Shown here: in pieces, positions 1 to 42,450 of the stretch
Numbering within the stretch: position 1 is the stretch's first letter
How the letters are laid out: each line of letters opens with the position of its first letter
Assembly (NCBI GenBank): GCA_019636945.1
Contig: JAHBWO010000020.1
Location: forward strand, 1 to 42,450
Origin: Nitrospira sp.
Lineage (GTDB): Bacteria > Nitrospirota > Nitrospiria > Nitrospirales > Nitrospiraceae
Length of the DNA stretch: 42,450 nucleotides
Direction of reading: 5' to 3'
Position numbers and translations under genes: made by a program
The notes under the pieces: generated by a model
What the model saw: the letters and a program-made list of their open reading frames with translations, nothing else
Told to the model about the DNA's origin: nothing
The model's database searches: none

Positions 1-249
1 GGGGTGAAAATTGACACCATCGTTCAACCGCACCGCCGGCGTTACATGTTGATTGTTCAGTCCAACGACGTGCCTGGCCAGCCATCGGCCATAGAATCGA
101 TAGGCCAGTACATAGATACAAGCCGCCGCCACGACCAGCCAAAGACCGTTTACTTTTTCATCGGGATTGACGACCCCGACCACATGGGCCAGAGCCAACG
201 CGCCAAGAAGGGAAAGCAACACCCAGACCAGATTCACAGCCGCTTTCAT
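1..249 (-). CDS. cstA: CstA-family carbon starvation protein / pyruvate transporter, N-terminal part (cut by window edge)
   Basis: The reading frame is open from an ATG at 249 to the left edge and gives 83 residues. It starts MKAAVNLVWVLL, has two hydrophobic segments (about residues 5-25 and 37-50), and then shows AYRFYGRWLAR and TPAVRLNDG. Those motifs are typical of the CstA N-terminus, where a basic stretch precedes the conserved V-x-P-A-x-R-L-x-D-G. CstA proteins are large inner-membrane proteins, and E. coli members act as pyruvate/proton symporters. The start is supported by AGGA eight bases upstream of the ATG. Only about a tenth of the protein is inside the window, so substrate and integrity cannot be judged. 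No neighbour in the window is an obvious partner. Confidence 0.85.
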   Translation of the reverse strand, partial: MKAAVNLVWVLLSLLGALALAHVVGVVNPDEKVNGLWLVVAAACIYVLAYRFYGRWLARHVVGLNNQHVTPAVRLNDGVNFHP

Positions 250-733
250 GCGCGGCATCCTAACAACCCGCCAGCCGCTTGTAAATCGAGAGCACCGATT
301 GCACAGGATTTGACAGGGGTAACCGGCATCGAGAATGGCTCACCCGCATCCATCCCTTACTATGCTCATCCACTAATGTCTGAAAGAGTTTGGGGAGGGC
401 GGGTGTGCTTCTTTTAGATATCGTTTGAGTGACTTGCCGATGCAATCCAACTCCCAGGAGTAGACGAGCATTGAGGATGCGAGTCATAACGAGCTGGCGG
501 AGCGCAAACCATGAGCCGGTCCTTCCGGATACCACGGCACATATGGCCGTTGAGCGTGAAGTCGAAGCCCCTGAGCAGGCGTTTCGCCTTACACGCCTTT
601 GCATCGTTTGAAACACCGTTCGCTTCACTCAGCCAATTGCTCGTTTAAATGGAACTGTGGCCTCCACTCGACGCTCTCTCCGACAACCGATCAATGGATC
701 GGCGCCCCGGTTTTGGATATACTCTCGCTTACC
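250..733. other. Intergenic region, no supported gene
   Basis: This 480-base gap separates the divergent cstA start from the first PilZ gene. Open frames occur on both strands, but none has family-like sequence or a ribosome binding site. It probably holds the promoters of the two divergent genes; I see no clear promoter hexamers or terminator hairpin. Confidence 0.5.
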
Positions 734-1132
734 ATGGCAGCAGATTCGTCCCCCTTGCAATCTTCCCCGAGAGATCGCCGTGAGTTTTACCGGATCACCA
801 GCGACCTCTCCATTCGACTCCAGGCTGAAACAGACACTTCCGATGGCCCCTTTTCAAAGGTACCTGTCAATCTCAGTGCAGGAGGGATTGGGGTGACGAT
901 CAATACGGCCTTTCAGGCGAACGAGATTCTCCTCTGCACCTTGCTGCTGCCCGATCAGGAACCCTTTAGAGTCTACGTGGAAGTATTACGAGTTGACCCC
1001 ATTCAGAACCCGCCTCACACCTTTCGTCTTCATGGTCGTTTCATCCGAATGAGTACACCAGAACGAGAATTCTTGGTCAGAACGATTCTCCATCTGCAAC
1101 GTGAACATCTCGCCAAGCACTATTCTGCATAA
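734..1132 (+). CDS. PilZ-domain protein (probable c-di-GMP receptor)
   Basis: The 132-residue protein is essentially one PilZ domain. Near the N-terminus it has RREFYRI, which carries the R-x-x-x-R half of the c-di-GMP binding signature. About 35 residues later it has NLSAGGIGV, matching the [DN]-x-S-x-x-G half. The rest fits a six-stranded beta barrel followed by a C-terminal helix (about residues 107-130). PilZ proteins bind cyclic di-GMP and relay it to motility, polysaccharide or secretion machinery. The ATG at 734 was chosen because the PilZ signature starts close behind it; an in-frame start at 599 would add 45 residues with no domain character. The ribosome site is weak. A second PilZ gene follows 114 bases downstream. 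Confidence 0.85.
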   Translation: MAADSSPLQSSPRDRREFYRITSDLSIRLQAETDTSDGPFSKVPVNLSAGGIGVTINTAFQANEILLCTLLLPDQEPFRVYVEVLRVDPIQNPPHTFRLHGRFIRMSTPEREFLVRTILHLQREHLAKHYSA

Positions 1133-1246
1133 TACGGGGGGCAAGCGATCTGCCTGTCGCATTCAAGATTCCTTTGAATCTCCACGCCTTGTCCCCACCA
1201 ATGAGGGATTTCCTTTAGCCGATACGGTCGACTAGACTGCCTTACC

Positions 1247-1618
1247 GTGGAATTCACACGAACTTATTCACGCCAACACTATCGCGTTCCCCTTACCGTG
1301 CAGTACCCCGTGCTGTTTTCCGCGACTGACAGGATTGCAGAGGGGAAAGTCATGAACATCACGGTGTTCGGCTGCACCATTGAATGTACTGATGCCCTGC
1401 AGCAGGGAACCCCGCTGCGAATGCGATTGATTCTTCCAGACCAGGTTCAGTCGTTAGCGGTAGAGGAAGCAGAAGTTCGATGGGTCCAAGGGAATCGCAT
1501 GGGGGTTCAATTCCACAAGGTTGAGCGTGCCGCAGATTTTCGGCTCCACGGATTTGTGTGGGATCGCATGATCGAGCGATTTCAGACAATTGTTCAGGAT
1601 GGGCTCTCTGCGCGGTGA
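1247..1618 (+). CDS. PilZ-domain protein (probable c-di-GMP receptor)
   Basis: This 123-residue single-domain PilZ protein begins with a GTG codon. RQHYRV near residue 9 supplies the R-x-x-x-R motif, and NITVFGCTIE supplies the N-x-[ST]-x-x-G motif with the usual following Cys. A VRWVQGNRMGVQF segment matches the last barrel strands, and a C-terminal helix follows. It lies just downstream of another PilZ gene on the same strand and may share a transcript. Its last 25 bases overlap the end of the convergent membrane-protein gene on the other strand. The partner or output of the protein cannot be read from the sequence. Confidence 0.85.
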   Translation: MEFTRTYSRQHYRVPLTVQYPVLFSATDRIAEGKVMNITVFGCTIECTDALQQGTPLRMRLILPDQVQSLAVEEAEVRWVQGNRMGVQFHKVERAADFRLHGFVWDRMIERFQTIVQDGLSAR

Positions 1619-2601
1619 TCTTTGCTCGGTTGCCGCTTTCCCACCAAGGCGAGACAGACCAACCCAATACCGATCCAGACGACTTCTCGGAACCGTCGCA
1701 ACAGCGCAAAGGTAATACCCGTCACATCGCTGTAGCCAAAGGCCTGTAATAAGAGGAGATTCCCGGCATCCTGCGCCCCAAGGCTGCCCGGAATAAAACA
1801 GGTCCCGCCTTTAATCAGGGCAGCCAAGGCGCCGATCGAGATGACCGACCACGGGCTGGCGGTGTCACCGAGGCAAGAGAGAATGACAAACACCTCGAGC
1901 GATTCAGCCAACCAGCCAAACAGGCAAACTCCGGTTGACAGTGCGAACGCCTCGCGGTGGTGTCGGTAGAAACTCAGAATCGTTTGGTCGATGGAGCGCA
2001 AGTGCTCTTCTTGCGTCTCAAGCACCCGAATCCGCAATCCCAGTTTCTTGACCATCGACAGCATCGAGGCAAAGAGCCCGCGTTGCTGGACAAAGACAAA
2101 GCCACCAATCGAACAAACCAACACCGCCACACTGACAATTGCCGCCGTAATGGTCTGTCCCGCCGAACCGCCAGTACCCACAATGAAAAGCCCAATGACA
2201 ATCCCGACAAGGATATAGAAGACTTCGGCAATCGTCAGAGTTGTCTTGGCAATCACCACGGACGCAGCGCCCTCCGTAATCGGAACATGGTGCTGCTTCA
2301 ACAGATACACCTTGAGTGGTTCGCCACCCAAATAGGCCGTGGGAGTGGTCATATTCACCACTTCGCCGGCCGTTCGGATTGTCAGTAGGCGCCAGAACGG
2401 CACGGCGTTCGCGGATGGTCCCAGCACCAGCTTCCACCCATAGGCCTCGATCACATACATGATGACAGAGGGAATCAACACAGCAAGCAGCGCGGCAGGC
2501 CCGAGCCTCGACCCCGCCTCATAGATGTTGCTGGGTCCGATATTCCAGACAAGTAGACACAGAACGATGAGGCCAACAGCAAGTAGGATATAGCGCAACA
2601 C
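1594..2601 (-). CDS. Flippase-like integral membrane protein (lysylphosphatidylglycerol synthase TM-region family)
   Basis: The protein has 335 residues and about eight hydrophobic segments. It fits the UPF0104/LPG-synthase transmembrane family (the TIGR00374 flippase-like group), whose members include HpnL and AglD-linked proteins in lipid and glycan export. Family-like features are EAYGWKLVL in the second segment, the conserved TPTAYLGGEP-type stretch (about residues 86-95), and a C-terminal GALAALIKGGTCFIPGSLG followed by QDAGNLLLLQAF. Translation starts at a GTG only 25 bases after the CDP-alcohol phosphotransferase stop, so it is the last gene of the six-gene operon. From that context I infer it moves the lipid or carrier-linked phosphonate product across the inner membrane. 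The biochemical role of the family is poorly established. Confidence 0.75.
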   Translation of the reverse strand: MLRYILLAVGLIVLCLLVWNIGPSNIYEAGSRLGPAALLAVLIPSVIMYVIEAYGWKLVLGPSANAVPFWRLLTIRTAGEVVNMTTPTAYLGGEPLKVYLLKQHHVPITEGAASVVIAKTTLTIAEVFYILVGIVIGLFIVGTGGSAGQTITAAIVSVAVLVCSIGGFVFVQQRGLFASMLSMVKKLGLRIRVLETQEEHLRSIDQTILSFYRHHREAFALSTGVCLFGWLAESLEVFVILSCLGDTASPWSVISIGALAALIKGGTCFIPGSLGAQDAGNLLLLQAFGYSDVTGITFALLRRFREVVWIGIGLVCLALVGKRQPSKDHRAESPS

Positions 2602-2626
2602 GTGAGTCGGATGGGGAACGTAGTGG

Positions 2627-4063
2627 TTATAGCCGAGGTAACGCGACTGCAGATGGACGAATCACCCAGACCATGGCACCGGCGAACAGGAGCGAACCGA
2701 TCGCCGCAAACAGAAGAAACCAAAAGAGCTGATCGAACAACGCGAACCCGATCAAGGAAACTGAGAAATCACGACTGGCGACGTTTTTCAACATCACATC
2801 GGCCCAGGCCGCATGGGCCGGAGTCCTCCATCCAACGGCACGTTTGATCTTCTGCGCCTTTTCGACGAGCAGGAACGAGAGACCATTGCCCAGCACGGCT
2901 GCCCCACCCAGTGCGAGCGGTACCCAGTCATCTTCTTGCCCGATTTGTGCCGTATAGAGCCCGAGGGCAATCCCCGCGAATATCGCCATATGCACGAAAT
3001 TATCCAGAGCGATATCGAGCCAAGCCCCAAATGGCGATTCCGTGAAGGTCAATCGGGCGACTTCTCCGTCACAGCAATCAATCACCGCTGCCAGTTGAAA
3101 CAACAGGGCGGCCAAAATGCCGGCACTGTAGGTTCCCAAGCCAAACCCTGCAGCAGCTACCAGCCCAATAAGCCCCGCTAAAACCGTGATGGAATTGGGA
3201 GACAAGCCGAGCTCGAGGAACAGACGTGTGAATCCACGAGAGACCTTCCGATTGAAATATCGATCAACGAATCCTTCAAAGTCTCCCTTGAGGGAGCTGA
3301 ACAGCTTCTTTTCAGCTCTCTCCACATCCTCCGAGGTCCGCACCGGCTGATACCATGTGCCTCGCTTCTCCTCGGCCGTCACCACATGCAGTCGCCCATC
3401 TGCTGCAACCTGCTCGATCCACTGACGGATCGGCGTGCTGCCTTTTTCATACGCACCCACGTTAGCCGCGTTCATGAGGCTCGCCGGAACAACAAGAAGC
3501 TCGGCGATCAACAGGGTTGACTCGTCCGGACGAACAGAGGCCATGGTCGTCGGGACGGGAAACTGAATTTTCACGCGCATACCGGAATTCGTCGGCAGCT
3601 CGTCCGCCTGCGGTCTCGGCTGGGCCACCACGATGGCATGACCATCCCGTACATCCTGGCGTAATTGCTCAATTAACCCGTGTGAAAACACGCCATTGAC
3701 GGTCGCGATAAGCGCAAATCCACGGACTTCAGCTGCCAAGGCTTCCCATGTCCGAGGATCATCAATGGGAAATTCTCGCATTGGCATCCACCGGACAGGA
3801 ATGGTGACCCGTGGCCCCTTCGCCAGGGAACGCTTGAGCTGCTCCTCATCGGGACCGGAGAGGACAATCAATTGGCGAATCCCGGCCCGCTGCAATGCAA
3901 GCACGGTTCGTTGAAACAGGCCGATCCCCACAACACTAGTGAGGGGTCCTAGTTCACCAACTTCCGATCCGATTGGCCCGCCAAATACTCCAACTGACGG
4001 AAGCAGAATCGCCGTCGCCAATCCTTGGATCTCGACTCGCTTCTGAAGAATACCTTTACTCAT
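2627..4063 (-). CDS. CDP-alcohol phosphotransferase fused to a degenerate nucleotidyltransferase-like domain
   Basis: The protein has 478 residues from the ATG at 4063; a GTG at 4102 would add 13. The C-terminal half (about 265-478) is a CDP-alcohol phosphotransferase. It has the full signature D-x2-D-G-x2-A-R-x8-G-x3-D-x3-D, with D329, D332, G333, A336, R337, G346, D350 and D354, and about six membrane segments. The N-terminal 250 residues resemble a sugar-nucleotidyltransferase fold, as in archaeal IPCT/DIPPS fusions. However, the expected G-x-G-x-R loop is replaced by PSVGVFGG and no P-K motif follows, so this half is probably not catalytic. Such enzymes join a CDP-linked phospho-alcohol to a hydroxyl acceptor in the membrane. 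The PntC-like gene upstream suggests a CDP-aminoalkylphosphonate donor (inference). Confidence 0.82.
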   Translation of the reverse strand: MSKGILQKRVEIQGLATAILLPSVGVFGGPIGSEVGELGPLTSVVGIGLFQRTVLALQRAGIRQLIVLSGPDEEQLKRSLAKGPRVTIPVRWMPMREFPIDDPRTWEALAAEVRGFALIATVNGVFSHGLIEQLRQDVRDGHAIVVAQPRPQADELPTNSGMRVKIQFPVPTTMASVRPDESTLLIAELLVVPASLMNAANVGAYEKGSTPIRQWIEQVAADGRLHVVTAEEKRGTWYQPVRTSEDVERAEKKLFSSLKGDFEGFVDRYFNRKVSRGFTRLFLELGLSPNSITVLAGLIGLVAAAGFGLGTYSAGILAALLFQLAAVIDCCDGEVARLTFTESPFGAWLDIALDNFVHMAIFAGIALGLYTAQIGQEDDWVPLALGGAAVLGNGLSFLLVEKAQKIKRAVGWRTPAHAAWADVMLKNVASRDFSVSLIGFALFDQLFWFLLFAAIGSLLFAGAMVWVIRPSAVALPRL

Positions 4064-4113
4064 GGTTCCAGAGCACCAATATCCAGCGATCGTCGCTCGC
4101 ACCCATCACTTTC

Positions 4114-4833
4114 TCACAATCTTGGCAAAACTTCCAACTCAGCTTTTTTTATATCATTGATAAAATCGATCTCGGTCCAGGGCAATCCTCCGATCTTCTC
4201 ATGCCCCACCCGTACATCGCGGAAATATTCCAACAACGCGTCCTCGTACTCCATCTGCCACATATTTTTCTCAATGTATCCACGGAGGGACGAAACGAGC
4301 CGAGATGTGTCGGCATACTTCACACGGAGAAACCCCACTCCTTCACCGGCATAATCAAAGTGGTCCGGCATCTTCTTGGTAAGGGCGATCACCCTCCCCC
4401 CGGCCACAACCACCATGCACTCTTCACCGGTTTGGGTGACGGTCTCATCCATCAGCAACGCATTCTCACAGGCCGACGAAACAAGGCGCCGCAAAATGTC
4501 TCTGTGGAAGAGCACATCGGCATCCATGACAATGGTGTCGTCATCGAGCGCAGACCGTGCGATCCACAAAGAGGAGATACTGCCCCGATGAAACTCCTCA
4601 TTGACCAAGAATGTGACACCGACTCCACAGGAATCGGCTGCCACAGCCTCACGAATCATCTCCTGCTTATATCCGACCACGATGTCCGCTCGCCGAACCC
4701 CAATCGCAGCCAGTGACTCTAAATAGCGGTGTAAGAGGGATCGCCCCCCGATCTCAATCAAGCACTTGGGGCGATGTTGCGTCACCTCCCAAAGCCGTTT
4801 GCCGACTCCCGCTGCAAGAATGATCGCCTTCAT
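4114..4833 (-). CDS. PntC-like phosphonate/phosphocholine-type cytidylyltransferase
   Basis: The protein has 239 residues and a MobA/LicC-type nucleotidyltransferase fold. The N-terminus carries LAAGVGKRL (the G-x-G-x-R-L nucleotide loop, G9 to L14) and P22-K23. VMDADVLF supplies the metal-binding Asp residues. The C-terminal block with MWQMEYEDAL, then LPWTEIDFINDIKKA, is typical of LicC/PntC enzymes, which load phosphocholine or 2-aminoethylphosphonate onto CMP. The ATG at 4833 overlaps the transaminase stop in an ATGA arrangement, so the two are translationally coupled; an upstream GTG at 4845 is less likely. Linkage of PntC to an AEP transaminase is known for bacterial phosphonate-tailoring loci. 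The exact substrate is inferred from context. Confidence 0.8.
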   Translation of the reverse strand: MKAIILAAGVGKRLWEVTQHRPKCLIEIGGRSLLHRYLESLAAIGVRRADIVVGYKQEMIREAVAADSCGVGVTFLVNEEFHRGSISSLWIARSALDDDTIVMDADVLFHRDILRRLVSSACENALLMDETVTQTGEECMVVVAGGRVIALTKKMPDHFDYAGEGVGFLRVKYADTSRLVSSLRGYIEKNMWQMEYEDALLEYFRDVRVGHEKIGGLPWTEIDFINDIKKAELEVLPRL

Positions 4834-5912
4834 TTCTGACGACACGCCTGTTCAAATGCGTTGAGAAATCCGCCGAACTGTCCCTCCGTCAGCGCTCCCA
4901 TGTTGGCAACACGGAAAATTTTGTTCTCCAGGTTGCCTTGCCCGGCATAAATCACGTAGCCCTGCTGTTTCAGACGATCATGCAAGACTTGGTATGACAG
5001 GCCTTCCGGCAGGTGGTACGCTGTAATGGTATTCGATTGTCGCTCAACCGGGAGAAGAGGCCTCACCCCGAGCTTGGCCATCCCCTCACGGATCACCGTT
5101 GCCATCTTCTTGTAGCGTTGGATACGATTCGATACGCCTTCTTCGAGCAGCTCATTCAACGCCTCGTCGAATGCGTAGTAGACCTGCACGGCCGGTGTGA
5201 ACGGAATCATTCCCCGCCCTTCATTGTCGATGTAATGGGTTAGATGGAGATACCACGAACGTTTTGGGTACGTGCGCATTTTTTCGACGAACCCCTTCCG
5301 GACAAGCACGAAGGACACACCCGGGAATCCCTGGATGCATTTTCCTGCCGTGCCTACCACCATATAAATGTGCGACTTGGCGATATCGAGCGTCTCTCCA
5401 GCCAAGGCGCTGACGGCATCCAGTACGAACACGCGATTCTGATTGTCGACAATTTCGGCGACCTCGTGGACGGGATTAAGGAGTCCGGTCGTCGTCTCAT
5501 GGTGCACCATTCCGACGACATGCACTTCTGGATGCTGACGAAGAGCAAGCAGCAGCCGTTCAGGATCAGGACGAACCGCCCACTCATACTTCAACTCACT
5601 GACTCCTAAGCGATGGAGCCCGATGATCTGGGACATCCGCTCGCCATAGACCCCGTTGTTGAGGATGAGCATACGTTTGCCATGAGGAAGCGACGACATC
5701 AACGCGGCCTCGACAGCAGCAGTCCCTGACCCCGTCATAAGGACGGCAACGTATTCCGATTCAGCTCCTGGGACAAAGGCCGAGAGCAGTTTGGTTTGGA
5801 TACGATGAAGCAGCTCAGAGAACTCTGCTTCCCGGTGACAGATGTCGGGTTTCACGAGCGATTGACGGACACGCTCCGAAACATTGACCGGACCTGGATT
5901 CAGGAGAACCAT
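4830..5912 (-). CDS. phnW: 2-aminoethylphosphonate-pyruvate-type transaminase (class V aminotransferase)
   Basis: This 360-residue PLP enzyme has the PhnW/AEPT motif order: NPGPV at residues 5-9, PDICHREAEF near 22-31, TGSGTAAVEA near 60-69, HHETTTGLLNP near 137-147, D165-A-V-S, and K191 in AGKCIQGFPG as the expected Schiff-base Lys. AEP transaminases convert between AEP plus pyruvate and phosphonoacetaldehyde plus alanine; in a biosynthetic operon the amination direction is expected. The start at 5912 is set by AGGAG seven bases upstream; a start at 5948 would skip this site. It lies 60 bases after the decarboxylase beta gene and overlaps the cytidylyltransferase by four bases. A related alanine-glyoxylate or serine transaminase cannot be excluded by sequence alone. 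Confidence 0.82.
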   Translation of the reverse strand: MVLLNPGPVNVSERVRQSLVKPDICHREAEFSELLHRIQTKLLSAFVPGAESEYVAVLMTGSGTAAVEAALMSSLPHGKRMLILNNGVYGERMSQIIGLHRLGVSELKYEWAVRPDPERLLLALRQHPEVHVVGMVHHETTTGLLNPVHEVAEIVDNQNRVFVLDAVSALAGETLDIAKSHIYMVVGTAGKCIQGFPGVSFVLVRKGFVEKMRTYPKRSWYLHLTHYIDNEGRGMIPFTPAVQVYYAFDEALNELLEEGVSNRIQRYKKMATVIREGMAKLGVRPLLPVERQSNTITAYHLPEGLSYQVLHDRLKQQGYVIYAGQGNLENKIFRVANMGALTEGQFGGFLNAFEQACRQK

Positions 5913-5972
5913 CTTTTTCTCCTTCGGGCTACGAACAGACAATCCCACACGTCGGTGAACTTCCCCTCTCAG

Positions 5973-6554
5973 CTATCCCTCAATCGCTTTCATGAACCGT
6001 CGGGTAATGACGGGAGGCTCGTGCACCACACGCCCTGCATCTTCTACAAACTCATTCACCTTGATGAGCAAAAAACTCGGACCATCTTTCTTCAGCATGT
6101 CCTTGAACTCATAGACCAGATCGTCACGATCGAGCACCCGTTCCACATTGAGGTAGCCGGCTGATTTGGCCACCTTGTCCAAAGGCACCACATTGGAAAT
6201 CGTAGGCTGATTCCCCGTCGTCCCATACACTTCGTTATCGAACACGACGTGGATAAAATTCTTTGGTCGTAACGCACCGACCGTCGCAAGCGTGCCCATT
6301 CCCATGAGCACATTCCCGTCCCCATCGAACGTCACCACCTGCTTGTTCGGCTTTACCAACGCGACTCCGAGTGCAATCGCAGCAGCATTCCCCATAGATC
6401 CGACCATATAGAAGTGTGTGGGGCGATCGGCAATCTTGTGTACCTCACGAGAAGGAAACCCATTACAGATCACGACGGGTTGATCAGCCAACAACTCCAA
6501 TAACGTCGCAATCGCCTGGGCTCGGCTGATGAGCGTACCTTCTTCCGGTCTCAT
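5973..6554 (-). CDS. Phosphonopyruvate/sulfopyruvate decarboxylase, beta (TPP-binding) subunit
   Basis: This 193-residue protein matches the C-terminal, diphosphate-binding half of TPP-dependent phosphonopyruvate and sulfopyruvate decarboxylases. It has MGNAAAIALG, the TPP/metal motif G78-D79-G80 running to N107 (KNFIHVVFDNEVYG), and GTTGNQPT. The ATG at 6554 overlaps the alpha-subunit stop (ATGA), which argues against a longer start at 6635. Classical phosphonopyruvate decarboxylases are single chains of about 380 residues. A split alpha/beta pair is the arrangement of archaeal ComDE sulfopyruvate decarboxylase, so family alone does not fix the substrate. The downstream CTP-activating and CDP-alcohol enzymes favour a phosphonate, since a sulfonate has no phosphorus to link to CMP. 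Confidence 0.82.
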   Translation of the reverse strand: MRPEEGTLISRAQAIATLLELLADQPVVICNGFPSREVHKIADRPTHFYMVGSMGNAAAIALGVALVKPNKQVVTFDGDGNVLMGMGTLATVGALRPKNFIHVVFDNEVYGTTGNQPTISNVVPLDKVAKSAGYLNVERVLDRDDLVYEFKDMLKKDGPSFLLIKVNEFVEDAGRVVHEPPVITRRFMKAIEG

Positions 6555-7099
6555 GGATGCAGTCCCCTCACCACACCCTTCGCGAGGAGAAGCACGACGG
6601 GAATCTGCATCTTTATCGAGGTATCCATAACCCATCGTACATCTTCGACGGCCGTTTTTTCGGTCAATGTCCGATGAGGGATCCTCACCGTGTCGAGCAG
6701 TTGCAGCATGGCCTCGCCCATCACCCGATGTTCGGGCGCATCGTTTCTATCTTGGCCCCGCCATGACACCAGCAACAAACACGGTTGGCGATAGATTAGA
6801 TTGAGTGAGATGAGGGTATTCAAACAAGTCCCGAGTCCGGAATTCTGCATCAAAACAGCTGGGACCCTCCCTGCCATGTATGCGCCTGCCGCTATGCCGA
6901 CCGCTTCATCCTCCCGGACAGCCGGGACATAGAGCCTTCGAATCATGAGTTCCGCAATAATTCCACCAAGGATGGAATCCGGAACCCCGGTGAAAAAATT
7001 CACCCCCATATCCTGCATGCTCTGTACAAATACGTCGCTGTTAATCACAAGAGGTGTCCCGCACACTTGCTCAATAGATACAGGCTGAAACCGGCGCAT
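6551..7099 (-). CDS. Phosphonopyruvate/sulfopyruvate decarboxylase, alpha (pyrimidine-binding) subunit
   Basis: This 182-residue protein corresponds to the N-terminal half of Ppd/ComD-type TPP enzymes. FFTGVPDSILGG (about residues 35-46) is a family hallmark, and REDEAVGIAAGAYMAG contains the Glu (E63 by alignment) that activates the TPP pyrimidine ring. LMQNSGLGTCLNTLISL and LLLVSWRGQ complete the typical pattern. It is the first gene of the operon and is coupled to the beta subunit by a four-base overlap. The ATG at 7099 has a distant GAGGG; an internal GTG before INSDVF could be the true start and would remove about 18 residues. The predicted reaction is decarboxylation of phosphonopyruvate to phosphonoacetaldehyde, which pulls the unfavourable PEP mutase equilibrium forward. 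Confidence 0.8.
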   Translation of the reverse strand: MRRFQPVSIEQVCGTPLVINSDVFVQSMQDMGVNFFTGVPDSILGGIIAELMIRRLYVPAVREDEAVGIAAGAYMAGRVPAVLMQNSGLGTCLNTLISLNLIYRQPCLLLVSWRGQDRNDAPEHRVMGEAMLQLLDTVRIPHRTLTEKTAVEDVRWVMDTSIKMQIPVVLLLAKGVVRGLHP

Positions 7100-7183
7100 T
7101 ATAAGATAGCCCTCGGCGGATTCTCAAGAAAGATTGAGTGGTTGTGTTCATACCAGGCACATGGTAGCGTGAGGAAATTCGCG

Positions 7184-7738
7184 ATGGACCCGACTCAACT
7201 ACGAACAGTGACTCGCATCCCTCATCTGACATATCATCCCAGGATTGCTGCGCTGCTACTCCTCTTGATACTCGGCATGGACTCGGCATGGGCGGTATCC
7301 ATGACGGACGATCCGAAGGGTTTTCGAGATATTCTCTGGGGGACAATCTTGTCCTCGCGCCAGGATGTGGAGCCGTTTCGCTCCAGCACCCACGTCATTG
7401 AATATTTACCCAAGACAGATTCGCTCTCGTTTGCCGACACTCAGATGACCAGCATTCTCTACCTCTCAGTCGATAATCAGTTCGCACGAGTGACGATCCG
7501 CTACCAGGGCAGTAACGTCCATAAAGAAGTACTCACGTACCTAGAAACTCGTTTCGGTCGGTTGGATCGCATACCAGGGCAAATGACACGTGGCCTGACA
7601 CAGCAATATAACTGGCGTGGATCCGATACGGAGATCAACCTGACCTATCAAGCCGGAACAGAGCGAGGTTATATTTTCTTTGATAGTCGAACCCTTGCCC
7701 CGCGGTTCAATGACTACATCACTGACTCTGCAGAGTAG
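7184..7738 (+). CDS. Secreted protein of unknown function, first of a tandem paralogous pair
   Basis: The protein has 184 residues. A hydrophobic stretch (IAALLLLLILG) ending in DSAWA near residue 37 looks like a signal peptide, so the mature protein is probably periplasmic. I do not recognise the family. It shares with the next gene the pattern D-P-x-G-F, I-x-W-G, R-V-T-[IA]-R-Y, LDR-x-PGQ, TEI-x-L and ERG-x-[IV]-FF-[DE]-SRTL, so the two are paralogues. The ATG at 7184 was chosen because GTGAGG lies about ten bases upstream and the signal peptide follows; the frame is open back to 7067. It diverges from the phosphonate operon and is followed three bases later by its paralogue. Confidence 0.72.
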   Translation: MDPTQLRTVTRIPHLTYHPRIAALLLLLILGMDSAWAVSMTDDPKGFRDILWGTILSSRQDVEPFRSSTHVIEYLPKTDSLSFADTQMTSILYLSVDNQFARVTIRYQGSNVHKEVLTYLETRFGRLDRIPGQMTRGLTQQYNWRGSDTEINLTYQAGTERGYIFFDSRTLAPRFNDYITDSAE

Positions 7739-7741
7739 GTT

Positions 7742-8275
7742 ATGGCGAGGCACTCTTTAGGACGATTGGCCTTCCTCGTATCAGTATTGGCACCTCTGGC
7801 CTTTCTAGGGTCGAGCCAGTTCTCATCTGCGGTCCCTATCGCACATGATCCCAATGGGTTTGAGACGATTCCGTGGGGATCGATTCTTGAAGAAATGAAG
7901 GCGTTCACAAAAATCGACGATGCAGGTCGCGTGCAGGCCTACGAGTTGAGCGGACAAATTCCCATGCTCGGAGGAGCCCCCGTGGACTCCCTGCGCTTTA
8001 CCACGTTTGAGAAAAAATTAGGTCGTGTAACTGCGCGATATACCGGTCAAACGAGCCACACTAAGATCCTGAGCTATTTGGAATCGAAGTATGGTCCCCT
8101 TGATCGTACACCAGGCCAAATTGCTGCTGGTTCGACCAAGGTCTACGCCTGGCAAGGAATGTACACAGAGATTACGTTGCGCTTTGAAAGCGGGCTTGAA
8201 CGCGGGATCGTATTTTTTGAAAGTCGAACCTTACCTGAAAAATTGACTGATGAGACCTCGACCACGGCTTTTTGA
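7742..8275 (+). CDS. Secreted protein of unknown function, second of a tandem paralogous pair
   Basis: The protein has 177 residues with a clear N-terminal signal peptide (hydrophobic core LAFLVSVLAPLAFLG, likely cleavage near SSA at about 28-30). The mature part repeats the scaffold of the preceding protein: HDPNGFETIPWGS, RVTARYTGQTSH, a YLESKYGPLDRTPGQ block and ERGIVFFESRTL. The order and spacing are the same, so it is a tandem duplication that has diverged substantially. The ATG is three bases after the upstream stop, implying one transcript and perhaps translational coupling. The function is unknown; both lie next to PilZ genes but show no PilZ signature themselves. Confidence 0.75.
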   Translation: MARHSLGRLAFLVSVLAPLAFLGSSQFSSAVPIAHDPNGFETIPWGSILEEMKAFTKIDDAGRVQAYELSGQIPMLGGAPVDSLRFTTFEKKLGRVTARYTGQTSHTKILSYLESKYGPLDRTPGQIAAGSTKVYAWQGMYTEITLRFESGLERGIVFFESRTLPEKLTDETSTTAF

Positions 8276-8502
8276 TCATTTCTCGCCGCAGGGAATTCTC
8301 GGAAGGTCCTCGCTATGTTCCAGCCGTATCAGTTCACGCCGGATGTGAATCTTTCCGTCTCGATCGTTCAGGCTTTCCTGCCAATCTTGATATCCATCCA
8401 CCAGCTTCCCCCGGGCTATTTTTTAACCGCAACTCCAGCGAGTCGCATGTCGAGAAGCTCCACTATTCTTGAATTCATTTTGCAAACAATCCCACTGACG
8501 TT

Positions 8503-8910
8503 ATGATCGTCAAGTCAATCATGATTGGCCGAAAGCAGTACAGCCCGCTCGACAAACGATGTGCCGAACGTGTCGCCATTACCTGTCGCGTACACTATAC
8601 CGGTGAAGTCCCGACTCAACCCCATCAAGGAGAGGGGCTCACAAAAAACATCTCGGTTTCCGGATGCCACGTCATTAGTGACCAGCATGTCACTCGGGGA
8701 ACACTCCTGACGCTTACCATCGCTCTTCCAGACGGATTGCCTCAGTTATCTTTAGAATCAGCGCTGGTCGTTTGGGTATCTGGCAACCAATTTTCAGTTA
8801 GATTTCTGGATCTGAGCCGCGACCATCGAAAACGGATTCAAAACTTCATTTGGAAAAGTATTTCCCACCATACTGTGAGCGACCATCGGACGCGATTCCG
8901 GCTTGTCTAG
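8503..8910 (+). CDS. PilZ-domain protein (probable c-di-GMP receptor)
   Basis: This 135-residue single-domain PilZ protein has RCAERVAITCRV, which supplies R-x-x-x-R, and TKNISVSGCHV, which supplies N-x-S-x-x-G with the trailing Cys also seen in the PilZ gene at 1247. ALVVWVSGNQFSVRFLDLS matches the final barrel strands, and a helix follows. It is the third PilZ gene of the window. The ATG at 8503 is used; another at 8521 is possible and neither has a strong ribosome site. The 227-base gap upstream contains short open frames that do not look like genes. Confidence 0.82.
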   Translation: MIVKSIMIGRKQYSPLDKRCAERVAITCRVHYTGEVPTQPHQGEGLTKNISVSGCHVISDQHVTRGTLLTLTIALPDGLPQLSLESALVVWVSGNQFSVRFLDLSRDHRKRIQNFIWKSISHHTVSDHRTRFRLV

Positions 8911-9325
8911 CCTTTCTCAATTGCTGCAATCACCTATTTTCTTTGTATCGTATTTCTTCTATCTTGCGCTCTGATCTGTTTTTTTTCATTCGGTCCTCAG
9001 CTCAGCAAGGTCGTTTCAACCTCATCTAATCCTGTAACCGGCACCTCGCGACTTCTCATCTCTCTGATGCCCCAACCTCTAGATGGGGCATTCCCCCCGC
9101 ATAAGAGGGAGGGCAAAAGCGTCATGGCGCGCTAGCCTTCACACAGGCGACATCCAGAGGACAAGGTGCTTATCAACAAACTACAGCGGGGAGCCAGGAG
9201 GTTGATTTTAAGGAAACGTGGATCGCAGTTTCAGGAGATTAGGAGGGCGAGGATCAAGGAGAAGCCTGGTATGAAACATCGCATTTTGTGTACTCAGGTT
9301 AATAAAACAATCGGGAGGGACATCC
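8911..9325. other. Intergenic region with a hairpin-containing leader before the frameshifted PilZ gene
   Basis: This 415-base gap contains a run of eight T near 8980. It also has a stem-loop at 9067-9091 with arms ATGCCCCA and TGGGGCAT, and purine-rich sequence (AGAGGGAGGG near 9104) that could pair alternatively with the CCTCT in the loop. No protein gene is supported. A regulatory leader is possible, but no known riboswitch consensus is evident. Confidence 0.35.
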
Positions 9326-9710
9326 ATGAGGCAGGCACGGGAAACATCCAAAATTGAACCACATCAATCCTATCGTTCAATCGAACGCCGGAGCCTATTA
9401 AGAAAGAATGTCTCTTTGGGGCTCATGTACTCGGGAGTATCTGGTGAGGATGTTCTGATTGGGGATGGGACCATTGTGAATCTCTCCGAAAGTGGATTAT
9501 GTCTTCGTGGCGATATTCCTGTCCCGGTGGGCATGGAGCTGACATTGTTCTTATATCTTTCAGACGGGGATGAGCCCTTATTCATCCTAGAATCGACGAT
9601 CGTCTGGAGTGTCGGTTCACCTATTTGGCGTCGCATTCAATGACCTCAGCCTCTCTGATAGAGAGACACTGCGGTCATTTCTTCACACTCAGACAGTCGG
9701 CCAGGCGTAG
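9326..9710 (+). pseudogene. PilZ-domain protein with a frameshift in the last barrel strands
   Basis: The gene starts at an ATG preceded by GGGAGGG, a good ribosome site. The first 97 residues read as PilZ: YRSIERRSLLRKNV near the start, then IVNLSESGLCLRG carrying N-x-S-x-x-G. In this frame the protein ends early at 9643, right after VWSVGS. In the +1 frame the expected PilZ ending appears: LFGVAFNDLSLSDRE, then TLRSFLHTQ, and a stop at 9708-9710. The switch lies near 9615 (GGTTCAC), where one extra T would explain it. The corrected protein would be about 127 residues, a normal PilZ length. It may be a real pseudogene, a sequencing error or, less likely, a programmed shift. Confidence 0.75.
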
Positions 9711-9746
9711 TTGATCTCTTACCTTTAAATGGCCTGCAGCCCCTTC

Positions 9747-9780
9747 GTGATAACCATCCCGTGAACGGGATGGTTATCAC
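9747..9780. other. Perfect 15-bp hairpin downstream of the frameshifted PilZ gene
   Basis: Positions 9747-9761 (GTGATAACCATCCCG) pair perfectly with 9766-9780 around a TGAA loop. It begins 37 bases after the restored PilZ stop codon. There is no T tract on either side, so it is not a classical rho-independent terminator. A transcript-end stabilising structure is one option, a palindromic repeat another. Confidence 0.6.
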
Positions 9781-10159
9781 AGGGCGATCCCCTCTCTACC
9801 AATTTCACAGAGCCTTCGTAGTGCACAGGCACCCATAGCCTCGAGGAACAGCACCCTTCGATCAAAGCCTTTTCTTCAACAGATTGTCGCCTGTTGTCCT
9901 CCCGCGTCCGAAGAGGCTCATCCTGTCGTCTTCGCGTTGCACCTTGGAACTTGGTCACATCCCCCCATGAACGATCCAGACCCATGGTTTCGTGTATCCC
10001 GAACATTGCTAATGCGGTGTTATCGTTTCGCGTCTCTCACAAACTAGAGCTGACTTCATATCGCGAGGTCCTCGATTTCATCGACATCGTTGCCATACCA
10101 GCAAGGCCACGCTCTGATGCAATCCGCAATCTTGTCTTTCAATCAAACGACGTGCTACC
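9781..10159. other. Intergenic region, no supported gene
   Basis: About 380 bases lie between the hairpin and the TetR gene. A minus-strand open frame (10006 to 9725) has low-complexity, Arg-rich sequence without family resemblance, and it reads through the hairpin. The promoter and operator of the TetR/RND operon should be here, but I see no convincing palindrome next to the TetR start. Confidence 0.4.
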
Positions 10160-10810
10160 GTGATAAGTGCTTACTCATCTGCCATGAACAACGTTGTCAG
10201 ACCGGCTCGCCAGCGGCTAGGCAGGACCTCGATTCATCAACGGCAGGCAAGCCTGATCAGTGCAGCCGCATCGCTTTTTGCGGCAATAGGTTTTAGAGGG
10301 ACCACAACAAAACCAATCACGCTGGCAGCAGGTGTCAGCGAGACACTGCTTTTCAAACACTTCCCTACCAAGCACGCTCTGTACTCGGTCCTTCTATCTG
10401 AGAAGACCCATTACTCTGGACTACAGGAATCGCTGGAAGAGGCCGCAGCAAAACGAGAAGATAAGCGACTCTTCATGTTGCTTGCCAACTATCGAATCAG
10501 AAAGGGAGCAGACCCAATATTGTTTCGTCTACTCCTGTTCAGTGCGTTAGAAAGCCATGCGATGTCGGATATGTTTTTTCAGCAACAGTATCGAATATTT
10601 CATGATCGCCTTTCCGGCTATATCCGACAACGCATCGATGAGGGTGCCTACCGCTTAGTGGATCCGGTACTGGCGGCGAGAGCTTTTTTCGGCATCATTG
10701 TCCATCATCGATTGCTCCATGACATTCTGGGTTTACCCATGCATCTGAGTCATGAGACTGCCGTGGAGGAGTATGCCTCCCTGTTCCTCAACGGACTCAT
10801 TCCGCAATGA
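10160..10810 (+). CDS. TetR/AcrR-family transcriptional regulator
   Basis: The protein has 216 residues from a GTG start, or 208 from the ATG at 10184; neither has a clear ribosome site. Residues about 24-75 form the TetR DNA-binding domain: a helix with LISAAASLFAAIGF, then TTTKPITLAAGVSETLLFKHF as the helix-turn-helix, and a K-HALYSVLL extension. The remaining 140 residues are helical and divergent, as expected for a ligand-binding and dimerisation domain. It stands 27 bases before a membrane-fusion protein and an RND permease on the same strand. It therefore most likely represses its own pump operon and releases DNA on binding a pump substrate (inference). Confidence 0.85.
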   Translation: MISAYSSAMNNVVRPARQRLGRTSIHQRQASLISAAASLFAAIGFRGTTTKPITLAAGVSETLLFKHFPTKHALYSVLLSEKTHYSGLQESLEEAAAKREDKRLFMLLANYRIRKGADPILFRLLLFSALESHAMSDMFFQQQYRIFHDRLSGYIRQRIDEGAYRLVDPVLAARAFFGIIVHHRLLHDILGLPMHLSHETAVEEYASLFLNGLIPQ

Positions 10811-10837
10811 CTCAATCCGCCGTGATTCAATCCTGAT

Positions 10838-12025
10838 ATGCACCAACTCTCTCGCCATCCGTTGATCGCTCTAGGCTTGATCGTTGTTTTGGCGGTCAGT
10901 GGTCTGGTGGTCTTACGCCTCACTACTGGTGCCAAAACTGACACGGTGCGAACGCGTGTGGTCACGGTAGGGATTGCACCACCAATTCGAGCAGACCTCG
11001 ACATTCGCTTAGCCTATACGGCTGATATCTCACCCTATCAGGTCGTCAATATTTTCTCCCGGGTTGACGGGTATATCGCCAAGCTCCATGTGGATAAAGG
11101 TGATTTCGTGAAGTTCAACCAGTTACTGGTTGAAATTGACCATACGGACTATCACCATGCTGTGAATCAAGCCAAAGCCAATCTTTCGGCCGCTCAGGCA
11201 AAAGTCGCACAACAGGATGCCGTCCTTCGTAACGCCAAACTGACATTTGATCGTATGCAGGCGCTCATCAAAGACCAATTCGTGTCTCAGCAGGATTTGG
11301 ATAATGCTCAGGTCAACCTCGATGCCGCCACCGCCGCACAGAATTCGTTCGAAGCCCAAGTCAATCAAATGAAAGTGGCGCTGGCTCAGTCGGAAAGAAA
11401 CTTGACCTACTCGTATATCCGAGCACCGTTTGCGGGCTATGTTGCGGAACGGAACCTTGATACCGGAGCGTATGTGAGCAGCGCAACCGCGAGCACGTCC
11501 ACAATGTCGCGGGGTATCATGAGCCTACATGACATCAATACTGTCCGCGTATTGATCGAGGTCGTTGAACGGGATATCCCTCTCGTACAGGTGGGACAAC
11601 CAGCTGAGCTTCGCGCGGAGGCTTACCCCGACCATGTCTTCGAAGGAACTGTGACACGCATCGTCCAAGCCTTGAATCGCGCAACCCGTACCATGACCGT
11701 CGAGATCGACTTACCAAATAGTGACCAACGACTCAAAGGAGGCATGTTTGCTCGAGTTGAGGTCCTGGTGGGAACCCACCGCCAGGCTTTACAAGTCCCG
11801 ATCGATGCTGTCAGCCGACTGGAAGGCACCCAGTACGTCTATGTCGTTCGAGACGGTAGAGCCCGACGTATAGAAGTTGAGGTCGGACCTCGCAGCGGCA
11901 ACCGCATTGAAATTCTTAAAGGATTAATGGGGGATGAAGCGGTGATCGTATCCGGTAAAGACTTAGTCCACGATGGAAGAGCGGTGCAAACCCAACCCCT
12001 CACTACTGGGGAACGTGAGACGTAA
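10838..12025 (+). CDS. RND efflux periplasmic adaptor (membrane-fusion protein)
   Basis: The protein has 395 residues. A single N-terminal membrane anchor (about residues 8-28, no lipobox) is followed by the biotinyl-lipoyl-like half motif VDGYIAKLHVDKGDFV. A long helical hairpin comes next (about 100-195, Ala/Gln-rich with VSQQDLDNAQ), then the second lipoyl half YIRAPFAGYVAERNLDTGAYV. The beta-barrel and membrane-proximal domains end with VPIDAVSRLEGTQYVYVV. These are the standard domains of HlyD/AcrA-type adaptors that link an RND permease to an outer-membrane channel. The gene lies between the TetR gene and the permease gene. No TolC-type channel gene is present, so the pump probably uses one encoded elsewhere. 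Confidence 0.9.
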   Translation: MHQLSRHPLIALGLIVVLAVSGLVVLRLTTGAKTDTVRTRVVTVGIAPPIRADLDIRLAYTADISPYQVVNIFSRVDGYIAKLHVDKGDFVKFNQLLVEIDHTDYHHAVNQAKANLSAAQAKVAQQDAVLRNAKLTFDRMQALIKDQFVSQQDLDNAQVNLDAATAAQNSFEAQVNQMKVALAQSERNLTYSYIRAPFAGYVAERNLDTGAYVSSATASTSTMSRGIMSLHDINTVRVLIEVVERDIPLVQVGQPAELRAEAYPDHVFEGTVTRIVQALNRATRTMTVEIDLPNSDQRLKGGMFARVEVLVGTHRQALQVPIDAVSRLEGTQYVYVVRDGRARRIEVEVGPRSGNRIEILKGLMGDEAVIVSGKDLVHDGRAVQTQPLTTGERET

Positions 12026-12093
12026 GACATGAGATGCAAAGGAACAACAAGATTTCGCCGGCCCCCTGACGACTCTCTCACGAAGGGTTTCCC

Positions 12094-12121
12094 CTTTCAC
12101 TTTTCACCTTTCACCTTTCAC
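12094..12121 (+). repeat. Four heptamers NTTTCAC just upstream of the RND permease start
   Basis: The units are CTTTCAC, TTTTCAC, CTTTCAC and CTTTCAC in immediate tandem. The tract ends eight bases before the permease ATG, where a Shine-Dalgarno sequence would be expected and none is seen. An equivalent four-unit tract of GTTTCAC occurs at 25963-25990, before hpnA. Confidence 0.85.
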
Positions 12122-12129
12122 CGACCTAT

Positions 12130-15100
12130 ATGTGGCTGACCCTTCTCGCATTGCGCAATCGCATCGGGATCCTCATGCTCTCGCTCGCGATGGTCGTGCT
12201 GGGCCTCACGGCTCTCCAACGCTTGCCGGTGGATCTCTTCCCCCAAATCCAGGTCCCTGTTGCTTTTGTCGGTGTCATCTATAAGGGGGCACCTCCGCTC
12301 GATATTGAACAAAGCGTCGTGTACCCGATTGAGAAAGCCGTAAGCTCTGCGTCCAATGTTGAACATGTCGAATCATTCAGCAAGCAGGGCCTCGGGGCTG
12401 TGCAGATCTGGTTCAACTGGGGAGCCGATATCGACGTGGGGCAGATGGAGGTGATGCAGCGCATTACTCAGATTTTGAATAGTCTCCCACCAGGCATTCT
12501 GCAACCCTTTATCGTCAAATTTGACGTATCCAATATCCCCGTCTCCATCGTGTCGGTCGCGAGTGACGAACTGGACGAACGAGCCCTCTACGATCTGGCG
12601 TACAACACCATCGCCCCCCAAATCGAACAAATCGCGAACGTCGCTGCAGCCACGGTCGAAGGCGGGAGAATCCGCCAAATCAATATCAATCTCGACCCCG
12701 CGTTGCTCAGTGCCCGCGGGCTTTCGATTCTCGATGTCGTGAAGTCCGTCAAAGCCTCAAACGTCATTCTCCCTTCCGGTGATGTCAAATCCGGCAATCT
12801 CGACTACAACGTCTTCACCAACAATCAATTCCGCACCGTGGAGCCCATCCAGGACGTCATCATCAAGGTGAATCCGCAAGGCAACCCAGTCCGGGTACGT
12901 GATGTGGGAACCGTGACCGATTCGTCTGACATTCAAACCAATATCGTGCATGCAGACGGAGCCAGATCCGTGTTCCTTCGTGTGAACAAACAGCCGATCG
13001 CCAATACGGTCGAGGTTGTGGATGCCCTCCGTGCAGCCTTACCCAAAATACTTGGAGTTCCCGAGGGAGTAAATCTCAGCATCTCATTTGACCAGTCTCT
13101 CTATATACGCCAGTCCATCCGCAATCTCGTTGAACAGGCCCTTCACGGCTCGTTACTGGCCGCAGCAGTGATCTTCGTCTTTCTGCGCAACCTGACGAGC
13201 ACCGTGATCGTCTCCGTCGCCATTCCGCTCTCCATGCTTGTCACCTTTATCGTGCTCTATTTCACAGGACAAACGTTGAACGTCTTCACGCTCGGAGGAC
13301 TTGCTCTCGGCATTGGTCGACTCGTTGATGACTCCATCGTGGAACTGGAAAACATCCAACGGCACCTCAATACCAACCCCAACCGCTGGGACAGTATTCT
13401 CACTGCCGCCCGAGAAGTGGCCATGCCGATTTTGGCATCGACGGTGACGACTGTGGTGGTCTTTCTTCCCATGTTTTTCGTCGTTGGTATCGCGCGCCTG
13501 TTGTTGATTCCCTTGACGCTCACCATCGCGATTGCGCTCTTTACATCTTTTTTGGTCTCTCGAACCGTTACCCCTGCTCTCTGCTACAAATTCCTCAGAC
13601 CAGAACAAGAAGCCCATCGGGCAATGCCACACTGGCTGGCCACCCTCATGGAATGGAGCCGTCACCGCTATGACTCGCTCGACAGAGGTTACGAAGACTC
13701 TTTGCGGTGGGTACTTGGACATCGCCGCCTCTTTATCTTGGTGGTTCTGCTCATCTTTATCGGATCACTCATGTTGATCCCCCGGATTGGAACCGAATTC
13801 CTGCCTGTATCCGATGAGAGTCAGTTTCGCCTCGTCCTGCGGGCCCCGGTCGGCCAACGAGTCGAAAGGACCGAACTACAAGTCACTGAAGTAGAACGTG
13901 TCCTTCGTACCCTCATCCCTTCGAATGAACTGGAAACCATCGTCTCCAGTACCGGCATCTTGTCCCAAGGCCGTGCGTCTCTGTTTAATCCCAATACCGG
14001 ACCTCATACCTCATCGATTCAAGTGTATTTGGTTTCACCAGAAAAACGGACCAGGAGCCAAGTCGATATCATGAACGATGTCCGTCCGAAAATCGTGAAG
14101 CTGTTTCCCGGTGTCTCGATGTATTTCGACCCTGGGGGGATCGTCAAACGTGTCACCAGCTTCGGATCTCAAAAGGCCGTCGATGTGGAGATCTATGGGT
14201 ATGACTTCGACAAAGCCAGAGAAGTTATCGCGCAAGTGAAGGAGATCATGGAGCAGACTCCCGGCCTGGCCGACATCGAACCGAGTCGGGAAGAAAACTA
14301 CCCGGAAATCAACGTCACGGTCGATCGAGAGAAAGCCGCACTGCTCGGTATCAGTGAAGCGGATGTCGCCAGTACCGTCCTCTTTTCTTTGAATGGGAAT
14401 GGTCAAACCGACCCCATCATTTACACAGACCCGCACAACGGTAACGAGTACTTCATTAATGCTTGGTTAGCCGAGGAGCATCGATCCTCTCTCACCGATC
14501 TGGAACACATCCTCCTCACGACCAAGACCGGTGAGCCTGTGTTGCTGAAAAATGTGGCGTCGCTCAAACTGAACGCAGGCCCGGTCAAGATTGATCGTAA
14601 ATATTTCCAGCGCGTGATTCACCTGACGGCCAATCCCACTACGCGCACTCTCGGCGAGATTGCGAGCGATCTGGAGTCAGCCTTTTCTGAACTGCAGCTA
14701 CCGGCAGGATTCAGCATCAGACTAGCCGGACAAATTCAACAACAACGTGAAACCTTTCAGGGAATGCAGTTCGCCATCATACTGTCACTCCTGCTGGTCT
14801 ATATGGTGATGGCCGCCCAGTTTAAATCGCTCATCGATCCGTTCATCATCATGTTTGCAGTGCCGATGGGTCTCCCTGGTGTCATCTTGATCTTGTTCCT
14901 CACCGACACGACGCTTTCGACCGCATCGCTGATGGGCATCATCATGATGTTTGGGATTGTTGTCTCGAACGGGGTGTTACTGGTGGATTACACCAACGTC
15001 TTGCGGCGCCGAGGCACTCTTCTTCAGAACGCCGTGGTGACCGCCGCACGTACGAGGTTGCGGCCGATTCTCATGACCTCACTCGCAACGATCTTTGGAC

Positions 15101-15324
15101 TCCTGCCCATGGCGATCGGGCTGGGTACCGGCGGGGAAACGAACGCACCTCTCGCACGAGCAGTGGTTGGAGGCCTGACGGTTTCCACCCTCCTCACCGT
15201 GTTTCTCATCCCGACGTTGTATATGATTTTAGAAGAATGGGTACCGAGAGACCTGGAAGAAGAGCGGCACCATTCCACGCCAGCAACCCCAAGTGCCGTT
15301 ACAACGACAGAATGGCGGCCTTAA
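12130..15324 (+). CDS. RND-family efflux permease (AcrB/HAE1-like)
   Basis: The 1064-residue length is normal for an RND transporter. The N-terminus opens with the first membrane helix and LPVDLFPQIQVP, the usual L-P-x-x-x-x-P-x-I motif. A large periplasmic domain follows. The helix-4 motif GIGRLVDDSIVELENI keeps the two adjacent Asp residues that carry protons. The second half repeats the layout, with a helix before IGTEFLPVSDESQF and a C-terminal helical bundle (LLVYMVMAAQFKSL, GIVVSNGVLLVDY). These pumps are trimeric inner-membrane proton antiporters exporting drugs or lipophilic compounds through an adaptor and outer channel. The adaptor gene lies 104 bases upstream. The start codon lacks a ribosome site and sits behind a heptamer tract. 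The last four bases overlap the convergent SCP2 gene. Confidence 0.92.
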   Translation: MWLTLLALRNRIGILMLSLAMVVLGLTALQRLPVDLFPQIQVPVAFVGVIYKGAPPLDIEQSVVYPIEKAVSSASNVEHVESFSKQGLGAVQIWFNWGADIDVGQMEVMQRITQILNSLPPGILQPFIVKFDVSNIPVSIVSVASDELDERALYDLAYNTIAPQIEQIANVAAATVEGGRIRQININLDPALLSARGLSILDVVKSVKASNVILPSGDVKSGNLDYNVFTNNQFRTVEPIQDVIIKVNPQGNPVRVRDVGTVTDSSDIQTNIVHADGARSVFLRVNKQPIANTVEVVDALRAALPKILGVPEGVNLSISFDQSLYIRQSIRNLVEQALHGSLLAAAVIFVFLRNLTSTVIVSVAIPLSMLVTFIVLYFTGQTLNVFTLGGLALGIGRLVDDSIVELENIQRHLNTNPNRWDSILTAAREVAMPILASTVTTVVVFLPMFFVVGIARLLLIPLTLTIAIALFTSFLVSRTVTPALCYKFLRPEQEAHRAMPHWLATLMEWSRHRYDSLDRGYEDSLRWVLGHRRLFILVVLLIFIGSLMLIPRIGTEFLPVSDESQFRLVLRAPVGQRVERTELQVTEVERVLRTLIPSNELETIVSSTGILSQGRASLFNPNTGPHTSSIQVYLVSPEKRTRSQVDIMNDVRPKIVKLFPGVSMYFDPGGIVKRVTSFGSQKAVDVEIYGYDFDKAREVIAQVKEIMEQTPGLADIEPSREENYPEINVTVDREKAALLGISEADVASTVLFSLNGNGQTDPIIYTDPHNGNEYFINAWLAEEHRSSLTDLEHILLTTKTGEPVLLKNVASLKLNAGPVKIDRKYFQRVIHLTANPTTRTLGEIASDLESAFSELQLPAGFSIRLAGQIQQQRETFQGMQFAIILSLLLVYMVMAAQFKSLIDPFIIMFAVPMGLPGVILILFLTDTTLSTASLMGIIMMFGIVVSNGVLLVDYTNVLRRRGTLLQNAVVTAARTRLRPILMTSLATIFGLLPMAIGLGTGGETNAPLARAVVGGLTVSTLLTVFLIPTLYMILEEWVPRDLEEERHHSTPATPSAVTTTEWRP

Positions 15325-15659
15325 CTCTCGGTGATGTTGGGGAACAACGACTTCAGCTGCATGGCCAGTCCAATATCTCCGGTAACCTGTAACCGTCCTG
15401 ACATGGCCATCATCATCCCGCTCACTTGTCCGTTCAACACCTTGATGCAGTCTTCACCGGTCATCGACAATGTCACGTGTGGATCAGCATGAGCCCCGTC
15501 TTTCATCAGACAGGTCCCATTCTGTACCACCAAATGATACTGCCCACCTTGATCCCCCTGGAGATCGAACTGATAGACCGCATCAAGATTTTCTGCCGCC
15601 TCCTTGTCAAACTTGGCCGGCAAAGAACGGAGCACATCTTGGATAGTCGTCACTTTCAT
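15321..15659 (-). CDS. SCP2 sterol-binding domain protein
   Basis: The 112-residue protein fits a stand-alone SCP-2 fold: an N-terminal helix (VLRSLPAKFDKEAAENL), a five-stranded sheet with VYQFDLQGDQGGQYHLVV, then DPHVTLSMTGEDCIKVLNG and the C-terminal GRLQVTGDIGLAMQLKSLFP. The G-x-[LI]-x-[VI]-x-G-D-x-x-x-A-x-x-L-x-x-[LI]-F ending is characteristic. SCP2 proteins bind lipids or acyl-CoA in a hydrophobic tunnel; the bacterial stand-alone forms are mostly uncharacterised. The gene is convergent with the RND permease gene and is preceded by the AdoMetDC-like gene, whose terminator lies between them. It is therefore probably a separate transcript. Confidence 0.82.
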   Translation of the reverse strand: MKVTTIQDVLRSLPAKFDKEAAENLDAVYQFDLQGDQGGQYHLVVQNGTCLMKDGAHADPHVTLSMTGEDCIKVLNGQVSGMMMAMSGRLQVTGDIGLAMQLKSLFPNITES

Positions 15660-15685
15660 AGTTGGACATCATGCTCAGGATAAGA

Positions 15686-15729
15686 GAGTTTATAAAACAC
15701 GTCGGGGGCGCCAACTGTGCGCCCCCGAC
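15686..15729 (-). terminator. Rho-independent terminator of the AdoMetDC-like gene
   Basis: Arms 15701-15711 (GTCGGGGGCGC) and 15719-15729 pair perfectly over 11 bp with a seven-base loop. Reading on the minus strand, the stem is followed by GTGTTTTATAAA. It lies 24 bases past the stop codon of the gene at 15753-16193. Confidence 0.75.
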
Positions 15730-15752
15730 AAGATCTCAACGCGGATGAAAGT

Positions 15753-16193
15753 CTAGTAACGAAGCGTGGCCGTCGCAACGCTACGACGAGCACCGAAAAA
15801 CTCTTTTGAAAACGATTCGACAACTGCCGGATCATACCCTTTGCAGCTGAAAATGTCGAGGTAGGCATGGTTGGTGGCGTTGGCAAAATGGCCGCTGATC
15901 AAAGACGTGGAAATCAGCTGCACCATCGAATAGCCTGCTACAGGCCCATCGCCAAAATCGACGACCTGACATTCGCCGAAGCGTTTCATTCCGATGAGCT
16001 CACAGAGCTCGACGACATAGCGCTTGATATATTCAGCATCTCGAATTAGCTCAGGATTGCAATCGTGGAGGTCAACAGCGGTGCAGAGTCCCCAGGCTTT
16101 GCCGCTTCCCACCATATCCTGGATAGGACGGGCAGCAGCCTCAGGGGCAGTGGATGGTAAGATCGTCGACTCGGAACTAGCCGAGGTACTCAT
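15753..16193 (-). CDS. Divergent S-adenosylmethionine decarboxylase (SpeD/SpeH) family protein
   Basis: The protein has 146 residues. After an N-terminal extension of about 30 residues rich in Ser/Thr/Ala, it follows the pyruvoyl AdoMetDC layout. GLCTAVDLHDCNPELI matches the strand that in SpeD reads H-x-x-x-D-x-x-x-C-x-x-x-x-L. Q92-L-I-S-T-S-L-I-S-G-H-F aligns with the processing site, where S97 would be the pyruvoyl-forming Ser and H102 the processing His. YLDIFSC (C117) matches the catalytic Cys strand. Several canonical residues differ: the initial His is Cys, and the Glu before the Ser is Thr. SpeD makes decarboxylated AdoMet for spermidine, but divergent members have become arginine or ornithine decarboxylases, so the substrate is open. 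No spermidine synthase gene is nearby. Confidence 0.72.
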   Translation of the reverse strand: MSTSASSESTILPSTAPEAAARPIQDMVGSGKAWGLCTAVDLHDCNPELIRDAEYIKRYVVELCELIGMKRFGECQVVDFGDGPVAGYSMVQLISTSLISGHFANATNHAYLDIFSCKGYDPAVVESFSKEFFGARRSVATATLRY

Positions 16194-16363
16194 AGAGGGG
16201 GGTTCCCTTTCTGTAAGAAGGTTGAAGTGACAGAAGCTGTCATGCGTGAACTATACCATGTTTTTTTCCGATCGTATGGGATGATAAAGAATATTTTGGC
16301 TCCGGCAGGAAGACCATCATCGATTAGTTGACAAGGTCTCAACGCTCAGGAAGAATAGGCACT

Positions 16364-16528
16364 ATGGTCTCTACTTCAGACGTACCTCGAATTGAGTTGC
16401 CTGATCGTCTCTGCACCTGGTGCAAAGTGATCATGACCAAACGGCTGGTCGGGGGAAAACAGTTTATTCATTACACCTGCCCAAAGTGCATTTTCCAGCA
16501 CACTCGCCGTCTGACATCAAAGGCATAA
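16364..16528 (+). CDS. Small zinc-ribbon protein of unknown function
   Basis: This 54-residue protein has two Cys pairs, LCTWCK at about residues 16-21 and TCPKC near 38-42, separated by a short basic segment (VIMTKRLVGGKQFIHY). This fits a single zinc ribbon. The rest is basic, ending TRRLTSKA, so nucleic-acid or ribosome contact is possible but not shown. The ATG at 16364 was preferred because AGG lies upstream and the ribbon follows closely; an in-frame ATG at 16328 would add 12 residues. It stands alone between the divergent AdoMetDC-like gene and a long gap. Confidence 0.6.
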   Translation: MVSTSDVPRIELPDRLCTWCKVIMTKRLVGGKQFIHYTCPKCIFQHTRRLTSKA

Positions 16529-17172
16529 CCACATGACTTTATTTGCCATTTTCATTTCATGGCATTGAAGTTCGCAGGCTCTGCCTAGACGGAATCGGCA
16601 CCTCCATACACCCGTGAGCCCCCAGCGTACATCGCCTCCCTGGTGACAATATCTCACGCGTACCCCAGTCCCGGCAGTCCGAAGCCGCTCAAAGCTTGAT
16701 TCCGGTCTAACTCCGATTAGAACCGGACGGCCCCCTTACTCAACGAACAGAGAGCTATTCAGCGCGATGCAAATGGACGGGGCTATCGGAAGACCTCTTC
16801 TGCCCAGGTCGGCACGGAAACGATTATGCAACCGTTCGACAAGCCATACACGGTTCCATAGCCCCCCCCCCCGCGCTGTAATCGCTCCTTCCGACCAACC
16901 TCGACACCTGAAGACTTGTGCTTAAATCCCATCACCATGTCTCCTGGTTCCATCACCATTGCAAGAAGGTAACAGCAGTCTAAAACGTTCCTGAAACGCT
17001 AGTCAGCATTACCCATACCAATTCGTGGCCCTTCAACTGGCTCAGGGCCCCGAGCAGAGTCGAAGGGTGAGGTTATGGCGACAGGGGAAACCAGAGCATA
17101 CTTGACGGAGTATGTCGAGGATACGAAAAACGAGTCGGCCAGGTCAGTAGAAGCGTTCGGAAACAATCCCGG
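16529..17172. other. Long intergenic region with no supported gene
   Basis: This 640-base stretch holds an imperfect inverted repeat near 16700-16730 (TCCGGTCTAA against TTAGAACCGGA), a run of 11 C at 16862-16872, and a 39-base palindromic element at 17029-17067. No coding sequence with family resemblance or a ribosome site is visible on either strand. Confidence 0.5.
17029..17067. repeat. Imperfect palindromic intergenic repeat element
   Basis: The element begins CCCTTCAACT and ends AGTCGAAGGG, with CTCAGGG and CCCCGAG inside, so both halves can fold back on each other over most of 39 bases. A related fragment (CCCTGAG and then TCGAAGGG) occurs near 19310-19330. It resembles the short palindromic CCCTTCGAC-type repeats scattered between genes in many genomes. 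Confidence 0.5.
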
Positions 17173-17535
17173 TTAAAGTTTTCCCGATACCAATGTACGC
17201 ACTTGCTCCATACGCCGACGGTTGACTCCGAGATCGCTATACCCGGTCCGGGATGCTGAGCGAAACTGAATGGTCTTGGTCGTCTCATCGAGAATAAACT
17301 CGATATCATCGACAAACCGAAGCAGGAGACTGGTGAACTCATAATGGAGGTAGGCCTCATCTTCTTCAATGAGTGTGGCACGGGGCAAACTCGCTATGAC
17401 CGCCTTCAAAGCCTCCTTTGCTTCGACCCGAGATTTCTTGTACCGAAACGGCGCAATGGCATGCGTCTCATCAGTCGCCTGAGTCGAGACACAATTGGGA
17501 CTGGATGGACATGCTGACAAGGTTCGTTCGCTCAT
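17173..17535 (-). CDS. DUF1499 family protein
   Basis: This 120-residue protein starts MSERTLSACPSSPNCVSTQA. The C-P-x-S-P-N-C-V-S block near residues 9-17 is the hallmark of DUF1499, followed by the typical H-x-I-x-P (HAIAPF), then a strand-helix-strand pattern and SRTGYSDLGVNRRRMEQV at the end. The biochemical function of the family is not known; members are often periplasmic or lipid-anchored, but this one has no signal peptide. The ATG overlaps the stop of the FKBP gene by four bases, so the two are translationally coupled as the last genes of a three-gene operon. Confidence 0.8.
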   Translation of the reverse strand: MSERTLSACPSSPNCVSTQATDETHAIAPFRYKKSRVEAKEALKAVIASLPRATLIEEDEAYLHYEFTSLLLRFVDDIEFILDETTKTIQFRSASRTGYSDLGVNRRRMEQVRTLVSGKL

Positions 17536-17939
17536 GGAAGCGTCACTTTACCCTCTCCCACTATGGCACGCAACCAGACTTCGACCACCAGTACCGCATC
17601 GGCCGGAATAAACCCCGGGACGCCTTTGTCACGATAAGCCAGATGTGGGCTGGTGCGAACCCTCCGATACCCGCCGACTTTCATGCCTAGCAGCGCGTGT
17701 TCTACGCCAGCAATCGTCTGACGGCTACCAAGCCGAGTTGTGTGGTCAAGGAGGACGGTATCGTCGACGACTCGAAACACGTCCTTGGGCAGAGACCTGA
17801 TCTGCTCCTCCTGAATCCTCACCTCTTCGCCTTTGTTCAGAAAGATTCGGGAGTTATAGATAACGTAGTCACCTCGCTGAGCTTCTCGCCCCTCCCCTTC
17901 TCGCTCTTCAAGTAGCCGCAGCCCACTGAGTCGTTCCAT
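17532..17939 (-). CDS. FKBP-type peptidyl-prolyl isomerase domain protein
   Basis: This 135-residue protein is mostly one FKBP domain. RGDYVIYNSRIFLNKGEEV matches the first strands. AGVEHALLGMKVGGYRRVRTSPHLAY corresponds to the conserved G-[VI]-E-x-x-L-x-G-M-x-x-G-x-x-R-x-x-x-x-[PS]-x-x-[AG]-Y, and IPADAVLVVEVWL to I-P-x-x-x-x-L-x-F-x-V-x-L. The family catalyses cis-trans isomerisation at proline and aids folding. There is no signal peptide, so it appears cytoplasmic. Parts of the active-site rim differ from canonical FKBP (for example SPHLAY where the usual form is PxxAYG), so activity may be weak. It sits between the DUF2914 and DUF1499 genes. Confidence 0.8.
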   Translation of the reverse strand: MERLSGLRLLEEREGEGREAQRGDYVIYNSRIFLNKGEEVRIQEEQIRSLPKDVFRVVDDTVLLDHTTRLGSRQTIAGVEHALLGMKVGGYRRVRTSPHLAYRDKGVPGFIPADAVLVVEVWLRAIVGEGKVTLP

Positions 17940-17948
17940 GATACAGCC

Positions 17949-19058
17949 TCAGTAGGAAATGGTCGCCAGCGTTGGTTGGGTCTCCCCCTGATCCACCACC
18001 GAGACCGACACCCGCCCAAGGATGCGACCGTCTCCCGCTTCGACATCCACCCGCCAATCACCTGGATCAAGACGTTGCTTGAAGCTATAGGCTCGATAGC
18101 CTCCCTCGCGCCCCCCTGATATCTTGAGTGGAATCTTATCTGCATGGGAAAAAGGCCGGCTGCCATGAGCCCGATAGTACCAGTGATGATAAATCGTGGT
18201 ATTGAGGTCGACCGGGGCGAACACGGCGGTGAAGCAATAGATCGGCGTGTTCGAAGGAAACGTGGTATCCGATCGTTTCCAAAACTCATACCACTGTCTT
18301 TCAAAGGCTAATTCGAATTGGTCTCCGGGTCGCTTGACATCGTGATAGATCCCACCGAACTTCAGCGAGAGCGGCACGGGGGGAATCCAATTCAAAAAAT
18401 AAAACCCGACAAGCACTCCGATCAGCGCCGCAGCAGGAACGGTCACGCCGATACCTTCCTCCCGCGATCGATCTGGATTGTTTCGATAGATCAACTGAGC
18501 CACGCGTAAAATCACCGCGACACTCAGCATCGCCCCGACCACAAAAATTACCACATTCATGTAGCCGGTAATCACGGGCAAGAAAAACGTGAAGAACGCA
18601 AAGCAGACCACCGCGTAGAGACTGACAAGCAATCGAAGATTCGAAAGCCGGTCACGCAAGAACTCATTGGCCACTAAGAGCATGATCAGGAGGGTAAAGA
18701 ACACTGCGGTGCCGGAGAAGGTGGCGCTGCGTGAGTAGAAAATCGTGTAGGCACTGAAGAGGCTGCCTAACAGAAACTGGCTGGCCATGGGATAGTACGG
18801 ACGGCTCTCCAACACCCAGCGCATGAAGGGAGAGGATGCCGCACGCTGTTCAGGATCCGGCGGAGACTCTATTCCGACCCGACCTGTCAACACAATCAAA
18901 GCTCCAAGCATGGCAAGATACAGCAGGAGGATTAAGTTATCTTGAAGCCGGTCTATCCGCGTGAGCGTCAGCGTATCGTACGTCACGCCGGAGAGGAAGA
19001 ACACAGCCGGCATGAACGGTTTTGTGAGAAGAGACTGAACTTTGGTCAGAGGACTCAT
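17949..19058 (-). CDS. Membrane protein with C-terminal DUF2914 domain
   Basis: The protein has 369 residues. The first about 240 contain seven or eight hydrophobic helices (for example around 16-24, 40-58, 90-108, 115-130, 140-185 and 205-225). The last 110 residues form a soluble DUF2914 domain: IYCFTAVFAPVDLNTTIYHHWYY, then GGYRAYSFKQRLDPGDWRVDV and GRILGRVSVSVV. DUF2914 domains are thought to be outside the membrane, but no function is established. The gene is first in an operon with the FKBP gene ten bases downstream. The ATG at 19058 has no clear ribosome site. Confidence 0.78.
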   Translation of the reverse strand: MSPLTKVQSLLTKPFMPAVFFLSGVTYDTLTLTRIDRLQDNLILLLYLAMLGALIVLTGRVGIESPPDPEQRAASSPFMRWVLESRPYYPMASQFLLGSLFSAYTIFYSRSATFSGTAVFFTLLIMLLVANEFLRDRLSNLRLLVSLYAVVCFAFFTFFLPVITGYMNVVIFVVGAMLSVAVILRVAQLIYRNNPDRSREEGIGVTVPAAALIGVLVGFYFLNWIPPVPLSLKFGGIYHDVKRPGDQFELAFERQWYEFWKRSDTTFPSNTPIYCFTAVFAPVDLNTTIYHHWYYRAHGSRPFSHADKIPLKISGGREGGYRAYSFKQRLDPGDWRVDVEAGDGRILGRVSVSVVDQGETQPTLATISY

Positions 19059-19394
19059 GCCGGTACTGTGCGAAATTTCGTTCGATTGTTCGATACAACT
19101 ACTGAATCGTACGGCAGCCTACACCATGCCAGAGACGGATGCTCAACATGGTCATCCATCTCACCCACCCAACCCCAGCGCGCGGCTCGACTGAGCTCGC
19201 CGAAGTCCGAGACGTGACTTTCACCGACCAAGGCCGCACTCTCGTACCTTGTTGGTCGTATCTCGTATTTCGCAAGCGAACGACGCTTCACCGTTCGACA
19301 TACTCACGGCCCTGAGTTTTATCGAAGGGCGAGATATGTTTCACGCGCATGAATCGATGCGAACACGCAATTGGAGGCTTTTTTGAGTATTCCG
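19059..19394. other. Intergenic region with repeat fragments
   Basis: The 336-base gap contains a perfect 10-base palindrome (CGAAATTTCG, 19071-19080) just upstream of the DUF2914 gene. Near 19310-19330 it has a fragment of the CCCTGAG/TCGAAGGG element that is more complete at 17029-17067. No gene is supported. Confidence 0.4.
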
Positions 19395-20456
19395 TCATAC
19401 AAAGGCAGGCAGCGGCGCATACACGACGGGATGCCCGATCACTCGTTCCAACCAGGGTGCCATGTCGTCCTCTGGAAGCGGTGCTTGGTTGAGACGCACT
19501 TCAACCTTGAACTGTTCATGCCCCCCAACAATACCGATGATCGCGGAGGCATCGCCACGATCAGGTAAGAGCGTCTGTGTTTGAAACTCACAGAGCGTAG
19601 CGTAGAGGACCCCATCAGGCTTGATGGCAGTTAATATCTCAGGAAGTTCATCCAGCGGGCAGTGGACCGAGCATCGATACATCAGCCGCGGGCTTGGCTC
19701 AATAGCTTGGAACTCAGCCAACGCCGCTTCGGAAAACCCTGTTAGATAGGCTCGAACCCCGGCCGGCTCAGGATGAAAGGTCTCTGCGAGCTTACTGGAC
19801 GGGACAAGAAATTCAAACGCATCGGACGTATTATACTCAAATTGGCAGGGCCCAAAGGCATCGGGCCATGAGCAGAAGAACGGAAAAGACACGTCAGCGG
19901 GCCGCAGAACGACCGCCTCCTTCTCTACAGAGGTTTCGATCGGAAGATCCAGGAGAGTGATCGCTTCCAGAAATGCCGCTCGCCGCTCGTCCAGCCATCG
20001 CATCCGGTCCGTATCACCCCGCGTTTCCCCTGGGGTGATGACGTGGCTCGTTTGGAGCCGGATTCGAATGAACGAATGCGCATGGCGAAATCCAATCCAG
20101 CACATCGCGCGCGGCTCGTGAAATCTTAGGCGTTCTCGAATGCGCCAAGGATGACTGATGGAGCAATAAGTCCCGATGTCCTGATGACGCTGGTAAACCG
20201 TATGATAGGCACCGGACAGGAGAAAGAAATCCCCGCGCCACCCCTCCCGCACATGGATCAGGGTGACATCTTCCGTCGCCCACGGATCGAGCTGATCGAT
20301 GGCATCGAGAGACGGAACCGTCCATTCCTCGACGTAACAGATAACATCCTGAGCCGGCGAGACTGGTTTCAATCCCAGAGCCGCCAGCCGTTCCCCGACT
20401 GCGAGCGCGTGCTGAAAACTCAATGGCGTCGTCGTTTCCCACCGCCGCTCTCGCAC
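19395..20456 (-). CDS. Hypothetical protein, 353 residues
   Basis: I do not recognise this family. The GTG start at 20456 is supported by AAAGGAAA about nine bases upstream. The protein is soluble, with no signal peptide or membrane segment, and is rich in Trp, His and Pro. Striking stretches are CYVEEWTVPSLDAID, HVREGWRGDFFLLSGAYHTVYQRHQDIG, a Cys/Trp-rich FFCSWPDAFGPCQFEYN near residues 193-207, and a C-terminal half with two ferredoxin-like beta-alpha-beta patterns. The sequence is well composed with normal codon use, so it is very likely real. It is first of a run of minus-strand unknown genes; the next one upstream is the lipoprotein gene 98 bases away. Confidence 0.65.
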   Translation of the reverse strand: MRERRWETTTPLSFQHALAVGERLAALGLKPVSPAQDVICYVEEWTVPSLDAIDQLDPWATEDVTLIHVREGWRGDFFLLSGAYHTVYQRHQDIGTYCSISHPWRIRERLRFHEPRAMCWIGFRHAHSFIRIRLQTSHVITPGETRGDTDRMRWLDERRAAFLEAITLLDLPIETSVEKEAVVLRPADVSFPFFCSWPDAFGPCQFEYNTSDAFEFLVPSSKLAETFHPEPAGVRAYLTGFSEAALAEFQAIEPSPRLMYRCSVHCPLDELPEILTAIKPDGVLYATLCEFQTQTLLPDRGDASAIIGIVGGHEQFKVEVRLNQAPLPEDDMAPWLERVIGHPVVYAPLPAFV

Positions 20457-20554
20457 GGATCATTTCCTTTAGTGCGCCCCGAGGTCAGAGGCAGCACGAT
20501 ACGCACACCGACGACCGCATCTCCTCCATCAGATTCGATGGAAGTTCCACCCGC

Positions 20555-21202
20555 TCATTTCTGCCGGACCGACCTCAACGCCTTACGCTCGATCATCGTG
20601 TCGCCCAGCAGTCGCTCAATTCCATCCCGCAAGGTGGCGGAGAGTTGCTCCTGCACATCGTCATTGTTGAACCAAAAGACGGTCCGCGAACGGGCCCCTT
20701 CTACTCTGCGAATAGTGGTGCTGTGATCCGACTGATTTTGTGCCTGCACATGAAAGCGACTGCTGGTTTCAATCACCGTCGAAAAGACCCGGCTCTTGGC
20801 ACTCGCTGAAAAATCTTGCACCTGCCCGGTGATGACGATGTCCGCATCAGGCACCGCGCCGGCCGGAGCGACACGTACGTTCCAGACACGATCGTTCCAC
20901 CCTCGTGTTTTCAATCGGTCCGCAAGCCGCTGCGTGAGCATCTCAGCGAGTCGATCGCCCGGCACATTGAAATACGTCGTGCCTCCCCAAAGATGCGTGC
21001 GTGTCCCGACACGGCTCTTGTCCGTCCGTCGATCTTCAAAGGGTTCAATGACGATCTTGACTGGCTCGATGTCGGTCACCTGTACCATTGGCAGCTTTTC
21101 ACGTAAGTCGAGAGTCCGCACCTCTCCAGTTCCCCGACAACCGGCCAACATAGCCGCCACCATGATGGCACAGCCCAGAACTCGCAACGACGATGGCTTC
21201 AC
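20555..21202 (-). CDS. Lipoprotein of unknown function (YajG-like)
   Basis: The 215-residue protein starts at a GTG at 21202 with AGGGAGG about six bases upstream. This start places a short basic N-terminus before a hydrophobic core and the lipobox L-A-G-C near residue 21, so it should be acylated and membrane-anchored. The mature part has VKIVIEPFEDRRTDKSRVGTR, then FNVPGDRLAEMLTQRLADRL and DADIVITGQVQDFSASA. The pattern of an [IV]-x-x-F-x-D-x-R strand, an oligomerising helix and an I-x-G-x-[VI] strand recalls YajG and related outer-membrane-associated lipoproteins. The similarity is at fold-pattern level only, so the function is unassigned. Confidence 0.72.
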   Translation of the reverse strand: MKPSSLRVLGCAIMVAAMLAGCRGTGEVRTLDLREKLPMVQVTDIEPVKIVIEPFEDRRTDKSRVGTRTHLWGGTTYFNVPGDRLAEMLTQRLADRLKTRGWNDRVWNVRVAPAGAVPDADIVITGQVQDFSASAKSRVFSTVIETSSRFHVQAQNQSDHSTTIRRVEGARSRTVFWFNNDDVQEQLSATLRDGIERLLGDTMIERKALRSVRQK

Positions 21203-21285
21203 AGGCGCCTCCCTGTCAAAGTTGGGACATAGTAGTGGGCACAGTCTACCCAAGTTGGGCCTCGGAGACAATTAGGATTACATGG

Positions 21286-21906
21286 TTAGCGAGTCACGAT
21301 AGGGAGCATGGCCTGAAAGGTCTCGCAGGCCACGTGAGGCAGCTGCCCGTTCTGAATGTTCACATCCTCAAAAGAAAAACACCGTAACACCTTGATCAGT
21401 GATCGCTCGGCCACGATGGCGGCAATCTGAGCTTTTCGATCGTGCGTGATCGGAAAGGTATAGCCCTCTCCCCGTTTCCACTCCCAGAGCGCCGGGGCCA
21501 GCGACAATTCCAGCCCTCTTCCCGCCACTTGGTGATATCGCCCAAGAAGCTGCTGCTTATACTGCCGAAGCTCACCGCCTTCCAACAGCAGGGCACACAC
21601 CACGTAATGCCCCCACCAGACCAACGTACGAAACGTGAACGTCTGCCCGCCCTGGAAGTGTTTGGGATAATCGAGATACTGATAGGGGAAATCCTCCAGA
21701 TGCTCCCCCTTTACTAGCTGATGGGCCTTTGAGTCAAAACCGGGAGGGGTCATGAGCGTGACAGCGGGAAGGTCCGCTTGCAGCGCCCGGTGCGTCCCTT
21801 CGAGCATGCGTCGGATCTTCGCAGTGATCACAGCTTTCCGTCGAAACAACTGTGCATCCGCCAACAACGTTGTCTCATCATCAGTGAACGCAAGTGACTG
21901 AGGCAT
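21286..21906 (-). CDS. Hypothetical protein, 206 residues
   Basis: I do not recognise this protein. It is soluble, with helical N-terminal residues about 10-45 (LLADAQLFRRKAVITAKIRRML), then an aromatic-rich block with FPYQYLDYPKHFQGGQTFTFRTLVWWGHYVV and a basic middle (LRQYKQQLLGRYHQVAGRGLEL). The end, RSLIKVLRCFSFED, looks like a helix-strand pair. Composition and length argue for a real gene even though the start has no strong ribosome site. It lies between the lipoprotein gene and the Cys-rich protein genes in a same-strand run. Confidence 0.6.
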   Translation of the reverse strand: MPQSLAFTDDETTLLADAQLFRRKAVITAKIRRMLEGTHRALQADLPAVTLMTPPGFDSKAHQLVKGEHLEDFPYQYLDYPKHFQGGQTFTFRTLVWWGHYVVCALLLEGGELRQYKQQLLGRYHQVAGRGLELSLAPALWEWKRGEGYTFPITHDRKAQIAAIVAERSLIKVLRCFSFEDVNIQNGQLPHVACETFQAMLPIVTR

Positions 21907-21960
21907 CGCATCACATAGGAATGAGCTGGTCTATTCTGGCTATCACCTGACAGCGGTCAG

Positions 21961-22332
21961 CTATTTTTGGCGCGTTTCAAAGGCCAAGACCGTGACGTCG
22001 TACAGACGCCGACAGTCGGCACAGCGAAGCCGCACCAGATCCTGAAACACATCCATCTCCCGAAGGGTGAGTGAGGCAGCATGGGCAGCAACACAAGCCT
22101 TGAGATAGTCTTCCCCGGGCGGTTCGTCTCGGGAAGCCACTTCTACAGCCGCTAGCTGCGCCGACGAGGTAATTGCGGTGACGGTCGCAATACTCAGATA
22201 GTGGGCCGACTTGCAGGAACTGCAGAGGAGAACCACCGCGTTCTCCTCTGTCATGCGCTTGACTGTCACACAGAGGGGATGAACCGACCAGCATTGCTGA
22301 AGAAAGGCCCCACTCCGGATGACCTGTGTCAT
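21961..22332 (-). CDS. Small Cys-rich protein with two CxxC pairs, unknown function
   Basis: The protein has 123 residues from the ATG at 22332; an upstream in-frame start at 22359 would add nine. Two Cys pairs, LLCSSCKSAHYL and LRCADCRRLYDV, are about 65 residues apart, each followed by a His or Tyr strand as in zinc-ribbon knuckles. Together they could bind one zinc ion, or the fold could be an obligate dimer. There is no signal peptide. The gene lies 100 bases past another Cys-rich gene on the same strand. No family name can be given. Confidence 0.55.
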   Translation of the reverse strand: MTQVIRSGAFLQQCWSVHPLCVTVKRMTEENAVVLLCSSCKSAHYLSIATVTAITSSAQLAAVEVASRDEPPGEDYLKACVAAHAASLTLREMDVFQDLVRLRCADCRRLYDVTVLAFETRQK

Positions 22333-22431
22333 ATTTCTTCTTGTGAAACGGTGAGGCAACCGCAGACACCCTCACCTAATGTTCAGTTGACCGCTGGTGG
22401 ACATCGAACAGGAACAGAAGAGAACCAGAAT

Positions 22432-22722
22432 TCAAGGTATGGCTGCCGCAGGCGATCCATCGTTGTTCGGAGAAGGAACGAGACTCCCCTCCTGAACCGC
22501 ACGACAAGCCTTGCACACCCGCGGTCTGGCTTTCAGAAAGGAGACCTTCCCGCTGGCAAGACAACTGTAATGGACAAATTCGTCACAGACCGTGCAGCGA
22601 GACCAGCCTCCGCGAAGCATGGTTTTGTCCCGATAGAGATCTTCTCGGCACACTCGGCATAGGCGCGCTTGAACTGGAAGCGTCATCGGCTCCCACTCAC
22701 CACCAGCTTTTCGAATACTCAT
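22432..22722 (-). CDS. Small protein with PHD/RING-like C4HC3 zinc-binding pattern
   Basis: The protein has 96 residues from the ATG at 22722; the frame is open to 22821. Its central part has eight potential zinc ligands: C22, C25, C43, C46, H51, C54, C70 and C73. The spacing C-x2-C-x17-C-x2-C-x4-H-x2-C-x15-C-x2-C is that of a cross-brace PHD-type finger, a fold known mainly from eukaryotic chromatin readers. The sequence around the His, CDEFVHYSC, also resembles treble-clef knuckles. The C-terminal 20 residues are Pro/Ser/Asn-rich and probably disordered. Function is unknown; bacterial treble-clef proteins with other roles may show similar spacing. Confidence 0.6.
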   Translation of the reverse strand: MSIRKAGGEWEPMTLPVQARLCRVCREDLYRDKTMLRGGWSRCTVCDEFVHYSCLASGKVSFLKARPRVCKACRAVQEGSLVPSPNNDGSPAAAIP

Positions 22723-22853
22723 AAGACCGGAGTATAACGAGGCGATCAGCGGAAAAACAAGCAAGTCTCCGCCTCGATCATTCACCGAATCAAAACGCCT
22801 CCACCAGCGGCTGTTATCCAACAGTCCGGTAATATCCAGACTGGATGTGAGCT

Positions 22854-24623
22854 TCAGTCTGTCGACTCGCCAACGATCCGGATATCGACGAAATGCACAT
22901 CCGACCGCTCTCTGCCAGTATAGGCATATCCGCCCGGAGGTGCGCTGGGGGCTGTATCGACCGTGTTGGTCGTGCGGATCACACCGTACAATCTGCCGGA
23001 CTTACCTCCCTTTTCAAGCTTGATGACGCCGACACCGGGACAACTACCTTGCGCAGCATGGTTGGCTGTCACAGGTGCAGGTCCACGCAAGGCAACAAAC
23101 AAATAGTCCCCATTCGGGCTTCGCGAAATCAGATCAGGAGCCGGATCGTTCAATGGCATCGAGGGATCATCTGTCACGCTAGCCGCCAAGCAGGGGCCAA
23201 TACCTCGCCCTTCACCGTTTTCAGACGTGAGGTCGTAGATCGCCACCGGTTTTGACTGTCCCCTCGTTTTGACCACCTCGACTTTATTCTGAATCCGATC
23301 TCCGGCATGCACGTACTTTTCATCCACTGTGGCAACCACGCCATGGGCATCACGGCGCGTGGTCGTGCCGGGGATCTGTCCCGTATCGTTAGAGGACACG
23401 CCGCTATGATCATGATTCCCATTTGTCAGCGTGTTTGTTGGATCCTTGATCACAACGACGGGGGGCGGCTGGTTCTCGGAATTATGTCCAGGCGCAAATG
23501 GAAAGGCGGCATGCGGAAGCACGTACACAGCATATGTGGATTGAGTAAGTCCTGCGACTCCAGCCGAAACGCCTCCGTCCAGATGAATGAGCCCGTTGGC
23601 CTGGGTGCCGGCACACCCGGCACCATTGATCACTTCGTTGCCATATTCAGCAACGATCGCCATTGGTGTAGTACTAGAATCGACCACAAGCAAGCCCCCA
23701 CCGGCCAATGTCACATACACCAAGGCATTGTTATTGGCTGGAATGGGGCAGAGAATGGCATTATTGGGACGCCCTCCGGAGGATCCATTGGGACCGGTTG
23801 TGCATCCGTTCTCTTTACAGAATCCGTTCGGCGTCAGATCACTGAAATCGGAGTTCCCAGCGTCAATGCTGCCTATCAGTGGATGCCCCACCGCATTGCT
23901 ACCAAGATAGACTCGTGGTGGTTCCACAACGGTCTGACCTTTTCCGACTCCCAAACCAGCCTTCATGTTGTAGGTCAGAGCGATAATACGGCCAGTGACA
24001 TCCCGTGTGACATCGATTCGTTCGACGATCCGTCCATCCAGGTTACAAACGAGAATTGCTAATCCATCGTACCGCCAAAAGCTCATGTGATTCGTCCGCC
24101 CGGTGCCGGTCTGAGTCGCGCGAAACAACGCGACGGCTTCTTTCGTCTCAGCATCCATCACGCCGATCATCCCACCGCCTGGCGCAAAGAAACTCAAGAG
24201 GGCATACTTCTGTTGCGGATCAATGAAGGCGGAATGGAGCCGACCCGCCAAGGGGCGTGCGTTTCCCGTAGCAGTGTTGAATTCGTTGTATTCGGAAAGC
24301 CCGGCAGGAAACACCACGTTGGTGTCGCAAGGTGCCGTAGTGCCGGCGCAAGGCATCGGTGCAGCGGAGCGGCCACGATCTACCTGTTCCTCAATCGCCT
24401 TATTATTCCAGATCCACAGGAGACTGCCGTCAATGCCGAGCGCAGCTTTACCTGCCACGGTATTGGACTGGTCACTGGCCCACAATTCATACCTGATGTC
24501 CCCATGAGAGCCACCGCGTCCACCTTTACCCGCCTCTGCCTGAGGAGAGACTAGGAGAACCCAGCCTAACAAGCCCGCCGCGGCTATTCCTCCAAACAGG
24601 CCTACAGGATTTTTTAGCATCAT
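22854..24623 (-). CDS. Large secreted protein, probable beta-propeller fold, unknown function
   Basis: The protein has 589 residues. The ATG at 24623 has GGGAGG just upstream and is followed by a signal peptide (FGGIAAAGLLGWVLLVSP, cleavage near QAEA). The mature part contains recurring strand-turn units typical of propeller proteins: DGSLLWIWNN, SAFIDPQQKYALLSFF, GMIGVMDAETKEAVALF, MSFWRYDGLAILVCNLDG, GGGLLVVDSSTT and DEKYVHAGDRIQNKVEVV. PNGDYLFVALRG and VGVIKLEKGGKSGRL fit the same pattern. The D-[AG]-x-[TS]-x-x blade endings recall YVTN/NHL-type repeats. About ten Cys residues occur, fitting an extracytoplasmic protein. The end lies about 130 bases from the next same-strand start, so it may be monocistronic. 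Confidence 0.68.
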   Translation of the reverse strand: MMLKNPVGLFGGIAAAGLLGWVLLVSPQAEAGKGGRGGSHGDIRYELWASDQSNTVAGKAALGIDGSLLWIWNNKAIEEQVDRGRSAAPMPCAGTTAPCDTNVVFPAGLSEYNEFNTATGNARPLAGRLHSAFIDPQQKYALLSFFAPGGGMIGVMDAETKEAVALFRATQTGTGRTNHMSFWRYDGLAILVCNLDGRIVERIDVTRDVTGRIIALTYNMKAGLGVGKGQTVVEPPRVYLGSNAVGHPLIGSIDAGNSDFSDLTPNGFCKENGCTTGPNGSSGGRPNNAILCPIPANNNALVYVTLAGGGLLVVDSSTTPMAIVAEYGNEVINGAGCAGTQANGLIHLDGGVSAGVAGLTQSTYAVYVLPHAAFPFAPGHNSENQPPPVVVIKDPTNTLTNGNHDHSGVSSNDTGQIPGTTTRRDAHGVVATVDEKYVHAGDRIQNKVEVVKTRGQSKPVAIYDLTSENGEGRGIGPCLAASVTDDPSMPLNDPAPDLISRSPNGDYLFVALRGPAPVTANHAAQGSCPGVGVIKLEKGGKSGRLYGVIRTTNTVDTAPSAPPGGYAYTGRERSDVHFVDIRIVGESTD

Positions 24624-25003
24624 GGTTTCCTCCCGTTTGTTCGCCCTAGAGATTAGTCGTCGCGTTCTACCCACTCTCTGAATCCCTGAGAGGGGCTAGC
24701 ACAATGCAGACGCATCAACAAACGTAGGGCAACTCAGAATGAGTCACCTCTTTGGATGCGCCACACCATTTTCTCCACCAGGCAAGGGCATTCGGACGGA
24801 TTCGAAGATTCATCATTTCCTTTCCGTCGCGTATGTAGTTGGCCAAACATATTGATCAGAGTTTTTTCATCTTCTAACGATCAAACGTCTCCGTCAAGAC
24901 TCATTCGGCCCAATGGACGCGTGCATATTGCTCCCGTTTGACTCGTCCCCCATCCTTTGTTACTCTCCGCGCAACTAAACGGATCATCAGGAAAGTCGAT
25001 CGT
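24624..25003. other. Divergent intergenic region upstream of ispA and the secreted propeller gene
   Basis: About 380 bases separate the two divergent starts. Apart from the ribosome sites of both genes I see no defined operator, hairpin or additional gene. Both promoters are expected here. Confidence 0.4.
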
Positions 25004-25894
25004 ATGAACATCGCCGACTATCTCGAACGAAAACGGATTGACGTCGATCAATTTCTCGATCTGGTTGCGCCTCCGTCCATCACCCCGCCGACGACACTGC
25101 ATGAAAGTCTGCGCTACAGCCTGATGGCTGGCGGGAAGCGGGTCCGTCCGATTTTGACGATCGCGGCGGCAGAGGCGCTGGACCAGACACCTCCTGGCCT
25201 CATGGCAGTCGCCTGCTCCCTAGAGCTCATTCATACCTACTCGTTAATCCACGACGATCTGCCCGCAATGGACAACGACGACTTTCGCCGTGGGAAACCG
25301 ACGAACCATAAAGTCTATGGTGAAGCGATGGCAATTTTGGCCGGCGATGCCTTACTCACCATGGCATTCGATATCGTCAGCCGTCCTGATCTCATGAAGG
25401 GCTGCGATCCGATACGCCAAGTCCGCATCATTCAAGAATTGGCCTTTGGGTCCGGTAATATGGGCATGGTAGGCGGCCAAGTGTTCGACATCCAGGCTGA
25501 GAATAAGGACATCGACCTCCCCACCCTCCAGAATATTCACAAGCATAAAACCGGCATGTTGATGCGCGCTGCCGTCCGCATGGGGGCCATTGCCGCCGGA
25601 GCCAACGACCGCCAGCTCGACGACATGACCGGCTATGCCGAAGACATCGGCCTGGCGTTTCAAATCGCCGATGACGTGCTGAATGTCACCGGCACACGTG
25701 AGGAACTGGGGAAGAATCCCAATACCGATGCCGAACGTGGAAAGAAAACCTATCCGACGTTCTACGGCGTCGAGGGAGCCAAGAAGCTGGCCGACGACTG
25801 TGTCACCCGCGCCATCAACCGCCTCTCGTCATTCGGCCCCTCCGCCGACCCGCTGCGCGAGATCGCGCGATACATCACCAACCGTAAGAATTGA
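25004..25894 (+). CDS. ispA: Farnesyl/geranyl diphosphate synthase (short-chain polyprenyl synthase)
   Basis: The 296-residue length is standard for IspA. Present are MAGGKRVRP (diphosphate binding), the first Asp-rich motif DDLPAMDNDD with following RRGKPTNH, the HKTGMLMRAA helix, and the second Asp-rich region FQIADDVLNVTG with GKNPNTDAERGKKTYPT. The second motif reads D-D-x-x-N rather than D-D-x-x-D, a tolerated variant in some homologues. The enzyme condenses IPP with DMAPP and GPP in the cytoplasm to give C15 (or C10/C20) diphosphate, the precursor for hopanoids, carotenoids and quinones. The ATG at 25004 is backed by AGGAAAG. The hpnA and carotenoid genes follow on the same strand, so this is a small isoprenoid cluster. 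Confidence 0.93.
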   Translation: MNIADYLERKRIDVDQFLDLVAPPSITPPTTLHESLRYSLMAGGKRVRPILTIAAAEALDQTPPGLMAVACSLELIHTYSLIHDDLPAMDNDDFRRGKPTNHKVYGEAMAILAGDALLTMAFDIVSRPDLMKGCDPIRQVRIIQELAFGSGNMGMVGGQVFDIQAENKDIDLPTLQNIHKHKTGMLMRAAVRMGAIAAGANDRQLDDMTGYAEDIGLAFQIADDVLNVTGTREELGKNPNTDAERGKKTYPTFYGVEGAKKLADDCVTRAINRLSSFGPSADPLREIARYITNRKN

Positions 25895-25962
25895 CGTCGT
25901 TCGTGAAGCGTATCTCGTGAAATCCAAAAATGCACAGACGAGCAGGCCTCCTCATTTCACAC

Positions 25963-25990
25963 GTTTCACGTTTCACGTTTCACGTTTCAC
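25963..25990 (+). repeat. Four heptamers GTTTCAC just upstream of hpnA
   Basis: Four perfect GTTTCAC units occupy 25963-25990, with an imperfect ATTTCAC at 25954-25960 before them. The tract ends nine bases before the hpnA ATG, which lacks a recognisable Shine-Dalgarno sequence. The arrangement mirrors the tract at 12094-12121. Confidence 0.88.
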
Positions 25991-25999
25991 GTCTTCATC

Positions 26000-26983
26000 A
26001 TGAAAGCTCTCGTCACAGGGGCAACCGGGTTTGTCGGGGCAGCGGTTGCGCGAGCCCTTCTACGAGCCGGTGTCGACGTTCGTGTTTTGGCGCGGCCTGA
26101 AGCCGACCTCACAAACCTAACCGGCCTTCCGATTGAACGAGTCGCGGGGGATTTGCGCGACCCTGCCTCACTTCGTGTCGCGCTCCGAGACTGCCGCCAC
26201 CTCTATCATGTCGCGGCACACTATGCCCTCTGGGCCAAGAACCCTTCCATCTTTTATGACGTCAACGTGACCGGCACCAGAAATCTTCTGGAAGCCGCGC
26301 GCGAAGTCGGCGTGGAACGGACGGTCTATTGCAGCACCATCGGAGCCATCGGCTTGCCGCCTGGCGGTGGGCTTGGAACGGAAGAAACCCCGGTCTCGCT
26401 CGAACAAATGGCCGGCCACTATAAGCGCTCGAAATATCTGGCAGAACAAGAAGTGCACAAACTGGCCAAGGATGGATTGCCGGTCGTCATTGTCAATCCC
26501 AGCGCCCCGGTCGGGGAGGGCGATGTGAAACCAACACCGACCGGCCAAGTGATCGTCGATTTCATGAAGGGGAGGATGCCGGCCTATATCGAAACCGGAA
26601 TGAACATCATCGACGTCGATGATGTCGCGACCGGTCATCTACTCGCAATGGAGAAAGGGCGCCAGGGCGAACGATATATCCTCGGTTCTACCAATCTGTT
26701 ACTCCGTGAAGTGTTTGAGATCCTTAGCCGATTGACGGGGCTCAAAGCTCCAGCTGTGAAACTCCCACGAGGTGCGGTACTTCCGCTCGCCTACCTCAAC
26801 CATTGGTTTGCTAATATGACGGGCCTCCCTCCACGCATTCCGCTGGAAGGTGTGAAGATGGCCAAATACAAGATGCACTATGATTGCAGCAAGGCAATCC
26901 GAGAACTTGGGCTACCCCAGCATCCTCCCGAAGTTGCGCTGGGCAAGGCCGTCCAGTGGTTCAAATCCCATGGGTATGCATGA
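26000..26983 (+). CDS. hpnA: Hopanoid-associated sugar epimerase / dihydroflavonol-reductase-like SDR
   Basis: This 327-residue extended short-chain dehydrogenase begins MKALVTGATGFVGAAVARAL, with the G-x-x-G-x-x-G NAD(P)-binding motif. HVAAHYALWAKNPSIFYDVNVTGTRNLLEAA is characteristic of HpnA, and the catalytic Y-x-x-x-K is YKRSK. NIIDVDDVATGHLLA is the typical C-terminal substrate-side motif. HpnA is encoded in hopanoid loci and is proposed to act in making the sugar- or adenosyl-derived side chain. Here it sits between ispA and a carotenoid gene, not beside squalene-hopene cyclase. The start codon lies nine bases after the heptamer tract; the next gene begins 23 bases after its stop. Confidence 0.9.
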   Translation: MKALVTGATGFVGAAVARALLRAGVDVRVLARPEADLTNLTGLPIERVAGDLRDPASLRVALRDCRHLYHVAAHYALWAKNPSIFYDVNVTGTRNLLEAAREVGVERTVYCSTIGAIGLPPGGGLGTEETPVSLEQMAGHYKRSKYLAEQEVHKLAKDGLPVVIVNPSAPVGEGDVKPTPTGQVIVDFMKGRMPAYIETGMNIIDVDDVATGHLLAMEKGRQGERYILGSTNLLLREVFEILSRLTGLKAPAVKLPRGAVLPLAYLNHWFANMTGLPPRIPLEGVKMAKYKMHYDCSKAIRELGLPQHPPEVALGKAVQWFKSHGYA

Positions 26984-27006
26984 CGGCCGGCTCGAACTCC
27001 CATTGA

Positions 27007-27798
27007 ATGGAACACATCGTCCTCTTTTTCAAGACCATTGTCCTCCGGCCGTACGTCTTTATTTTTCTTGCCGCCTTTCTCTTTTCCGCCGTCAAGCTGA
27101 TCGGCTGGCCACGAACCTGGCGATTCTGGCTGATCAGCTGGGTCACCGCGTTCATCTGTGAATTCTCGTCGACCAGAACCGGCATTCCCTTCGGCTGGTA
27201 CTTCTATAATGGTTCGACGATTGGTCAGGAGCTCTACTTCTTTGACGTGCCGTTTATGGACTCCATCTCATTCAGCTTTCTCCTCTTTGCCGCCTACTGT
27301 GTAGCACTTGGGCTGCTCCTCCCATTTAATGCCACGTTGAGGAACGACGGATCTATTCACAAACCGTTACGTTTTGAGGTGGCTGCCCGCACAAGTTGGT
27401 CAGTCTATGGCTTGACCGCCTTTCTCTTCGCCTTCATCGATATGGTGATCGATCCAGTGGCCTTGCGTGGCGACCGCTGGTTCTTGGGGAAAATCTATTA
27501 CTACCCAGATCCAGGGTGGCACTTCGGTGTCCCTTTCGCAAACTATGTGGGCTGGGCCGTCGTTGGGCTGATTTCACTGGCGTTGTATTTTCCGTTAGAC
27601 CGACGTCTCGTTCCAATCGCCTCCCCCCACCTGATCACTCAGCGACTCCTACTCGGAATCGGGTTATATTACGGTGTCTTAGTTTTCAACCTCGGCATGA
27701 CATTTTGGATCGGTGAAACGTTTATGGGCATCAGTGGCCTGCTGATGCATCTCCCGGTCCTCATAGTCTTGACCACTCGCCTTTCTACCCTCCGATAG
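27007..27798 (+). CDS. cruF: Carotenoid biosynthesis protein, CruF/DUF422 family
   Basis: This 263-residue integral membrane protein has about seven hydrophobic helices. The signature FGWYFYNGSTIGQELYFFDVPFMDSISFSF is that of the DUF422 carotenoid hydratase family (CruF, and the archaeal bisanhydrobacterioruberin hydratase). IDMVIDPVALRGDRWFLGKIYYY and FGVPFANYVGWAVVG are further conserved stretches. These enzymes add water across the 1,2 double bond of the carotenoid psi end. The gene follows hpnA by 23 bases and should be cotranscribed with it. No other carotenoid genes (phytoene synthase or desaturase) are in the window, so the substrate is inferred from the family. Confidence 0.85.
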   Translation: MEHIVLFFKTIVLRPYVFIFLAAFLFSAVKLIGWPRTWRFWLISWVTAFICEFSSTRTGIPFGWYFYNGSTIGQELYFFDVPFMDSISFSFLLFAAYCVALGLLLPFNATLRNDGSIHKPLRFEVAARTSWSVYGLTAFLFAFIDMVIDPVALRGDRWFLGKIYYYPDPGWHFGVPFANYVGWAVVGLISLALYFPLDRRLVPIASPHLITQRLLLGIGLYYGVLVFNLGMTFWIGETFMGISGLLMHLPVLIVLTTRLSTLR

Positions 27799-27884
27799 AT
27801 CTCCCTCACCGAATAGTGGGGTGACATTCAGCCCAAAGAATTTGTATAGTCGGATAAGTGTTCCACCAACAGAGAATCAGTCGC

Positions 27885-28307
27885 ATGAATAGTTCCACGG
27901 ACTCACAGCCGGCTGACCCGGAACAACCACACCTCGATTCTATTGTGCCGTATCGTGCTATGGGATCAAGCTCCGATCGATCTACCACAAGCAGTATCGT
28001 GTTCCTCACAGTCTTGTCGCTCTGCCTGATGGCGTTGGCCCCCGTGCCTGAGCTCCTGCACGTCCTGGGTATCGTGACATCCATCGATGAGAAACACATT
28101 GACGTAAAAACAGCCAAGGGGCAGGTGGTGTCGGTCCTGCTGACCAAGCAGGTGAAGTACAAGAACAAAAACAATCCCAAATCACTCGACCCGCCCACCG
28201 TCGGCGACCGCGTCATCATCGAAGCGTCAAGAGATGAGAAGAACAAGAAGGTCACGGCAACGGTCGTACATTATTCACCGGGTAGCAGTCTTCCACCTCC
28301 ACGATAA
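27885..28307 (+). CDS. Membrane-anchored small beta-barrel (OB-like, DUF5666-type) protein
   Basis: The protein has 140 residues from the ATG at 27885. An N-terminal hydrophilic part is followed by one hydrophobic segment (SIVFLTVLSLCLMALAP, about residues 36-52) serving as signal anchor or signal peptide. The domain behind it has the alternating pattern LGIVTSIDEKHIDVKTAKGQVVSVLL, then PTVGDRVIIEASRDEKNKKVTATVV. This is the strand order of DUF5666-like/OB-fold small barrels found in many periplasmic proteins. The function is unknown. The downstream membrane-protein gene starts three bases after its stop, so they are coupled. Confidence 0.65.
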   Translation: MNSSTDSQPADPEQPHLDSIVPYRAMGSSSDRSTTSSIVFLTVLSLCLMALAPVPELLHVLGIVTSIDEKHIDVKTAKGQVVSVLLTKQVKYKNKNNPKSLDPPTVGDRVIIEASRDEKNKKVTATVVHYSPGSSLPPPR

Positions 28308-28310
28308 GCC

Positions 28311-28769
28311 ATGCCGACTATTCGCTTTGCACGAGCCGTCCATGAATCGCCCTTTCACGGGGGGGTACGTCAGGCCTTTCTGCGGGTGTTCATCACCAGC
28401 ATCGCCGTCTTCCTAGCCATCGCCATTGTCCCTGGGTTGGAGGCCAACAGTTTCGGGGCCGGTATGGCAGCCGTACTGGTCCTGACCTTCTTGAACCTCA
28501 TCCTTCGCCCCATCCTGTTTCTGCTCACGTTGCCGCTGATCGTCTTCACGCTTGGACTCTTTCTGGTGGTGCTGAACGCACTGCTGCTCGAACTGACCGC
28601 GTTTTTCGTGAAGGGGTTTACGGTCTCAGGGTTCTGGGCTTCCGTCGGTGGTGCGCTAGTCATTAGCCTGGTCACAACTATCCTCAACAGCTGGACTGTT
28701 GATCGCCGCCTTCCTCCTGACCTTCAGGAAGAGCCACGTCGGCCACCCAAGATCATCAATCCGGATTGA
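28311..28769 (+). CDS. Phage-holin-4 superfamily / YvlD-like membrane protein
   Basis: This 152-residue protein has four hydrophobic helices (about residues 23-42, 48-66, 70-98 and 104-125). The segment VLVLTFLNLILRPILFLLTLPL followed by FTLGLFLVVLNALLLELTAF is typical of the family named after mycobacterial and phage holins (PF04020), which includes B. subtilis YvlD. Chromosomal members are usually not phage genes and may act in envelope stress. There is no phage gene nearby. A cytoplasmic Pro-rich tail ends the protein. It is the second gene of a pair with the OB-like protein. Confidence 0.8.
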   Translation: MPTIRFARAVHESPFHGGVRQAFLRVFITSIAVFLAIAIVPGLEANSFGAGMAAVLVLTFLNLILRPILFLLTLPLIVFTLGLFLVVLNALLLELTAFFVKGFTVSGFWASVGGALVISLVTTILNSWTVDRRLPPDLQEEPRRPPKIINPD

Positions 28770-29052
28770 GCCATCACAACTTCTGATCAGAACAACCGAA
28801 CGGCTGGAGGGCTGCGGAAAGCAGTGTTTCAACCAGATTGGGCAACTCGCCTGACAGGCATCGAGATGTTAGGGGCTCGGGAAAGTCTCCCTCTGAATGA
28901 AGGGGCGCCCTCCTGAAACCCGTGCAATGATAAAGAAAGGATAGCTATAGCCGGCAGAAAATCGTGACGGCACGCCGAGATACGTCATCGGCGTGCCGTG
29001 TCCTTAAAAAACCGGTGATCATTCCGGATCCACACTCTTGACGATTCGTACG
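28770..29052. other. Intergenic region between convergent genes
   Basis: The holin-like gene ends at 28769 and the small minus-strand gene ends at 29053. Only the terminator hairpin at 28950-28999 is recognisable here. Confidence 0.4.
28950..28999 (-). terminator. Probable terminator of the 48-residue membrane protein gene
   Basis: Arms 28967-28978 (ACGGCACGCCGA) and 28988-28999 pair perfectly over 12 bp with a nine-base loop. On the minus strand the stem is followed by CACGATTTTCTG. It lies 54 bases beyond the stop codon of the small gene. On the plus strand it could also serve the holin-like gene, but no T run follows there. Confidence 0.6.
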
Positions 29053-29199
29053 TTATTCGTCTCGATGCTCATACGCGACATACTTTCGGTAATCTCCTAC
29101 CTGCTCTGATCGACCGATGTAGTACATGAACAGCGCCAGCATCATGATTGCCATATTGATCGAAACAAAAATCGTGATCATCGCAACATCCCCGAACAT
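29053..29199 (-). CDS. Small single-pass membrane protein (48 residues)
   Basis: The ATG at 29199 is preceded by AAGGAAAGGGG at ideal distance, and the frame runs to a TAA at 29053. The 48-residue product starts MFGDVAMITIFVSINMAIMM and continues through a hydrophobic, Met-rich helix (about residues 6-28). Its charged C-terminal tail contains YYIGRSEQVGDYRKYVAYEH. A good ribosome site, a membrane helix, a sensible tail and a terminator downstream together make a real gene likely. Small proteins of this kind often attach to respiratory or transport complexes, but no partner is encoded nearby and I do not recognise the family. Confidence 0.65.
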   Translation of the reverse strand: MFGDVAMITIFVSINMAIMMLALFMYYIGRSEQVGDYRKYVAYEHRDE

Positions 29200-30144
29200 A
29201 GTGCCCCTTTCCTTTCTGTTGTGTAATAAGAATTGTTTATCTGCCTAGAGTCGAAGGCGCCTTCGATCTCATGCCTCTTACTTCTTCATGTACAGCAACA
29301 TGCATGCCAGCGACTCCCTCCCCGGCTCGTATCGCGTATTTACCCACAAGTGATGAAAAATCATGAATGCCCGCGATCTGAAGCGTACGAGGGGTCTCCG
29401 CTACCAAGAGTCGGGTGGCACGAGGTAAATCTGATCGATACGGCGGGCCGTATCGGATTTGATACGAATCGACCTGGAGGATCTCACCATGGTGTCTGGA
29501 ACGTGATCGAGGTCAGCACACCAAACACAACTTTCCACATACCTGACCATGCCCAGTCGAATGGGTCACAGAGGTCAAGACTGTGAAACGGCACAGGGTC
29601 GGTACCCACGATGCGACATTCAGAATCACCTCCCTCCATCTTCGCAGCTATCTGACCTTACCCGACCAGATCGCCTTGCTCTTCCCACTCCAGCAGCACC
29701 ACCCTTGTAGGTCATCTAGCATGAAGTGTGAGGCAGCCTAATTTGGAAACGAGCTCCGCAATAGCAGTTGGAGAGATAAATGAATTTGCCTACTGTACTG
29801 ACTTGGTCGGCTCACGCCGTCTTGACACGCGCTCGGTTTCACACCTCCTCGCTGAATTCCTGGCTCATTCTTCATCAGCACCATCGGCAAATTCCTGTCT
29901 CAAAGTAAAACAGTTCTCCCATGAGGGGCAGATCATCGTGTAGGACACGACCTGCGCTTCTTACACTCTGCACCGTGATGTTCACCGTCACCTCACAACA
30001 CCATATCTCTGCAATCCCGAGAAATGCCCTTAATACTGAAGACGATCGGCTCCCATGAGTGTTCCTCACGTAGCGTCTCACTAATCGGCACGTGCCTTGC
30101 TTTGGAATACGCTCATGGGCTCACTTACACACAGGGGAGGTTAC
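29200..30144. other. Long intergenic region with no supported gene
   Basis: About 945 bases lie between the small membrane protein gene and the metalloprotease gene. The open frames seen (for example 29233-29586) have no family resemblance and poor composition. A 42-codon frame at 29780-29908 has GGAGAG before its ATG but an unconvincing protein. Decayed coding sequence is possible. Confidence 0.45.
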
Positions 30145-31716
30145 ATGAAGTCGATTCTGCCGTTGCACCCATCACCTAGCGATCATCGACCGCCTCGCAG
30201 CTCATGGTGGTCTCCACGCATGATGATCCTCTGTCTCTGCGCCGCAGCAATCAGTATTCCCGCTGCTGGATTCTGTGCGTCGCCAGGATCGTCGGTCCCG
30301 CTCTTTGTTGACACTCCTAGCGATATCCCCGCTGCGATCGACCAGGCGTTTCCGTCACCTCAGATCTCGAAGCGATGGGTGCGTCGACACCGTACGACGG
30401 GACTCAACCCCGCGGCGTTGGAAGCCATGAAACTCGCCCGCAAGGAGTCGAAACAGGATGTCGCACTGGACCTCTTCGATGCCGGCACACGTATACTCGA
30501 ACTCGACGAACCGGAAGTTCAGGGTAATAAGGCGAAGGTCTGGCGTGGACGGGTGCGAGGTGACCAGGACAGCGATGTCACCTTGGCCATACGCGGCAAG
30601 AAGATGGCTGGGACGATTGTCATGGGCCAACGACTCTACAAAATTGAACCGACCGAGGATAACCGTCATCGTCTCGTCGAAATTGACGACGACGCGATGC
30701 GACCGGATCACCATCCGCTCGTCGTACCGGATGACGGAACCCCTGCGGACCCTCCGGCTCCAGAGCCGGAACTCCAACAGCCCAGTACAGCGGCCGCGAC
30801 TACGACCGTAACCACCGCAGCGGCGACGACAAACACGATCGTTGATTTATTAGTCGTCTATACCCCAACGGCCCGCGCAAAGCAGGGTGGGCTAGCTGCC
30901 ATGAACGCATTGATCGCCATGGGCGTCGATTTGGCGAATCAAGCCTACCGAAACAGCCAGATCGCCATGCAACTCCGGCTGGTTCGCGCTGCCGAAGTCG
31001 CCTATACGGAAACGGGCGACATCAATACCGATCTGGTACGTCTCCGCAGCAAAAGCGATGGCTTCATGGATCAAGTCCACACATTGCGGAACCAATACAA
31101 GGCCGATATGGTGGCGCTCATCGTCGACAACGGGGGCAGCTACTGCGGTATTGCCTACGTGATGGCAAACGGCCCGAGAGCCAGTTTTGCAGATTGGGCG
31201 TTCAGCGTCACCGATCGCGACTGCGTGTCGAACAATACCTTGACCCATGAGCTGGGACATAATATGGGCGATGCCCATGATCGTGCGAGCGGCGGCACCG
31301 GGGTCTATCCCTACTCGTATGGCTATCGGGACCCGATCGGAAAATTTCGGACGATCATGGCCTATCCCTGCCCGACGGTATCCTGCCCGCGGGTGAAGTA
31401 TTTTTCAAACCCGAAGATCTTGATCAACGGCCGGCCGGCCGGAATCGATCACAGAGTCAACCCATCGAACTCCGCGGATAATGCCCGCTCCATGAACGAA
31501 GTGCGAAATGTCATTGCCGCCTGGCGCACAGGCACCACGACTTCTACTGCCGCCGCGCCGAGTGGATCGAGGGACGCTCGTCTTGATTCTCGAGACGGCC
31601 TTGAGGACGATACAGACGATGACTCGGATGATGACGCCGATGAGAATTCTTCAAACAAACTCCGACAGAATGTTCCGGGGAAATCGCGTGGAAAGTCTCC
31701 TTCGCCGACTCCTTAA
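30145..31716 (+). CDS. Secreted reprolysin-like (M12-type) zinc metalloprotease with propeptide and acidic tail
   Basis: The 523-residue protein starts at an ATG with GGGGAGG five bases upstream. A signal peptide (MMILCLCAAAISIPAAGFCA) ends near residue 45. A propeptide of about 150 residues follows, containing VALDLFDAGTRI, GTIVMGQRLYK and HRLVEIDDDAM, then a Pro/Thr/Ala linker. The catalytic domain begins near IVDLLVVYTPTARAK. It carries the metzincin motif H368-E-L-G-H372-N-M-G-D-A-H378-D and a Met-turn (FRTIMAYPC). The tail has a Ser-rich stretch and 12 Asp/Glu within about 20 residues, followed by a basic end. The enzyme should digest extracellular proteins. A hairpin follows the gene, then one that repeats only its propeptide. 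Confidence 0.85.
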   Translation: MKSILPLHPSPSDHRPPRSSWWSPRMMILCLCAAAISIPAAGFCASPGSSVPLFVDTPSDIPAAIDQAFPSPQISKRWVRRHRTTGLNPAALEAMKLARKESKQDVALDLFDAGTRILELDEPEVQGNKAKVWRGRVRGDQDSDVTLAIRGKKMAGTIVMGQRLYKIEPTEDNRHRLVEIDDDAMRPDHHPLVVPDDGTPADPPAPEPELQQPSTAAATTTVTTAAATTNTIVDLLVVYTPTARAKQGGLAAMNALIAMGVDLANQAYRNSQIAMQLRLVRAAEVAYTETGDINTDLVRLRSKSDGFMDQVHTLRNQYKADMVALIVDNGGSYCGIAYVMANGPRASFADWAFSVTDRDCVSNNTLTHELGHNMGDAHDRASGGTGVYPYSYGYRDPIGKFRTIMAYPCPTVSCPRVKYFSNPKILINGRPAGIDHRVNPSNSADNARSMNEVRNVIAAWRTGTTTSTAAAPSGSRDARLDSRDGLEDDTDDDSDDDADENSSNKLRQNVPGKSRGKSPSPTP

Positions 31717-31727
31717 CTGGTAGGATG

Positions 31728-31756
31728 CAGGGAGGACCGAGCTTCGGTCCTCCCTG
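31728..31756. other. Strong hairpin between the metalloprotease gene and the propeptide-like gene
   Basis: Positions 31728-31740 (CAGGGAGGACCGA) pair perfectly with 31744-31756 across a three-base loop. It starts 11 bases after the protease stop. No T tract follows, so it may attenuate or stabilise the transcript rather than end it fully. Confidence 0.65.
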
Positions 31757-31803
31757 TCCTGGATCGCATAGCATCACCGGATGACACCAAGGTGAAAAAC
31801 CCG

Positions 31804-32319
31804 ATGTTTGACTCGAACAAGCAATCAGCAGGTCAACGATTCACACCTCTTCTCCCTGCTCTGCTGTTGGGCAGTGTACTCAGCCAAATGGCGTGGGCCG
31901 GCGAGCCGCCTGGCCCACGGAGCCTATGGCACACTCCTCCAAATCCTCCCCCCGTCACGTCGACTCCAACTCCTCGAAAACCCTGGATGCTTCGCGATCG
32001 AGAAATTGAACTCGACCTTCCACTCCTTCACATTTTAAAAGATGCAGGAGCCAGACCCCTCCCCCGAATGACCATTGACCTCTTCGACAATATCACCCCT
32101 GAACTTGACGTCTCCTCCACGGTCTCCCGAATCAACGACACTGCTGTCATCCGTGGGACCTTCAAGCCGCCCGTCCAAGGCGACTTCACCTTTGTGATCA
32201 CCGGCAATATCCTGGTCGGAACCATCCAGATCGGCCCTCGCATTTATAAGACCGACCATGTCGGTAATGGTCGCCTACGGTTGGTTGAGCTTGACCCCGA
32301 TAAAATGCCGCGGGATTGA
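31804..32319 (+). CDS. Secreted protein resembling only the metalloprotease propeptide
   Basis: The 171-residue protein starts at the ATG at 31804 (AGGTG about eight bases before); a GTG at 31792 would add four. A signal peptide (LLPALLLGSVLSQMAWA) ends near residue 32, and a Pro-rich stretch follows. The C-terminal 90 residues match the neighbouring protease propeptide in order: [IL]-D-L-F-D, a strand with VIRGTFK, GTIQIGPRIYK against GTIVMGQRLYK, and LRLVELDPDKM against HRLVEIDDDAM. It then stops where the protease would continue into its catalytic domain. It has no HExxH motif. It may inhibit, chaperone or bind the protease in trans (inference), or it may be a remnant of a duplicated protease. 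Confidence 0.7.
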   Translation: MFDSNKQSAGQRFTPLLPALLLGSVLSQMAWAGEPPGPRSLWHTPPNPPPVTSTPTPRKPWMLRDREIELDLPLLHILKDAGARPLPRMTIDLFDNITPELDVSSTVSRINDTAVIRGTFKPPVQGDFTFVITGNILVGTIQIGPRIYKTDHVGNGRLRLVELDPDKMPRD

Positions 32320-32331
32320 TGGTCATCGTTC

Positions 32332-32344
32332 CTTTGTAACAAAG
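32332..32344. promoter_or_regulatory. Palindrome CTTTGT-A-ACAAAG, first copy
   Basis: A perfect inverted repeat with six-base arms and a one-base centre lies 12 bases past the propeptide-like gene stop and about 150 bases before the kinase-like gene. The same arms recur at 34424-34438, before the next gene. It may be an operator for a dimeric regulator. Confidence 0.4.
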
Positions 32345-32500
32345 AATCTCAACTGTGGTCCCGAACAGTACCTCGCTGGCGCAGTCAGCCTATTCCCACA
32401 TGAAAAGTGTTCGAACGGGTCGCATGACGTGATGACTATCCCGAGAGAGTAGCTATTCGCCACCGATCCGGCTACAATGCGCTCTCTTGCACTGGAACGT

Positions 32501-34327
32501 ATGACCACGGCGACTCCTCAAACGAAACCGGCACCGGAAACACTTCTTCAACGGACGTTGAATGCCGCGCTGAATGAGATCGGCACGGATTCAGTGCTGG
32601 CGGCAATCTTCCACCAAGAAAACGGGCCTCTCGTCGAGCATGCCTCACGTGGGTTTACACCTCGAGATGTTCAAGCGATTCTGCGCACCCTTTCGACACA
32701 AAATGCCGCAGCCCTGACCCCGAACACAGCCGATCCCGACAGTGGACGTACCGTTCGTTTGCGGTTGATTACTCCTGGCGCCAAATCCTTGCTCGTCGTT
32801 GCATTACGCCATCTCAATCGTACATACGGCTGTCTGGTGATCGGCAGAAAAGAAGGCGCTGCCTTTTCAAAAAAGGATCGATCGCAACTGGACCAGATGT
32901 GCGAGGGAATGACCAAGGCATTGGATCGCGAAGGCTTGTTCAACACCGCTGCGGTACTCAGCCGTCCCTACGTGACACAGGAAGCAGCTCCTCCACAACC
33001 GGCTGGGGGCGACTTGTTTCCACCCATGATCAAGCACTTCTCGCCGGAACTGCAGGCGCGGGTTGAGGCGGTTCTCACGGAAGCCAACCAGTCTGTGCCC
33101 TACGACCGGGCCTGGGCCTGTTACTACGATCCACTAGCGGGAAATGTGGAGGTATTGGGGGTCGTTGGTGATGTCAAGGCTGATCAACGCGACGCGAAGA
33201 AGGATCTGAAACCCGGCCAACGTCTGACACTGGACAGTTCTGCAGCCGGATGGGCGGTGCGCCACCGCAAACCACGCGTGGATCATGACCTGGCCTCCAC
33301 TCAGGGTCGCTTTCTCGATCACAAACAGCTCTTTAAGGACCGATTTCAGTCATCCCTTGTCATCCCGTTTTTCGTCAAAGGGCAAGTCGGCGGCACACTG
33401 ACGCTGGGAGCAAAGGACCCGGAGCGCTATCAAACAACTGATGCTCGCACGCTTGAACCCGTTATCGTGAAACTTGCCGATCTCTTACAAGCGCCGACGC
33501 CTCAAGCTCCTGCCCCGGCTCCACCCACTGAGCTTGGATCACCAAACCCTCAGGCCGTTTCCTCCATACCGTCCGAACCGAGTATCAGAAAGCAAGAACG
33601 CCAATCGGCCATCGGGGAATTCAGCGCATTCTTGGCAACGGAGATCCGCGAACCCTTGGCCTCCATTCGATCGCAATTGGAAGAAGTGACCGGCGAGGGG
33701 ATTCTTGATTTCGATCCTCAGACACGGGTGGAAAACGCCATGCGCGACTTGATTCGGATCGAGGCGATCCTCAATGAAATCCTCGATTTCGCCAAGCCGC
33801 TTGAGCTAAATCGGCATCTCTGCCGAATTCCGGAAGTGCTCGAGAGCGCGTTGGTAGTGGTCGGAACCGATCTTGAAGCGACCCGCATTCAAGTCACGAA
33901 GGATTATGCCAATGTCATTGCCCCGGTTCGTGGTGATGAAGCGAAGCTCCAGCAGGCTTTCTTGAGCATTTTCCGGAACGCCTGTGAGGCCATGTCGCCC
34001 GGTGGTCATCTCACCATCGCCGTCACACAACATCGAGCCGGTCGTGGGTTCGAGGTGCAAATTCTGATCAAGAACAACGGAGTGCCAATCCCCGCTGAAA
34101 TCGTGGATAAAGTCTTCGAGCCGTTTTTTACAACGAAACGGTCTGGCATCGGGTTAGGCCTACCCAGCGTCAAGAAAATCATCGAGGAACACCACGGGAC
34201 GATCGCGATCGGAAGTGCGACCGGTGAAGGCACGACTGTGACCATCCGCCTCCCTGGTGTCAGTCGAGGGCCAGCGTTCCGCCACCGTGGACGAGGTCGA
34301 CGACCTCCCCGCCGTCCTCCAGGTTGA
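32501..34327 (+). CDS. GAF-domain histidine-kinase-like protein lacking the phosphoacceptor His
   Basis: The protein has 608 residues from the ATG at 32501; an ATG at 32477 would add eight but overlaps a possible -10 box (TACAAT). Two GAF-like sensor domains (about 20-145 and 175-330) are followed by a Pro-rich linker. The dimerisation helix reads EFSAFLATEIREPLASI, where the usual H-E-I-R-N-P-L has T380 in place of His. The ATPase domain keeps an N-box (FRNACEAM), FEPFFTTK and G-x-G-L-G-L, but its G1 box reads N525-N-G-V-P instead of D-x-G-x-G. There is no membrane segment, receiver domain or response-regulator neighbour. It may be an ATP-binding sensor or scaffold, not a phosphodonor. The C-terminus is very Arg/Pro-rich. 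Confidence 0.82.
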   Translation: MTTATPQTKPAPETLLQRTLNAALNEIGTDSVLAAIFHQENGPLVEHASRGFTPRDVQAILRTLSTQNAAALTPNTADPDSGRTVRLRLITPGAKSLLVVALRHLNRTYGCLVIGRKEGAAFSKKDRSQLDQMCEGMTKALDREGLFNTAAVLSRPYVTQEAAPPQPAGGDLFPPMIKHFSPELQARVEAVLTEANQSVPYDRAWACYYDPLAGNVEVLGVVGDVKADQRDAKKDLKPGQRLTLDSSAAGWAVRHRKPRVDHDLASTQGRFLDHKQLFKDRFQSSLVIPFFVKGQVGGTLTLGAKDPERYQTTDARTLEPVIVKLADLLQAPTPQAPAPAPPTELGSPNPQAVSSIPSEPSIRKQERQSAIGEFSAFLATEIREPLASIRSQLEEVTGEGILDFDPQTRVENAMRDLIRIEAILNEILDFAKPLELNRHLCRIPEVLESALVVVGTDLEATRIQVTKDYANVIAPVRGDEAKLQQAFLSIFRNACEAMSPGGHLTIAVTQHRAGRGFEVQILIKNNGVPIPAEIVDKVFEPFFTTKRSGIGLGLPSVKKIIEEHHGTIAIGSATGEGTTVTIRLPGVSRGPAFRHRGRGRRPPRRPPG

Positions 34328-34423
34328 CCCGGGTCCATTCACCTCGACTCACCCTCGGAGGGCTCCGGGAGACTTTGCCTGTTTGACAGAAATGACTACC
34401 GATCGCTATGATTCGATCGGTGC

Positions 34424-34438
34424 CTTTGTGTAACAAAG
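34424..34438. promoter_or_regulatory. Palindrome CTTTGT-GTA-ACAAAG, second copy
   Basis: The same six-base arms as at 32332-32344 appear here with a three-base centre, 57 bases before the ATG of the small secreted protein. Bases outside the arms (CC before the first, AGA after the second) are partly shared too. Confidence 0.4.
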
Positions 34439-34494
34439 ATACTCCGTCGTGTTGTGATCCTCATTCACTCTTCTATCTCAAAGGGAGAACGGGT

Positions 34495-34860
34495 ATGAAA
34501 CTTTTCACTGCTGTAGTCGCCACAGCCTCCACAGTCCTGTTTGGTCTTTCCATGGCTTCAGCCAACCCAGCACTGCTTCCCAAGCATGAAGGTTATCCGA
34601 TGAAGAACTCCGGCAGCCCCGTCACGGGCCAACCAACCGCGAACGATCCCGGACAATCGGACGCGCATGGGACCTCTTCATTGTTGAAGTCCGCGGACTC
34701 AGTAAAGAGTGCGGAGCAGAAGCTGACCAAAACCGACAATGCGCGGATCACCGAGGGACAGGGAGCCGGTCGACTTCCACATGTGGAGGGGCCGCAGATC
34801 ACGATTGCTCCACCGGTAACCTCCGCAACCAAGATCACCGGCGATCGCAAAATCGACTAA
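34495..34860 (+). CDS. Small secreted protein of unknown function
   Basis: The 121-residue protein starts at the ATG at 34495, with AAGGGAGAA about ten bases upstream. A typical signal peptide (MKLFTAVVATASTVLFGLSM, cleavage after ASA) leaves a mature protein of about 100 residues. That part is hydrophilic, rich in Gly, Pro, Thr, Lys and Ser, and predicted largely disordered. It contains SLLKSADSVKSAEQKLTK as a possible helix and ends VTSATKITGDRKID. I do not recognise a family. The gene is followed by a clear terminator, so it ends its own transcript. A palindrome lies in its upstream region. Confidence 0.7.
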   Translation: MKLFTAVVATASTVLFGLSMASANPALLPKHEGYPMKNSGSPVTGQPTANDPGQSDAHGTSSLLKSADSVKSAEQKLTKTDNARITEGQGAGRLPHVEGPQITIAPPVTSATKITGDRKID

Positions 34861-34885
34861 CCAGTTATTTGAAAAACAGAATACT

Positions 34886-34922
34886 GAGGGGAAGTTCTTT
34901 AGAAGGACTTTCCCTCTTTTTT
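34886..34922 (+). terminator. Rho-independent terminator of the small secreted protein gene
   Basis: The left arm from GAGGGGAAGT pairs with the right arm ACTTTCCCTC with one mismatch, and further pairs (TTCTT with AAGGA) extend toward the loop. A run of T follows (CTTTTTTA). The hairpin starts 26 bases after the stop codon and also overlaps the end of the convergent glycosylase gene. Confidence 0.85.
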
Positions 34923-35486
34923 ATGTTTCCTGCGTGAACCGCTCGTAGGACCATCTCCCTCAATTAATCGGAACCGCCACGGCTTCCTCGCCCACAGTCC
35001 TGCGTACTCCACCCCAATGCGCGGGAAGGTGCCGATCTGGTTTCTAGGAACTCGCTGACCTCGATCTTCAAACCAGATGGATCGTCCCGCCGTCAAGTCA
35101 ACCTGATGCAATGACCGATCGATGCCTAGCTCGCGGCAGAGCTTTCCAGGGCCATCGATCAACTCGCCATCCACTTCAATGGCTCGGATCAATACAGCAG
35201 CAGGAAACTCCGCCTGTTCGGTCACGACATTCAGCATGTAGTACATGCCGTAAATCAAATAGACATACGACATCCCCGGAGGGCCAAAGAGGACTTCTGT
35301 CCTTGCCGTCCGACCCTTTGAAGCATGGCACGCCTTGTCTTCCGTCCCGACGTAGGCCTCAACTTCAATGATTCTTCCGGCAATGGCTCTTGTCCCATTC
35401 TCACGAACCAGGTACTTGCCGACCAGTGAACAGGCGACGGTCAACGTGGGGCGATTGAAAAAGGCTCGAGCAAGCGTCTTCGGCAT
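34899..35486 (-). CDS. mpg: 3-methyladenine DNA glycosylase (AAG/Mpg family)
   Basis: This 195-residue protein is a complete AAG-type glycosylase. It starts ARAFFNRPTLTVACSLVGKYLV. IIEVEAYVGTEDKACHAS includes the family Glu-Ala-Tyr active-site strand. RTEVLFGPPGMSYVYLIYGMYYMLNVV is the signature G-x-x-Y-V-Y-x-x-Y-G block, followed by AAVLIRAIE and GPGKLCRELGI. The enzyme removes alkylated and deaminated purines in base excision repair. The ATG at 35486 has no ribosome site; upstream lie two imperfect copies of TTTACCAT-[TC]-[CA]-ACC, similar in flavour to the heptamer tracts elsewhere. It is convergent with the small secreted protein gene and shares its terminator region. Confidence 0.92.
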   Translation of the reverse strand: MPKTLARAFFNRPTLTVACSLVGKYLVRENGTRAIAGRIIEVEAYVGTEDKACHASKGRTARTEVLFGPPGMSYVYLIYGMYYMLNVVTEQAEFPAAVLIRAIEVDGELIDGPGKLCRELGIDRSLHQVDLTAGRSIWFEDRGQRVPRNQIGTFPRIGVEYAGLWARKPWRFRLIEGDGPTSGSRRKHKKEGKSF

Positions 35487-35592
35487 GGCAATACTGGTGA
35501 ATGGTAAAGGACGAATACCAATGGTTGATGGTAAATGGGCAAGCCGAAACTTTCAATTCCTCATCGCTCATTCACCATGGCACATTCGCCGT

Positions 35593-37659
35593 TCAGAAGT
35601 ACCACGCCAGGCCCCCCATCACTGTCCGGGGATTGCCCGGCACAAAGTGAATGTCCGTCACCCCTGTCGGCTCGGTCCTGAGGCGCGACTCAAACGCGAA
35701 GATGGCCTGTTCCCACTGCGTATTGAAGAGGTTTTGCACGAAGAGAAACGCCTCGAGCCGCCCATGCGGTAATTTCACGGGAATCCGATAGCGTTCAGAG
35801 AGGTCAAACGTGATCCATGAAGGCGACTTGATGCTTCGGTCTTCCACGAGCGGACGAACTCCGAGGTAGGTGGCTTGCAGTTGGGAGGTCAACCCTTCCG
35901 GCCATTGTAGAATCGCTGCCCCATACGCGGTATATTCCGGCGCCAACGGAATTGCATCCCCATTGCGAAACTCCGCATGCGTCCAGGTAAAGCTTCCGTT
36001 GACATAGAGCGGCCCCCACACCTTGCCTCTGGCGGCAACTTCGACTCCCTGACGCCTGGTGGCACCACGTATCTCCGTTGTTCCTTCGTCGCCGATCAGA
36101 ACAAGTTCCGACTTGAGGTCCAACCGCCATGCCGTGGCGATCAGTTCGAGACCTTCCGGCCCCCAGGGCTTCGAACGGATCCCCACCTCATAGTTTTGTG
36201 ATCGGGCAAGCGGGGAAGCTCCCAACGACACAGCTGATCGAGCATCATTGCTGTGAACCCCCTCGCCGTAGTTGACGAAGAACTCCGTCCCGGCCCAGGG
36301 ACCAAGAATCATGCTCATTTTGGGAAGAACAATCCCGGAACCTTTTCGCCCGTCAGGTTGTTCTGCACAGGTGGCACAACGGTTGCTCACGTCAAAGGTG
36401 AAAAACTCTCCCCTCACTCCTCCCGAAAACCTCAGCCATGAGAACGGCTGGATTTCCCCCTTAACAAATGGGGAATAGGACACGCTATGGGCATCGCTGT
36501 CGATCGTGGTGCCGGTCGGACTCCGCAGTGTCTGGGTTCCCAATTTTGTATGCACGTCGTCCACTCTCGTTTGAAACCCTACAGTCCCGATCGCCGGCAT
36601 ACCAAATACTTGGACTCGTTGCTTATATCCTATGTCACCACCATAGATAGCCCGGCGATCGTATTGAGCAAATCCATCTCCTCGCGCGGGATCATTCAGA
36701 AAAAAGGTGAAATCGGTGAATAGGTCCAGCCGATAATATTGGCCGTAGGCGTTCGCAAAAAACTGCCCTCCGGTCGTCGTGTCGTAATGATAGTTGAGTT
36801 GCCCGGTGGTCCTGAGAGTATTTCCCCCTTCATAGGGATTAATGGAACCGAAGCGATCCACCAATCCGGTGCTCACGGCACGGAAGGGTATCTCACCCGA
36901 GCCGTCCCATCTTGATTGAAGAAAGGTGGCTTGCAGACTCAGTTCATCCCGCCCAGTCAGGTTCGTGGTCGCCTTCCCGAACAGGTTAGCCCGATGGTAG
37001 TTGTTGTCATTGAGATACGGACCATTGGTGTAAAATCCCTCGGCGGCGAATAATGTGCGTACACGATCTTTCGTCGGCGAGAGCATCAGGAGGTATCGCT
37101 GGGTGCTATATTCCCCGCCTGCTCCCTGAAGGAGTCCTTCTTTCACCATATCACGCGTTCGAAAATTGACCGCTCCTACCGTCACGAAATCTCCGTACTC
37201 CGGCAGATACGCCCCTTTGTGGACATCAACCCCTTCGATGGTTTCCGGAATAATGAAGTTCAGATCCGTGTAACCTTGCCCATGTGCATGCGTACGGAGA
37301 TTGATCGGCATGCCATCAAGGAAGAAGCCAACGTCTGTCCCATGATCCGCGTCGAAACCTCGGAGGAAGTACTGGTCAGCCTTTCCCCCTCCACCCGAAT
37401 GTTCCACGGCCACAAACCCAGGGATCAGGCGCAGGACTTGCGCCGGTCGACCCTGAGGTTGGAGCACGATTTCCTTCTCCGGGATGAACTGCTGAGAGGA
37501 GGCCGCCACAGGCCGTTCACCGACAACGGCTATTTCAGGGACTTCCAATTCCGGTTCATCGGGATCATGAGCCAAGACCACGCTGCTCCAACAGAGCGCC
37601 ACGACAAGCCAGACCCACCAGGTCACAATCCCTGATCGTTTATCTCTACGCCATCTCAT
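35593..37659 (-). CDS. TonB-dependent outer-membrane receptor (probable nickel or nickel-chelate uptake)
   Basis: The protein has 688 residues. The signal peptide (WWVWLVVALCWSSVVLAHD) ends near 31. A TonB-box-like EIAVVGERP comes next, then the plug domain: PAQVLRLIPGFVAVEHSGGGG, YFLRGFDADHGTDVGFFLDGMPIN, and VDVHKGAYLPEYGDFVTVGAVNF. The remaining 500 residues alternate as barrel strands and end in a terminal aromatic (GGLAWYF). It is His-rich in the plug loop (LRTHAHGQGY), which could contact metal. The gene starts 11 bases after nikR, so it is the second gene of a nikR operon, which points to nickel transport. The TonB protein at the right end of the window could energise it. Substrate is inferred from context only. 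Confidence 0.87.
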   Translation of the reverse strand: MRWRRDKRSGIVTWWVWLVVALCWSSVVLAHDPDEPELEVPEIAVVGERPVAASSQQFIPEKEIVLQPQGRPAQVLRLIPGFVAVEHSGGGGKADQYFLRGFDADHGTDVGFFLDGMPINLRTHAHGQGYTDLNFIIPETIEGVDVHKGAYLPEYGDFVTVGAVNFRTRDMVKEGLLQGAGGEYSTQRYLLMLSPTKDRVRTLFAAEGFYTNGPYLNDNNYHRANLFGKATTNLTGRDELSLQATFLQSRWDGSGEIPFRAVSTGLVDRFGSINPYEGGNTLRTTGQLNYHYDTTTGGQFFANAYGQYYRLDLFTDFTFFLNDPARGDGFAQYDRRAIYGGDIGYKQRVQVFGMPAIGTVGFQTRVDDVHTKLGTQTLRSPTGTTIDSDAHSVSYSPFVKGEIQPFSWLRFSGGVRGEFFTFDVSNRCATCAEQPDGRKGSGIVLPKMSMILGPWAGTEFFVNYGEGVHSNDARSAVSLGASPLARSQNYEVGIRSKPWGPEGLELIATAWRLDLKSELVLIGDEGTTEIRGATRRQGVEVAARGKVWGPLYVNGSFTWTHAEFRNGDAIPLAPEYTAYGAAILQWPEGLTSQLQATYLGVRPLVEDRSIKSPSWITFDLSERYRIPVKLPHGRLEAFLFVQNLFNTQWEQAIFAFESRLRTEPTGVTDIHFVPGNPRTVMGGLAWYF

Positions 37660-37670
37660 GAGACGAGCTT

Positions 37671-38087
37671 CTAGCGAAGGGCTTTTCCCGTAGTCGTCAT
37701 GGTCAACTTCCCGTGCTTGACACCCTTCACGCTCACGAGCGCGTCGGCCACTTTTCGAATCTCCGCCCCTTTGCCTTTGACGACCAAGACCTCAAGGCAA
37801 TGGTCATGATCAAGATGCACATGCATCCCTGAGAGGATGTGCCCATGGTAGTCGTGCTGAATGTCCGTCAACTTATTCGTCAGATCACGCACGTGATGGT
37901 CATAGACAAACGTAATCGTCCCCACGGTTTCCTTGTTCTCATCCCACTCCTGGCCCACGAGGTTGTTGCGAATCAGGTCGCGCAATGCTTCGGAACGATT
38001 AGTGTATTTACGTCGTTCGATATGCCGATCGAATGCATTTAATAGATCATGATCCAGTGAGACACCGAACCGCACCAATTTCCTCAC
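37671..38087 (-). CDS. nikR: Nickel-responsive ribbon-helix-helix regulator NikR
   Basis: The 138-residue length is standard for NikR. The first about 45 residues form the ribbon-helix-helix ([34 protein letters not shown]). The C-terminal ACT-like domain has the nickel ligands in the usual frame: H78, H89, H91 and C97, corresponding to E. coli H76, H87, H89 and C95. The GTG start has an excellent AGGAGG site seven bases upstream. NikR represses nickel uptake genes when nickel is plentiful. Here its partner gene is the TonB receptor immediately downstream, so autoregulation of the pair is likely. A pair of direct repeats lies upstream. Confidence 0.93.
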
Positions 38088-38108
38088 GACCTACCTCCTT
38101 CATATTGG

Positions 38109-38134
38109 TAGCACGATTTTTAATTTCATAGCAC
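38109..38134. promoter_or_regulatory. Direct repeats TAGCAC upstream of nikR (possible operator)
   Basis: TAGCAC occurs at 38109-38114 and again at 38129-38134, exactly 20 bases (two helical turns) apart with an AT-rich middle. On the nikR strand this reads GTGCTA twice. It lies 22-47 bases before the nikR start. Known NikR sites are usually inverted repeats, so assignment to NikR is tentative. Confidence 0.3.
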
Positions 38135-38239
38135 TGACGCAACGTAGAATCAACCTGCGTGTCTCACTACTAAATACAGTACGTAAACTTATTGTGATTG
38201 GATTTCTGACTCAGCGAGGATCCTCCCCTCGGCCACGAA

Positions 38240-39127
38240 CTATTTCAACAGCTCGTTCTGAGGAGAGGAAATGACAAGTAACAAACACCCGTCGTCGGTC
38301 GAGGTATCGTGGTGGACTGTCCCGGCTTCGGCTCGGTGATAATCACCGACCGCCATCTCACGACCGGCGATGGAACACCCGCCTTCAAGGACATAGAGCT
38401 CCTCCACTGCAGCATGCCGATGCGGGGCATAGCTGGTGCCGGGAAGAAAACGAAGGAGTGTCGTGGTCCTGCGGGAAACCCGGTCGAACGCGAGTAATTT
38501 GGCCGTCACCCCGTGGGCAATTTCTCGCCAAGTTCCCTCCGATGCCTTCACGAACGTGAGCCCATCTGAAGACGGGCGAGGAATTATGGAACGAATCACG
38601 AGCGTCCGCAGAAAGTTTGAAACAGCGGTCCAGCCAGAAGACCACCAAGTGGGCAAGGGGGCTGCATCTTGTGGAACACCAATCCGCCCTTCACTGACCC
38701 GTTCGTCGCCCTTCCGGTCCGCGATATCGCCCAAAACCGGTAACGAGTCTTTGACCGCAAGCCGGACAGCCGAATGGGCTTGGATTCGAGAAAGGAGTCG
38801 TTCTCGAACAGCATCCCGAGGCCTGACCGGAATTGACCCTAGCGCCACGGTGTTGGCGGCCAGCTCGAATTGTTCGACTTCTCGGTCGACTTCATTCGCA
38901 ACCTGCTGAACCAGTCGCGCACGAAGGGAAGATGGGGGTGTCACAGGAGCCACAACCGTACCAAGGACATAAACGGTTGCTTCATAGGCTGCTGCCGTTT
39001 GCCGCAGGAGATCCGATCCTTCTTGGAGCCTCGCCTCAAACACCCGACGCTCCTCTGGATCTAAGACTCCAAGGGCATACAGCATGGCCAGTTCATCGAG
39101 GTCTTCCGGCACGGTCGTCTCCGTCAT
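38240..39127 (-). CDS. Cupin-domain anti-sigma factor (ChrR/RskA-like)
   Basis: The protein has 295 residues. The N-terminal segment (ELAMLYALGVLDPEERRVFEARL) is the anti-sigma helical region typical of RskA/ChrR-type proteins. The C-terminus (about 195-290) is a cupin with TTLLRFLPGTSYAPHRHAAVEELYVLEG and AGTVHHDTS; H236, H238, E242 or E243, and H272 or H273 are likely metal ligands. Two repeats of the form P-V-x-P-x-x-x-[LV]-R-x-R-L occur at about 61-72 and 100-111. There is no membrane segment, so it is a soluble sensor. The ATG overlaps the sigma gene stop by four bases. By analogy with ChrR, it should hold the sigma factor until a signal such as oxidative stress alters the cupin (inference). 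Confidence 0.87.
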   Translation of the reverse strand: MTETTVPEDLDELAMLYALGVLDPEERRVFEARLQEGSDLLRQTAAAYEATVYVLGTVVAPVTPPSSLRARLVQQVANEVDREVEQFELAANTVALGSIPVRPRDAVRERLLSRIQAHSAVRLAVKDSLPVLGDIADRKGDERVSEGRIGVPQDAAPLPTWWSSGWTAVSNFLRTLVIRSIIPRPSSDGLTFVKASEGTWREIAHGVTAKLLAFDRVSRRTTTLLRFLPGTSYAPHRHAAVEELYVLEGGCSIAGREMAVGDYHRAEAGTVHHDTSTDDGCLLLVISSPQNELLK

Positions 39128-39726
39128 GGCTGTAAACCCGCTTCATACGGTGCCAAAGCCTCCCTCAGTTTGATGAGGCCCAATCTCATCCGTGTTTTCA
39201 CGGTACCGAGAGGCACCTGTAACTTCTCGGCGATCTCGCTCTGGCTCAGCCCATAAAAATAAGCCAGGGCAATAGCTTGCCGCTGCTCAGCCGTCAACCC
39301 AGCCAGAGCCTCCTGGACATATCGGCGGCGTTCCTGGCCCTCCACGTTCTGTTCCGGCGTCTCGTCATCACTGGCGAACAACTCGACGGCCTCCAACGAT
39401 TCGAGTCGCCCAGATTCGGTAGCCCTGGCACGCAACCGATCGATTGCTCTTGTTCGGGCCACCGTCATCAGCCAGGCTCCTGGCGCCCCTCTTGTTGCAT
39501 CATACGTATGAGCCTGTCGCCACACCTGCGTGTAGACATCCAAGGTGACTTCCTCCGCAGCCTCTCGGTTGTTGAGGATTTTTGAGATAAAGCCAAATAC
39601 CTGTGGACTCGTACGATCATAGAAGGTAGCGAGCGCAGCCTGATCGCCCTGGGCGGTGAGCGCTATAAGTTGAGCCCACTCGTGGTCTTGATCTAGCTTG
39701 GTCGGTTCTATGGTCATGGTCGACAT
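39124..39726 (-). CDS. ECF-family RNA polymerase sigma factor (SigK/RpoE-like)
   Basis: This 200-residue protein has both ECF regions. Region 2 (about 28-95) has ALATFYDRTSPQVFGFI, NREAAEEVTLDVYTQVWRQA and APGAWLMTVARTRAIDRLR. Region 4 (about 135-190) has LTAEQRQAIALAYFYGLSQSEIAEKL and VPLGTVKTRMRLGLIKLREAL, a clear helix-turn-helix. The linker is acidic. The cognate anti-sigma gene follows with a four-base overlap. The gene is divergent from the lipoprotein and DUF4331 genes, which are its most likely targets; a 12-bp inverted repeat occupies the shared promoter region. A start at the internal ATG at 39717 is equally possible. Confidence 0.92.
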   Translation of the reverse strand: MSTMTIEPTKLDQDHEWAQLIALTAQGDQAALATFYDRTSPQVFGFISKILNNREAAEEVTLDVYTQVWRQAHTYDATRGAPGAWLMTVARTRAIDRLRARATESGRLESLEAVELFASDDETPEQNVEGQERRRYVQEALAGLTAEQRQAIALAYFYGLSQSEIAEKLQVPLGTVKTRMRLGLIKLREALAPYEAGLQP

Positions 39727-39777
39727 ACAGTCTTCCCCATGAAGCTATACGAGACGACAGGGAAGATTGGATTGCCT

Positions 39778-39863
39778 ATTGGATCTATGGTGTGACGATA
39801 GGCGGACTATAGCACCGCCCCCATACCCCGACAAGCCGACCGGCTCGGGCGCATAGATCCAAT
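39778..39863. promoter_or_regulatory. Divergent promoter region with a 12-bp inverted repeat
   Basis: ATTGGATCTATG at 39778-39789 is perfectly complementary to CATAGATCCAAT at 39852-39863, with 62 bases between. It sits between the ECF sigma gene and the divergent lipoprotein gene. A related GATTGGAT lies just outside at 39765-39772. Two equivalent half-sites facing opposite directions fit paired promoters or operators for the two transcripts. Confidence 0.5.
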
Positions 39864-39961
39864 CTCACAATCCTCTCGTAGTGAAGAACAGACCGCCGGC
39901 AGGTGCTGAAGACAAACATAGATGATAGTCGCAGTTCACCATGTAGAGAGGGAGCAGAGAC

Positions 39962-40183
39962 ATGACACGACCCATGTTGTGGCCACTCGGAGTCGTCTGT
40001 GCCGTCGGACTGTTGTCCGGCTGCAGTGGGAACGACAACGTGCCGGTCATCACACCCAGTGGACCCACTGCCGCCGTAGAAGAGCAGCGCATCGTTCCAT
40101 CCGATGCCTTGACCGCTGAAGAGGCATCGTTGATCACCCAGGCCGACTCTGAACCGGCTCCGGCTTTACTGCCGGACCTGTAA
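39962..40183 (+). CDS. Small lipoprotein of unknown function
   Basis: The 73-residue protein starts at an ATG with AGAGGGAGCAG upstream. The signal sequence (WPLGVVCAVGLLSGC) ends in the lipobox L-S-G-C with Cys at residue 21, followed by S-G-N. The mature part of about 50 residues is acidic and Pro/Ala-rich (SDALTAEEASLITQADSEPA), with no known domain. The gene lies 42 bases before the DUF4331 gene and diverges from the ECF sigma gene, so it is probably the first gene of the regulated operon. A structural or accessory role with the DUF4331 protein is possible. Confidence 0.72.
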   Translation: MTRPMLWPLGVVCAVGLLSGCSGNDNVPVITPSGPTAAVEEQRIVPSDALTAEEASLITQADSEPAPALLPDL

Positions 40184-40225
40184 TACACAACCAAGAAGCA
40201 GATGTCTTTCCAGAAGGAGGATTCC

Positions 40226-41716
40226 ATGTTTGCTCGATTTCGACCACTCGTTGCACTTGTACTCGCCGTACTCATGGCCTCGCCTGTCCTAGCAGCCAGC
40301 CATCGCGAAGCTCCTTTGATCTCAAACGATCCAGCCGCCGATATCACGGACTTCTATTTTTTTAGAAGCTGGCAGAACCCCGACAATGCTGTGCTCGTCA
40401 TGAACGTCATTCCAAGCCAGGAACCAGGGTCCGGACCCAATTACTTCAACTTCGCCGATGATGTGCTGTATGAAATCCACATCGACAACAATAAGAACAA
40501 CATCGCCGCAAACATTGTCTACCAGATCAGATTTAAAACGGAAATCCGCCAACCAGGCAATGTCTTTCCATTATCGTACGTGGCATTGCCACCGATTACC
40601 GCCCTTGCCGGAAACGGGTCTGAAGGACTTCTATTACGCCAGAGCTATACCGTCACAGAGGTCCGCTATGGGCAGCGGCCTCGAGACCTCGGGACTGGTG
40701 TGATGTATGCCGTCCCGTCAAACGTCGGTCCCCGCACGATGCCAAACTATGAAAACCTCGCTGAGAAGGGCATCTACTCTCTGAAAAACGGGGGCAGGAT
40801 CTTCGCCGGGCAACGTGATGAAACGTTCTACATCGATCTTGGAGGCACGTTCGACACATTGAACCTCCACATCTCGCCGATTCTGTCCAATGCCGACGAT
40901 GCAAATGATGCAACCATTGTTGGAGCACCTGGCCTCGGCACCGCCGATACGTTCAGTGGTTTCAACGTCAACACCATCGCGCTGGAGATTCCCATCAGCG
41001 AATTGATCGGGCCAAACGGGAACAAGGTGCTCGGTGCCTATGCAACCACGAGCCGCCCCAAGGTGACGGTGATCAAGAAGAATGGAGATCGCGACAGCAG
41101 TACCAGGTTTGTGCAGGTGGCGCGTATGGGTAATCCCCTCGTCAACGAGTTGATCATTGCGACGAATATGAAGGACAAGTGGAATGCCACGGATGCGGAG
41201 GACGAAAATGAGTTTGTCCCGTTCTACTGCAACTCGGCGCTGGCCACGGCACTCAATGCGGTGTTCAGCACGAGCTTCCCGACGACCAATCGCGAAGATC
41301 TCGTGAATGCCCTGCTTCGTTATGCTCCGGGACCGGCGGTCTGCGGATCGGGCAAGACGAACGAGGCATTGGCCGACCTCCTGCGGGTTGATTTGGATGT
41401 GCCACCAACCCCAGCGGGTGGACAGCGACGATTGGGCCCACTCGCGCATGACACCAGCGGTAATGCGACACCGGATCGGGCAGGCTGGCCGAACGGGCGC
41501 AGACCAAACGACGACGTCACCGATGTGGCACTCCGCGTCGTGGCCGGCATCCTGACAAACCCGACCGTCCCGAACTTGGGAGACGGCGTGAATTTCAACG
41601 TCGGCGCAGTCGGCAGCAACAAGACAGCCAATGGGATCGCGATGGAATTTCCTTTTCTTCCGACCCCATTCGACGGGCGGGATCGTCGGCATATCGATCC
41701 CAAAGAAGCCTTCTAG
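40226..41716 (+). CDS. Secreted DUF4331 family protein
   Basis: The 496-residue protein starts at the ATG at 40226, with a perfect AAGGAGG site; an upstream ATG at 40202 lies before that site and is unlikely. The signal peptide (LVALVLAVLMASPVLAAS) ends near 25. The mature N-terminus SHREAPLISNDPAADITDFYFF is the DUF4331 hallmark, and FYIDLGGTFDTLNL and VARMGNPLVNELII are further conserved stretches. The family is common in secreted or periplasmic proteins of environmental bacteria and is uncharacterised. The position next to an ECF sigma/cupin anti-sigma pair suggests stress-induced expression. A perfect hairpin follows the stop codon, and the TonB gene begins 62 bases after it. Confidence 0.85.
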   Translation: MFARFRPLVALVLAVLMASPVLAASHREAPLISNDPAADITDFYFFRSWQNPDNAVLVMNVIPSQEPGSGPNYFNFADDVLYEIHIDNNKNNIAANIVYQIRFKTEIRQPGNVFPLSYVALPPITALAGNGSEGLLLRQSYTVTEVRYGQRPRDLGTGVMYAVPSNVGPRTMPNYENLAEKGIYSLKNGGRIFAGQRDETFYIDLGGTFDTLNLHISPILSNADDANDATIVGAPGLGTADTFSGFNVNTIALEIPISELIGPNGNKVLGAYATTSRPKVTVIKKNGDRDSSTRFVQVARMGNPLVNELIIATNMKDKWNATDAEDENEFVPFYCNSALATALNAVFSTSFPTTNREDLVNALLRYAPGPAVCGSGKTNEALADLLRVDLDVPPTPAGGQRRLGPLAHDTSGNATPDRAGWPNGRRPNDDVTDVALRVVAGILTNPTVPNLGDGVNFNVGAVGSNKTANGIAMEFPFLPTPFDGRDRRHIDPKEAF

Positions 41717-41726
41717 CCATGACGGA

Positions 41727-41754
41727 GGGGTGCCGCGTTAAGACGCGGCACCCC
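41727..41754 (+). terminator. Strong GC-rich hairpin after the DUF4331 gene
   Basis: Arms 41727-41738 (GGGGTGCCGCGT) and 41743-41754 pair perfectly over 12 bp around a TAAG loop. The hairpin starts 11 bases after the stop codon. No T run follows, so termination may be partial and the TonB gene may be read through. Confidence 0.55.
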
Positions 41755-41778
41755 GCATCGCAGACGGATGTTCACCCC

Positions 41779-42450
41779 ATGAAACCAGGACAGACCACGG
41801 TAGCAACACCGTCTCACCTTGCGCAGGGATGGCTCACCTCGCTGGCCCTTCATGGATTCTTGCTGTGTGCGGTGATTGTATTCGCTCGTGAATCTCCGAT
41901 CACCCTTTCGACGGAACGGTTTCAATGGGATGTCACACTCGTCCAATCCACACACATACCCAAGTCGTCTACTCCACCCACAAACGTTGCAATGCAGCCT
42001 AGCGAACAAATGCCGGCTCCGCAGTCAGCTGCAATACATCGATCACCTCGAGCTGCCACTCCTTACAGCAAGGCAGTGGGAACCGTTCAGCCCATGGTTG
42101 ATCCCAAGAGCCTCAGTGAACCGGAACCCAGTGCGTCAATGCACCAGGTCTCGCCTCAATCGGAATCGACTCACGCAGATTCAGCTCCCACAGTGCCGCC
42201 AACGACTGATGAACCTATGGCCGCTCAGGCTGCCCCTCAGCCTGAAGAGTCACTGCGGACTGACGCAACCACCCCGAGCTCCAGTACGATGCCTGACCCC
42301 ATTCCATCCTCAGTCGATCCCTCTCCGTCGCAAAGTGCAGCGGTAACACCGGTTGAGGCTGTTTCATCGCCGCGGCCTGACTACGGCTGGCTTCAACAGG
42401 CAATCTTCAGACGATTGGAGGAACTCAAGCGGTCTTCCAATCCATTCCTC
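41779..42450 (+). CDS. tonB: TonB energy-transducing protein, N-terminal part (cut by window edge)
   Basis: The frame is open from the ATG at 41779 to the right edge (224 codons). A single membrane helix (WLTSLALHGFLLCAVIVFA, about residues 18-36) anchors the protein. A long linker rich in Pro, Ser, Thr, Ala and Gln (about 60-195) fits the periplasm-spanning region. The last visible residues, DYGWLQQAIFRRLEELKRSSNP, match the start of the TonB C-terminal domain, where [YW]-x-x-x-[IL]-x-x-x-[IL]-x-x-x-K is typical. TonB couples the proton gradient via ExbBD to outer-membrane receptors such as the one at 35593-37659. The remaining domain lies outside the window. The linker is unusually Ser/Thr-rich for TonB, which often has Pro-Lys/Pro-Glu repeats. 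Confidence 0.8.
   Translation, partial: MKPGQTTVATPSHLAQGWLTSLALHGFLLCAVIVFARESPITLSTERFQWDVTLVQSTHIPKSSTPPTNVAMQPSEQMPAPQSAAIHRSPRAATPYSKAVGTVQPMVDPKSLSEPEPSASMHQVSPQSESTHADSAPTVPPTTDEPMAAQAAPQPEESLRTDATTPSSSTMPDPIPSSVDPSPSQSAAVTPVEAVSSPRPDYGWLQQAIFRRLEELKRSSNPFL

Follow-up and report, generated by a model that had tools for sequence, protein, structure and literature searches.

A predicted phosphonate head-group operon of Nitrospira and a likely non-canonical family of PEP mutases in its relatives

Nitrospira are major nitrite oxidisers, and the stretch of Nitrospira DNA analysed here (the window; 42,450 nucleotides, one whole contig of a genome that is 88% complete and 6% contaminated) carries six genes that a preliminary description had read as an operon for making, CDP-activating and transferring a phosphonate head group. 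The window holds no PEP mutase gene, and the locus thus raises the question of where the phosphonopyruvate would come from and what the six genes would do with it. The best reading combines known pathway logic with a likely non-canonical PEP mutase family. Specifically, we give a probability of about 0.7 to the proposal that the operon would take phosphonopyruvate through AEP (2-aminoethylphosphonate) and CMP-AEP to an acceptor, probably a membrane lipid, with subsequent flipping of the product, and that a PEP mutase on another contig likely supplies the phosphonopyruvate. From first to last gene, the operon comprises:

6551..7099, minus strand: predicted decarboxylase alpha subunit (PpdA/ComD-like), first gene; TPP_enzyme_N, matching the first half of TIGR03297 with 122 bits
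5973..6554, minus strand: predicted decarboxylase beta subunit (PpdB/ComE-like); TPP_enzyme_C, matching the second half of TIGR03297 with 177 bits; GDG...N in 78/78 homologues
4830..5948 (alternative start 5912), minus strand: predicted 2-aminoethylphosphonate transaminase; Aminotran_5, TIGR03301 with 347 bits, lysine in KCIQGFPG
4114..4833, minus strand: predicted PntC-like AEP cytidylyltransferase; NTP_transf_3, nearest solved structure 6pd1, equivalents of R15, K25 and K153 kept
2627..4102 (alternative start about 4063), minus strand: predicted CDP-alcohol phosphotransferase with a cytidylyltransferase-like N-terminal region; CDP-OH_P_transf with signature, nearest solved structures AF2299 and IPCT-DIPPS
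1594..2601, minus strand: flippase-like membrane protein, HpnL-related, last gene; LPG_synthase_TM with 119 bits, TIGR03476 HpnL with 151.5 bits

All six reading frames run on the minus strand from 7099 to 1594, and the genes, their coordinates and their Pfam families agree with the preliminary description, as do the two four-base ATGA overlaps read in the sequence, at 6554-6551 between the decarboxylase subunits and at 4833-4830 between transaminase and cytidylyltransferase. The three remaining gaps measure 11-25 bases with the longest starts and are larger with later ones. The comparison across relatives that had been proposed showed a constant gene order throughout Nitrospira and its order. 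As the CDP-alcohol phosphotransferase has a strong match in 29/29 same-genus genomes among the matches listed (own genome counted), and the complete six-gene set is present in 73 of the 75 genomes whose loci were read, the arrangement is more than chance.

The missing mutase had been expected elsewhere in the genome unless the substrate were a different one, and its complete absence had been named as grounds for abandoning the reading. A search of the whole genome located it on another contig (G000:C68), as a 554-aa PEP-mutase/nucleotidyltransferase fusion that scores 388.7 bits on TIGR02320 (cut-off 319.55) and carries the full motif, EDKLFPKTNS. On both counts it matches canonical PEP mutase (Mytilus, 1m1b; Streptomyces platensis, 5unc), and we predict that it converts PEP to phosphonopyruvate. 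That this contig is a contaminant is argued against by the same layout in G193, the closest relative among the matches listed (CDP-alcohol phosphotransferase 96% identical); tetranucleotide correlation is uninformative here, being 0.60 between C68 and the window and 0.47 between the two halves of the window. Adjoining the C68 mutase is a gene for a single-chain phosphonopyruvate decarboxylase, and neither this second decarboxylase nor the non-canonical mutase of the relatives had been foreseen.

Among the 75 operon genomes, 55 hold only a canonical mutase, 18 hold only a different fusion protein with the sequence EDNxxPKRCSF (hereafter the Cys form), usually beside the operon, none holds both and two hold neither. 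Since one form or the other occurs in 73/75, the operon appears tied to a mutase, and this co-occurrence, together with the mutase in the genome itself, supports reading the six genes as a phosphonate head-group operon. The claim that there is no local PEP mutase stands for the window, where no decayed Cys-form mutase was found beside the operon either, but does not extend to many relatives, in which a mutase-like gene adjoins it. On the operon tree, a quick tree with one very long branch, the canonical and the Cys form were exchanged at least eight times, and remnants of the Cys form lie beside the operon in three genomes with a canonical mutase.

A route that needs no PEP mutase at all would have the decarboxylase act on 3-phosphohydroxypyruvate, the transaminase yield phosphoethanolamine and the cytidylyltransferase yield CDP-ethanolamine. 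It might account for G214 and G234, which carry an intact operon while no mutase was found in their genomes (94-95% complete). However, the co-occurrence of one mutase form with the operon in 73/75 genomes speaks against this route and led us to reject it as very unlikely. In addition, three genomes with neither mutase form (G060, G220 and G143) retain PpdA, PpdB and a transaminase but lack the other half of the operon, namely PntC, the CDP-alcohol phosphotransferase and the flippase, and their transaminases lack the KCIQG lysine (3/3). Ethanolamine lipid is moreover already supplied by PS decarboxylase, present in 20/20 genomes tested whether or not they hold the operon, which also led us to discard the idea that an AEP lipid replaces a missing ethanolamine lipid.

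The Cys form differs from canonical PEP mutase by Cys at Asn122, Arg at Thr121 and Asn at Lys116, and is fused to a cytidylyltransferase-like domain. It scores below the TIGR02320 cut-off of 319.55 both in the 18 operon genomes (268-290 bits) and in 33 further genome entries (263-306 bits), many from other phyla, and in none of these 33 (one a duplicate) was a canonical mutase found. The motif EDKx5NS is missing from 120/120 close homologues, and in the 80 Cys-form loci scanned it occurs in none, while PKxCS occurs in all. These features would also suit another member of the isocitrate lyase superfamily, either a lyase or a phosphonopyruvate hydrolase, as would the resemblance of KRC to the KRC/KKC of lyases and the change at residue 122, which, according to the part of PMC7916636 that deals with it, most authors blame for the difference between mutase and hydrolase. 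A hydrolase is also compatible with the fold of the Cys form, since a phosphonopyruvate hydrolase structure comes almost as near to it (TM 0.96-0.97) as PEP mutase does.

We nevertheless regard a lyase or hydrolase as unlikely. Among solved structures, PEP mutase is the closest in both sequence and fold, with lyases far behind, and the fold is shared with the canonical enzymes along with eight other active-site residues, the equivalents of D58, D85, D87, E114, K120, S123, R159 and H190, which are invariant in 36/36 Cys-form proteins. Moreover, the Cys form stands in for the canonical mutase and was never seen together with it, decarboxylase and transaminase genes accompany the Cys form (a decarboxylase gene lies within 6.5 kb in 49/80 loci, and elsewhere in the genome in 14/15 tested of those without one nearby), and a hydrolase would waste the substrate of the pathway. 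In a mutase-domain tree rooted on two lyases, canonical mutase and hydrolase form a group (99/96) nested among the Cys-form rows; this tree is not built on here because of its long branches. Replacement and gene company suggest that the Cys form likely represents a second kind of PEP mutase that has been overlooked. In its full extent, we consider it probable that this is a second natural class, with a lyase-type cysteine for the EDKx5NS asparagine and a cytidylyltransferase-like fusion, that it is the only candidate for C-P bond formation in bacteria that bear some ten different phylum labels, among them the cultured nitrite oxidiser Nitrospira moscoviensis, that it feeds AEP-lipid operons, that within Nitrospirales it and the canonical enzyme have changed places at least eight times, and that it is missed by motif-filtered phosphonate surveys.

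Downstream of the mutase, the split decarboxylase is fitted about equally by phosphonopyruvate and sulfopyruvate decarboxylase models. Its halves reach 122 and 177 bits on TIGR03297, whose cut-off of 312.5 applies to the whole model, and 119 and 183 bits on the sulfopyruvate decarboxylase subunit models, each below its own cut-off. The subunits are split as in the sulfopyruvate decarboxylase ComDE, whereas in Nitrospira they sit among phosphonate-type genes. The transaminase scores 347.2 bits on TIGR03301, under the cut-off of 360.8, and the lysine in its KCIQG stretch, which we take to be the PLP lysine, is present in 75/75 operon genomes. The similar scores of the sulfopyruvate models could be taken to favour a sulfonate route, in which the split enzyme would be a sulfopyruvate decarboxylase and the operon would produce a taurine-type head group. 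This we find highly improbable, as canonical PEP mutases substitute for the Cys form and PntC-type activation requires a phosphonate or phosphate, as far as the relevant sections of Rice et al. (2019, PMC6697681) indicate.

The stand-alone cytidylyltransferase has PntC of Treponema denticola (6pd1, E 6.4e-16) as its nearest solved structure. It carries a GVGKR...PK motif (GxG-R-PK) and keeps the equivalents of R15, K25 and K153, which belong to the PntC residues examined by mutants in the sections concerned of PMC6697681; GxGxR is found in 74/74 homologues (72 by pattern, two by reading the rows). Of the two glutamates near the AEP amine in T. denticola PntC, Glu196 is kept and Glu104 is replaced by Asp, as in LicC. 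The Pnt pathway of T. denticola and A. rimae, as set out in parts of Rice et al. (PMC6697681), shares with Nitrospira a PEP mutase, a decarboxylase, an AEP transaminase and a PntC-type cytidylyltransferase, and a mutase-fused domain and a separate cytidylyltransferase are likewise found together there. Here, by contrast, the mutase gene lies apart from the operon or gives way to the Cys form, and the predicted destination of the activated AEP is a CDP-alcohol phosphotransferase paired with a flippase-like protein; the term 'CDP-alcohol' is absent from the main text of PMC6697681. Because the mutase-fused domain of the C68 protein has no counterparts of R15 and K153, the stand-alone enzyme is more likely to be the CMP-AEP maker. 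With a canonical mutase in the genome and with this relation to PntC and its residues, there is good support for the predicted sequence that leads from AEP through CMP-AEP to head-group transfer.

The CDP-alcohol phosphotransferase scores over the PF01066 cut-off, and the motif DxxDGxxAR(x8-9)GxxxDxxxD, the signature of this enzyme family, is present in 75/75 homologues. A nucleotidyltransferase-like N-terminal region joined to a CDP-alcohol domain is also known from IPCT-DIPPS and AF2299-type proteins (4mnd, 4o6m), but in G173 and G199 it is the PntC domain itself that is fused to the CDP-alcohol domain in one reading frame, and the operon neighbours are AEP genes. Inositol-phosphate chemistry as in archaeal IPCT-DIPPS, with the cytidylyltransferase and the CDP-alcohol enzyme yielding an inositol phosphodiester, might be suggested by matches of NF041135 to the CDP-alcohol enzyme (99 bits) and the cytidylyltransferase (80 bits), and by the corresponding names that JGI gives to some homologues. 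We rejected it and regard its probability as close to negligible: the NF041135 fusion cut-off of 580 is not reached, and inositol-1-phosphate synthase (PF01658) is absent from the genome itself and from 18/20 tested. In G195, the CDP-alcohol enzyme about 0.8 kb from an inositol synthase is a different one (33% identical) and not that of the operon.

The acceptor of the AEP head group is probably a membrane lipid, and the flippase-like protein would flip the product. This protein matches TIGR03476 HpnL over its whole length with 151.5 bits, below the cut-off of 195.65, and is placed beside HpnL and other LPG_synthase_TM proteins. Its relation to HpnL, which is closer still in the L180 flippase (192.5 bits against the same cut-off), could point to the same CMP-AEP chemistry with an acceptor other than diacylglycerol, such as a hopanoid, another polycyclic or polyprenyl lipid, or a glycan precursor. 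Consistent with this, squalene-hopene cyclase and an HpnN-like transporter surround the Cys-form operon of the Rokubacteria locus L174, and 19/20 genomes tested, whether they carry the operon or not, have a hopene cyclase and hence hopene-making capacity. That cyclase, however, is also present in G060, G220 and G143, all of which lack the transferase; no hopanoid gene was recognised among the neighbours of the flippase scanned in the window, and hopanoid neighbours occur in only 1/80 Cys-form loci, for which reason a hopanoid linkage as a rule was rejected. An acceptor of this wider kind therefore seems doubtful to us, though it deserves some weight.

Taken as a pathway leading to a membrane lipid, the mutase would make phosphonopyruvate, the split decarboxylase, the single-chain decarboxylase or both would yield phosphonoacetaldehyde, and the transaminase would yield AEP. 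The stand-alone PntC-like enzyme would then form CMP-AEP, the CDP-alcohol phosphotransferase would place AEP onto an alcohol, most likely a lipid, and the flippase-like protein would move the product across the membrane. Where relatives lack a canonical mutase, the first step would most likely fall to the Cys form, exchanged with the canonical enzyme.

Among the open-licence PMC papers listed by our searches we found no report of phosphonate biosynthesis in Nitrospira and nothing relevant on PepM without the EDKx5NS motif. Three phosphonate surveys, in the parts that bear on this point, use EDKx5NS to define PepM, a criterion under which the Cys-form class would drop out. In PMC6697681, 22 fused sequences were removed. 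Should the Cys form prove to be a PEP mutase, motif-based counts underestimate phosphonate producers in the groups that carry it, and Asn122 is replaceable by cysteine. For the poorly understood reaction that follows CMP-AEP, the operon provides a concrete candidate in its CDP-alcohol phosphotransferase, an enzyme that is naturally PntC-fused in two genomes. Finally, a core phosphonate head-group pathway in Nitrospira would bring C-P chemistry into these nitrite oxidisers.

The preliminary description had proposed a six-gene operon for a phosphonate head group, and Pfam and NCBIfam place its members in the expected families, while the predicted PEP mutase is encoded elsewhere in the genome. 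The window is the entire contig C113 of a 4.36-Mb genome with a rated completeness of 88% and contamination of 6%.

Features of the window and of L003, the own-genome mutase locus
Window 7099 to 1594, minus strand: six operon ORFs with two ATGA overlaps, encoding a split TPP decarboxylase (PpdA, PpdB), an AEP-type (2-aminoethylphosphonate) transaminase, an NTP_transf_3 enzyme (PntC-like cytidylyltransferase), a CDP-alcohol phosphotransferase and an LPG_synthase_TM flippase-like protein
Window 599-1618 and 8503-8910: PilZ-domain genes flanking the operon on both sides
Window 7067-8275: immediately upstream of the operon, two adjacent ORFs without Pfam match, alike by eye (DPxGF; FESRTLP or FDSRTLA)
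Window 10160-15324: TetR regulator, HlyD-type adaptor and AcrB-type pump
L003:15516-17180: canonical PEP mutase fusion, 554 aa, mutase domain plus NTP_transf_3 domain
L003:17299-18432 (G000:C68): single-chain phosphonopyruvate decarboxylase, next downstream of the mutase, 492 bits, over cut-off

The whole-genome search, named beforehand as the check that could refute the prediction, found the mutase at C68:29581-30318. Its domain carries EDKLFPKTNS, scores 388.7 bits with TIGR02320 (cut-off 319.55) and has Mytilus PEP mutase as best solved relative (421.7 bits). Together, the operon's split enzyme and the single-chain enzyme beside the mutase make two decarboxylases in this genome; the single-chain type exceeds its cut-off in 18 of 79 genomes, all 18 of them with the canonical mutase. 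The observation is right, and its head-group interpretation largely so. The pathway predicted for the window is a new member of the known Pnt kind, one that has a CDP-alcohol branch.

Two kinds of cytidylyltransferase domain could be considered for the CMP-AEP step. A single alignment of low identity, with LicC displaced at 104-106, shows R15, K25, D106, K153 and E196 of Treponema denticola PntC retained in the window enzyme and E104 replaced by Asp, whereas in the mutase-fused domains (one canonical and one Cys-form protein, the latter a predicted mutase with EDNxxPKRCSF) R15 is Glu and K153 is Asn or Gln. PMC6697681 reports less than 10% activity left in each of the R15A, K25A and K153A variants of T. 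denticola PntC. Because R15, K25 and K153 are kept in the stand-alone enzyme and R15 and K153 are replaced in the fused domains, we infer from sequence that CMP-AEP would be formed by the stand-alone cytidylyltransferase; the fused domains possibly act on other substrates. A third fusion type, with a cytidylyltransferase-like domain N-terminal to a canonical mutase (398.8 bits, EDKKGLKRNS), occurs at L106:5565-7004 (G177:C5), in a genome that has the usual canonical one too.

The closest database protein to the CDP-alcohol enzyme is 99% identical and is named Nitrospira sp. Among 245 genomes of the phylum, strong matches were found in most of the family and in 29/29 same-genus genomes listed, the non-matches starting only at 'same family'; at E 0.001, 164/245 match, many as weak superfamily hits. 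Mutase and decarboxylase were searched in 79 genomes (family, order, plus G157 and G159 of the class), and loci were read for 78, G159 being left out. The CDP-alcohol gene is present in 75 of the 78, with the complete six-gene set in 73 of these; in the loci read, a separate PntC was not found in G133, nor a flippase in G165 (contig end). The CDP-alcohol phosphotransferase-flippase pair is located elsewhere in G081, the flippase is set apart by an additional 1.1 to 2.5 kb in three genomes (G108, G135, G216), and the PntC and phosphotransferase domains form a single open frame in G173 (488 aa) and G199 (486 aa). The transaminase lysine and the phosphotransferase signature are each kept in 75/75. 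A second phosphotransferase copy, broken over several frames, occurs at G200:C1:1226098-1227555, with the intact gene roughly 15 kb away.

TIGR02320 divided the 79 genomes into 55 over cut-off and 18 with a best match at 268-290 bits, six having neither form (G214, G234, G060, G220, G143, G159). EDKx5NS was present in 30/30 loci fetched from over-cut-off matches and in four more loci read among the other 25 over-cut-off genomes. EDN-(V/I)-(Y/F)-PKRCSF was present in 18/18 lower-scoring genomes, 16 with the gene adjoining the operon, plus G157 and G137. No genome of the 79 has both forms; among 75 operon genomes an overlap of 13.2 was expected under independence, and the probability of no overlap would be 2e-15 (relatedness ignored). 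The mutase label switches at least eight times on a tree built from four of the operon's proteins, a quick search with G157 on a very long branch and G214 and G234 left uncounted. In addition, decayed Cys-form remnants adjoin the operon in three canonical genomes (G043, G036, G151); none was found beside the operon in the window. The nucleotidyltransferase domain, fused to both mutase forms, remains so when the form is swapped. In another canonical genome, short broken PEP-mutase-like pieces lie off the operon contig (L256, G242:C11:62426-62709), and neither motif was found in the stretch fetched.

G214 and G234 have an intact operon, with no mutase found on repeat search. The other four lack a CDP-alcohol gene of the operon's kind, and three of them (G060, G220, G143; rated 100% complete) retain part of it.

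PpdA-PpdB-transaminase modules without mutase or transferase
L097:5900-8289
L098:5323-7739
L099:5477-8894

PntC, CDP-alcohol phosphotransferase and flippase were not found at these loci, and the transaminases have AHDC, SHDC and AHVG at the lysine site of other genomes. A CstA-like symporter comes next after the module in G060 (L097). The module may have been put to another use or may be in decay. Near the decarboxylase genes of L097-L099, an ORF has a start almost identical, by eye, to that of the window's AcrB-type pump.

The best solved relatives of the G157 Cys-form protein are PEP mutase 5unc (303 bits), hydrolase 2dua (231.5) and PEP mutase 1m1b (230), with petal death protein at 137 bits and methylisocitrate lyases lower. 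A Cys-form AlphaFold2 model (pLDDT 90.2, pTM 0.57) superposes on 5unc with TM 0.96-0.97 of target and rmsd 1.3-1.5, on the hydrolase with TM 0.96-0.97 and on the lyases with 0.83-0.90. Across 36 aligned Cys-form proteins the equivalents of D58, D85, D87, E114, K120, S123, R159 and H190 are invariant, while N122 is Cys in 36/36, T121 Arg in 34/36 and K116 Asn in 35/36. According to PMC7916636, most authors credit the mutase/hydrolase difference to Asn122Thr, of which its own authors are doubtful.

The Cys form also occurs beyond the Nitrospirota. The 120 best homologues listed have PKRCSF in 120/120 and EDKx5NS in none. Scanning named genomes gave 137 loci, of which the best 80 were retained, with ED-xxx-PKxCS in 80/80; their labels, some of them doubtful, are Nitrospirota 43, Binatota 7, Myxococcota 7, Planctomycetota 5, Acidobacteriota 5, Pseudomonadota 4, Omnitrophota 3, Rokuibacteriota 2, Chlamydiota 1, Campylobacterota 1 and unassigned 2. 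L183, which carries the Cys-form operon under the label Klebsiella pneumoniae, is probably mislabelled, since this MAG has only 3.1 Mb and its mutase groups with L185 (label Deltaproteobacteria). Of these 80 loci, 49 have a decarboxylase subunit no more than 6.5 kb away; of the 31 without one, 15 have at least 3 kb on both sides, and 14 of those genomes encode it elsewhere, one weakly (78.6 bits), while none was found in the genome of L192. An AEP transaminase (> 330 bits) adjoins the decarboxylase in 11/15. Searched with TIGR02320 at E 1e-60, the genomes of 33 of the 80 loci each gave a single match (263-306 bits), 0/33 over cut-off; G278 agrees with G105 of the 79-genome search in both location and score, and the two probably represent one genome.

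At L198:4922-12024 (Acidobacteria) an aldehyde dehydrogenase stands between decarboxylase and flippase in the transaminase's place, scoring 506.9 bits as phosphonoacetaldehyde dehydrogenase (cut-off 635.65) and 528.4 with a lactaldehyde dehydrogenase model; this arrangement would predict phosphonoacetate instead of AEP as product. The Rokubacteria locus L174, in which no transaminase was seen, has the operon flanked by hopanoid genes.

L174:5423-20542: squalene-hopene cyclase (781.6 bits), MlaF-like, MlaD, Cys-form mutase, fused decarboxylase, PntC-like, CDP-alcohol phosphotransferase and flippase; also an ORF that by eye resembles inositol-1-phosphate synthase, and an HpnN-like transporter scoring under its cut-off

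The pairing of CDP-alcohol transferase and flippase-like protein points to a membrane lipid as candidate AEP acceptor. In 20 of the 79 genomes, hopene cyclase (19/20), phosphatidylserine decarboxylase (20/20) and inositol synthase (2/20) do not track operon presence.

One paper names both Nitrospira moscoviensis and phosphonate (PMC9239080), and its phosphonate passage deals with uptake by Thaumarchaeota. EDKx5NS is a requirement in each of PMC6697681, PMC8931226 and PMC12723261. The first of these discarded 26,231 sequences lacking the motif, including 22 with a fusion to other domains, a set of 22 that may contain the Cys form. The surprising part is the predicted Cys-form mutase of the relatives, and not the window's own pathway.
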